Positions 1 to 47,737 of a stretch of DNA of 47,737 nucleotides are shown one piece after another. The stretch is from Nitrospira sp. bin75 (lineage in GTDB: Bacteria > Nitrospirota > Nitrospiria > Nitrospirales > UBA8639). Below the pieces are notes generated by a model. That model was not told the origin of the DNA, searched no databases, and was given only the letters and a program-made list of their open reading frames with translations. The stretch spans positions 1 to 47,737 of the forward strand of contig MPMZ01000018.1 of assembly GCA_002238765.1 (NCBI GenBank), written 5' to 3'. A program made the translations under genes and the position numbers. Every line of letters begins with the position of its first letter. Position 1 is the stretch's first letter.

Positions 1-60
1 GGATTGTAAATGTTCAGTCATTCATTGACACTTTCCGCTGTCTCCTTCTGTGCCTCAGTT

Positions 61-95
61 CCCCTCCTTTGTAAGGAGGGGCAAGGGGAGGTAGA
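61..95. repeat. Palindromic intergenic repeat upstream of argJ
   Basis: A perfect hairpin is visible: nine bases at 61-69 (CCCCTCCTT) pair with 73-81 (AAGGAGGGG) around a 3-nt loop, followed by a second purine-rich GGGGAGGT block. It has the look of a dispersed REP-like element. It lies in the probable leader of argJ, so it could also act as an RNA structure there. Confidence 0.55.
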
Positions 96-128
96 AGATG
101 TGGCAGGAACAGCGCAACCCTATGCCCC

Positions 129-1340
129 ATGGACGTGAAAAAAATTAAAGGCGGCGTCACTGCCCCGAACGGCTTTCTCGCCGCCGGCATTCACGCCGGC
201 ATCAAACCGGCGCCTCTGTTGGATCTCGCCCTGCTGACGTCCATTAATCCCGGGATTATGGCAGGCGTCCTGGCACAAAATCGAATTGTGGCGCCTTCCA
301 TCATTTTATGTCGGCGTCAGCTCAAGAGACACACCGGACAGGCCATTCTCGTGAACAGTGGAAACGCCAATTCATTGACCGGTCCACAAGGGATGGCTGA
401 TGCCCTAGAAATGCGTACACTCGCGGCGACGGCCTTACGCCTTCCCGTCTCTTCGATGTTTGTGGGATCGACGGGAGTCATAGGCCGCCCTTTGCCGATG
501 CCGATTATCCGTCAAGCCGTCCCGCCTCTCGTCCGGCTCCTGAGCCGATCCGGCCACAAGCCGGCCGCGCAGGCCATCATGACGACGGACACCACGCATA
601 AAGAGATCGCCTTGCAGGCGAAGATCGGACGCCGGATTCTGACGATAGGGGGTATGGCCAAAGGCTCCGGCATGATTCATCCGAATATGGCGACCATGTT
701 GGCCTATCTCACCACCGACGCCTCGATTGCCCCGCAAGCGCTTCAAGTCGCGTTGACCAGAGCCGTCAACGACACCTTCAATTGCATCTCCGTCGACGGG
801 GACTCGAGCACGAACGACACGGTGTTATGCCTCGCCAATGGACAAGCCGGTAATCCGACCCTTCAGACGGGCATCCCCCAATGGGAGAACTTCTGCGCCC
901 TTCTACGCGAAGCCTGTCTGTCACTTGCGCTACAAATCTGCCGCGACGGTGAAGGGGTGACCAAGGTCGCCGAGATCATCGTGCGCGGAACGAGGACCAA
1001 TCGCGATGCGAAGAAGATTGCTCAAACCATTGCGACATCGTTGCTGGTCAAAACCGCACTCTTTGGAGAAGATCCCAACTGGGGTCGAATCGTGGCTGCC
1101 GCCGGCCGCGCGGGAGTGGCCTTCAATCCTTCCAGACTCTGCCTGCAATTCAACGAGACTCGAGTGCTGGAGAACGGCCAAGCGGTCGGAGGACCGGCGG
1201 ACCGGCAGGCGCAACGGATCATGCGGAAGAAACAATACTCCGTGACGCTCTCCGTGGGGAGTCAGCCGGGCTACGCCAGACTCTGGACCACGGATCTTTC
1301 CTATGATTACGTAAAGATCAACGCCTCCTATACCACCTAA
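129..1340 (+). CDS. argJ: Bifunctional ornithine acetyltransferase / N-acetylglutamate synthase ArgJ
   Basis: ArgJ recycles the acetyl group between N-acetylornithine and glutamate in the cyclic arginine pathway, in the cytoplasm. The 403-residue protein has the usual full length. The autocleavage motif KGSGMIHPNMATM lies at residues 178-190, so Thr189 should be the N-terminal nucleophile of the beta chain after cleavage between Ala188 and Thr189. The GSTGVIG segment near 113-119 and the C-terminal YVKINASY ending are also typical of the family. The ATG at 129 is the first in-frame start and gives the expected N-terminus (GGVTAPNGF). Whether it makes acetylglutamate from acetyl-CoA or only transfers the acetyl group cannot be read from sequence alone. 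No other arg gene is in the window. Confidence 0.96.
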   Translation: MDVKKIKGGVTAPNGFLAAGIHAGIKPAPLLDLALLTSINPGIMAGVLAQNRIVAPSIILCRRQLKRHTGQAILVNSGNANSLTGPQGMADALEMRTLAATALRLPVSSMFVGSTGVIGRPLPMPIIRQAVPPLVRLLSRSGHKPAAQAIMTTDTTHKEIALQAKIGRRILTIGGMAKGSGMIHPNMATMLAYLTTDASIAPQALQVALTRAVNDTFNCISVDGDSSTNDTVLCLANGQAGNPTLQTGIPQWENFCALLREACLSLALQICRDGEGVTKVAEIIVRGTRTNRDAKKIAQTIATSLLVKTALFGEDPNWGRIVAAAGRAGVAFNPSRLCLQFNETRVLENGQAVGGPADRQAQRIMRKKQYSVTLSVGSQPGYARLWTTDLSYDYVKINASYTT

Positions 1341-1379
1341 GCCTACACCGACGGACTTCTCCCCGTATGGTCTGAACGC

Positions 1380-1396
1380 ATGACCGTCTCGGTCAT
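1380..1396. terminator. Weak hairpin after argJ
   Basis: ATGACCG at 1380-1386 pairs perfectly with CGGTCAT at 1390-1396. There is no T-run, so it is at most a weak or factor-assisted terminator. Confidence 0.25.
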
Positions 1397-1432
1397 CATG
1401 CTCCTCGACGGGTAACGCAGCACATGGGGGGG

Positions 1433-1460
1433 TTGAAACCTCTATAGAAAAGTGTACAAT
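1433..1460 (+). promoter_or_regulatory. Putative sigma-70 promoter for rlpA
   Basis: TTGAAA at 1433-1438 and TACAAT at 1455-1460 are separated by 16 bp. The predicted transcript would have a leader of about 140 nt before the rlpA start at 1607. Confidence 0.5.
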
Positions 1461-1606
1461 TATAGATTGTCCAACATCTTGTAGGTCAATGCGAATAATC
1501 TCCCTTGTGAATATCTACAGGTTGTGGTCAGCAGGGGTGAATTCACGCACATATTTCACGTATAGTTACCTAGTATTTCAGGAACCGCCGAAACCATCCC
1601 AACGTT

Positions 1607-2320
1607 ATGTCTAAGCCGTTCATTCACTTACAGACGTGGCTGCTCACCCTGAGCGTTGTTCTTATCCTTGCCCTGCTCCCCGGCTGTACGGTCGTCAAAA
1701 CGACCTATGACGTTGTTTCCGGCACCGTTAAAGGGACGTATAAGCTGATTAAAGGGGTTTATACCCTGACGTCCGAAACCGCTAAAGTCACCTACCAAAT
1801 CGGAAAATTTACGTTCGAGGTCGTTCAGGCTCCGCTCGACTGGCCCCTGACACGTCATGAGATCGAAACGATCGACGGGTTGCCGGTGAAAGAAGCCATT
1901 CGTCAGGGTCGGGTCAAATGGGCCCCCTACGTGGTGAAAGGCAGACGCTACGTGCCCATGAGCGTCCGAAAGGCCCAACGCTATGAAGAGAAAGGGGTCG
2001 CGTCCTGGTATGGAGAAGAAACCCGGCGACAGAAAGGGGGACACATGACCGCGAACGGTGAAGCGTTCAATCCCATGGCCTTGACCGCCGCGCATAAATA
2101 CCTGCCGTTACCGATCAACGTCAGAGTGACGAACCTGGAAAACGGGCGATCGATCGTCGTCCGGGTCAATGATCGCGGGCCGTTCCCCAGTGTCAACAAC
2201 CCGAATTCCGGGAAACGCATTATCGACTTGAGTTATGGGGCCGCCAAAAGACTGGGATTCCACCGAAAGGGATTAGCCCGAGTCCGCGTCAAAGTCATCC
2301 CCGTCAAGGTCGGGACGTAG
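1607..2320 (+). CDS. rlpA: RlpA-family septal lytic transglycosylase, lipoprotein
   Basis: This is a 237-residue lipoprotein: a hydrophobic leader ends in LLPGC with the lipidated Cys at 27, so the protein should be anchored in the outer membrane facing the periplasm. A helical linker (about 30-115) precedes the double-psi beta-barrel domain (about 130-232). Conserved RlpA patches are visible: VASWYGE (131-137), TANGE (148-152), HKYLP (163-167), VNDRGPF (187-193) and IDLSYGAA (206-213). Glu152, His163 and Asp189 keep the same spacing as the catalytic trio described for Pseudomonas RlpA, so it probably cleaves denuded glycan strands at the septum. No SPOR domain is present. The Shine-Dalgarno sequence is weak. 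The stop is followed directly by a dispersed repeat. Confidence 0.9.
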   Translation: MSKPFIHLQTWLLTLSVVLILALLPGCTVVKTTYDVVSGTVKGTYKLIKGVYTLTSETAKVTYQIGKFTFEVVQAPLDWPLTRHEIETIDGLPVKEAIRQGRVKWAPYVVKGRRYVPMSVRKAQRYEEKGVASWYGEETRRQKGGHMTANGEAFNPMALTAAHKYLPLPINVRVTNLENGRSIVVRVNDRGPFPSVNNPNSGKRIIDLSYGAAKRLGFHRKGLARVRVKVIPVKVGT

Positions 2321-2384
2321 GTCGGATTACGTTCTTGTCGGGTGACGCCCTTCGAGAAGCTCAGGGCTAACCTGACCTATGAAG
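2319..2384. repeat. Dispersed intergenic repeat (AGGTCGGATTACG type)
   Basis: The stretch begins with AGGTCGGATTACG and ends with CTAACCTGACCTA, an imperfect inverted repeat enclosing a CCCTTCGAGAAGCTCAGGG hairpin. Related ends occur at 5168-5262 and 37206-37306. It sits between the convergent rlpA and pncB genes and may double as a terminator. Confidence 0.55.
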
Positions 2385-3720
2385 GAGAGTCCCGGGCATC
2401 CACAACGCGGGTCAGATCCCGTAATGCGGAAGATAGCTGAACGGGGATGGTTATCCCTTGACTGCACCGGCGCATCTCTTCAGGCAACGTGGCGAGTTCG
2501 GCCCTTGCCTGCTCACGGATTTGATTGAGTGAAGGGGACGTTTCACGACACTTGCCGGATTCCATGACCTGCCGGAGCAGCGGCTTCCCTTCTTGAATGT
2601 CGTCAGCCGTCGTCACCACGTCATGATCGATACGCCCTCGTTGATCGTAGTGACGGTAAACTTGTTTTGCACCCGGCCAGGTTTCCTTACCCTCTGATTT
2701 TTTTCGTGTCGGTCTTCCGGAATATGCCTGCAACTTATACACGCACTCCAGATACGGCACATCCGCCGAAGTCGTCAGCCGGGTTCCGACTGCAAACAGA
2801 TCAACGGGAGCCTGAGCCGCGACAAGATGCCGGATAGCATCTTCATCCAAGTTGCCGCTTGCCGTAATCTGCACCTCTCTCAAGCCGCCGTCATCCAGAA
2901 TACGTCGCACCCGCTGCGCCTGCTTCACCAGGTCTCCGCTATCGAGACGCACCCCTTTGATCGTCATGCCCTTTGACCGCAGACGCGAGGCCAACTCAAC
3001 CACGGTGTGCGCTCCTTTTTCCGTGTCATGGGTATCAAGCAGGAGAACCACGTTATCAGGTTGGGCATCGGCAAAATGCTCAAAGGCATGGCGTTCGGTT
3101 TCGTGAGCCTGCACGAAACTATGCCCCATCGTCCCGAATACCGGCACCTCGAAAAAAGGCCCGGCCATGACCGTGGCCGAGCCTGCAAATCCGGCCAGAT
3201 AGCTGGCCCGGGCAGCCAACAACCCGGCCTCGGCACCGTGTGATCGTCGCAAGCCGAAATCGATCACGGGTTTGCCGGCAGCAGCGAGGACGCATCGCGC
3301 GGCTTTGGATGCAATCAACGTCTGATAGTGGAGCAGGTTGATCAACCGGGTCTCGATCAACTGGGCTTGAGGTAGCGGGGCCGTGACCCGGACAACCGGT
3401 TCGTTCGCGAAAAAGACCGTGCCCTCGGGCACGGCATGCAGATCGCCCGCAAACCGAAACCGTTCCAGATACTCGACAAAGGAGCGGCTGAACCGGCCGC
3501 TGTCGGCTATCCATTCCAACTCGTCAGGGGGAAAACGAACGTTCTCCAAAAATTCCAGGAGCTGTGCCAACCCCGCAGCCATGAAAAACCCCCGTTGCGG
3601 GGGCATCGTCCTCACGAAACATTCGAAGACCGCAGTGTCTTCCATGCCCCGTTCGAGATAGCCTTGAAGCATGGCGAGCTGGTAGAAGTCCGTCAATAAG
3701 ACACTGGATCGAATATCCAT
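2377..3720 (-). CDS. pncB: Nicotinate phosphoribosyltransferase
   Basis: PncB converts nicotinate and PRPP to nicotinate mononucleotide, the entry step of the Preiss-Handler NAD salvage route. The 447-residue protein starts with the family signature LLTDFYQLAM (8-17). It contains DFGLRRSHG (154-162), the GTMGHSFVQA segment in which His200 matches the phosphorylatable histidine of the family, then DTHDTEKG and GVRLDSGD for phosphate and ribose binding. Length and order are normal. The ATG at 3720 gives the expected N-terminus. No partner gene for NAD synthesis is adjacent. The last codons run into the dispersed repeat at the convergent junction with rlpA. Confidence 0.95.
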   Translation of the reverse strand: MDIRSSVLLTDFYQLAMLQGYLERGMEDTAVFECFVRTMPPQRGFFMAAGLAQLLEFLENVRFPPDELEWIADSGRFSRSFVEYLERFRFAGDLHAVPEGTVFFANEPVVRVTAPLPQAQLIETRLINLLHYQTLIASKAARCVLAAAGKPVIDFGLRRSHGAEAGLLAARASYLAGFAGSATVMAGPFFEVPVFGTMGHSFVQAHETERHAFEHFADAQPDNVVLLLDTHDTEKGAHTVVELASRLRSKGMTIKGVRLDSGDLVKQAQRVRRILDDGGLREVQITASGNLDEDAIRHLVAAQAPVDLFAVGTRLTTSADVPYLECVYKLQAYSGRPTRKKSEGKETWPGAKQVYRHYDQRGRIDHDVVTTADDIQEGKPLLRQVMESGKCRETSPSLNQIREQARAELATLPEEMRRCSQGITIPVQLSSALRDLTRVVDARDSPS

Positions 3721-3744
3721 GCCGAATGATCAGCCCAACGTCCC

Positions 3745-4086
3745 TCAGGAGTCACCCCGGAGTTCGAACGCTTTACACGGCCCGAACACCGTCATCAGAA
3801 TGACTCCCTGACGCGCGGCTTTTCTGCTGCGATACCGTAACCGGGCGGGACGTTGCAGCCTCGCCCGGGCAACAACGCGTGGGGGGGTAATCTCCGACTG
3901 CTCAGCCGTCACCTCTTCGAACTGGACGCTCCCGGAATCCGGAGAAGGAGGAAACGCCTCGCGGGCTACAAGTTCCTCTTGATATCGTGTATAGCGCTCG
4001 AGCTGTTCACGCAGCCAGCTCCCCATGGAGGCAAAAAACCAGACCAACAACACGATCCCAAGAAAGACAAATGCTTCGACATTCAT
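3745..4086 (-). CDS. Small membrane protein downstream of floA, unknown function
   Basis: I do not recognise a named family for this 113-residue protein. It has one N-terminal transmembrane helix (about 5-22), a charged segment (25-45), a low-complexity acidic linker (46-66) and a basic C-terminal patch ending in the hydrophobic stretch GVILMTVFGPCKAFEL. It starts 9 bp after the floA stop on the same strand, so the two are very probably co-transcribed, and a role at the membrane with the flotillin is a reasonable guess. Nothing in the sequence shows catalysis. Confidence 0.7.
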   Translation of the reverse strand: MNVEAFVFLGIVLLVWFFASMGSWLREQLERYTRYQEELVAREAFPPSPDSGSVQFEEVTAEQSEITPPRVVARARLQRPARLRYRSRKAARQGVILMTVFGPCKAFELRGDS

Positions 4087-4095
4087 CCTATGACC

Positions 4096-5073
4096 TCAAG
4101 TGGATTTGCCTTGCTCCGGTTCCTCGTCCTCACGCCCAATGGCCTCCCTCATGGCGGTATCGGCTTGCACGTTCTTCATCCGGTAATAATCCATCAGCCC
4201 GATATTGCCTTTCCGAAACGCCTCGGCCATGGCTCGCGGCACTTCCGCTTCGGCCTCGATCACCCGGGCCCGCATTTCCTGTTCCAGCGCCACGGCCATG
4301 GCCCGCCGTTCTTCGGCCTTGGCCTGTGCAATTTGCTTATCGGCATTGGCTTGATCGATCTGCAACTTCGCACCGATATTTTCACCCACGTCCACGTCTG
4401 CGATATCAATGGACAAAATTTCAAACGCGGTCCCGGCATCCAACCCTTTTTGGAGAATGTGTTTCGAGATCTCATCGGGATTTTCCAACACGTCCTTGTG
4501 CGTGCCCGACGAACCGATGGTGCTCACCATGCCCTCACCCACCCTGGCAATGACCGTCTCTTCTCCGGCTCCGCCGACCAACCGGTCGATGTTCGCCCGG
4601 ACGGTGACGCGTGACACGGCAATGAGTTGAATGCCGTCTTTCGCCACTGCCGTAATCCTGGGGGTTTCAATCACCTTTGGTAACACCGACATTTGTACGG
4701 CTTCCAACACGTCACGACCGGCAAGATCAATGGCTGCGGCGCGTTTGAAGGGCATGGGGATGTTCGCCTTGTCCGCGGAAATCATGGCATTGACCACTTT
4801 CACGACGGCGCCGCCGGCAAGAAAGTGGGCTTCGAGATCATTGATGGGAATCGACAGGCCCGCTTTGACCGCACTGATCCGCGCCGTGACCACGGTGCCC
4901 GGCGGCACCCGGCGAAACCTCATGCCGACCAGCGTCAGGAGCCCCACGTAGGCATTCGAGGCCCAGGCCGCAATCCATAGTGGAATGGGGATGAGGTACA
5001 AGAACCCCACCAAGGCAACGCTGACGACCAGTAAAACAGCGAGGGTGCCGAAGACCTGCATTTCTGCGCCCAT
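4096..5073 (-). CDS. floA: Flotillin-like protein FloA
   Basis: This 325-residue protein is a bacterial flotillin (FloA/YqfA type), which scaffolds functional membrane microdomains. It has hydrophobic N-terminal segments (about 8-48) followed by a [12 protein letters not shown] start of the SPFH domain and a long alanine- and glutamate-rich helical region (about 235-295: [28 protein letters not shown]) that forms the coiled coil. The C-terminus with [13 protein letters not shown] is characteristic. AGGAGGGG lies 6-7 bases upstream of the ATG at 5073; a second ATG at 5061 is less well placed. It is the first gene of a two-gene operon with the small membrane protein at 3745-4086. Confidence 0.93.
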
Positions 5074-5167
5074 GAGAGTCCCCTCCTTTCGGCCTGTCTG
5101 AACGAGGACAAGGAATACCGGAACTCTAACACAAATTGGAAGGGAATGGCTCGAAATTCAGAGGGGA

Positions 5168-5262
5168 TGGTCGGATTACGCTACGCCTGTCCTGCCTGTC
5201 CTGAGCGTAGCCGAAAGAAGCGAAGTCGAAGGAAGCCTGGTCGAAGGGCTAATCCGACCTAC
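5168..5262. repeat. Composite dispersed repeat with 10-bp inverted ends
   Basis: GGTCGGATTA at the left end and TAATCCGACC at the right end are perfect inverted repeats. Between them lies the CCTGTCCTGAGCGTAGCCGA motif that recurs at 22152. It fills the gap between the 3' end of rpoD and the 5' end of floA. The following 5280-5329 also holds GACGCCA/TGGCGTC arms around an AT-rich stretch. Confidence 0.65.
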
Positions 5263-5348
5263 TCCGACTGCACACAGATGACGCCAATCCAAAATTCGCA
5301 ATCCGGAATCAAAAATCCAGATGGCGTCGGCCCTGCACATGACCACGC

Positions 5349-6839
5349 CTAATTCATTTCCACGAGATCCTGGAGCAATTCCAGACATTGCGGTTGGCGC
5401 AATTTCCTGAGAGCGGACGCTTCGATCTGACGGATGCGTTCCCGCGTGACGCCAAAATCTTCGCTGATTTCTTCCAAGGTATGCCCTTTGGCAAATCCGA
5501 TCCCGAATCGTTTTTTGATGATGTACTCTTCTTTCGGCGTCAATATACCCAGGGCCTTGTCCACATTGCGTCGCGTATCAGACCGTAAGGCAGCCGCATA
5601 CGGGGCAGCCACGGTCCGATCCTCGAGAAGATCGCCCAACCGGGTATCTTCATGATCCCCAACCGGGGTTTCCAACGACACGGGCTCCTTCAGGCAATCC
5701 AACATTTCCCGGGTCTTCCCCTCGGACAACTCCACGTGTTCGGCCAATTCCTGAACAGTGGCCGGACGCCCGTAGCGTTGCACCAATTTTATCGACGCCT
5801 TCTTCAATTTTTGGATGGCTTCATGCATATGAACCGGCACCCGGATCGTATTGGCCTGATCGGCGATGGCACGCGTGATTCGTTGCCGGATCCACCACGT
5901 CGCATAGGTGCTGAACTTGTACCCGCGTTGATATTCGAATTTGTCAACGGCCTTCATCAAGCCGATGTTGCCTTCTTGCACGAGATCCAAAAATTGAAGA
6001 CCCCGTCCCAAATACTGCTTGGCGATGCTCACCACTAATCGTAAATTGGCTTGAATGAGCCCGTTTTTCCCGCCTTCGATGGTTCGCTCAGCCCGTTCAA
6101 TTCTGTCCACACTTTCCAGGAACAGGGTGACGGGCATCGACAGGACGTTTTGCTCAACGTTCTTCAATCTTTCTTGCCGATCTGAACGAAGATCGTTCGC
6201 CAGGGTCTTGATCCGGGACAGCAGTTGTCCGTGATATTCATCAGTGAGATGCAACGCCCGGACCCGTGCGGCAACGCGTTGCTGAGCGGACTCCACGTGT
6301 TTCAACGTCTGACCGGAGCCTTTTGCCGCCGGCTTGGCGCATGTTTCGCGGTAATACTGTTGCAGAGGTTTCGAGGCGCGCCGGATGGCCGACAATCCAC
6401 TCACGGTTCGATTGCGCACGTCCTCCTGTTCCGCCTCTGCGGATTCAACGTTCCGCTCCCCGGACCCGCGCTCAAGTGCCACAACCGCAGACACGGGAAT
6501 CTCACGGCGCTGCAAAGAAACACGGAGCAACTCCAAATCATCGAGAACCAGGGGGAGCCCGTAGACGGTCCGTGCCAATTCAGCGCGTCCTGCTTCGATC
6601 TGTCTGGCAAGCCGCACTTCCTCTTCACGAGTCAATAATGCGACCTGACCCATCTCCTTCAAGAACACTTGGATGGGTCCGCGAGTCCCCTCTTCCTTCT
6701 CTTGCTTCTCAGGCCGGATCCCGCCTGCCCGCCGTGAAGACGTTTGCGGAAGACGTTCCAGGAAATCTTGGGCCGGCGTCACCAACAATGGTTGATCACT
6801 GTCAGGATCTGCGACACTGGATAACGGGGCTTGACGCAT
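5349..6839 (-). CDS. rpoD: RNA polymerase sigma factor, RpoD/SigA type
   Basis: This is a sigma-70 family factor of 496 residues. Region 1.2 is at about 54-84 ([17 protein letters not shown]), region 2 at about 261-335 ([53 protein letters not shown]), region 3 at about 338-410, and region 4 at about 425-490 with the helix-turn-helix [18 protein letters not shown]. It lacks the acidic region 1.1 of E. coli RpoD; the 1.2-2 linker (90-255) is of moderate length. This suits either the primary factor or a close group 2 factor. GAGGTG precedes the ATG at 6839. The usual rpoD partner dnaG is not adjacent; a zinc-ribbon gene lies 42 bp upstream on the same strand. Confidence 0.88.
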
Positions 6840-6881
6840 GATGCACCTCTATCGGCTCCTCATGACCGATTCTCATGACGG

Positions 6882-7061
6882 TTACGCGGCTTGAGAAGCG
6901 GGCTTCCTGTTGCCGCGGTCCGGCACCGGCCGTCTTGCAGTTTTCGGATAGACCGTTTCCCCGCAATTCAAACACCGTAAGGTCTCGATACGAAGAAAAG
7001 GACCATCCGGATCATAAAAATGATCTCTGATCATAAAACCCTCACACCGTGGACATTTCAT
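6882..7061 (-). CDS. Small zinc-ribbon protein
   Basis: This 59-residue protein carries CPRC (3-6) and CLNC (30-33), a four-cysteine zinc ribbon, with a basic tail. The start at 7061 is chosen because AGGGGGG lies 7-8 bases upstream; an in-frame extension to 7154 has no ribosome site and is unlike the family. Such ribbons bind nucleic acid or RNA polymerase partners, but no specific role can be assigned. It precedes the sigma factor by 42 bp and may share its transcript, which makes a transcription-related role plausible. Confidence 0.72.
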   Translation of the reverse strand: MKCPRCEGFMIRDHFYDPDGPFLRIETLRCLNCGETVYPKTARRPVPDRGNRKPASQAA

Positions 7062-7418
7062 ATGTGTTCCCCCCTGTTCTCGACTGTTCCGGAGTATCCG
7101 GGAACGGTCCTGCATGGATTTTTCCTCGACGCGTTGCGCGAGCTTTCCCCCCAATGTTCTCTTTCATAACCAGTTCTTGCGGCAAATCAAGGGCACGGAT
7201 CTATAAACAAAATAAAAGTTTTCCGGTTTCCCCCGTTTGGCAGCTCTTCCCTTGTTTAACGTAACCATTTGATTATAAAGTGAAAACAGGCCATCAAAAA
7301 CCGGACAAGGTGCCAACGCCAATTGAAAACCCCTAAGACAGGACCAAATTTCGCCTCTCTTGTCACTTCATCATTCCCCTAGCCCCGGCCGGAACAGGTT
7401 TGCTAGTATGCGTCTCCC
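7062..7418. other. Divergent intergenic region between zinc-ribbon gene and ychF
   Basis: I see no credible gene in these 357 bases. The stretch 7200-7300 is AT-rich compared with its surroundings and should hold the promoter of the zinc-ribbon/sigma operon reading left. The right end carries the -10 element of ychF. Confidence 0.6.
7404..7409 (+). promoter_or_regulatory. Probable -10 element of ychF
   Basis: TGCTAGTAT contains a TAGTAT hexamer with an upstream TGC. Only nine bases separate it from the ychF ATG at 7419, so transcription would begin at or next to the start codon. No Shine-Dalgarno sequence is present. The -35 is not clear. Confidence 0.45.
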
Positions 7419-8489
7419 ATGGAAATCGGCATTGTCGGGCTTCCCAACATCGGTAAATCGACGATCTTCAACGCGCTGACGTCAGGAGGCGCGGCCGCGT
7501 CGAGCTATCCCTTTACCACCATCGAAGCGAACCTCGGTGTTGTTCCCGTTCCCGACTCCAGGCTGACCCGCCTCACGGAAGTCTTCAAACCGCAAAAAAC
7601 GACTCCCGCCTTCTGCCGGTTTGTCGACATCGCCGGACTGGGCAAAGGCGCCGCACAAGGCGAGGGACTCGGCAACAAATTCCTGGCCACCATCCGGGAA
7701 GTCGACGCGATCCTGCACATGGTCCGTCTCTTTCAGGATGGCAATGTCATACACACGTTGGACGGGATCGACGCCAAGAGGGACATCGACGTGATCGAGA
7801 CCGAACTCATGCTGGCCGACCTCGAAAGCGTCACCAAGCAATTCGACAAAATTTCGGGGAAGGCACGATCCGGAGACACGGCGTCGAAAGAGACGCTGGA
7901 ATTCCTCAATATCCTGAAGAAGGGACTCGAGGAGGGAAAACCTGTACGGACGCTCGGACTTGACCCCGAAAATCTCAAGGGTTTCTTCCTGCTGACCGCA
8001 AAACCCGTCCTGTACGTCGGCAACGCCGATGAGAACACGGACCCGGCCGCAGTGGATGATTTTCACACGTTTGTCCAGCAACTCGAGGCGGAATCGGTCG
8101 TACTCTGCGGCAAGCTGGAAAGCGAACTGGCCGAGTTGTCGGACGAGGACCACTCCCTGTTCATGGCCGACCTGGGCATGCAACACAGCGGCCTGGAACG
8201 GGTCATCGTGGCTGCGTACAACACGCTGGGACTCTGCTCATATTTTACCGGAGGCCCCCAGGAAGTCCGGGCGTGGACGATCCCCGTTGGCGCCAGAGCA
8301 CCTCAAGCCGCCGGCGTGATCCATTCGGACTTCGAAAAAGGGTTTATCAAAGCCGACGTGTACGGCTTCACGGATCTTGATCGATACCCGTCAGAGCAAA
8401 CGTTGCGAGAGAAAGGCCTCATCCGCTCCGAGGGCAGAGACTACGTGGTGAAAGACGGCGACGTGTGTCACTTCAAGTTCAATGTGTAA
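7419..8489 (+). CDS. ychF: Redox-regulated P-loop ATPase YchF (OLA1 family)
   Basis: YchF is an Obg-related ATPase that binds ribosomes and influences stress responses. The 356-residue protein shows the P-loop GLPNIGKST (7-15), a switch II DIAGLGKGA motif (normally DIAGLVKGA), the NADE motif that replaces the usual NKxD of GTPases and explains ATP preference, and a C-terminal TGS domain (from about 275; SDFEKGFIKADV). Length is close to the family norm. The start is well supported by the P-loop position, yet there is no ribosome-binding site and the -10 element is 9 bases away, so the mRNA may be leaderless. A hypothetical gene follows after 11 bases. Confidence 0.94.
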   Translation: MEIGIVGLPNIGKSTIFNALTSGGAAASSYPFTTIEANLGVVPVPDSRLTRLTEVFKPQKTTPAFCRFVDIAGLGKGAAQGEGLGNKFLATIREVDAILHMVRLFQDGNVIHTLDGIDAKRDIDVIETELMLADLESVTKQFDKISGKARSGDTASKETLEFLNILKKGLEEGKPVRTLGLDPENLKGFFLLTAKPVLYVGNADENTDPAAVDDFHTFVQQLEAESVVLCGKLESELAELSDEDHSLFMADLGMQHSGLERVIVAAYNTLGLCSYFTGGPQEVRAWTIPVGARAPQAAGVIHSDFEKGFIKADVYGFTDLDRYPSEQTLREKGLIRSEGRDYVVKDGDVCHFKFNV

Positions 8490-8500
8490 CCCGGACTTCT

Positions 8501-9163
8501 ATGAATGCCCTGTATTATCCCTTCCACTTGTGCCATGAGCGCACCCTGGAGCTTCTCTTACAAGAATATGCGATTGTGCATTTCCGAGATTTCATGGCCT
8601 TGCGACTGACCCCATTCATGGGAACGACGGCCTTTCCCGACCGCATGGGCGACTACTATCCTCAGCTTCTGGAAGCAGGCCGAATCATCCAAGGTCACAA
8701 TGTCAGTGGCACGTTACGTCCGGAGGTGATTGCGGCAGTGGATCAGGATTTAGCCGATCCCACGTGGCGTTCCATGTTTCATGAAGCCTTGTCGGATGAC
8801 TATCGTTTTCAGCGTACGTTGTTTGACGAATCGGACATACAACTACGAGGGAATGTCGCCTCCACGGAAAATTCGCTTTTATCCACGTTGAGAACACCTG
8901 ATTGGCAAAAACAATCTTATTCGGTCGAGTCGGTCAAAACCCTGAGTCGCCAATCCATCCATCAAGAAGACGTCCCGGTTTTCGAGTATGGATGGGCACT
9001 GGTCAAAGCCAGCGCAGCATTGACCTATACCCTTCAACTTTGTCACCGACTACACGTGGCAGCCGTGACGGATTCGGTCTCGTATCATCGGTTGTTCACA
9101 CGATCTTGCCAACGAAAACAGACCATGATCTCTCACGCCTGCATCAAACGGGAAGGCTACTGA
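8501..9163 (+). CDS. Conserved hypothetical protein downstream of ychF
   Basis: I do not recognise a named domain in this 220-residue protein. It has no signal peptide or membrane helix. The N-terminal half is the more ordered-looking part (FHLCHERTLELLLQEY, FRDFMALRLTP, DRMGDYYPQLLEAGRI), rich in His and aromatic residues; the C-terminal part is Ser- and Gln-rich. The ATG at 8501 is preferred over an upstream in-frame start that would overlap ychF. Its 11-bp distance from ychF argues for one transcript. Confidence 0.62.
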   Translation: MNALYYPFHLCHERTLELLLQEYAIVHFRDFMALRLTPFMGTTAFPDRMGDYYPQLLEAGRIIQGHNVSGTLRPEVIAAVDQDLADPTWRSMFHEALSDDYRFQRTLFDESDIQLRGNVASTENSLLSTLRTPDWQKQSYSVESVKTLSRQSIHQEDVPVFEYGWALVKASAALTYTLQLCHRLHVAAVTDSVSYHRLFTRSCQRKQTMISHACIKREGY

Positions 9164-9215
9164 CAGGAACGTTTGTTGAAAAATACAACCTGTTGAAACG
9201 GAAGGGGGTTCCCGG

Positions 9216-9821
9216 CTACAACACCGTCTCCGGCCCCTTCGGTCTCCAGGCCCTGGCTAAGGCTTCGGCTTCTGCGATCTGAGCGTGGGTCATCTCCTGT
9301 TCCAGCATGGACACGGCTTCCAGCGCCGGGTCCATCCCCTGTTCGGCTGCCAGAAAGGCCCATTTATAGGCCTGGACGTAGTCCTGCTTGACGCCTTCGC
9401 CCTTGTAGAACATCAGCCCGACGTGATTTTGTCCTGCCGCGTTGCCCTGTTCCGCCGCCCTCAGAAACCACCGGAAGGCTTTCGCGTAATTTTTCGGAAC
9501 ACCCAGGCCGTAACGGTAGAGTAATCCCAGGTTATTTTGCGCACTTTGATGCCCTTGATCGGCCGCCAGTCGATACCAGTAGCGGGCCGTCTCAAAATCC
9601 TGTACCACGCCCTGCCCCCATCGATACATGAACCCCACCATGTTTTGAGCCTCGGCATTCCCTTGGGAAGCGAGCGGGGCCCATTCCCGCATCGCGGTTT
9701 CGTAATCCTGCGCCAGATATGCGTCTTCGCCCAAGCGGAAATCCGCCCAGGACAAAAAACCACTGATCAGCACCAACACAGTGGTGAGCGCTATGATTTT
9801 CCAATAGAGCCTATTCTTCAT
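9216..9821 (-). CDS. Secreted Sel1-like repeat protein
   Basis: This 201-residue protein has an N-terminal hydrophobic segment (about 8-26) that works as a signal peptide or anchor. At least three Sel1/TPR-like repeats of about 36 residues follow: NAEAQNMVGFMYRWGQGV, HQSAQNNLGLLYRYGLGV, NAAGQNHVGLMFYKGEGV, plus an N-terminal partial repeat. Such solenoids mediate protein-protein contacts, usually in the envelope. GAGGAG lies about 8 bases before the ATG at 9821. It is convergent with the preceding + strand gene, and no operon partner is visible. Confidence 0.85.
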   Translation of the reverse strand: MKNRLYWKIIALTTVLVLISGFLSWADFRLGEDAYLAQDYETAMREWAPLASQGNAEAQNMVGFMYRWGQGVVQDFETARYWYRLAADQGHQSAQNNLGLLYRYGLGVPKNYAKAFRWFLRAAEQGNAAGQNHVGLMFYKGEGVKQDYVQAYKWAFLAAEQGMDPALEAVSMLEQEMTHAQIAEAEALARAWRPKGPETVL

Positions 9822-9967
9822 CGTGGTTTGCTCCTCGTGGCTGTCATCTCAGGCAATCCCTTCCGTTTTCTCCAGTATACTCCAAATTGTTCCTCGCAAC
9901 CTTCTGCTTTTCCTCTTTACTCATCGTGACGGGAATGACATAAAGAGAGAAATGCCCAGGAGGCCGA

Positions 9968-10282
9968 ATGTCCTTACGTATCCATGCTGATGCCCTGTAC
10001 GATTCGCTGAAATCGCTGTTGGGCAGCCATGATCCCAACCGGGTGCAGGCAAAGATCGAGCATGAACTCCGCCATATGATACCCAACTGGACCGACACGC
10101 TCCCGGATTGTCCGGGATGGTACTGGTTCAAACCGCAAGGCGTCGCCGAACCCCAGCTTCTGCTCGTGGAACACGGCCGTATCGACACCAAACTCATGGC
10201 CGACTTGGGTCCTCCGAATAATCTGGTGGACGTGCAGCGCGTCAAAGGGCTTTGGGCAGGCCCTCTGCTGCCTCCCACCTAA
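9968..10282 (+). CDS. Hypothetical protein, first gene of a DUF2891 operon
   Basis: This 104-residue soluble protein is not a family I can name. An N-terminal helix pair (1-35) is followed by a compact GWYWFKP segment and a beta-rich region (PQLLLVEHGRI). A strong AGGAGG lies 5-6 bases before the ATG. The stop TAA is separated by a single base from the ATG of the DUF2891 gene, so the two are very likely translationally coupled. Confidence 0.7.
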   Translation: MSLRIHADALYDSLKSLLGSHDPNRVQAKIEHELRHMIPNWTDTLPDCPGWYWFKPQGVAEPQLLLVEHGRIDTKLMADLGPPNNLVDVQRVKGLWAGPLLPPT

Positions 10283-10283
10283 G

Positions 10284-11249
10284 ATGACGTCCGGCCACGC
10301 AGACCGTTCCCCCTTCTCCTGGGAAGCGTTCTGCGCATCCCGACTCGACTACCTTTCCGCCCTCGCCGCCCCGATTGCCGGGGGCGTCACGCGCCAGGAT
10401 ACCAGTCATCCGGCGTTTCACGGGTGCGTTGACTGGCATTCCTGCATCCATGGACTCTATGCTCTGTTCACCGTGTCCCGGTTGACCGGAGAGCCCCGGT
10501 GGAGCGAGCTTGCCGAATCCGTGCTCATCCCTGAAAAACTCGACCAGGAACTGAGTTGTATTCGGAACGATGAATTGACCGGGGAGCTTCCCTATGGATA
10601 CGCGTGGTTCCTGAAACTTGCGCAAGATCGACAGCGATTCTTCCGGAAAGACGATTTACGGGTCATCGCGGGTGAACTGGCCGGGCGACTTGAAGCGTGG
10701 ATCTTTTCCCTGTCGGAAAGTGCGATCTTGACTCATGCGCGACACCGCGCCTATGGCAACGTCTCCTGGGCCGTGTTGAATTTATGGGAGTGGGCTCAAT
10801 GGAACAATGACCTGGAATTGGCTGAAACCTTATCCGCGTTTACACGGGAGCACTTGCTGCCCCTCGACCAGGGCCTCCCCCACTCCATCGACCACCTGAC
10901 CGATGAATTCTTCCCGGCCGCCTTGCAACGCACGCGAGCGATTCTCGCCATCCTTCCCCGTCACGAGACTGCCACGTGGTTAAGCAGGTACCTTGCGGAA
11001 GACGTGCAGTTGGAACCCATCCACCGTCCCGCCTTTCCACATTCCGCCGGCCTCAATTTCAGCCGGTGCTGGGGCTTCTGGGATCTGTATCAATATACGG
11101 AAAATTCCGAGTACCGCGATCAGTACGTCCGGCACGTTGTCACGCACATGAACCATCCTGAATATTGGCGTGACGACTACAAGAAATACGGTCATTGGGT
11201 CGCCCAGTTCGGGGTCTATGCACTCGCCATGAGTCTGGACAACCCCTAA
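10284..11249 (+). CDS. DUF2891-family protein
   Basis: The 321-residue protein matches DUF2891 by its motifs HPAFHGCVDWHSCIHG (42-57), ELPYGYAWFLKLA (about 103-115) and YGHWVAQFGVYALA near the C-terminus. The family is predicted to adopt an alpha/alpha toroid fold like glycan-processing enzymes, with the conserved DWHS and His residues at the centre, but no reaction is established. There is no signal peptide. It starts one base after the previous gene's stop, so expression is coupled to the 104-residue hypothetical protein. Confidence 0.8.
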   Translation: MTSGHADRSPFSWEAFCASRLDYLSALAAPIAGGVTRQDTSHPAFHGCVDWHSCIHGLYALFTVSRLTGEPRWSELAESVLIPEKLDQELSCIRNDELTGELPYGYAWFLKLAQDRQRFFRKDDLRVIAGELAGRLEAWIFSLSESAILTHARHRAYGNVSWAVLNLWEWAQWNNDLELAETLSAFTREHLLPLDQGLPHSIDHLTDEFFPAALQRTRAILAILPRHETATWLSRYLAEDVQLEPIHRPAFPHSAGLNFSRCWGFWDLYQYTENSEYRDQYVRHVVTHMNHPEYWRDDYKKYGHWVAQFGVYALAMSLDNP

Positions 11250-11422
11250 AACCAGTACTCCGCGACACACGCTGGTTGACATTTGGCTTTGCCGGTGGGT
11301 AGAAATTCATCTTCGCATCAGGAAGTCCATTTCTTCTTCCCGCACGTTCATCGCGTAAAAGGCGCCTTGAAACTACCTTGATCTGAGATCATCCTCCCCT
11401 CGGTCTTCACAGGGTCCAATTT

Positions 11423-11986
11423 ATGCCGATCAACGCACTACGAAAACCAGGGGCCAAGATGAGCCTCAAGGAAGCGCTTGAGCGGGTCGAAAAACTCAAG
11501 CGGATGGCGGCAAGCAGCAACCCTCACGAAGCGGCCGTGGCCACCGCACGACTCAAAGCCTTTGATGTCGATGCCGCGCGGACCCCTCAACCGAAAGATA
11601 CCGAACCCATGCCGCTCACCGAAACCGGCGAGAGCGGACCGTCCAATCAGAAGGTCGAAATTCTGGATGAATTACCCGTCATTGCCTACAAGGAATTAGG
11701 GGAATTGGAAGTGGAGCAGCCACCCGACACGCCGTCGGTGAACTGGGACGTGCTTCATGCTGAATTACTGGAACGAGCTCAACAGATCGGCGCCAACGCC
11801 ATTATCGATATTCAAATCAAGGGAACGATCCAGCAAAAAATCTTGACCGGAATGGCGCTCAAATATCTTTCCCCGCAAGAGATCCTGGACATTCAGGCAG
11901 CCAACAAATTGGACGATGACGAGAAAGCCTACCGGGAAGCGCAAAAAGAACGACGTGACGAAGACTGGGCCCCGCCCGTGGGATAA
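11423..11986 (+). CDS. DUF2786-like / YbjQ-like two-domain protein
   Basis: The 187-residue protein seems to join two short domains. Residues about 13-50 (EALERVEKLKRMAASSNPHE) resemble the helical DUF2786 motif. Residues about 105-160 (LHAELLERAQQIGANAII) resemble the YbjQ/DUF74 heavy-metal-binding fold, in which this helix precedes a strand. A Pro-rich linker (53-75) separates them and a charged tail follows. I infer the domain matches from pattern memory. There is no clear ribosome site at 11423. The next gene begins 30 bases after the stop and in the same frame. Confidence 0.7.
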   Translation: MPINALRKPGAKMSLKEALERVEKLKRMAASSNPHEAAVATARLKAFDVDAARTPQPKDTEPMPLTETGESGPSNQKVEILDELPVIAYKELGELEVEQPPDTPSVNWDVLHAELLERAQQIGANAIIDIQIKGTIQQKILTGMALKYLSPQEILDIQAANKLDDDEKAYREAQKERRDEDWAPPVG

Positions 11987-12016
11987 GCGTCGAGTCGCCG
12001 GAACATCTGTCCTGAG

Positions 12017-13723
12017 GTGCATTCGTCCGGTCAAGTGTGGCAAGATTCAATCTCGGGGGAGCGGCGCCTGGTGGACTTTCAATACCAAGAGATCTTCGAA
12101 CACGGTGAGGATGCGACGGCGTATCGTCAATTGACGTCGGACCACGTCACCACCACCCACATCGAAGGACGCGAAGTCCTCACCATTCAGCCCGAAGCCC
12201 TGACACTTCTGGCACGTGAAGCAATGGATGACGTCGCGCATTTGCTGCGCGCGAGTCACCTCAAACAATTGAGCCACATTCTGGACGACCCCGAAGCCTC
12301 GGATAACGATCGCTTCGTCGCGCTGGAACTGCTCAAGAATGCCAATATCGCCGCCGGGCGAGTGTTGCCGGGCTGCCAGGACACCGGTACGGCGATCGTC
12401 GTCGGGTACAAGGGACAGCATGTCTTCACCACGGGTGACGACGCCGAAGCGCTGTCGCGCGGCGTTTATGAGGCCTACGCGCAACGCCACCTGCGCTATT
12501 CGCAGATGGCGCCCCTCGATATGTATACCGAGAAGAATACCGGCACGAACCTCCCGGCTCAGATCGAGCTCTATGCCGAATCCGGCGCGGAGTACCGTTT
12601 CCTGTTTATCGCCAAAGGCGGAGGGTCGGCCAACAAGACCTTTCTCTATCAAGAGACCAAAGCCCTCCTGAACCCGAAATCCCTGCTCTCCTTTGTCGCG
12701 GAGAAGATCCGCACGATCGGAACCTCGGCCTGCCCACCCTATCACCTGGCCATCGTCATCGGGGGCCTGTCTGCGGAGTTCACCTTGAAGACGGTCAAGC
12801 TCGCCAGCTGTCATTATCTCGATGATCTCCCCGCCTCCGGAAACCAGTTAGGACGCGCGTTTCGTGACCGAGACTTCGAAAAGGAGATTTTACGACTCTG
12901 CTCTGAAACAGGCATCGGCGCCCAATTCGGCGGGAAATACTTCGCACACGACGTACGGGTCATTCGCCTCCCCCGTCATGGAGCGTCCTGCCCGGTCGGG
13001 CTGGGTGTCTCCTGTTCAGCCGACCGGCAGGTCCTGGCCAAAATCACCCGAGAGGGTGTCTTCCTCGAACAACTCGAAACGAATCCCGCGCAATATCTCC
13101 CTGACGTCAGTGAAAAGGACCTGGACGAACACGTCGTCAAGATCGATCTGAACCGGCCCATGCAGGCCATCCTCTCAGAATTGCGCGAATATCCGGTCGC
13201 CACCAGGTTGTCGCTCACCGGTCCCATTGTCGTCGCGCGAGACATCGCCCACGCCAAGCTGAAAGAACAACTTGATGCCGGCAAAGGCCTTCCCGAGTAT
13301 TTCAAGCATCACGTCGTGTATTACGCCGGTCCCGCAAAAAAACCCGAAGGATATGCCTCGGGGTCCTTCGGCCCCACGACCGCCGGACGCATGGACTCCT
13401 ATGTGGAGCAGTTTCAGGCCGCAGGGGGCAGTATGATCATGCTGGCGAAAGGCAACCGTTCCCAACAGGTGCGCGAGGCCTGCCGGAACCATGGGGGGTT
13501 CTATCTGGGATCCATCGGCGGACCTGCCGCACGGTTGGCCGAACACAGCATCAAGAAAGTTGAAGTCCTGGAATTCGAAGATCTTGGTATGGAAGCGGTG
13601 TGGAAAATCGAAGTCGAGGATTTCCCGGCCTTCATCGTCATCAATCACAAAGGCCAGGACTTTTACGCTGATCTCGACGCCCAACGCCCGCTGGTTCAGC
13701 TCGGCAACCAGGCCAAGCCATAG
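12017..13723 (+). CDS. fumA: Class I fumarate hydratase (iron-sulfur)
   Basis: This is the oxygen-sensitive 4Fe-4S class I fumarase of the FumA/FumB type, which interconverts fumarate and malate in the TCA cycle. The 568-residue protein aligns over its full length with E. coli FumA, with [10 protein letters not shown] (Cys120), GTSACPPYH (Cys239) and [15 protein letters not shown] (Cys325, Cys333); the first two and Cys325 or Cys333 match the cluster ligand positions. [16 protein letters not shown] and [13 protein letters not shown] are unmistakable. No ATG suits the N-terminus: the GTG at 12017 with GAGG nearby is the only start that keeps the conserved FQYQEIF segment. It could be linked to the gene upstream, 30 bp away. 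No fumC is seen. Confidence 0.93.
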
Positions 13724-13783
13724 AGAAAGCGGCTCACCTCATTCCATGAGCCAATCCTGCCGGGAACCTTTTTTGCGGCTCTA

Positions 13784-13812
13784 TTGTCTTCTCGAGAAAA
13801 ATGTGCTACCGT
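13784..13812 (+). promoter_or_regulatory. Promoter of the RRM gene with long leader
   Basis: TTGTCT at 13784-13789 and TACCGT at 13807-13812 have a 17-bp spacer. Transcription from about 13819 would give a leader of about 170 nt before the start at 13991, similar in length to cold-shock leaders. Confidence 0.5.
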
Positions 13813-13990
13813 CTTTTTTCCACAGATAGTGGCCTGCGTTGCATTACAACAACAAGGCCATTTATTAATCGAGGTTGCAATCGGAAATCTGATCGAAAGC
13901 TGACCAAGCCGCCTTTCTTCAGTCGCGTCTTCGGCCCTCCTTTCCTGTTTTTCGAGTGTAAATCCCCAATACTTTCAAAGGAGTTGTTCT

Positions 13991-14326
13991 ATGCCGTTTA
14001 AAATTTATGTGGGCGGATTGCCATATCCGACAACCGAAACGGAATTAACGGATCTGTTTGTCCAACATGGCAACGTGGATTCGGCAAAAATCATCACCGA
14101 CAAATACACCGGACGGTCCCGGGGTTTTGGTTTTGTCGAAATGCCCTCGGAAGAAGAAGGCAAGGCAGCCATTACAGCGTTGAACGGCACCCAATTGGAT
14201 GGCCGTACGTTAACCGTGAATCAAGCCCGGCCTCAAGAATCAAGGCCGGGAGGACGCGGTGGCGGTGGTGGTTTTGGTGGTGGCGGCGGTTTTGGTGGTG
14301 GCCGTGGCGGACGACACGATCGCTAA
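13991..14326 (+). CDS. Glycine-rich RRM RNA-binding protein
   Basis: This 111-residue protein has a single RNA-recognition motif with RNP2 (IYVGGL, 5-10) and RNP1 (RGFGFVEM, near 44-51), followed by a Gly/Arg-rich tail. It resembles the cyanobacterial Rbp proteins that bind single-stranded RNA and respond to cold. AAAGGAG lies about 8 bases upstream of the ATG. The long leader and strong promoter suggest post-transcriptional control. A perfect 10-bp hairpin follows 17 bases after the stop. Confidence 0.92.
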   Translation: MPFKIYVGGLPYPTTETELTDLFVQHGNVDSAKIITDKYTGRSRGFGFVEMPSEEEGKAAITALNGTQLDGRTLTVNQARPQESRPGGRGGGGGFGGGGGFGGGRGGRHDR

Positions 14327-14343
14327 ATAACGCTATCAGGGAG

Positions 14344-14375
14344 ATAGGGGAGACGGCTTGAGCCCTCTCCCCTAT
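14344..14375. terminator. Shared hairpin between convergent genes
   Basis: ATAGGGGAGA (14344-14353) pairs perfectly with TCTCCCCTAT (14366-14375), with a further GGC/GCC pairing inside the loop. It overlaps the stop of the minus-strand gene. There is no strong T-run on either side. Confidence 0.55.
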
Positions 14376-14941
14376 TCGCCCTCCTCATCGTAGGCCTGCA
14401 AGGCCGTTTCCAGCGCCCGTAAGACAATTCCCCAAATTCTTCGTGCCTCGTGAGTCTCGTCTGCGCAGACAGACGTCATCACCGTCAGGCTCCATCCATC
14501 TACGCCATCAAGACGAAACCGGGTTGGTTGCAGTTCCAAAAGGATTTCTACGTCCAGCCGCTGCCGCAGTGCATCACTCGCCTTATGCATCAGTGCGTCT
14601 ATGCCCGCACGTAGAAAATCCGCCAGGCTCCTCATGGCTGGTTTGTCCCGGTCGGATGGCTCAGCCGGACAGATCACGACAAACGACGTCAGTTGAGATT
14701 CGGACGGATCACCAGGGATGAAATTCTGATCGGCCGCCAAGCTCATCAATCCCGTGTGCGGAGCATTGATCACCTTCAAGAGGGATTGGAGTTCAGGCCA
14801 CCCGATACAGGAAGGAAGCACCGGGATCCATTCGGGATGCGCCTTGAGATCGATAAAACCATCTTCAGGGATGCCCTCATTATTGGGGGACGAAAAAGGC
14901 ACATGAAAGACGGTCGTACTTTCAGAAATTGAAATGCCCAT
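14372..14941 (-). CDS. Hypothetical protein
   Basis: This 189-residue soluble protein carries no motif I can name. It is acidic, without signal peptide or membrane helix. Visible patches are LKAHPEWIPVLPSCIGWPEL (28-47), a central FVVICPAEP strand, and a helical stretch with MRSLADFLRAGIDALM. It reads divergently from the copper-type locus that begins at 15109. The ATG at 14941 lacks a clear ribosome site; no better start is visible. Confidence 0.6.
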   Translation of the reverse strand: MGISISESTTVFHVPFSSPNNEGIPEDGFIDLKAHPEWIPVLPSCIGWPELQSLLKVINAPHTGLMSLAADQNFIPGDPSESQLTSFVVICPAEPSDRDKPAMRSLADFLRAGIDALMHKASDALRQRLDVEILLELQPTRFRLDGVDGWSLTVMTSVCADETHEARRIWGIVLRALETALQAYDEEGE

Positions 14942-15108
14942 GGCGCGTACTTTCTTTATCGGACACTTTCCGCCGGTTTGCGGAAAAAGCCCTCAACACC
15001 CTGCCCGTGAGTCCGAGCATACATCAGATCAGCCATACCTTGAAGACCTCCACCGTTCTTGACTCCCGGAGGATCTTGCCCTATGCTGGAACCAGAGTGA
15101 CTTCAATC

Positions 15109-15408
15109 ATGACCCGTCTATCCCGCACAGCACTCGTTCTCGGGGTTCTGGCCTGTTTCTTGGTCATGAGCGGCGTGGTCTCCAGCCAAGCTGCCGCTCA
15201 TTCCCTTCACCACGTTCACCATAACGCAGCCACCCATTCGACGATTCTTTGCTCCCTTATGTGCGCGGCCGGCCAAGTGGTCAGTGTTGCCGAACCCGTT
15301 TTTGATGCTCCGCTCACCGTTATACACGCCATAGAAGTTCCCATTGCTCATCCTGTTACACTGACCGTTCCAACGCTTCGCTTTTCTCGCGGTCCTCCCT
15401 GTTTCTAG
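15109..15408 (+). CDS. Small His/Cys-rich secreted protein (DUF2946-like)
   Basis: The 99-residue protein has an N-terminal signal or anchor helix (8-25), then a His cluster (His31, 34, 35, 37, 38, 43) and CSLMC (48-52), and ends in the RGPP motif seen in DUF2946-type proteins. The histidines and cysteine pair suggest copper binding in the periplasm or membrane. The start at 15109 is preferred because it begins the signal peptide; longer in-frame versions overlap the divergent gene. It is the first of three + strand genes likely to deal with a metal. Confidence 0.62.
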   Translation: MTRLSRTALVLGVLACFLVMSGVVSSQAAAHSLHHVHHNAATHSTILCSLMCAAGQVVSVAEPVFDAPLTVIHAIEVPIAHPVTLTVPTLRFSRGPPCF

Positions 15409-15569
15409 TCTCAAGTCTTCCCTTTAATTCATTGCAACGTTTTTCCGTCGAAGGATGAACCTTCAACGGAAATGCCGTTCGCTACCATTTCTAACGGAGG
15501 ACTTTATGACTCGCTCTGAGGGTTTGACACAATCAATTTCATTCATGTTTTGCGAGAAGAGGTTTGCGA

Positions 15570-16742
15570 ATGAACGGAGTACTGACCCCGGTGAAACCGG
15601 GAATCATATTTGCGCTTTTTTTCTTCTGCATGGCGTGGACCGGCACTCAAGGAGTTCACGCGGCACTGTTGGACGGGCTGCTCGATGACGTCGAAGAATC
15701 TCTGGCTGAAGGGTTGACGCAAAAAGGAGAAAAACTCACCACGGGAAACTTTTATACCGATGACAAACCAAACAGTCATGCTCCGATCGGCATGATGGGT
15801 GATCACACGCATGAGGCAGGGGAAGTCATGTTCTCCTATCGTTTGATGCACATGTTCATGAAGGGAAACCGTTACGGGACCGACAGACTGACAACTGCTG
15901 ACGTGACAAGGCCGGGGCAACCCGTTCCATCAGGATATCTGATAGCACCGGAATCCATGCGTATGAGGATGCACATGTTCGGATTCATGTATGGATTGAA
16001 CGATACCGTGACCCTGACGCTCATGGTGCCGTACCTGAGCAACAGCATGGATCATGTGACGCGTATGGGAGGGAAATTTACGACTCGTTCCGAAGGGTTC
16101 GGCGATATCCGGTTCGGATCGCTTTGGCGGCTCTGGGCCGTCGAAGCCCCAAGCATCGGAGCCCACCGGTTCCACTTCAACCTGTCGCTGAGTGTACCCA
16201 CGGGTAGCATTGAACCCACGGACCGGACACCACTGGGACCAAATAGCCGACTCCCATATCCCATGCATCTTGGTTCGGGAACCTTCGATTTTTACCCCGG
16301 GATCACCTATGGAGGGGAAATGGGGCATGCATCCTGGGGTATCCAGGCAATCGGCACCCTGAGAGCAGGCACAAATTCCAATGATTTTTCCAAGGGCGAC
16401 GCCTATACCATCAACGCCTTTGGCGCCTACGAGGTCATCGAAAATACGCTGAGCAGTTCTATTCGTCTGAGTTGGAATCACTGGGAAGCCTATGATGGAA
16501 TGGATCCCGCCATTCGTACGAACCACCCGATGAATGGCATGAGAATCGTTCAAACGGCGTTTCCTGACCTGCTGGGCGGACAACGCCTGGATATCCTGTT
16601 CGGGGTCAACGTCCTGTTCCCGGATTTCATGGGTCTGGAAAACCGGCTGGCAATGGAAGGCGGATTCCCGGTTTACCAGTACTTGGACGGCCAGCTCGAG
16701 ACCGATTCGGTCGTGACGTTCGGGTGGCAGGCGGTTTATTAG
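15570..16742 (+). CDS. Outer-membrane beta-barrel protein, transporter-like
   Basis: The 390-residue protein has a signal peptide (about 1-30) and alternating amphipathic strands ending in an aromatic residue, typical of an outer-membrane barrel. It contains the motif APIGMMGDHTHEAGEVMFSY and Met/His-rich stretches (LMHMFMKGNRYG, MRMRMHMFGFMYG). Proteins with this pattern often occur with copper genes, and a role in metal or small-molecule passage is inferred. GAAGAGG precedes the ATG at 15570; an upstream TTG at 15564 is less likely. It lies between the His/Cys-rich protein and the cupredoxin-like protein. Confidence 0.75.
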   Translation: MNGVLTPVKPGIIFALFFFCMAWTGTQGVHAALLDGLLDDVEESLAEGLTQKGEKLTTGNFYTDDKPNSHAPIGMMGDHTHEAGEVMFSYRLMHMFMKGNRYGTDRLTTADVTRPGQPVPSGYLIAPESMRMRMHMFGFMYGLNDTVTLTLMVPYLSNSMDHVTRMGGKFTTRSEGFGDIRFGSLWRLWAVEAPSIGAHRFHFNLSLSVPTGSIEPTDRTPLGPNSRLPYPMHLGSGTFDFYPGITYGGEMGHASWGIQAIGTLRAGTNSNDFSKGDAYTINAFGAYEVIENTLSSSIRLSWNHWEAYDGMDPAIRTNHPMNGMRIVQTAFPDLLGGQRLDILFGVNVLFPDFMGLENRLAMEGGFPVYQYLDGQLETDSVVTFGWQAVY

Positions 16743-16800
16743 TTCGAGCCGCTTGTTGCAGAGAAAGATGAGTATTACATATTTGAAAAGGAGACCCCAC

Positions 16801-17604
16801 ATGTGGCGCCGCATTTGTACGATCAACTCGTTTCTTGTGTTATTTGGATTCGCAGGTGCGGGGTTGGCCTACGACGTGATTGAGGTCGAAACCGGGGCAA
16901 CCATCACGGGGAAGGTGGCCTTCACGGGCACCCTCCCCCATACCCCAAGACGTTTTGAAGTCCTGAACGGGCCTGAGATTTGTGGAGCAGAACGCGTGCT
17001 GACCAAACTCGAAGTACACGACGGCATGGTGAAAGGCGTTGTCATCGCACTGGAAGGCGTGGAGAGGGGCAAACCGTTTCCTTCGTACCGCGAGACGGCC
17101 ACCGGACGGGGCCGTGGAGTATTTAACTATGCCGGAGGAACCGCGTTGAACCTCGGCGTTCGACTCGAAACTTGCAGCTTCGGCCCGTTCACCGGCGTGA
17201 TTCGGGCGGATGAGACCGTCCAATTCATCAATCACGACCCCATCAAACACACGCTTCATACGTATTCGTTAAAGGGCCACAAAGCCAAAATTTTGAGGAC
17301 CATGCATACCCAGAGTCTTCGAGCCCAGGGGCAGACGCAAAAAGTCTTTCCCGCCAAAAAGCTGCGTCGCGCCTCTGCCGTGGTGTTGACCTGTGATCGT
17401 CACGACTTTATGGAAAATTGGCTGTATATGGTCAAGAATCCCTATTACGCCATTTCAGATGAATCAGGGTCTTTCGAGATCGGCCACGTTCCACCCGGCA
17501 CCTACGACCTCGTGGCATGGCATCCCGTCCTGGGCATGCAAAAACAACGCGTGACGGTGACTCCGGATGGCCGCCTCCCGGTTGATTTCGGATTCATGAA
17601 ATAA
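16801..17604 (+). CDS. Exported cupredoxin-like protein with carboxypeptidase-regulatory-like domain
   Basis: The 267-residue protein has a signal peptide (1-23). An N-terminal beta region with GATITGKVAFTG is followed by a cupredoxin-like part: His145/His150/His153 in NHDPIKHTLH and then Cys198, His201 and Met204 in TCDRHDFM, which is the order of type 1 copper ligands. A carboxypeptidase-regulatory-like beta sandwich follows (about 220-262, GSFEIGHVPPGTYDLVAW). AAGGAG lies 8 bases upstream of the ATG at 16801. It is the third gene of the probable copper locus and may bind or carry copper in the periplasm. Redox function is inferred only. Confidence 0.72.
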   Translation: MWRRICTINSFLVLFGFAGAGLAYDVIEVETGATITGKVAFTGTLPHTPRRFEVLNGPEICGAERVLTKLEVHDGMVKGVVIALEGVERGKPFPSYRETATGRGRGVFNYAGGTALNLGVRLETCSFGPFTGVIRADETVQFINHDPIKHTLHTYSLKGHKAKILRTMHTQSLRAQGQTQKVFPAKKLRRASAVVLTCDRHDFMENWLYMVKNPYYAISDESGSFEIGHVPPGTYDLVAWHPVLGMQKQRVTVTPDGRLPVDFGFMK

Positions 17605-17772
17605 CATCGCGGCACACCCACCATCGGCCGGCCTGAACGATCAACGTTCCGGGTTCCCCTCCGCGGCTCAATTCCCCCAACGACTTCCCCCCTGAAATTA
17701 CCCTGGTGCCTCAGCCGGCGAGAATGTGCTAAGTTGCACCGTTTAAAAACGCACGTAGAAAGAGGAGAACCC

Positions 17773-19020
17773 GTGGCAACCATCATGCCTTTTCGTGCCG
17801 TAAGGCCCAAACCGGAATACGCAACCCGAGTGGCCGCGCCCCCCTATGACGTCGTCTCTTTGGACGAGGCACGGAACATTGCCGGCGGCAATCCACACTG
17901 TTTTCTCCGGGTCGGGCGAGCCGAATTGGAGTTGGCCGACGGGATCGATCCCTATTCAACGGAAGTCTACGAAAGAGGAGCCGCCAACCTTCGGAGGTTT
18001 CTTGAAGACGACGTCCTGGTACGGGAAGGCCACCCCATGTTCGGCGTGTATCGCCAACGCTGGGAGACCCATGAACAGACCGGTCTCGTTGCGCTCGCCT
18101 CGATCGAGGAGTACGACCGCGGGATCATCAAGAAACACGAACTCACCAAGCCGGTCAAGGAAAACGACCGCGTGCGAGTGATCGAAACGCACGAATCGCA
18201 ATCCGGACCCGTCCTCCTGTTTTTCCGACGAACGTCTCAATTCAAAAATTGGCTCACGGACACGACGGCCACGGCGCCGGACTTTCAGTTCACCGCCGAG
18301 GACGGCGTAGAGCACACCGTCTGGAGCCTGCGCGACCACACGGCTATCGACAGAATGGTCGAAGAGTTCAAGAACGTCGACGCCTTCTATATTGCCGACG
18401 GGCACCATCGCTCAGCCGCGGCCAGCCGGGTACGAGCTTCACGCCGTGGCAAACGATCCTCCCCGCATCAGGAAGAAGGTTTTTTGTGCGTCATCTTTCC
18501 GCACGACGAATTGCAAATTCTGCCCTATAACCGCGTCGTGCGCGATCTGAATGGATACACCCCACTGAAATTTCTCGAGGCCCTGGCCCTGGACTATGAA
18601 TTACAACCCGTGACACAGCCGGGACAGGCTCCAGAAGCCGGGTTTGACATGTATCTGGACGGCCGTTGGCATCGTGCGTGTCCAAAATTGACGCCGGCAC
18701 AACGGTCCGGGATGGAGCAGAATCCGGTGAACGCATTAGCCGTTTCTGTGTTGACCGACCGCGTGTTGATGCCCTTGCTGGGCATTGCGGATCAACGCTC
18801 AGACCCGAGAATCGATTTCGTCGGCGGCATCCAACCGCCGAAAGTCCTGGCCTCGAAGGTGGATGGAGGGGACTGGGCCGTCGCGTTCTGGTTGTATCCC
18901 ACGACCGTTGACGAACTCATGGCGGTTTCCGATGCCCAAGGGCTCATGCCGCCCAAGAGCACGTGGTTTGAGCCCAAGCTCCGTGACGGCTTATTCGTGC
19001 ATCTCCTGCGGGACGAGTAA
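17773..19020 (+). CDS. DUF1015-family protein
   Basis: The 415-residue protein belongs to the DUF1015 family by its opening IMPFRAVRPKPEYATRVAAP, APPYDVV, the EYDRGIIKKHELT segment, IADGHHRSAAA and the C-terminal PKSTWFEPKLRDGLF. The histidine-rich IADGHHR motif looks catalytic, but the reaction is not settled for this branch. A GTG at 17773 with GAGGAG five bases upstream is a better start than the upstream ATG at 17734. The protein is cytoplasmic. Neighbours give no pathway link. Confidence 0.85.
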   Translation: MATIMPFRAVRPKPEYATRVAAPPYDVVSLDEARNIAGGNPHCFLRVGRAELELADGIDPYSTEVYERGAANLRRFLEDDVLVREGHPMFGVYRQRWETHEQTGLVALASIEEYDRGIIKKHELTKPVKENDRVRVIETHESQSGPVLLFFRRTSQFKNWLTDTTATAPDFQFTAEDGVEHTVWSLRDHTAIDRMVEEFKNVDAFYIADGHHRSAAASRVRASRRGKRSSPHQEEGFLCVIFPHDELQILPYNRVVRDLNGYTPLKFLEALALDYELQPVTQPGQAPEAGFDMYLDGRWHRACPKLTPAQRSGMEQNPVNALAVSVLTDRVLMPLLGIADQRSDPRIDFVGGIQPPKVLASKVDGGDWAVAFWLYPTTVDELMAVSDAQGLMPPKSTWFEPKLRDGLFVHLLRDE

Positions 19021-19032
19021 GTTGCTCCCGGC

Positions 19033-19620
19033 TCATCCATTGACATCATCCGGATACCGTGTGGAACCTGCCAGAAAATATGGTTCCCTGACGATCCAAT
19101 TAAGCTCATCGACGGGTTCCAAAAGAGGGATGGTGACTTCCTGCTCCGACAGGGCCTCTTCCGTATCATCGCGTTGAGGGGGGTGGCTTGCTGGCCGGTC
19201 GCCCCACGTCCCTTCTCTATTGCAAACAAGAAAGTCCGTATCCCAAAAATAAATTTCGACCAGCGCCTCTCCATCCACTTCCCCGATAGTGAAATCTCCT
19301 ATGGGCCTGGTGTGTTGGTCGAAATCATCGAGCAGATCATTATGGGTCGCGCAAAAATTCTTTAACGCTTCATACAGCACGAGCCAATGCCGATCGGTCA
19401 AACGATACACGTGTGAATCATTCACCGCGGCCAACAGTTGGACCAACACCCGCACCGCCTCATAGGGACAGAGACATCGTGAAGTTTCCGGATAGAGCCC
19501 TTCCCAGGAATCGATGGCCCCGTCGTCCGACAGCAACTGGATTTCCGACGCTTCACTGGTCAAGGCTTCCATCAGAATAGCCTCAAACACGGCGTCCGGT
19601 TTGGTCTGAAAATAAATCAT
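19033..19620 (-). CDS. Hypothetical protein
   Basis: This 195-residue acidic soluble protein is unassigned. The segment from MIYFQTKPDAVF through FCATHNDLLDD appears to be a compact alpha/beta domain; the C-terminus (DRPASHPPQRDD onward) looks flexible. The ATG at 19620 is preferred to an upstream TTG at 19695, which adds a Ser-rich, poorly ordered stretch. There is no strong ribosome site. It lies 85 bases downstream of the methyltransferase gene on the same strand. Confidence 0.6.
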   Translation of the reverse strand: MIYFQTKPDAVFEAILMEALTSEASEIQLLSDDGAIDSWEGLYPETSRCLCPYEAVRVLVQLLAAVNDSHVYRLTDRHWLVLYEALKNFCATHNDLLDDFDQHTRPIGDFTIGEVDGEALVEIYFWDTDFLVCNREGTWGDRPASHPPQRDDTEEALSEQEVTIPLLEPVDELNWIVREPYFLAGSTRYPDDVNG

Positions 19621-19704
19621 CGCAACGATCGTGACGCTATCATGCGGAAAATTCGTCCAACAAGAACGTGCCGACTCAGACGAATGAGATCGCAAGTCAA
19701 GATC

Positions 19705-20148
19705 TCAGAATATCCAGGGAACCAGCCGACACGTCCGCGACCGGTAGGCTTCATAGTCGTCAAAGGCTTCCCCCAACAACCTCTCTTCATAAGAGAGTTT
19801 CACCACCAGATCCACGGTCAAGAGCAGCCACCAGAATCCTCGCCAGTATGAAAAGGACTCACACACCAACGCCAGCATGATCATCAGCAACGCCGTGTAC
19901 ATGGGATGCCGGATCCATTGATACGGGCCATGGGTCACCAGTCGGCTTCCGGCTTTGACGTCCGGAAACACGTTGACCTTATTCACCTTCATGGTGAGGA
20001 TTGCCCAGATCACCAACAGACTCCCCGACAGTTCCAACGTGAAGAACCAGGCATCCCTGGCGAACCATGGGCCGGAAACGAGGATCGCTCCCATACAGGC
20101 AAACTGAACACCGACGAGAACGTAGGACCAGGTGGATTTGTGTTTCAT
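19705..20148 (-). CDS. Isoprenylcysteine methyltransferase-like membrane protein
   Basis: The 147-residue protein has four to five membrane helices and the SAM-binding signature of the ICMT/PEMT group: HGPYQWIRHPMYTALL near 90-105 and EERLLGEAFDDYEAY near the C-terminus. Bacterial members methylate small or lipid-like substrates, and the actual substrate is unknown. GGGAGG lies 8 bases before the ATG at 20148; a TTG two codons upstream is less likely. Confidence 0.86.
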   Translation of the reverse strand: MKHKSTWSYVLVGVQFACMGAILVSGPWFARDAWFFTLELSGSLLVIWAILTMKVNKVNVFPDVKAGSRLVTHGPYQWIRHPMYTALLMIMLALVCESFSYWRGFWWLLLTVDLVVKLSYEERLLGEAFDDYEAYRSRTCRLVPWIF

Positions 20149-20194
20149 GACCAAGGCCTCCCGGCGTGAGAAAACCTATGAGAACGCACGACGC

Positions 20195-20599
20195 TCAATA
20201 CCGGTAACCTCCGCTCAGATGCCTCTCAAGCGTCGAAGACAGACCGAGATGGTTGCGATAGGCTGGGGATTCAACGATTTCCTTATTCGTCGGAGCCAGT
20301 TCACTCGCTCTTTTGAAATGGACCGTGGCTTCCCGGTGATCGCCCAGTTCGTGGAGCGTCAGAGCCAAATTGAAATGGGCTTCCGCCATATCGGGGTCGG
20401 CTCGAATCGCCGACTCAAAACGGCTTTTCGCCTCTTGCCACTTCCCGGCACCATACTCCTGAATCCCCTCAAGATTATGATGAGCCGCGCCTGGACTGGT
20501 CATGGGCAGGACAGCGAGAGGACCTGACGGCGTGGCACACCCCGTCACCATCACCAAACATCCCATGACGAGAAAGCCCATTCCTATTCTTCGATGCAT
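20195..20599 (-). CDS. TPR-repeat lipoprotein
   Basis: The 134-residue protein has a lipobox ending in VTGC with the lipidated Cys at about 21, so it should be an envelope lipoprotein. Two TPR units follow, with HHNLEGIQEYGAGKWQEA and AEAHFNLALTLHELGDH. The GGAGGG 6-7 bases upstream fixes the ATG at 20599; a longer in-frame version lacks a signal sequence at its start. It is divergent from the secreted-protein operon at 20833. Confidence 0.85.
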   Translation of the reverse strand: MHRRIGMGFLVMGCLVMVTGCATPSGPLAVLPMTSPGAAHHNLEGIQEYGAGKWQEAKSRFESAIRADPDMAEAHFNLALTLHELGDHREATVHFKRASELAPTNKEIVESPAYRNHLGLSSTLERHLSGGYRY

Positions 20600-20774
20600 G
20601 CGTTTCCCTCCGATGGTCGTTCTAGCCACTCTTCCAGCCTTGACCTGAATTGTGTCACCATGCACGGACAGATAGCAATACGATGACGGGCTGGAATCCG
20701 CCCATGAAAATTTCAACTGAAATGTAGAACTGCCAGTTCCAGAAGCCTATAATTGTTTCCTCTATTTTGATAGT

Positions 20775-20788
20775 GGAATGATCATTCC
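20775..20788. promoter_or_regulatory. Perfect 14-bp palindromic operator candidate
   Basis: GGAATGATCATTCC reads the same on both strands. It abuts or overlaps the expected -35 position of the promoter whose TACCGT -10 is at 20809-20814, so a bound dimeric regulator would control the operon starting at 20833 and perhaps the divergent lipoprotein gene. Confidence 0.5.
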
Positions 20789-20808
20789 GTCATCTCAAGA
20801 CGATCTTT

Positions 20809-20814
20809 TACCGT
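20809..20814 (+). promoter_or_regulatory. Probable -10 element (TACCGT)
   Basis: TACCGT at 20809-20814 matches the -10 hexamer of the bfr and RRM promoters. The only -35 candidate, TTCCGT at 20785-20790 with 18 bp, is weak and overlaps the palindrome. Confidence 0.4.
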
Positions 20815-20832
20815 TATAGGAGGAGTCACCAG

Positions 20833-21207
20833 ATGAAACGATCTATCGGTTTTCTCACGTTGATGATCATCGCCGGCGGCCTCTTGCAGGCATCGGCCTA
20901 CGCATCCGGTTCCCTTTCGGGAGGCCAGGGTATCAGCGCCAGAAGCGCCTACGCCATGGGCAAGGCACTGACCTTCCAGAAGCTCGCATGCCCGTCCTGT
21001 CCGCTTCAGGCGGCTGATCTGACCAAGGAACGCGCCATGAGCCTGAAAAACAGCCTCGAATCCCGTGACGCGGCGAACAGGCCGGGCACCCCGGACGACG
21101 AGCACATTGCCGTGCTCTGCCCGGGCAGCCGTGCCGCCGGGTGCGAAGGGAAGCCGGACGAACAGGAACTCGTCCACTATTACCTGAAGCGCCGCTTCAA
21201 ACTCTAA
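20833..21207 (+). CDS. Small secreted protein, unknown function
   Basis: The 124-residue protein has a clear signal peptide (about 1-25, cleavage after ASA). The mature part contains KLACPSCPL and VLCPGSRAAGC, giving four cysteines that could form disulfides or bind a metal, and ends in a basic YYLKRRFKL tail. AGGAGG lies 8-9 bases before the ATG. It is followed after 47 bases by an outer-membrane barrel gene, so the pair may function together in the envelope. I cannot name a family. Confidence 0.72.
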   Translation: MKRSIGFLTLMIIAGGLLQASAYASGSLSGGQGISARSAYAMGKALTFQKLACPSCPLQAADLTKERAMSLKNSLESRDAANRPGTPDDEHIAVLCPGSRAAGCEGKPDEQELVHYYLKRRFKL

Positions 21208-21254
21208 CCACGTCTGTATTCATCATGGACGTGTGCAAAGGAAGGAACGTCACC

Positions 21255-22136
21255 ATGTACAGAGCAACAGTGATGGCCCTCGTGGTGATGGTCACAACGG
21301 CCATCGGATCATCCGCCTTCGCCGACGGAGTGTCGCCCTGGCTCCCCGCGCCGGGCGCCGGATTCGTCAACCTTTCCTATGTCTCCCAGAACGCTAACGA
21401 GTTCTACAGGTCCGACCGGAAAGTACCCACTCCGGGACCGAATCCCGGCCAAAATCTCGGACAGCACACCGTGTGGATAAACGGCATGTACGGATTGTCA
21501 GATGCAGTTGCGATAGATTTCCGCGTGGGCGCTGCCAGGAGCTACTTCGCTCCCAATATACCACCGACAGGAGGGCGTGATAATTATACTGGCGTCACGG
21601 ACACGAATATCGGCGTCACTTGGCGCATCGTCGACGAAGTGTTATGTCCCTCCCTGCCAAGCATCGCCCTGCGCGGAGGGGCGATCATCGAAGGATCCTA
21701 CACACCCGGCTTCATCAATTCCATCGGTGACGGAGCGAGCGGCCTGGAAGTGTCGGCCCTGACCGGTAAATATTTCGCTGACCTATTCGCCGTATCGGGC
21801 GAAATCGGGTACCGCGTCCGCGACGAGGACGTCCCGTCGGACTTCTTCTTTAACGTGTCGGGCGGCGTCCTGGTTGATAACATCGGCTTGAGCGTCAACT
21901 ACAAACTCATTGACGCGCAATCCGGTCTCCAAATCGGCGGTGCTGGATTCAGTCCCGTCACGCGCGTTTTCCCCAGGTTGGAGGAAGACATCCAGTTCCT
22001 CAGCGGGACGGTGAGCCTCAACGTGTCGGAACAAACGAACATTGGCCTGACTTACGGGGAGGTCATCGACGGCCGCAATACGTCCAAGTCGAAAGTGTTC
22101 AGCGTCACGATGGGTTATTTGTTCGATACCTACTGA
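21255..22136 (+). CDS. Outer-membrane beta-barrel protein
   Basis: The 293-residue protein begins with a signal peptide (1-23, ending SSAFA) and consists of alternating beta strands such as GFVNLSYVSQNANEF, IGLSVNYKLID and TNIGLTYGEVIDG, with a terminal aromatic residue (LFDTY) as expected for Bam-dependent barrels. GGAAGGAA precedes the ATG at 21255; an in-frame extension upstream would overlap the previous gene and hide the signal sequence. Substrate unknown. It is probably co-transcribed with the small secreted protein. Confidence 0.78.
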   Translation: MYRATVMALVVMVTTAIGSSAFADGVSPWLPAPGAGFVNLSYVSQNANEFYRSDRKVPTPGPNPGQNLGQHTVWINGMYGLSDAVAIDFRVGAARSYFAPNIPPTGGRDNYTGVTDTNIGVTWRIVDEVLCPSLPSIALRGGAIIEGSYTPGFINSIGDGASGLEVSALTGKYFADLFAVSGEIGYRVRDEDVPSDFFFNVSGGVLVDNIGLSVNYKLIDAQSGLQIGGAGFSPVTRVFPRLEEDIQFLSGTVSLNVSEQTNIGLTYGEVIDGRNTSKSKVFSVTMGYLFDTY

Positions 22137-22141
22137 TTCTC

Positions 22142-22202
22142 CGCGCCGGCCCTGCCTGTCCTGAGCGTAGCCGAAGGAAGCCTGTCGAGGGATGCCGGCG
22201 CG
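22142..22202. repeat. Dispersed repeat with 9-bp inverted ends
   Basis: CGCGCCGGC (22142-22150) and GCCGGCGCG (22194-22202) are perfect inverted repeats around the recurring CCTGTCCTGAGCGTAGCCGA core. It lies between convergent genes, six bases after the barrel gene's stop, and could serve as a terminator for both. Confidence 0.6.
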
Positions 22203-22204
22203 CC

Positions 22205-23098
22205 TCAGGGCCGGTTCAGGTTCCAGTCGTACTCGTAGTCCACTGATCCGGAAAATTTCCTCAGGCGCGCAGCGAGCACCTTGTCCGCGTACGTGACGAG
22301 GTGTTCGATTACCGACTTCTCTGTCCCCCCGAAGTCCGCCGCGTACCAGCTATAGATGCTCGATATGATGATGAAGTCGTCATCCATGAACTCGACGCCC
22401 CGCCGGTGGTTGACGTAGGCGCGCGCGCCGGCGTCAAGCAGTTCCTCGGTATTGTCCGCGGTGAAGACCGTCGGGCAGAGGTTGGGACAGCCGTAGCTGG
22501 CGCAGTTGACCGCGTAATGGATTCTGTTGTCCCGCCAAATGGGCCGCAGGATGCCGTGTTCGATATTGTTCAGCGTCAGGTCCCGGCCAGCGACCTTGGC
22601 GTGCACGTCATCCCAGGGCCCGCCGAAGATACCTCCCAACGTACCCAGCAGACTCTCACTGATGTCTTTGATGGATTTCACGGGATAGGCATCGGCCACG
22701 ACCTTGACGGTCAGGGCGTTGTAGAAATTGATCCAGTACGCTTTCTGTTCCGCCCGGGAATAGTCTCGCGGATCGAGCGACTGCAAAGACGCCAGATACG
22801 AGGCCAGCTTGTCGAAGTCTCCTGCATTGGCCTTGAGCGCCCCGTAGTCAAAACGATTCACGCCCGAGTCGTGGACGCGAAGGTAACCGTTCAGGATCTC
22901 CTGCCAGGAGGTGTGATCGATGCGCGCGACGCTGCTTTCGTCACTCGCGTCCCACACCGGTATCAGCTTGGCGGACTGGGCCTGTGCGGCAACGGCAACC
23001 AGCGTTGCCATGAGCAGGATGACGGCAATCCGCAAACACTGTCTCCCGCGTGTAGGGGTGAACCTGTGTGTTGGCCCTGTAATCAGGACTGGTCTCAT
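22205..23098 (-). CDS. DUF547 protein, exported
   Basis: The 297-residue protein has an N-terminal hydrophobic signal (about 26-46) and a DUF547 domain: KAYWINFYNALTVKV, YPVKSIKDI, LNNIEHGILRP, HYAVNCASYGCPNL and the terminal SIYSWYAADFGG. DUF547 contains a conserved Cys/His core related to papain-like folds, but the reaction is not known. The ATG at 23098 overlaps the stop of the upstream glycosyltransferase (ATGA), so translation is coupled. The genes together suggest a modified surface glycan or lipid. Confidence 0.85.
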   Translation of the reverse strand: MRPVLITGPTHRFTPTRGRQCLRIAVILLMATLVAVAAQAQSAKLIPVWDASDESSVARIDHTSWQEILNGYLRVHDSGVNRFDYGALKANAGDFDKLASYLASLQSLDPRDYSRAEQKAYWINFYNALTVKVVADAYPVKSIKDISESLLGTLGGIFGGPWDDVHAKVAGRDLTLNNIEHGILRPIWRDNRIHYAVNCASYGCPNLCPTVFTADNTEELLDAGARAYVNHRRGVEFMDDDFIIISSIYSWYAADFGGTEKSVIEHLVTYADKVLAARLRKFSGSVDYEYDWNLNRP

Positions 23099-23853
23099 GG
23101 CCTTTCTTCCTCCTTGTTGTCGCATGTCATACCAGGATCGGTGCGCCGGTATCGCAACCGGGTGATCATTCCGAGAATGCCGATGCTGGCGCCGATGACG
23201 CCCTTCAGCGTTCCCCCGACCTTCGATATGCCGAAACGCCGTCGAAAAGTATTCACCGGCGTCTCGACAATTCGCATGTTCCATTGGATCGCCTTGACCT
23301 GCATTTCCACCGTCCAGCCATAGGCCGTATCTCGCATGTCGAGCCGTTTCAGGGCAGTCGCACGGACGGCCCGAAAGGGACCCAGGTCGGTGACCACCCG
23401 CCCCCACAGCAGCCGGATCAGCAGGCCCGCCACGCGGTTGCCGGCAATTTGCGGCACCGACAGGGCGCCCGGTTCCATCCGTCCCAGCGTGCGGGAACCG
23501 ATGACCAGGTCTGCGCCGTTAGCAATGGACGCCAGCAGATCGAGTGCCTGCCGGACCTCGAACGACTGGTCGCCGTCCACGAACAGGATGACGTCCACCC
23601 GCCGGAGGGCCGCGATGGCCGTCAAACACGCTCTGCCATAGCCGGGTGTCTCTTCGACGACCACATGGGCGCCCGCCTCGCGCGCGCGCTGAGCCGTGGC
23701 GTCCGTCGATCCGTTGTCGCACACCACGATGTCGTCGATGATGCGATGTCCGGTATTCGAACGAAGATCCAGCAACGCCGTGACCACCGGGCCGATGTTG
23801 TCTTCCTCGTTACATGCCGGAATCACCGCTCCGACGCTCAGGTTCTTGTACAT
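23095..23853 (-). CDS. Family 2 glycosyltransferase (dolichol-phosphate mannosyltransferase-like)
   Basis: The 252-residue enzyme has a GT-A fold: AVIPACNEEDNIG near residues 9-21, IVVCDNGSTDAT, the metal-binding VDGDQS motif, and GSRTLGRMEPGAL with the downstream Q...GN motif of DPM1-like enzymes. Such proteins transfer a sugar from a nucleotide donor to a polyprenyl phosphate. It has no C-terminal membrane helices. Its start overlaps the stop of the membrane mannosyltransferase-like gene by 16 bases, and its stop overlaps the DUF547 start. Confidence 0.88.
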   Translation of the reverse strand: MYKNLSVGAVIPACNEEDNIGPVVTALLDLRSNTGHRIIDDIVVCDNGSTDATAQRAREAGAHVVVEETPGYGRACLTAIAALRRVDVILFVDGDQSFEVRQALDLLASIANGADLVIGSRTLGRMEPGALSVPQIAGNRVAGLLIRLLWGRVVTDLGPFRAVRATALKRLDMRDTAYGWTVEMQVKAIQWNMRIVETPVNTFRRRFGISKVGGTLKGVIGASIGILGMITRLRYRRTDPGMTCDNKEEERP

Positions 23854-25151
23854 CGTATCAATTCTTGATCCTGCCGCCGGAACAGGTCATAAGCCAGCGC
23901 CAGCAGAATCAGGCCGAACTCCAGGGGCCGGACCCACGCCGGCTGTTGGTATGGTTGCAGATCGCCGTCGTTCAGGTTGAGCCCGGTCACGTAGGCGAGA
24001 AAGACCGCGACGGAGGCCGTCCACGCGGAGACGCTCGTCGCGACCGCCGCGAATGGCAGCAGCCAGAGCAGGTACCACGGATTGATCACCGGCGAGGCCA
24101 TGAGGAACACGCCATAGAGCCAATCGCCACGCGGGACTTCACCTGCGCGAATTCGAGAATGTCGGACATAGTAGTGGCCCCAGAAGATACCGCACAACAG
24201 GCCTAGGACGAGTTTGGCCTCAAGCGGCCGCAAGACCGTCGTGAGCAGCCCGAATGCCGCCGAGTTGAACTCCCACTCCCGGGCAAAGACCAGCAGAGAC
24301 TCGAAGTCCGTCCCACCTTGCAGGACGAACGGGGCATACACCGCCGCCAGCGTCATGATGAAAAGAAACCAGGCCGCAAGGCCCGCGCCAACCAGCACCA
24401 ACGGCGCCAGCACCAGTGCGAATATCTTGGCCCCGACGGCCATCCCCAGGCAAACGGCGGCGCTCCGGCGATGGTCACGGATGAGCACGATCGCCGCCAG
24501 CAGCAGGCAGACACCAATGCCGTCCGGGTGCGCGGTAAAGGCGATCTCCTTAATGACCAGCGGACACCACGCGTAGAGCATGACATTCCCGGCCGGGGCC
24601 AAGCGCAGCAACAGCATGATGGTCGCAAGATCGACGACGATCAGGATCGACTGCAAGGCTGCGACGCTTCCCGGTTTCAACCAGTAGCCCAGCAGGAAGA
24701 CAATCTGCGTGACCGGGGCGTAGATGGTCGGCAATTCGGGATTGTTGATGCCGTCCAGAATTCCGTGAAACACCGTTGGAACGCCGGGGTCGGCGAAGAA
24801 CGCTTCAGGGGCGGCGCCGTAGGGTGTTCCGGTCGCGGCGAAACGGTAACCGTCCCACAAGTAACGATAGAAGTCGTCTTCGAAAAACGGCCCGCCTGCC
24901 AACCCGCAGATCCGGAAGACCACCGACCAGAAAATCAGGCGTTTGAGCGGGAAAGGTTCGTCACTCCCGCGGAAGTACAGATAGAGGCTGAAGACCGGCA
25001 GACTGGTCCACGCGACGAGAAGAAAAAACGCCGGGAGGTCGGGTTCGCCGGATCGCCGCGACAGAAAGGCAAGTGCGGCATACCCCAACGCACACCATAG
25101 ACCGACCGCGTCCACGTACCGGCACGCGCGCCCGTTTGTCATCGGTGTCAT
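23838..25151 (-). CDS. GT-C type membrane glycosyltransferase
   Basis: This 437-residue polytopic protein (about ten helices) carries the GT-C hallmark EDDFYRYLWDG (91-101) in the first external loop, with a preserved Asp pair. It resembles bacterial lipid-linked sugar mannosyltransferases and would use the polyprenyl-phosphate sugar made by the downstream family 2 enzyme. ATG at 25151 or 25142; both are possible. First gene of a tightly overlapping three-gene operon. It is divergent from the flavoprotein gene at 25247. Confidence 0.82.
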   Translation of the reverse strand: MTPMTNGRACRYVDAVGLWCALGYAALAFLSRRSGEPDLPAFFLLVAWTSLPVFSLYLYFRGSDEPFPLKRLIFWSVVFRICGLAGGPFFEDDFYRYLWDGYRFAATGTPYGAAPEAFFADPGVPTVFHGILDGINNPELPTIYAPVTQIVFLLGYWLKPGSVAALQSILIVVDLATIMLLLRLAPAGNVMLYAWCPLVIKEIAFTAHPDGIGVCLLLAAIVLIRDHRRSAAVCLGMAVGAKIFALVLAPLVLVGAGLAAWFLFIMTLAAVYAPFVLQGGTDFESLLVFAREWEFNSAAFGLLTTVLRPLEAKLVLGLLCGIFWGHYYVRHSRIRAGEVPRGDWLYGVFLMASPVINPWYLLWLLPFAAVATSVSAWTASVAVFLAYVTGLNLNDGDLQPYQQPAWVRPLEFGLILLALAYDLFRRQDQELIRCTRT

Positions 25152-25181
25152 CGATCATCAACCAATCGAGTGGTGACGGCA

Positions 25182-25210
25182 TTGTACATGGAAGGCGCTT
25201 CCGCTACCAT
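25182..25210 (+). promoter_or_regulatory. Promoter of the Mer-like flavoprotein gene
   Basis: TTGTAC at 25182-25187 and TACCAT at 25205-25210 have a 17-bp spacer. The gene starts at 25247, so the leader is about 30 nt without a strong ribosome site. Confidence 0.45.
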
Positions 25211-25246
25211 GCCCCATTATGATGACGAGTCGAAACGCGCAACGCC

Positions 25247-26683
25247 ATGACGCATGACGTCATCATCATCGGAGGAGGGTCCGCAGGGTATGCCGCGGCA
25301 CGTACGGCGCGTGATGCAGGCGCCGACGTCGGCATCATCGATCATGGGCCGTTGGGCGGGCTCTGCATCCTGCGCGGATGCATGCCGACCAAGGCGATCC
25401 TGCGCTCCTCCGACGTCATGTCGCTCATGACCCGTGCGGAAGAATTCGGGTTACAGCCGGTTTCCGCAAAAGCCGATCTCTCCGCCATCATCAATCGCAA
25501 GGCCCGTCTCATCGGCGAGTTTGCCAATGACCGCATCCACGCACTGAAGGATTCCCGTTTTACCTTATACGAGGAACGCGCCGAGTTCCTCTCTCCCCAC
25601 GAAATCCAGGCCGGTGCCCACAAGCTGAAGGCCAAGGCGTTTATCATTTCCACGGGGTCCGTAGTCTCCCATGTGCCGATTGCCGGACTCGAGGAAGCCG
25701 GATATCTCACCAGCGATGAAGCCCTGGAATTACGCGACATCCCTCAATCCATGATCGTACTCGGTGGCGGGCCCGTGGCATTGGAACTGGCTCAATTCTT
25801 TCAGCGTATCGGGACCCATGTCACGCTGATCCAGCGAAGCGCACACCTCATGTCGCAAGGCGATGAAGACTCGGCCCGTCCGGTGGAAGCGCGATTCCGG
25901 GAAGAGGGCATGACGGTGTTGACCAATACCCAACTGCATCGATTTACCCTGGACGGCACGAAAAAAACGGCGCACCTGACCCATGAAGGAAAGGAGATCA
26001 CCGTTTCCGCAGAGGTGATTCTCCAGGCCCTCGGGCGACGGTCCAACATCGACGGGTTGAAGCTCGAGTCTGCACGGGTCGAGGTTCGTCAAGGCAAGAT
26101 CGCGGTTGACGACACGATGCGGACCAGCCAGCCGCACATTTACGCCGTGGGTGACGTGAACGGGCTCCATGAAATCGTCCATATTGCAATCCAGCAAGGA
26201 GAGATTGCCGGGTGGAACGCCGTCCATCCCCGGTCCTCCCCTCGCCGATATGACGACCGTCTCAAAGCCCAGGTCGTCTTTACCGATCCCCAAATCGCCG
26301 GTGTCGGGTTAAGCGAAAAAGAATGCAGGAGCCGGAAGATTCCTTATCGTGTGGCTTCGTATCCGTTCGACGACCATGGAAAATCGTTGACGTTGGGTGA
26401 GACGCATGGTCACGTCAAACTTCTGGCATCACCGGCAACCGGTGAAATTTTGGGAGCCCATATCGTTGGGCCGGAAGCCGCGGAACTGATTCACGAGCTC
26501 ATTGCCGTCATGTATTACCATGGGACCGTCCACGATCTTGCCCTGATGCCCCATTATCACCCGACCCTTGCCGAGATCATCACGTATCCTGCCGAGGAAT
26601 TAGCCGACCGGCACAACTCCGGACCTACCATTCAAAGGACGGAAAATTCGACCGATCTTTCCACCGACGAAGTTCATCCGTGA
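25247..26683 (+). CDS. FAD-dependent pyridine nucleotide-disulfide oxidoreductase (Mer/Lpd family)
   Basis: The 478-residue protein has the N-terminal FAD-binding IIIGGGSAGYAAARTA, the redox motif GGLCILRGCMPTK with Cys40 and Cys45, the NAD(P)-binding LGGGPVALELAQFF and the second FAD motif YAVGDVNG. The dimerisation domain has the catalytic base in HYHPTLAEI. It lacks the N-terminal mercury-binding domain and C-terminal CysCys pair of mercuric reductase, so substrate is unknown; dihydrolipoamide or another disulfide is possible. It is followed 96 bp later by a TVP38 membrane protein and then a second flavoprotein of the same superfamily. Confidence 0.9.
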   Translation: MTHDVIIIGGGSAGYAAARTARDAGADVGIIDHGPLGGLCILRGCMPTKAILRSSDVMSLMTRAEEFGLQPVSAKADLSAIINRKARLIGEFANDRIHALKDSRFTLYEERAEFLSPHEIQAGAHKLKAKAFIISTGSVVSHVPIAGLEEAGYLTSDEALELRDIPQSMIVLGGGPVALELAQFFQRIGTHVTLIQRSAHLMSQGDEDSARPVEARFREEGMTVLTNTQLHRFTLDGTKKTAHLTHEGKEITVSAEVILQALGRRSNIDGLKLESARVEVRQGKIAVDDTMRTSQPHIYAVGDVNGLHEIVHIAIQQGEIAGWNAVHPRSSPRRYDDRLKAQVVFTDPQIAGVGLSEKECRSRKIPYRVASYPFDDHGKSLTLGETHGHVKLLASPATGEILGAHIVGPEAAELIHELIAVMYYHGTVHDLALMPHYHPTLAEIITYPAEELADRHNSGPTIQRTENSTDLSTDEVHP

Positions 26684-26779
26684 CGGGCTCAGACCGACGT
26701 GCGGTATAATGTTGTTGAGAGTACATGATCTGCCGACATGAGTTGGAGCCACGACACTAGCAGCAACAATGAGGCCGCT

Positions 26780-27487
26780 ATGACCGACTCGACCTCTACT
26801 GAATCCTCCCCTCTCGGAAAAATTGTCATTCTCGGAATCCTGGGCCTGGGAATTGGGGCATTCTTCTATTTCGACCTTGGACAGTACATTTCGCTTGAAG
26901 CCTTGAAAGCCAACCGGGACGATTTGCTGGCTTATACCAACGCCAATTTTACCGCCGCGATCATGCTCTACGTGGCCGTGTATATCCTGCAAACCGCGTT
27001 TTCGTTACCCGGCGGAGCCATCATGACTTTAGCCGGAGGCTTTCTCTTCGGAAGCATCCTCGGGACGATCTTCGTCAACATTGGAGCCACCGCGGGCGCC
27101 ACCTTGGCCTTCCTGGCTGCACGATACGTCTTACGCGATTGGGTCGAACGCAAATTCGGGGAACGGATCGAACCGATTCAGGCAGGATTCGCCCAAAACG
27201 CCTTCAACTATCTGTTGACCCTGCGGCTGATCCCGGCCTTTCCGTTTTTTCTGGTCAACCTGGTGTCCGGTCTGACCCGGATACCCCTCGGCACCTACGT
27301 CATCGGGACCTCAATCGGTATTATCCCGGGCAGCTTCGTCTACGCGTTCGCGGGGAGACAACTGGGATACATCAACTCGTTGGCGGAAATTGCCTCACCG
27401 CCCGTGTTGTTGGCGTTTACCTTCCTGGGTTTGCTGGCGCTCGTTCCCATTCTTCATCGTAAATTCTCGGGAAGGAAAGAATCGTGA
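26780..27487 (+). CDS. TVP38/TMEM64 (VTT domain) membrane protein
   Basis: The 235-residue protein has about five to six membrane helices and the VTT-domain pattern: FSLPGGAIMTLAGGFLFG, then RLIPAFPFFLVNLVSGLTRI and GIIPGSFVYAFAG. Relatives of this DedA-like superfamily act as lipid scramblases or transporters. They frequently sit beside Mer-like flavoproteins, as here. The ATG at 26780 has GAGG six bases upstream; an alternative ATG at 26738 adds 14 polar residues. TATAAT at 26705-26710 may serve as its -10. Confidence 0.88.
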   Translation: MTDSTSTESSPLGKIVILGILGLGIGAFFYFDLGQYISLEALKANRDDLLAYTNANFTAAIMLYVAVYILQTAFSLPGGAIMTLAGGFLFGSILGTIFVNIGATAGATLAFLAARYVLRDWVERKFGERIEPIQAGFAQNAFNYLLTLRLIPAFPFFLVNLVSGLTRIPLGTYVIGTSIGIIPGSFVYAFAGRQLGYINSLAEIASPPVLLAFTFLGLLALVPILHRKFSGRKES

Positions 27488-27567
27488 TTCATGCCTCATG
27501 TTTTCCTGTTCGCGGTTCAGGGGTGAGATAAGATCAACGAAAACCGTACCATAAGGAAGGATGCATC

Positions 27568-29121
27568 ATGCCGACCGACGATCATCGAGATGAACCCGTG
27601 ACCATGGCCCCGATGGACGAATTTAATCAGCAACTCGTTCACAACGTCCATCCGCCAACCTGGACGAAACCGGCACCAACCGGTCGATATAATATCGTCG
27701 TCATCGGAGCCGGGACTGCCGGGTTGGTCACCGCGGTGGTGGCCGCCGGACTTGGCGCGAAGGCGGCCCTGATCGAACGGCATCTGATGGGCGGGGATTG
27801 CCTGAACGTCGGATGCGTCCCGTCGAAAGCTGTCATTCGCGCGTCCCGTGCGTGGAACGCGGTGAAACGCGCCAGGGAATTCGGCGTAACCGTTCCGGAC
27901 GGAGTCGAAACCGATTTCGGAGCGGCCATGGCAAGAATGCGAAAACTTCGAGCACGCATCAGCCGAACGGATTCAGCTCATCGTTTTACGAGCTTGGGCG
28001 TTGACGTGTTCATGGGCGCGGGCCGTTTTACCGGAGCGAACACGATCGACGTGGACGGCACGACGCTTGAATTTTCGAAAGCCGCCGTCTGTACCGGCGC
28101 CCGCGCGGCAGCCCCGCCGATTCAAGGACTGGAAGCAACAGGGTATTTGACGAATGAAACCGTCTTCTCCTTAACCCAGCTCCCCCCGCGTCTGGCCGTC
28201 ATCGGCGCCGGGCCGATCGGTTGTGAGATGGCCCAGACGTTTGCTCGATTCGGCAGCCGCGTGTCGCTGTTCGAACAAACCGGGCACATTCTTCCTCGTG
28301 AGGACGAGGATGCCGCGGAAATCGTCCAAACCCAAATGACTGAAGACGGCGTCGTTTTTATCTTCGATTCACGCATCACGACCGTCGAATTGCGCGGACA
28401 AGAGAAAGTTCTGCATTACAGCAGCTATGGTGAGGATCATGAAGTCGTGGTCGATGAGATACTTGTCGGGGTGGGACGTGCGCCCAACGTGGAAGGGCTC
28501 GGACTCGAAACGGCCGGCGTGGAGTATGATACACGGACCGGCGTGAAGGTGAACAATCGATTACAAACGGCCAATCCAAACGTCTATGCCGCCGGGGACG
28601 TGTGTTTCCCGTTCAAATTTACCCATACTGCGGATGCCATGGCTCAAATCGTGATTCAAAACGCCTTATTCCCGCATCCCTTTGGGTTGGGTTACGCCAA
28701 GACGGATTCGCTCATTATCCCCTGGGCGACCTATACGGACCCGGAAATCGCGCACGTCGGGCTGCATGAAGCCGAGGCGAAGCACAAGGGGATCGAGGTC
28801 GAGACCTTTACGTTCAAACTCGACGAAGTGGATCGAGCGATATTGGACGGCGAGGAGCAGGGGTTTGCCCGCGTGCACGTCAAGAAAGGTACCGACGTCA
28901 TCGTGGGCGCGACGATCGTCGCGGCCCACGCCGGTGACATGATCAGCGAATTCACGTTAGCCATGAAAGGGGGACTGGGCTTAGGCACAATCACCGGCAC
29001 GATTCACCCCTACCCCACCCAGGCCGAAGTCATCAAAAAAGTCGCCAATGCATGGCGAAAAACCACCTTCACCGAGAGCAAGAAACGACTACTGGAGAAA
29101 TTGTTTGCCCGGATGCGATAA
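27568..29121 (+). CDS. Mercuric reductase-like FAD oxidoreductase without mercury-binding motifs
   Basis: The 517-residue protein has a 40-residue N-terminal extension, the FAD motif VVIGAGTAGLVTAVVAAG, the redox pair Cys78/Cys83 in GGDCLNVGCVPSK, the NAD(P) motif IGAGPIGCEMAQTF, YAAGDVCF, and the C-terminal HPYPTQAEVIKK segment. It has neither the heavy-metal domain nor the terminal cysteine pair needed for Hg(II) reduction, so the true substrate is not mercury. AAGGAAGG precedes the ATG by 8 bases. With the TVP38 protein upstream it forms a conserved gene pair of unknown purpose. Confidence 0.88.
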   Translation: MPTDDHRDEPVTMAPMDEFNQQLVHNVHPPTWTKPAPTGRYNIVVIGAGTAGLVTAVVAAGLGAKAALIERHLMGGDCLNVGCVPSKAVIRASRAWNAVKRAREFGVTVPDGVETDFGAAMARMRKLRARISRTDSAHRFTSLGVDVFMGAGRFTGANTIDVDGTTLEFSKAAVCTGARAAAPPIQGLEATGYLTNETVFSLTQLPPRLAVIGAGPIGCEMAQTFARFGSRVSLFEQTGHILPREDEDAAEIVQTQMTEDGVVFIFDSRITTVELRGQEKVLHYSSYGEDHEVVVDEILVGVGRAPNVEGLGLETAGVEYDTRTGVKVNNRLQTANPNVYAAGDVCFPFKFTHTADAMAQIVIQNALFPHPFGLGYAKTDSLIIPWATYTDPEIAHVGLHEAEAKHKGIEVETFTFKLDEVDRAILDGEEQGFARVHVKKGTDVIVGATIVAAHAGDMISEFTLAMKGGLGLGTITGTIHPYPTQAEVIKKVANAWRKTTFTESKKRLLEKLFARMR

Positions 29122-29153
29122 CATCGATGAGGACAACCCCGCGGGGTTGTCCC

Positions 29154-29708
29154 CTACTTCCACTTGATGTTGCACCCGGCGCTGGGGCGCTGCTCCTGAC
29201 TCACGGGCTGCTCCGCGAGGACGGCATCAATCGCCGCCCGCAAATCTTTTCCCGTCACCGGCTTCCCGTTCCCCGGACGGCTGTCATCGAGTTGCCCGCG
29301 GTAGACCAACTTCCGTGACCTGTCGAACAAAAAGAAATCCGGGGTACAGGCCGCGGTGAAAGCCCTGGCCACGGATTGGCTTTCATCGTAACAGTAAGGG
29401 AAGGTGAACTCCAGTTCCCGGGCCATGGCTCGCAATCGATCGGGATGGTCATCCGGATATTTGTCCGCGTCGTTACTGCTGATCGCAATCACGCCAAGCG
29501 ACTTCCCGGCATAATCCCGCCCCAACCGACCCAACTCTTCTTGCACGTGAACCACGTAAGGGCAATGCCGGCAAATGAACATCACCAGCAACCCCTTTTC
29601 CCCGGCGAATTGGCCGGGACCGACCATTTCGCCTGACACCACGTCAGGCAATGCAAAATCGGGAACGGTGGTTCCCAACGCCAACATCGTCGATTGAGTC
29701 AATGCCAT
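29154..29708 (-). CDS. Thioredoxin-like (AhpC/TSA-type) protein
   Basis: The 184-residue protein has a thioredoxin fold with CRHC at 46-49 (following LLVMFI), VPDFALPDV near the start, TPDFFLFDRSRKLVYRGQ near 117-134, and the C-terminal SAGCNIKWK ending. This is the common stand-alone bacterial thioredoxin-family protein that lacks a signal peptide; it may act as a peroxide or disulfide reductant. The start ATG at 29708 has a plausible GGAG nearby. It is convergent with the flavoprotein gene. Confidence 0.88.
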   Translation of the reverse strand: MALTQSTMLALGTTVPDFALPDVVSGEMVGPGQFAGEKGLLVMFICRHCPYVVHVQEELGRLGRDYAGKSLGVIAISSNDADKYPDDHPDRLRAMARELEFTFPYCYDESQSVARAFTAACTPDFFLFDRSRKLVYRGQLDDSRPGNGKPVTGKDLRAAIDAVLAEQPVSQEQRPSAGCNIKWK

Positions 29709-29755
29709 ACGCCGGCTCCTTTACGGAAATCTCTAGCCAAGCACATCATACCAAA

Positions 29756-29874
29756 TAGTCATCCTGAGCAACGCGCCTGTCCTGAGCCTGTCGAAGGAAA
29801 GGATCTGCTTTTATAGGTGTTCGGAGGTTGATACGACGAGATTCCTCGCTACGCTCGGAATGACAATTCCGCTG
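29756..29874. repeat. Dispersed repeat in thioredoxin-bfr gap
   Basis: The stretch holds CATCCTGAGCAACG, GCCTGTCCTGAGCCTGTCGA and CGCTACGCTCGGAATGACA, parts of the same dispersed family as at 5168 and 22142. No gene is seen between 29709 and 30002 apart from this repeat and the bfr terminator. Confidence 0.5.
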
Positions 29875-29931
29875 TGGGCAGTCCCTTCATTCTGTCAACG
29901 AATGAGTGAATCTTTACATGTACTACATAAC

Positions 29932-29984
29932 AAAAAGCCTTGAAAAGGAAAAGCCAAAATCCGGCTCTTCCCCTTCAAGGCTTT
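29932..29984 (-). terminator. Rho-independent terminator of bfr
   Basis: On the minus strand AAAGCCTTGAA pairs with TTCAAGGCTTT, with GGCTCTTCC and GGAAAAGCC continuing the stem, and the distal side runs into TTTTTG. It is placed 18 bases after the bfr stop. Confidence 0.85.
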
Positions 29985-30002
29985 AGCGTAACAAACGACG
30001 GT

Positions 30003-30482
30003 TTAACTACCGTCTTCGTGGATCTGTTCGCTCAGGTAATTTTCCAGCCCGACTTGTTTGATGGTTTCCAGCTGCGTTTCGATCCAGTCAATGTGCTCTT
30101 CTTCATCCTTCACCATGTCTTCCAGCATGTGACGCGTCGCAAAATCACTGACCTTTGTACAATGCTGGATGCCTTCGGTGAGCATTTTGACCATGGATTT
30201 TTCCTTGTCCAGGTCCGCTTTCAATTGTTCCGGCACGGTTTCTCCGATTTTGACCGTTCCGAGTCGTTGCATGTTGGGAAGGCCGTCCAGAAACAGGATG
30301 TGATCGATCACGTGTTTCGCATCTTTCATTTCCTCGTAGCTACGATCCAACACGTGATGATGCAAGCGCTCATAGCCCCAGTTCTTGCACATTTTGGCGT
30401 GCAGGAAATATTGATTGATGACCGTCAACTCTTCGGTCAACAGCTTGTTGAGTAGATCAATAACTCCTTGTTTGGCTTTCAT
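30003..30482 (-). CDS. bfr: Bacterioferritin
   Basis: Bacterioferritin stores iron in a 24-subunit shell and oxidises Fe(II) at a di-iron centre. The 159-residue protein aligns without gaps to E. coli Bfr. Glu18, Glu51, Glu94, Glu127 and His130 are at the expected positions and Met52 is present as heme ligand. Position 54, His in E. coli, is Asp here (GAT), with a His at 57. GGAGA precedes the ATG at 30482. A promoter, a palindromic operator and a strong terminator frame the gene as a single transcription unit. Confidence 0.93.
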   Translation of the reverse strand: MKAKQGVIDLLNKLLTEELTVINQYFLHAKMCKNWGYERLHHHVLDRSYEEMKDAKHVIDHILFLDGLPNMQRLGTVKIGETVPEQLKADLDKEKSMVKMLTEGIQHCTKVSDFATRHMLEDMVKDEEEHIDWIETQLETIKQVGLENYLSEQIHEDGS

Positions 30483-30548
30483 CGCGGTCTCCTTTGTTTG
30501 GGCACAGGTTGTATTTTAATGATGACCAGACTTTCCCATCTCGCTTTC

Positions 30549-30577
30549 ACGGTACTCCCCTTTCTTGTCTATGTCAA
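30549..30577 (-). promoter_or_regulatory. Promoter of bfr
   Basis: Read on the minus strand, TTGACA (30577-30572) and TACCGT (30554-30549) are 17 bp apart. Transcription from about 30541 gives a leader near 60 nt. Confidence 0.65.
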
Positions 30578-30586
30578 TAGAAAGAA

Positions 30587-30604
30587 CTAGGTATTCATAC
30601 CTAG
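30587..30604. promoter_or_regulatory. Palindromic operator upstream of bfr
   Basis: CTAGGTATTCATACCTAG has two perfect 8-bp arms around a 2-bp centre. It ends nine bases before the bfr -35, a position suited to an activator or to a repressor that blocks polymerase. It is also 96 bp upstream of the divergent YyaL-AKR promoter. Confidence 0.6.
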
Positions 30605-30699
30605 AATTGATTCTCTTTATCAAAGTCGCCGATTCGGATTCTCAACGTCTTGGCGGGCCGGCGAAAAGGGTTTTAAGAACAAGGATCAAGACACTCGAG

Positions 30700-30729
30700 T
30701 TGACCCCTATTTTCGCCCGGTGCTACTGT
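30700..30729 (+). promoter_or_regulatory. Promoter of the YyaL-AKR gene (likely leaderless)
   Basis: TTGACC at 30700-30705 and TACTGT at 30724-30729 have an 18-bp spacer. The start codon is at 30737, only seven bases after the -10, so the transcript should begin at or beside the ATG. Confidence 0.5.
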
Positions 30730-30736
30730 CGGTTCC

Positions 30737-33700
30737 ATGGCTAATCCACCCTCGACCCGGTCTCCGAACCGTCTCATCCACGAAACAAGCCCCTACTTGC
30801 TGCAACACGCTCACAATCCCGTGGATTGGTATCCCTGGGGAGAGGAAGCTCTCCAACTCGCCAAGGACCAGGATAAACCCCTTCTCTTGTCTATCGGGTA
30901 TTCCGCCTGCCATTGGTGCCACGTTATGGAGCGGGAATCGTTTGAGAACGACGAGATCGCCACGCTCATGAATCGGCATTACGTCTGCGTCAAGGTCGAT
31001 CGTGAAGAACGCCCCGACCTTGATGAGATTTACATGCAAGCCACCATCGCCATGAATCAGGGGAACGGCGGCTGGCCCATGACGGTTTTTCTGACGCCTG
31101 ACCAACAACCGATCTTTGCGGGCACGTATTTTCCTCCGACAGACAAATGGGGCCGGCCCGGTTTCGGGACAGTTCTCAAAAAGATCGCCGAAGGCTGGGA
31201 ACACGATCGCGCGGCTATTACCGAAAGCGCCACGCGTTTTACCGACCGGTTGCAAACGGCCATGCGCGTCCCCGCTCCCATGACCGTCGGGCAACAGGAG
31301 CTTGACTCCGCGGTCGAGCAATTTTCAGCGGACTTTGACCCAATTTACGGCGGTTTCGGGCAAGCCCCCAAATTCCCGCCGGCCATCGGCCTCGCGTTTC
31401 TTCTCCGGCAATACCAACGGACCAGGACGGAACACGTCCTGCACATGGTTTGTAAAACGTTGGATGCCATGGCCGGCGGCGGCATGTACGACCATGTCGG
31501 GGGAGGATTCGCCCGGTATTCGACGGATGAACGCTGGCTGGTTCCCCACTTTGAAAAAATGCTCTACGACAACGCGTTACTCGCCAGGACGTATCTCGAA
31601 GCATTCCAGGTGACCGGCAACTCCGATTACAAGCGCGTGACCCGTGAAACTCTGGACTACGTCATTCGAGAGATGACGTCACCCGAAGGCGGCTATTATT
31701 CCGCCACGGATGCCGACTCGGAAGGCGTCGAAGGGAAATTCTTCGTGTGGGATCCCGAAGAAATCCGGGAAATCGCCCCATCGGAGCAGGACGCGGTTCG
31801 ATTCTGCACGTACTACGACATTACCGCTGACGGCAATTGGGAACACCACAGTATTCCCAACACCCCCCACACGCTCGAACAAACGGCCGAGAAACTTTCC
31901 TGTTCCCCGGACGAGCTTCGACAGACGATCGACCGGGTTAAGCCACTCGTGTACGACGCACGGCTGAAACGCGTGCCGCCGGGATTGGACGACAAAATCA
32001 TCACGGCCTGGAACGGGATGATGATCAGCGCCATGGCCGAGACGGCACGGGTCTTGAGACACGGCCCTTATTTGGAATCCGCTTGTCGCGCTGCGGACTT
32101 TCTGCTCAAGACGCTCTCCCGTCCAGATGAAGGACTGTATCGCACCTGCCGCGCAGGCAAAGCCCATCTCAACGCGTATCTGGAGGATTATGCCTATCTT
32201 ACAGAGGCACTCATCGACGTCTACGAAGCCGGCGGTGAGGAACGATACCTCACGGAGGCCGTGCGATTGGGTGAACGGCTGTTGAGCGATTTTCTGGACA
32301 AGAATCACGGTGGATTTTTTACAACGGCCAACGATCACGAGGCCCTCATCCTGCGAGGACGTGAAGGACCTGACGGCGCTACTCCGAGCGGCAACGCAGT
32401 GGCGGCCATGGCCTTGGCCCGCCTCTCTTTTCACCAGGATCGCGAAGATTTTCGAGAAGCCGCTACGCAGGCTATTCGGGCGTATGGACAACAGATCGGT
32501 CGAATACCCAGGGGATTTGCCAAAACCATCATGACGGCGGACTTCCTGTTGAACGGCCCGCTTGAATTGGCATTCGTCGGGGCGCCGGCCGACCCAGGGC
32601 GTGAGCCGTTGCTGGACGAGGTGGCCCGTCATTTCGTCCCCTATCGCATCATTGCACATGGCAGTTCCGATGACCCCGAGTCGCGGCATCCGCTTCTGAA
32701 GGGCAAGCATGCGGTCGAGGGGAAAGCAGCTTTATACGTGTGTCGAAACTATACGTGTCGTGCTCCTCTCACCGATCCGAAAGACGTTGCGCACGCCTTG
32801 ACCGACGCGCCACGTGAGGATTCGACGTCACGCACACTGGCCTCTCCGGGCATACCGGGAAGGGCCACCGCTCATGGCACGGCCGCCTACGTGTCCCGGA
32901 TCATGGCGGGTTCTTCCGACTCCGCGGCCCACGGCTATACAACCCTGGGTTCCACGGGCCTCACCAACTCCAGGATCGGGTTCGGCGGCTACAGAACGGG
33001 TGTGGATCAGGAAGACCACCGGGCCGCACTCATGAAAGCCATTCGGGATGGGTGCAACCTCATCGACACTTCCACGAACTATGCGGACGGTGACAGCGAG
33101 CGCCTGGTGGGGAGCGTCATCCAGGCGTTGCTCTCCCAAAAAGAGGTGACGCGTGACAACGTGATCGTCGTCTCCAAAATCGGCTACGTGCAGGGAAGAA
33201 ATCTCCAGCACGCCAAATCCAGAGAACAGGCCGGCCGCGCCTATCCCGACGTGGTCAAATACGGGGAAGATATCTGGCACTGCCTCCATCCCGAGTTTCT
33301 CGATGATCAACTGTCCGGTTCCCTCGATCGCCTTGGATTCGCCACGCTGGACGTCTGCCTCCTGCACAACCCCGAGTATTTCCTCTCCGATGCAAAGCAA
33401 CGCAAACTCATCGTCGACACGTCCACCCTGGACGAACTGCGAACCGAATTTTACCGTCGCATCGAGCAGGCGTTTGTCTATTTCGAGCAGCAGATCGATG
33501 CAGGTCGCATCCAATACTACGGAGTTTCATCCAACACGAGTACGGCCGGACCCGCCGACCCGGAAGCGACTTCGCTGTCGCACATGCTCGAAGCCGCCCA
33601 ACGGGCCGCCCGGCAGACCGGCAAATCCCATCATGGGTTTCGCGTGCTTCAATTGCCCATGAATCTTTTTGAGTCGGGAGCCTTGTTGACCGCGAATACC

Positions 33701-34414
33701 GGTCCGGGCCAGACGACCACCGTGCTGGAGTTCGCCCAAGCCCATCAGGTGGCGATCCTGGTCAACAGGCCACTCAATGCCATACCCGCTCGACAACGTG
33801 GCATGATACGACTGGCCGACCCCCGGTATGAACAAGTGGACACGCCCTTTGAGACGCAACACCAGGAAGTTGCGACGTTGGAAGAAACGTATCGGCAGGA
33901 ATTTGCTCCCCTGATCCCCTATGCGGGAAAGGGACTGGAACCCAGAGACTTCTTTTCCCTGGCTGACGAACTTCGCGATCTTCGATCACGAATCCATAAC
34001 CTGGAGCACTGGGATCAGATCGAATCGCAGATGATCGCACCGCACATCAATCAGGCTTTTCAGGCAGCCGCCAGACACCTGAGCCAGGAAAAAGCAACAG
34101 ACTGGGAAAATTGGCGGACCCGTTACATCTCCAAACTGCTTCTCTTACTCAAGATCGTTCGGCAAGAATCCGCCAGAAAAAGTGAACAACACCTGCAAGC
34201 GATCACCACCTCGCTCGATGGATTCCTTCCGGACGAGAAACGCGGCGAACCATTGTCCCGAAAGGCGCTGTGGAGTCTGACCAGCACTCCCGGCGTCACG
34301 TGTGTGCTGAACGGTATCCGTACGACAGGTTACGTTGAGGATTCTTTGACGATCCTCGGATGGGAACCCTTGCAAAATCCCCGATCAATCTTCGAGAACA
34401 TGCAGTCTCCATAA
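30737..34414 (+). CDS. DUF255 thioredoxin-like (YyaL) protein fused to an aldo-keto reductase
   Basis: This 1225-residue protein joins two enzymes. Residues about 1-690 are a complete YyaL/SPATA20-type protein: [15 protein letters not shown] (24-38), the CHWC thioredoxin motif with Cys58 and Cys61, [12 protein letters not shown], then the toroid domain with [20 protein letters not shown] and [12 protein letters not shown]. After a spacer an aldo-keto reductase begins near 732 ([18 protein letters not shown]) with the tetrad Asp777, Tyr782, Lys814 and His877. The last 200 residues include a helical, charged extension (about 1075-1150) before the terminal AKR helix. No stop or frameshift separates the parts. 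There is no ribosome site, consistent with a leaderless mRNA. Substrates are unknown. Confidence 0.9.
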
Positions 34415-34452
34415 CGACGACCAGGCCCTGGGCGGATCATATTTCCAGCCCG

Positions 34453-36933
34453 TTACTCATTTCGCACCCAGATGTTCCACAAACGGGACACATTTTCCCA
34501 TTCGCGCCACGGCGAATAGTTGCCCAATTCGAAAGGAACGGGTTTACGGTCCGTCGTACGCTGGATCACACTGTCCCCGGCATCCGGCTTCGCGGAAAAC
34601 ACAATCGCACCGCCGGCATCCGTTCGGTACACGTTCATACGTTCATAAGCCTGCAAAACCTCTTGAGCCGGATGTCCATAACGATTACCCTGACCGGCGG
34701 ACACTACGGCGGTTGGCGCACTGAGTCGTTGAATCCATGGTCGATTCAACGAACTCTTCGCCCCATGATGCGGGATTTTGACAACGGTCGCCGACTTCAC
34801 CAGTGGATGGTAGATCAATCTCGTCAAGGCATCGACTTCCGCATCGGCCATCAGCAAAATCGAGTGCCTCCCGCACGTGAGACTGAGAACGACTGAGAGA
34901 TTGTTCAACTCCGACCCCCGAGACTCCTTCAACGGGAAACCGCCTTCCGCCAACGGCGCCAACGGCGGGTTCAGCGATACGAGCCGACAGGGGCCTTCTC
35001 CGATGATTGCTTCTCCTTCCCGGGCAATACGTTCGACGAGTCCTTTGTTCTCAACCGCATCACGGAGTCGTTGGTAAAATCGGTTCGTTCGTTGAATCCC
35101 GTTACTCCAATAATGATCGGCCTCGAAGTGTTCGATGATCCAGGAAAGCCCGCCCACGTGATCCAATTGCGGGTGAGTGGCAATGACGTGAGTCAGTCGC
35201 CGGATGCCTCGATCCCATAGGTACGGTCCCACGACCATGCGGCCCATGTCCCAACGTTCATAGGCGGCCCCGCCGTCCACAAGAATCGTATCGCCGCCGG
35301 GAAGTTCCAGCACCGTGGCGTCACCTTGGCCAACGTCCAAAAACGTGACGCGCAACGCATCATCCTCAAACACGTGTCGCGGTGACCACACCCACCACAA
35401 CAGAAAGAAGATCAGCGCAATCCCGCTTATGACTCGCAACGACAGTTTCCGGCTGAGCAACGCAATCATAAGACAAAGATAGAATCCTGCCATCGACACG
35501 ACTGACGGTGAGGCCACGTGCCATTCGGCGCCGGGCACGGTGGCCATTATACCGACGACGGACGTCAGGCCGTCCATGATTTCCTGATGAACCCAGCCGA
35601 AAGGCAAGTGGTCGAGCCAGCCAAGCAGGACGATCATCGACGCACCGAGTCCCAACGGCACAACGAACAAGCCGACCAGAGGCACAACGATCGCATTCGC
35701 AAACATTCCTAACCAAGCCACTTGGTTGAAATAGTACGCGACGAGCGGAACGGTTCCCACGGTGGCGGCAAGGGTCATCAGAGCATACGGCTTTCCCCAA
35801 TGTTTCAATTTGACCATGAAGGTTTGAGGCACTTCATCTTCCTCGTGGTCAACTTTACCCCATCGAAACACCAAGGCGATGGCCAGGACGGACACATACG
35901 AAAGTTGAAAGGAAAGATTGTAGATCGCCCTGGGATCAGTCAGGGTCGTGAATAGCGCGGCTATCCCCAACGCGATGATGATCTGCCGCTCGTGACCAAT
36001 CCACACTGCAAAGAGGTACAACAGGATCATCAGCAACGACCGAACGGTCGCCACGTGGGCTCCGGACAACAGTGTATAAAACACGACCATGGGGATCGTG
36101 ACCAACACGGCAAGTTGCTTGGGCGTCAGGACGCACGAGAGTCTCTCCAGCCATCGTGCCGGCATGCGGCGGGTGATTCCCCTCACGCCCAAGAACGAGA
36201 CAAAAGCCAGCAACCCCAAATGCGAGCCCGATATGGAAATGATATGGACAGTCCCCGTCGTCATGAAATCCTCACGGACGCTCGGGTGAATATCATTCTG
36301 CTCCCCGACGATCATTCCCAGAAACAAGCCACGAGCCGGCTGCTCAAGGGTTGAAAGGGCAACTTGGCGCACCTGATGCCTCCAGCGATCGATCTGCCAC
36401 CATACCCGTGCTTCGAAGTCGAAGACGCCCGGGGGTTGAACCTGTATCCGACCAGCCCCCCTGACGACCGCGACCGCGTGAATCCCGTGATCCCTCAGGT
36501 AGGCGCCGTAATCAAACCCGCCCGGATTTCGCGTGCCGAAGGGCGGACGGATTCGAGCACGGACGGTGAGCCTGTCTCCTCGAAACACTTCCGTATCGGG
36601 TTCACAGACCTTTCGCGCCTTGCACGGGATCCAGGTCAAACGCAAGTTTCCCTCGATCTGACGACTCGTTTTGCCCTGTTCGACGGATTCCAGTGCCACG
36701 ATCATTGTCACTCGACCAGGAGCGTGCTTGACCGGTTCCGTCACAACGCCGGAGAGCATCACTTCCCGTTGACCGGCAGGAAATGGCAAATCAACGTCAT
36801 GATGCTGTCCCGCGTCGAACAACCAATATCCCACGCCGAGCAGAACGCAGGCATACAGAAGGATGCCCAGTTTCCCGGTAACACCTATGTTTCTCTCAGA
36901 CCAAGTCAACGCGCCGGCGGCGATGACCAGCAA
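34453..36933 (-). CDS. comEC: DNA internalisation competence protein ComEC/Rec2
   Basis: ComEC forms the inner-membrane channel for single-stranded DNA in natural transformation. The 826-residue frame has an N-terminal membrane part and DUF4131 OB-like domain (about 55-180, FGTRNPGGFDYGAYLRDHGI), a multi-helix competence domain (about 195-505, with HIISISGSHLGLL) and a C-terminal metallo-beta-lactamase domain (about 535-800) with FLDVGQGDATVLE and HPQLDHVGG. The TTG at 36933 is the first usable start, yet the frame stays open upstream and encodes about 30 further hydrophobic residues without ATG, GTG or TTG, so the real start is uncertain. No other competence gene is in the window. Confidence 0.9.
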   Translation of the reverse strand: MLVIAAGALTWSERNIGVTGKLGILLYACVLLGVGYWLFDAGQHHDVDLPFPAGQREVMLSGVVTEPVKHAPGRVTMIVALESVEQGKTSRQIEGNLRLTWIPCKARKVCEPDTEVFRGDRLTVRARIRPPFGTRNPGGFDYGAYLRDHGIHAVAVVRGAGRIQVQPPGVFDFEARVWWQIDRWRHQVRQVALSTLEQPARGLFLGMIVGEQNDIHPSVREDFMTTGTVHIISISGSHLGLLAFVSFLGVRGITRRMPARWLERLSCVLTPKQLAVLVTIPMVVFYTLLSGAHVATVRSLLMILLYLFAVWIGHERQIIIALGIAALFTTLTDPRAIYNLSFQLSYVSVLAIALVFRWGKVDHEEDEVPQTFMVKLKHWGKPYALMTLAATVGTVPLVAYYFNQVAWLGMFANAIVVPLVGLFVVPLGLGASMIVLLGWLDHLPFGWVHQEIMDGLTSVVGIMATVPGAEWHVASPSVVSMAGFYLCLMIALLSRKLSLRVISGIALIFFLLWWVWSPRHVFEDDALRVTFLDVGQGDATVLELPGGDTILVDGGAAYERWDMGRMVVGPYLWDRGIRRLTHVIATHPQLDHVGGLSWIIEHFEADHYWSNGIQRTNRFYQRLRDAVENKGLVERIAREGEAIIGEGPCRLVSLNPPLAPLAEGGFPLKESRGSELNNLSVVLSLTCGRHSILLMADAEVDALTRLIYHPLVKSATVVKIPHHGAKSSLNRPWIQRLSAPTAVVSAGQGNRYGHPAQEVLQAYERMNVYRTDAGGAIVFSAKPDAGDSVIQRTTDRKPVPFELGNYSPWREWENVSRLWNIWVRNE

Positions 36934-37033
36934 GATCAGGATGGTAAGAGGAAGAAAGAAAAGCCAGGACCCGAGAAGGAGTCCTACGAGAAAGGCGACG
37001 ATGCAGGAGAGAACGACATTAGAGAGACACCCT

Positions 37034-37793
37034 GTTAATTTACAGAAATTTAGATCATATGGTCAATATTAGACAGGGCCCCTTTACTGAATTCCCGAAC
37101 GAACGTCCCCCCTCACCCCAGCCCTCTCCCGCGAGGGGCGAGGGAGTGAAGAGCCTGTCCTCTCCCTTGATGGGAGAGGATAAAGGTGAGGGTGATGAGC
37201 CCTGTAGGCCCCGTAGGTCGGATTGGCGGAGCGTAATCCGACAGGGGCGGCGTACGGATGCCGAGGGGATTGTCGGGTTACGCCTTCGGCTAACCCAACC
37301 TACGAAGGAAGAGGCAGGTCGGAGGGGCGCGTTGGTTCTATTTTCGTACCGATAACGGCCCGTGGAAAAGATTGGAGCGGGTGAGGCGTTTGCGACGCCC
37401 TGTATTCATACGGGTTTTAGAGGTTTTTCTGCCGTTTTTCCCACACTGTGTCACCGAACCACGCAGAAAAAAACTGCTCATAGTTTGTACCGTACGGAAA
37501 CAAAAATAATCAACACTAGGCGACCGACAATACCGGATGTCACTTCGACTCAGGATCCTCCGCTGTTGGCACCTACGTGCACCGAGCCTCTCAGGCGAGG
37601 CGGAGGAAGAGACACGATTGTCCTGAGCATAACTGAAAAATAATTTGAACGACACGCCCCGGATACTCTGGCACCCTCCTGGAACACCAGGGATTTGTCC
37701 GCAATGTCTGAGTTTAGGGTAGTACTTCCGGTCGGTCATGCCGTGCTGGCCGGACGCCTAACGGGGCCGCACGCCATTTCCTGCATGTGACCA
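37034..37793. other. Repeat-rich non-coding gap at the start of the accessory region
   Basis: No credible gene is present in these 760 bases; open frames here are short, Arg/Ser-rich and lack ribosome sites. The left half is repeats (next entry). The right half includes a low-complexity stretch with no recognisable motif and a partial GTCCTGAGC repeat at 37619. It marks the transition to accessory DNA. Confidence 0.6.
37108..37312. repeat. Tandem cluster of two dispersed repeat types
   Basis: The first part (about 37108-37197) has CCCCTCACCCCAGCCCTCTCCC and its partner GGGAGAGG...GGTGAGGG, a long imperfect palindrome. The second part (about 37206-37306) has GTAGGTCGGATT...AATCCGAC followed by GTCGGGTTACGCC...GGCTAACCC, two nested palindromes related to those at 2319 and 5168. 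Confidence 0.6.
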
Positions 37794-38177
37794 TCAAGGC
37801 GAAAAACGGCGGGGCACGGCGGCTGCATGCGCGCGAATCCCGCCATCCTTGTGGCGCGCCCAATCCTTCAGCAACTCCCGATACGAACAGGACATGAAGA
37901 CCACTTCGTCACCCTCCACGTCTCTGGCGAAGTGGGTGATCTCTTCCCTGTGCCTGGCCTTGTCGTTTTCATCGACGAGCCTGCCGTCTTTCGGCCAGAC
38001 GGCCGGCTCGGCATAGAGATAAAAGAGGATCGGAGTCAGCCCGTCGTGCCCGCTTCTCCGGTTGTCGACTGCCGTCCGCAGGGCGAAGGCGTGTTTGACG
38101 AGTTGTGCCGCGTCAAGAAAGTCGTACAGGTCTCCGTTTTCCTGAAGCTTGTCCCGCACGCCTTCGTAGCCTTTCAT
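37794..38177 (-). CDS. C-terminal half of a PGN_0703-type putative restriction endonuclease (split gene)
   Basis: This 127-residue frame (MKGYEGVRDKLQENGDLYDF at the start, then FLDAAQLVKHAFALRT, ILFYLYAEPAVWP and GDEVVFMSCSYRELLKDW) looks like the second half of a nuclease of the PGN_0703 family. Its ATG at 38177 overlaps the TGA stop of the upstream half (ATGA). In intact relatives, as I remember them, the two parts are one chain. One extra G in the run of six just upstream would fuse them. Either this is a coupled two-subunit version or a frameshifted gene. Confidence 0.65.
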   Translation of the reverse strand: MKGYEGVRDKLQENGDLYDFLDAAQLVKHAFALRTAVDNRRSGHDGLTPILFYLYAEPAVWPKDGRLVDENDKARHREEITHFARDVEGDEVVFMSCSYRELLKDWARHKDGGIRAHAAAVPRRFSP

Positions 38178-38566
38178 AGCACCCCCCAGACCTCCCGCCA
38201 ATAGGCATCGCAAAAGGATGCTGCCTTCTTGCCACGGAACGGCTCGAACCGTTTGGACTCGATGCCGATGAGTGCCGACACCGTCGTCACGAGACAATCC
38301 AGCACGGGATGACGGCCACCGCTCCAGGGGAAGCGAACCGTCGCTTCGAGCGACAGCGAACGGGCAGGCCATACCACGCGGTCGCAATCCAGCAAGGGCG
38401 ATAGATCGCGAGGCCGGTTGAGGAAAAATCCGAAGGCATTGGCAGCCAAAGAAGCGGAGGATTCCGGGTTGTCGAACTTCCCGCTTGCGATCTCGTTGCC
38501 TGCCGCCGCGTTGAATATTCGTTCGATCTCTTGACTCGGAACGCCGAGCAGCCACCTGTCGGTCAT
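38174..38566 (-). CDS. N-terminal half of a PD-(D/E)XK nuclease (split gene)
   Basis: This 130-residue part carries the nuclease core: Asp90 in HPVLD and Glu103/Lys105 in GIESKRFEPF give the D-x12-ExK spacing of PD-(D/E)XK enzymes. The reading frame ends shortly after YWREVWG at a TGA that overlaps the next ATG. The ATG at 38566 has only a weak ribosome site and lies 19 bases after the upstream gene. It belongs to a three-cistron minus-strand operon that resembles a defence or restriction module. Confidence 0.65.
   Translation of the reverse strand: MTDRWLLGVPSQEIERIFNAAAGNEIASGKFDNPESSASLAANAFGFFLNRPRDLSPLLDCDRVVWPARSLSLEATVRFPWSGGRHPVLDCLVTTVSALIGIESKRFEPFRGKKAASFCDAYWREVWGVL
38182..38187 (-). 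other. Run of six G (coding strand) at the nuclease split
   Basis: The coding strand has six consecutive G between the TGT/TCT context and the overlapping stop and start. Reading in the -1 frame, or a length of seven, would join both halves of the nuclease into one chain. It is a candidate for a phase-variable tract, programmed frameshift or sequencing error. Confidence 0.6.
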
Positions 38567-38585
38567 GTTTGTCGGTTCCCTGTGA

Positions 38586-39374
38586 CTAGGGCCAAACCTG
38601 AGCCAGATTGTTGAACGCGTCGCGGACCGCTTGGCCCTTGCTCTTAGGGGGCAACTGAGCAATATCGCAATTTCTTTCGACATCGGCTCCGTCATTGAAC
38701 GGTATTTGGAATTTATCTGGAAAGGCGAGCACCTTCAAGGACATCGTCAATCCGTTGATTTTGGAATCGACAAACGTATTATTGATAAACTCGCCATGGG
38801 GTTTGTTTATTCGCGCAATGAGATCCTGACAAAATGACCGGGGCGCGACGACTTCAAGCGAGACATGACTGGCATTCATCTTTATCAAGGATGTTGCCGG
38901 GAACTTTAATTTCCTTCTATAAACCAGACAATAAATGTATGCGGCACCGTACCGAAGAATCTGCCTGAGTGCGTCAAGCGGATCGTTACTCTTCCATTTC
39001 GGTTGTTCGACGCTATCCCATTTTATCTCGACCAGACGCGCGCATCGACACAATTCGCACCAGTGAACAAGATCGACAGCACTTCTCCTGTATCGGGAGG
39101 AATCGTTCATCCCCGAGGCGACCGGACATTGGTTAAACCACGCAGGCATCTGCCCTCTTGCCGCCAACATGACCACGGCTTTCTCAAGCATTGTTTCAGG
39201 ATAGGGATTATGAGATGTAATTTTACATGCGTGCCGCAGTTCCCAAAGTTTTCTGGATGTAGAGCAAGGATTAGGGCAATTGGCTTCCATCTGATTGTAT
39301 ATTTTCTCTATATCATCCATATGTTCGGTGCTATCGAATAAACGAGCCACATCAACTCTCCTTGTAAAAGCCAT
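38586..39374 (-). CDS. Putative PD-(D/E)XK-like protein, first gene of the nuclease operon
   Basis: I cannot assign a named family to this 262-residue protein. It shows Glu64, Asp101 (SAVDLV) and Glu116/Lys118 (LVEIKW) in the order and spacing of a PD-(D/E)XK nuclease, and a cysteine-rich segment between (CELCRC). It has no membrane helix. The ATG at 39374 has no ribosome site; a GTG at 39350 with AAGGAG 7 bases upstream is a good alternative. It ends 19 bases before the split nuclease, so the genes probably act together, likely on DNA. Confidence 0.55.
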   Translation of the reverse strand: MAFTRRVDVARLFDSTEHMDDIEKIYNQMEANCPNPCSTSRKLWELRHACKITSHNPYPETMLEKAVVMLAARGQMPAWFNQCPVASGMNDSSRYRRSAVDLVHWCELCRCARLVEIKWDSVEQPKWKSNDPLDALRQILRYGAAYIYCLVYRRKLKFPATSLIKMNASHVSLEVVAPRSFCQDLIARINKPHGEFINNTFVDSKINGLTMSLKVLAFPDKFQIPFNDGADVERNCDIAQLPPKSKGQAVRDAFNNLAQVWP

Positions 39375-39487
39375 ATATCATGGCAAAAAAAGCGATTGGG
39401 CTTTTCTGTCTGCGCTATGCACGCCTCATCAATTTCACACGCTTCGCATTTTGGCGGAGAGCACCCAGAAGGATGCCCTCGGGCCGT

Positions 39488-40804
39488 TTAGTCTCCGTAT
39501 CGTCCTCGTCCGCCTGCGGCCTTGAGCAGCTTAACGATCCCGGTATGGCCCTCTGCTGCGGCCAAGTCTAGGGCCGTCAAGCCTAGTTCCTTGGCGTTGA
39601 CCTCTGCCCCGGCGGCCACGAGTACCTTGACGATCTCGGTGCGGCCCGCCATTGCGGCCATGTGGAGGGCCGTGCCGCCTGTGTTCGTCTTGGCGTTAAC
39701 CGCCGCGCCGTTGGCCACGAGTGCCTTGACTGTCGCGGTGTGATCCTTGAGTGCGGCCACATGGAGCGCCGTCACGCCTTGTTTACCCCCCTTGGCGTTG
39801 ACCGCCGCGCCGCTGGCTAGGAGTCGCTTGACCTTGTCGGTGTGGCCTTTGAATGCGGCTACGTGGAGAGCCGTTAAGCCGCCTTGATCCTCCTTGGCCG
39901 TGACCTCCGTCCCTGCGTTCCTGGCCGTCCGGCCGTCATTACTCTTGGCATTGACCGCCGCCCCGGCGGCCAGAAGGGCCTTGACGGTCTCGGTGTGGCC
40001 CTCTTGTGCGGCCAAGTCTAGGGCCGTCCGGCCCTCTCTATCCTTGGCGTCGACCGCAGCGCCAGCAGCCAGGAGTACCTTAACGATCTCGGTATGCCCC
40101 TCTTGCGCAGCATGGTGTAAGGCCGTCGAGCTGTCCTTGTCCTTTGTATGCACCTCAGTAGCGGCCCTCCGAAGTCGCGTGACAATTGCCGTTTGGCCAC
40201 GCGCGGCGGCCAAGTCCAGGGCAGTCTTGCCGATCTTGTCCGTGGCGTGGATATCGGCCCCAGCTTCTAGAAGTCGCATGACGATGGCCTCGTGGCCCCC
40301 TTCAGCAGCCCAGTGCAAGACGGTTAAGCCGTTCTTAGTCGCAGCATGGACATCGGCCCCAGCCTCCAAGAGTCGCATGACGATGGCCTCATGACCTTTG
40401 CTTGCGGCGTCTTGCAGAGCCGTCCCGCCGCCCATATTCGTGGCGTGGACATCGGCCCCGGCTTCCAGAAGTCGCATGACAATGGCCTCATGACCGCGGA
40501 GGGCTGCCAAGTGTAGGGCAGTGTTGCCGTGCCTGTCTGTGGCGTGGACATCGGCCCCGGCTTCCAGGAGTCGCATGACAATGGCCCTGTGACCCATAAA
40601 GTGAGTGACGGCCGTGTGCAAAGCAGTCGAGCCGAACTGATCTTTGGCGTTGACATCGGCGCCAGCCTCAAGAAGTCGTGTGACGGCTTCCATGTCGCCG
40701 CTATAGGCGGCCATGGGTAGATCCGTTAAGGCTTGGACTTCAGCGGCCTGTCCTGTGGCAAAGAGCAGAATGGCGATTACCGTGTGTGTGAGGAAGAATT
40801 TCAT
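39488..40804 (-). CDS. Secreted ankyrin-repeat protein
   Basis: The 438-residue protein begins with a signal peptide (1-25) and consists of about 12 full ankyrin repeats of 33 residues plus one shortened repeat. Repeats 2 to 5 share nearly identical cores (HEAIVMRLLEAGADVHATD), showing recent expansion, whereas repeats 7 to 12 follow a second pattern (LLAAGAAVNAK). The ninth repeat has lost about half its length (ARNAGTEVTAKEDQG). GAGGAGA precedes the ATG. Exported ankyrin proteins bind other proteins in the envelope; no partner is suggested by neighbours. Confidence 0.9.
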   Translation of the reverse strand: MKFFLTHTVIAILLFATGQAAEVQALTDLPMAAYSGDMEAVTRLLEAGADVNAKDQFGSTALHTAVTHFMGHRAIVMRLLEAGADVHATDRHGNTALHLAALRGHEAIVMRLLEAGADVHATNMGGGTALQDAASKGHEAIVMRLLEAGADVHAATKNGLTVLHWAAEGGHEAIVMRLLEAGADIHATDKIGKTALDLAAARGQTAIVTRLRRAATEVHTKDKDSSTALHHAAQEGHTEIVKVLLAAGAAVDAKDREGRTALDLAAQEGHTETVKALLAAGAAVNAKSNDGRTARNAGTEVTAKEDQGGLTALHVAAFKGHTDKVKRLLASGAAVNAKGGKQGVTALHVAALKDHTATVKALVANGAAVNAKTNTGGTALHMAAMAGRTEIVKVLVAAGAEVNAKELGLTALDLAAAEGHTGIVKLLKAAGGRGRYGD

Positions 40805-40872
40805 GTTGTCTCCTCTCGTCTGGTTTCGACCCTACGCTCGCGGGCTTGGCGACGGCTACCGCATGGCGGCTT

Positions 40873-41433
40873 TCAAAAATCAGTGGCCTCGTCATATGTG
40901 GAGAGGTTGGGTAGTTTGAGCCAAAGAGTTTTGCCGAGCCATTTGTTCCTGGCGGCTTGCAGGTCGAGAAGCGGTGCGATACCATGAACAGAGGCATCAT
41001 CGGGCTCATTGGTAACGCAAAAGACATCTCCGGTATAGTCCTGACCGTTGTCATCCATTCGGATAGTGACCTGCCACCCGGCCCTCATGGACCCGATAAA
41101 CCTCTTGGTCACATCGAGTAGCGTTCTGATACGACCAACGGCCTCCTTGTAGGTAGGGTGGCCAAACTCGCCTCTGCCACCTATGAACGACTGGTACCCA
41201 TATTTTTGCGAGCCTTTGGATCTAGGAAGAAAAATGAACTTCTCGCCTGGCCAGCACCTGATTGGTCTGTACGTAAATCCACCCTTGGGACAAGGCTTGG
41301 ACTGAGGCGCATCTGGCTCAATTCCTATCGAGCCACCCCGTATGAAGAGATTCGGCTCCTCGGCCGCGGAGAAAGAAGCTCCAAGCACGTTTACACAAAA
41401 GAGCGCAAAAACGAGAATGGAAACGTATTGCAC
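40873..41433 (-). CDS. Secreted hypothetical protein
   Basis: The 186-residue protein starts with a signal peptide (VQYVSILVFALFCVNVLGAS). The GTG at 41433 with AAGGGA upstream places this signal at the N-terminus; a longer in-frame version overlaps the small zinc-finger gene and is less likely. The mature part contains a CPKGGFTYRP segment, a glycine-rich YGYQSFIGGRGEFG and a C-terminal KWLGKTLWLK. I recognise no family. It lies between the small zinc-finger gene and the ankyrin gene, all on the minus strand. Confidence 0.62.
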   Translation of the reverse strand: MQYVSILVFALFCVNVLGASFSAAEEPNLFIRGGSIGIEPDAPQSKPCPKGGFTYRPIRCWPGEKFIFLPRSKGSQKYGYQSFIGGRGEFGHPTYKEAVGRIRTLLDVTKRFIGSMRAGWQVTIRMDDNGQDYTGDVFCVTNEPDDASVHGIAPLLDLQAARNKWLGKTLWLKLPNLSTYDEATDF

Positions 41434-41479
41434 GAAAGTTCCCTTTCTTGCCACACAAATGGTTTTCGGTGTGAAATCG

Positions 41480-41653
41480 TCATGGCTTTCTAAGCCGAGA
41501 GATCTCATCCCTCCTGCTCTTGTCAAAATCGCAGTGTCGAAGGTTGCCATAATCTATGTGCCTCGCATAACCTTGCCCCTTACTGTCTTCCGCAACACGA
41601 CCCCCACATATAGGACAGATATAGTTGTTTTCCTCAGCCGTTGACGTCTTCAT
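41480..41653 (-). CDS. Small zinc-finger protein
   Basis: A 57-residue frame starts at 41653 with GGAGG nine bases upstream. It contains CPICGGRV with Cys13 and Cys16, a central His32 and HCDF with Cys41, giving a plausible CCHC zinc site. The pattern CPxCGGxV...H...HC recurs in many short bacterial proteins of unknown function. It precedes the secreted protein gene by 46 bases and may be co-transcribed. Confidence 0.65.
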   Translation of the reverse strand: MKTSTAEENNYICPICGGRVAEDSKGQGYARHIDYGNLRHCDFDKSRRDEISRLRKP

Positions 41654-41765
41654 GTCTGTTTTTCCTCCCTGTTGCGACGGAATAATGTGAGATTCGATAC
41701 ACCAATCCTGGTCGGTAATTAGGGCGTTTCGTAACCAATGTGTGGTAGAAACGACGCATGGTTAT

Positions 41766-41955
41766 GGACCTGCCCCCGAAGTTGGTCCAGCTTCCATGCG
41801 ATTGTTCTGGCCTCGTGAGCTTGGCGCGCAAAGGCCCTCGGCGTCAAGGTTCCGAGCGCCGAGGGCGGCCGAGCGGTATTGTAGCCGTGCCTCCAACTTT
41901 CGATTCGGTCACTGGCGTCGTTCAGCGATAAGAACCAGGAGGCATTCAAGCACTC
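41766..41955 (-). pseudogene. Remnant of an IS3-family transposase (OrfB C-terminus) with terminal repeat
   Basis: On the minus strand ECLNASWFLSLNDASDRIESW and YNTARPPSALGTLTP match the C-terminal part of IS3-type OrfB. Upstream of ECLNASW the frame loses all similarity, so the DDE domain is missing. The end at 41766-41792, TGGACCTGCCCCCGAAG, resembles an IS3 terminus. The element is therefore a fragment. Confidence 0.75.
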
Positions 41956-42009
41956 GGCCAGCGCCCAAAGAAATGGACGACGCAGAGCGTCAAATTGCTC
42001 CCGGCGCAG

Positions 42010-42370
42010 ACTCGATTCCCAAATCGAGTCAGGCGGCCTGGTGAGCCCCAGCGAACCGGCCGCCGGTGCGGTTCCCGTGCATCGCCAGATGCGACGGGAA
42101 CGAGTCCGGCACCCTCGGCCCCAGCCGAGGTGCCGGGCGACCGGAAGACCAACGGCTCTGCCCCTAGGCAGAGCCGACGTGAGGCCAAGCCCCAGCGACG
42201 CCTCACGGGTTGGGCTGCTGCGCTGTCGCGGCACACGGGAGTGAGCCGTGACCAACCCCTGGGAGAGAGGAGCGTCCAGCGACGTGAACCCGAGTGAAGA
42301 TGAGGGTTCCCCGGGGGTTGGTCACGGCTGGCGACCCCTCGCCCAAGCCGGGACAGCGCAGCGGGGTGAA
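42010..42370 (+). ncRNA. Putative stand-alone HEARO/omega-RNA-like structured RNA
   Basis: Perfect helices fill this stretch: 42010-42017/42022-42029; 42032-42038/42058-42064 around GGTGAGCCCCAGCGAACC; 42071-42083/42088-42101; 42106-42119/42124-42136; 42153-42162/42167-42176; 42178-42185/42200-42207; a 16-bp helix 42244-42259/42314-42329. Helices 42217-42227/42352-42362 (11 bp, perfect) and 42210-42215/42341-42346 cross as a pseudoknot. The order hairpin, GGTGAGC...AGCGAAC stem, TTCCCG...CGGGAACGAGTCC recalls HEARO (omega) RNAs as I remember them. No IscB/IsrB gene follows. Strand is inferred from that layout. Confidence 0.45.
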
Positions 42371-42374
42371 TGGC

Positions 42375-47737: not shown

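Follow-up and report, generated by a model that had tools for sequence, protein, structure and literature searches.

The window, meaning the whole stretch of 47,737 nucleotides analysed here, carries on its minus strand a nuclease gene that is divided between two reading frames (Table 1). The upstream frame ends in ...TGG GGG GTG CTA TGA, with the TGA at 38176-38174, and the downstream frame runs through the junction as CTG GGG GGT GCT ATG. Reading both frames confirms the −1 relation proposed in the first-pass annotation, and the six-G run and the overlapping stop and start that it described are both present. The products of the two halves align to consecutive stretches of P0003, the intact paralogue, which is a single chain. 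This protein and the one-frame homologues bear out the earlier view of a single chain in two halves. The conserved residues D91, E104 and K106 (P0003 numbering), presumed to form the active site, are retained in the 5′ half, and the conserved Q-L-x-K-H stretch sits in the 3′ half.

Table 1. Features of the split nuclease locus and its surroundings (positions in the window)
Feature	Position	Strand	Remarks
5′ half of nuclease gene	38174-38566	−	ATG at 38566, 130 codons, then TGA ending at 38174
3′ half of nuclease gene	37794-38177	−	−1 frame; ATG 38177-38175; open to 37794
Six-G run of the coding strand	38182-38187	−	Six C on the plus strand
ATGA, overlap of 5′-half stop and 3′-half ATG	38174-38177	−	Encodes an internal Met conserved in the family
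Shine-Dalgarno-like GGGAGGT upstream of junction ATG	38190-38196	−	−11.0 kcal/mol to the anti-Shine-Dalgarno sequence
Partner gene, 262 aa	38586-39374	−	Directly upstream of the nuclease gene; uninterrupted; no Pfam family at cut-off
Block duplicated on contig C33 (26295-33103)	37793-42828		Nuclease, partner, ankyrin-repeat gene, transposase remnant

The partner protein is 63-69% identical to its copy on contig C33, which also lies directly upstream of a nuclease gene. In 9 of the 60 homologous loci a relative of the partner precedes the nuclease, clearly in five (L012, L017, L020, L021 and L025) and weakly in four (L030, L032, L062 and L064); the other loci have different neighbours at this position or none of at least 80 aa. 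Judged from gene order, the nuclease and its partner may form a two-gene module. Another genome from this genus (G009:C1:439370-439572, L073) retains a remnant of the partner N-terminus. The ankyrin-repeat gene is a single 438-aa ORF in the window (39488-40804), with a repeat spacing of 99 nt, and is spread over several ORFs on C33 (L005 8000-10966). Elsewhere in the window, a 1225-aa ORF (30737-34414) presumably joins a thioredoxin-domain (DUF255-like) part to an aldo-keto reductase-like part, as judged by reading. No tRNA was found in the window.

Homologues, the intact paralogue and the predicted fold

A contig scan of genomes returned 60 homologous loci. They include near-identical members with equal scores and junctions (for example L026/L027 and L048-L050) and do not represent 60 independent cases. 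The junction is read in one frame in all 60, mostly as W-G-x-x-M, and the longest G run found there is five. A single tblastn stretch covers the match in 59 loci. In the remaining one, L025, the frame changes at residue 70, and L028 carries a stop codon at residue 5. In the sequences compared, other breaks in the family are sporadic. Homologues always encoded as two genes, the finding that would have counted against the first-pass annotation, are not seen; in the compared loci they are encoded as one. Conservation and branch changes were counted on 56 loci, leaving out the frame-shifted L025 and the partial L066, L070 and L071. The junction Met is present in 55 of these 56, and is on this alignment an internal residue and not an ancestral start.

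Matches in plasmids comprise two records, each in one piece over 97% of the query, and a search of viral contigs gave no relative. Within the phylum, a search at 1e-20 gave a match in only 2 of 395 genomes, this one and G009. This rarity suggests that the nuclease family was acquired from elsewhere.

A search of the organism's own genome (3.04 Mb, 115 contigs) revealed the second nuclease copy on the minus strand of C33 (26296-27063) as a single uninterrupted ORF. The two copies share about 85% DNA identity, and at the protein level the 3′ half matches the C-terminal half of P0003 with 88-90% identity. The junction sequence is TGG GGG GAT GAC ATG on C33, compared with TGG GGG GTG CTA TGA in the window. 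Both copies have the six-G run, and C33 is longer by one base between the run and the ATG. Since the run is shared and the difference lies after it, the G-run itself need not be the source of the missing base. The first-pass annotation had reasoned that seven G would give the fused state. The arithmetic is correct, but the paralogue has six G followed by A, and the homologous loci have at most five G in 60 of 60 cases.

The duplicated block has 77-86% DNA identity in its main pieces. Its homology stops one base beyond the nuclease stop codon, and a phage-type integrase gene (24873-26141) lies beside the C33 copy. A short remnant elsewhere in this genome (C60:1896-1942, L075) encodes 15 residues around the nuclease E-x-K, with the K changed to N.

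The intact paralogue matches the Pfam family PF22558 (REase-ARP) over residues 29-237 with 27.6 bits, a marginal score at a cut-off of 27. The 5′ half from the window reaches 22.3, which is under the cut-off, and the 3′ half alone gives no match to this family. The first-pass assignment to the PGN_0703 type is unconfirmed, with no NCBIfam family matching P0003 or the pieces of the window nuclease, and Pfam giving REase-ARP instead. A literature search on PGN_0703 or 'restriction endonuclease' did not return the name PGN_0703 in the portions of text available, and a search for 'REase-ARP' gave no match. PADLOC reported a single weak match of the 3′ half to Cas10b (E 0.041), which we took as chance.

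No PDB entry matched by sequence below E 0.6. A structure model was obtained for the homologue L020, not for the window protein itself, from an alignment of 35 of the 60 loci (pLDDT 95.9). In this model the break would fall in a loop between the helices 122-125 and 134-145. It splits the core fold, with the D and E-x-K before the break and Q-x-x-K-H and two strands after it; the D and the E-S-K are invariant among the aligned homologues. The best PDB match of the model has a Z of 7.6 and an rmsd of 3.7 over 132 aligned residues; the tool advises caution for Z values under 8. The best Foldseek E was 5e-3, and none reached 0.001. The PDB matches R.BspD6I, AF1548, Can2, McrC and FokI presumably share the PD-(D/E)XK fold, and the model is suggestive of a PD-(D/E)XK-like nuclease.

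Selection and the age of the break

Both nuclease halves show the signature of purifying selection in the comparison of the paralogues (dN 0.103, dS 0.346 and dN/dS 0.30 for the 5′ half; dN 0.058, dS 0.323 and dN/dS 0.18 for the 3′ half). The corresponding values for the partner gene are dN 0.202 and dS 0.578. Using 11 outgroups of at least 55% identity each, 17 amino-acid changes were assigned to the window branch and 12 to the C33 branch, with 3 left unassigned, where about 96 would be expected on a neutral branch. The neutral share of the window branch comes to 0.06 (range 0 to 0.18; upper value 22.5% if the three unassigned changes are added), in a calculation that presumes equal branch lengths and does not use branch-specific synonymous rates. 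With so low a possible neutral share, the break would be young, or an error, or both halves would still matter. Four highly conserved residues are altered in the window copy (A40, P57, P60 and S120; Pro57 is conserved in 56 of 56 homologues) and two in the C33 copy (G9 and F46). Neither nuclease half contains a second lesion.

We consider it probable that the locus reflects a recent one-base frameshift in one member of a pair of PD-(D/E)XK-like nuclease paralogues. The homologues support a frameshift pseudogene, because all 60 loci and C33 run through the break in one frame. The sporadic breaks in the family, the four altered conserved residues, the decay around the locus and the passage of the break through the core fold also speak for it. 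The genome has two paralogous copies, of which the one in the window would have lost a single base somewhere from the start of the six-G run to the conserved Met codon. The ribosome would then leave the full chain unfinished at the junction TGA, with the C-terminal half in the other frame. The loss would be recent compared with the divergence of the paralogues, and the window gene is most likely a frameshift pseudogene that is young and has no other damage, with the intact C33 copy as a buffer. We infer that the organism really lacks this base and that the gene product does not work. An ATGA overlap is an unremarkable outcome of such a loss: when single-base losses were simulated in the intact copy, 112 of the 739 counted gave one. 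Three observations sit less easily with a recent frameshift: both halves are free of further lesions, a base-call error fits the selection data equally well, and the strong Shine-Dalgarno-like stretch at the junction ATG would suit a working two-chain gene.

Alternative explanations and known systems

The first-pass annotation had also listed an assembly error. A sequencing or assembly error, with a base dropped beside the G-run of a gene that is undamaged in the organism, appears unlikely, though it deserves serious consideration. The lesion is single, both halves are conserved and the context is a homopolymer, all of which would suit an error. Against it, eight of the nine six-long G/C runs in the listed ORFs sit in uninterrupted frames, judged by ORF reading, and no further split pairs were noticed on reading the window ORFs of at least 200 aa. 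The uninterrupted ORFs at the other runs argue against a systematic homopolymer error, yet not against a single one. Sequence in decay is found nearby, as the ankyrin-repeat gene in several ORFs on C33 and a transposase end (rve_3) at 41719-42255, and the nuclease remnant on C60 is 47 nt long. This decay and the eight other G/C six-runs in uninterrupted ORFs lead us to favour a real indel over an error.

It is improbable that the split gene is in use, with termination and reinitiation at the ATGA, aided by the GGGAGGT/GGGGGG stretch, and assembly of the halves into a two-chain nuclease. Coupled translation had been raised in the first-pass annotation, and the ATGA overlap and an unusually strong Shine-Dalgarno-like stretch speak for it, but the gene is split here in none of the 60 homologous loci. 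The energy at the junction ATG is −11.0 kcal/mol at a spacing of 11, or −10.0 at 9, and this spacing is long. Among the internal ATGs of 24 window ORFs, none of 210 in frame and 2 of 443 in any frame are equally strong, and the same Met position is weaker in all 62 compared copies. The best of these is the paralogue, and this one-chain gene already has −9.3 kcal/mol at the same Met. The GGGAGG part is absent from C33; it includes a codon for Glu in the window, at a position that is Pro or Asp in most homologues. The conservation of both halves and the position of the break in a loop of the L020 model would also suit coupled halves. On the other side stand the alteration of four highly conserved residues and the fact that this test was picked after the site had been seen. 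A two-chain enzyme is conceivable from the model, although none of the relatives found uses one. A freshly split, coupled two-gene nuclease, born of a one-base loss at a loop next to the strong Shine-Dalgarno-like stretch and still working in a cell that also has the intact one-chain paralogue for comparison, receives, if anything, slightly less credence from us.

The first-pass annotation was right that one chain is split by a change of frame; its proposals of phase variation and programmed frameshifting are not supported. The junction carries neither a conserved shift signal nor a long phase-variable tract, as far as the sequences tell, because the 60 loci are read in one frame with at most five G and the ATG encodes a conserved internal Met. 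Phase variation, by which slipped-strand mispairing on the G-run would toggle the fused chain on and off, could draw on the run at the junction and on a frame that a one-base change would restore, but we regard it as very improbable: the run is only six G long, the paralogue has six as well and reads through them normally, and the window holds 17 G/C runs of at least six in its 47,737 bases. A Gly GGG codon inside a G-run is able to re-pair after a −1 slip, as programmed −1 ribosomal frameshifting or transcriptional slippage to the full chain would demand, but this reading is scarcely credible, as no slippery site is conserved across the 60 loci, the zero frame TGG GGG GTG lacks a tandem X-XXY-YYZ heptamer, and C33 reads the same run straight. 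The downstream RNA fold looks ordinary (z-score −1.49, with 18 of 200 shuffles folding as well).

As it stands, the locus is of minor importance, since it holds either a base-call error or a young frameshift in one member of a paralogous pair. If the halves were made and did assemble, it would have captured an early step from a one-chain enzyme to a two-subunit enzyme. The case also indicates that relatives should be compared before recoding is proposed for a homopolymer with an ATGA overlap.

Among known systems, the L020 model matches several PD-(D/E)XK enzymes over both halves, but with a Z under 8 and a Foldseek E of only 5e-3 the relation would be distant and by fold only. The intact paralogue marginally passes as a member of the Pfam family REase-ARP, named for a restriction endonuclease associating with ARP, whereas the window copy is broken. 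Programmed −1 frameshifting operates in dnaX and in IS transposases. The window gene resembles these in having two frames in a −1 relation at a homopolymer; unlike them, it has no conserved site or slippery heptamer, and its relatives are read in one frame. According to the available part of the GeneTack survey, recoding clusters have a conserved position and motif, and unclustered validated frame breaks are attributed mainly to sequencing errors or recent indels (PMC3711429). For this locus the two points agree. The locus is like the frameshift pseudogenes and singleton frameshifts described there, with one validated break, no recoding motif and intact homologues. It differs from them in that its break would be very young and is accompanied by a Shine-Dalgarno-like stretch and an ATGA.
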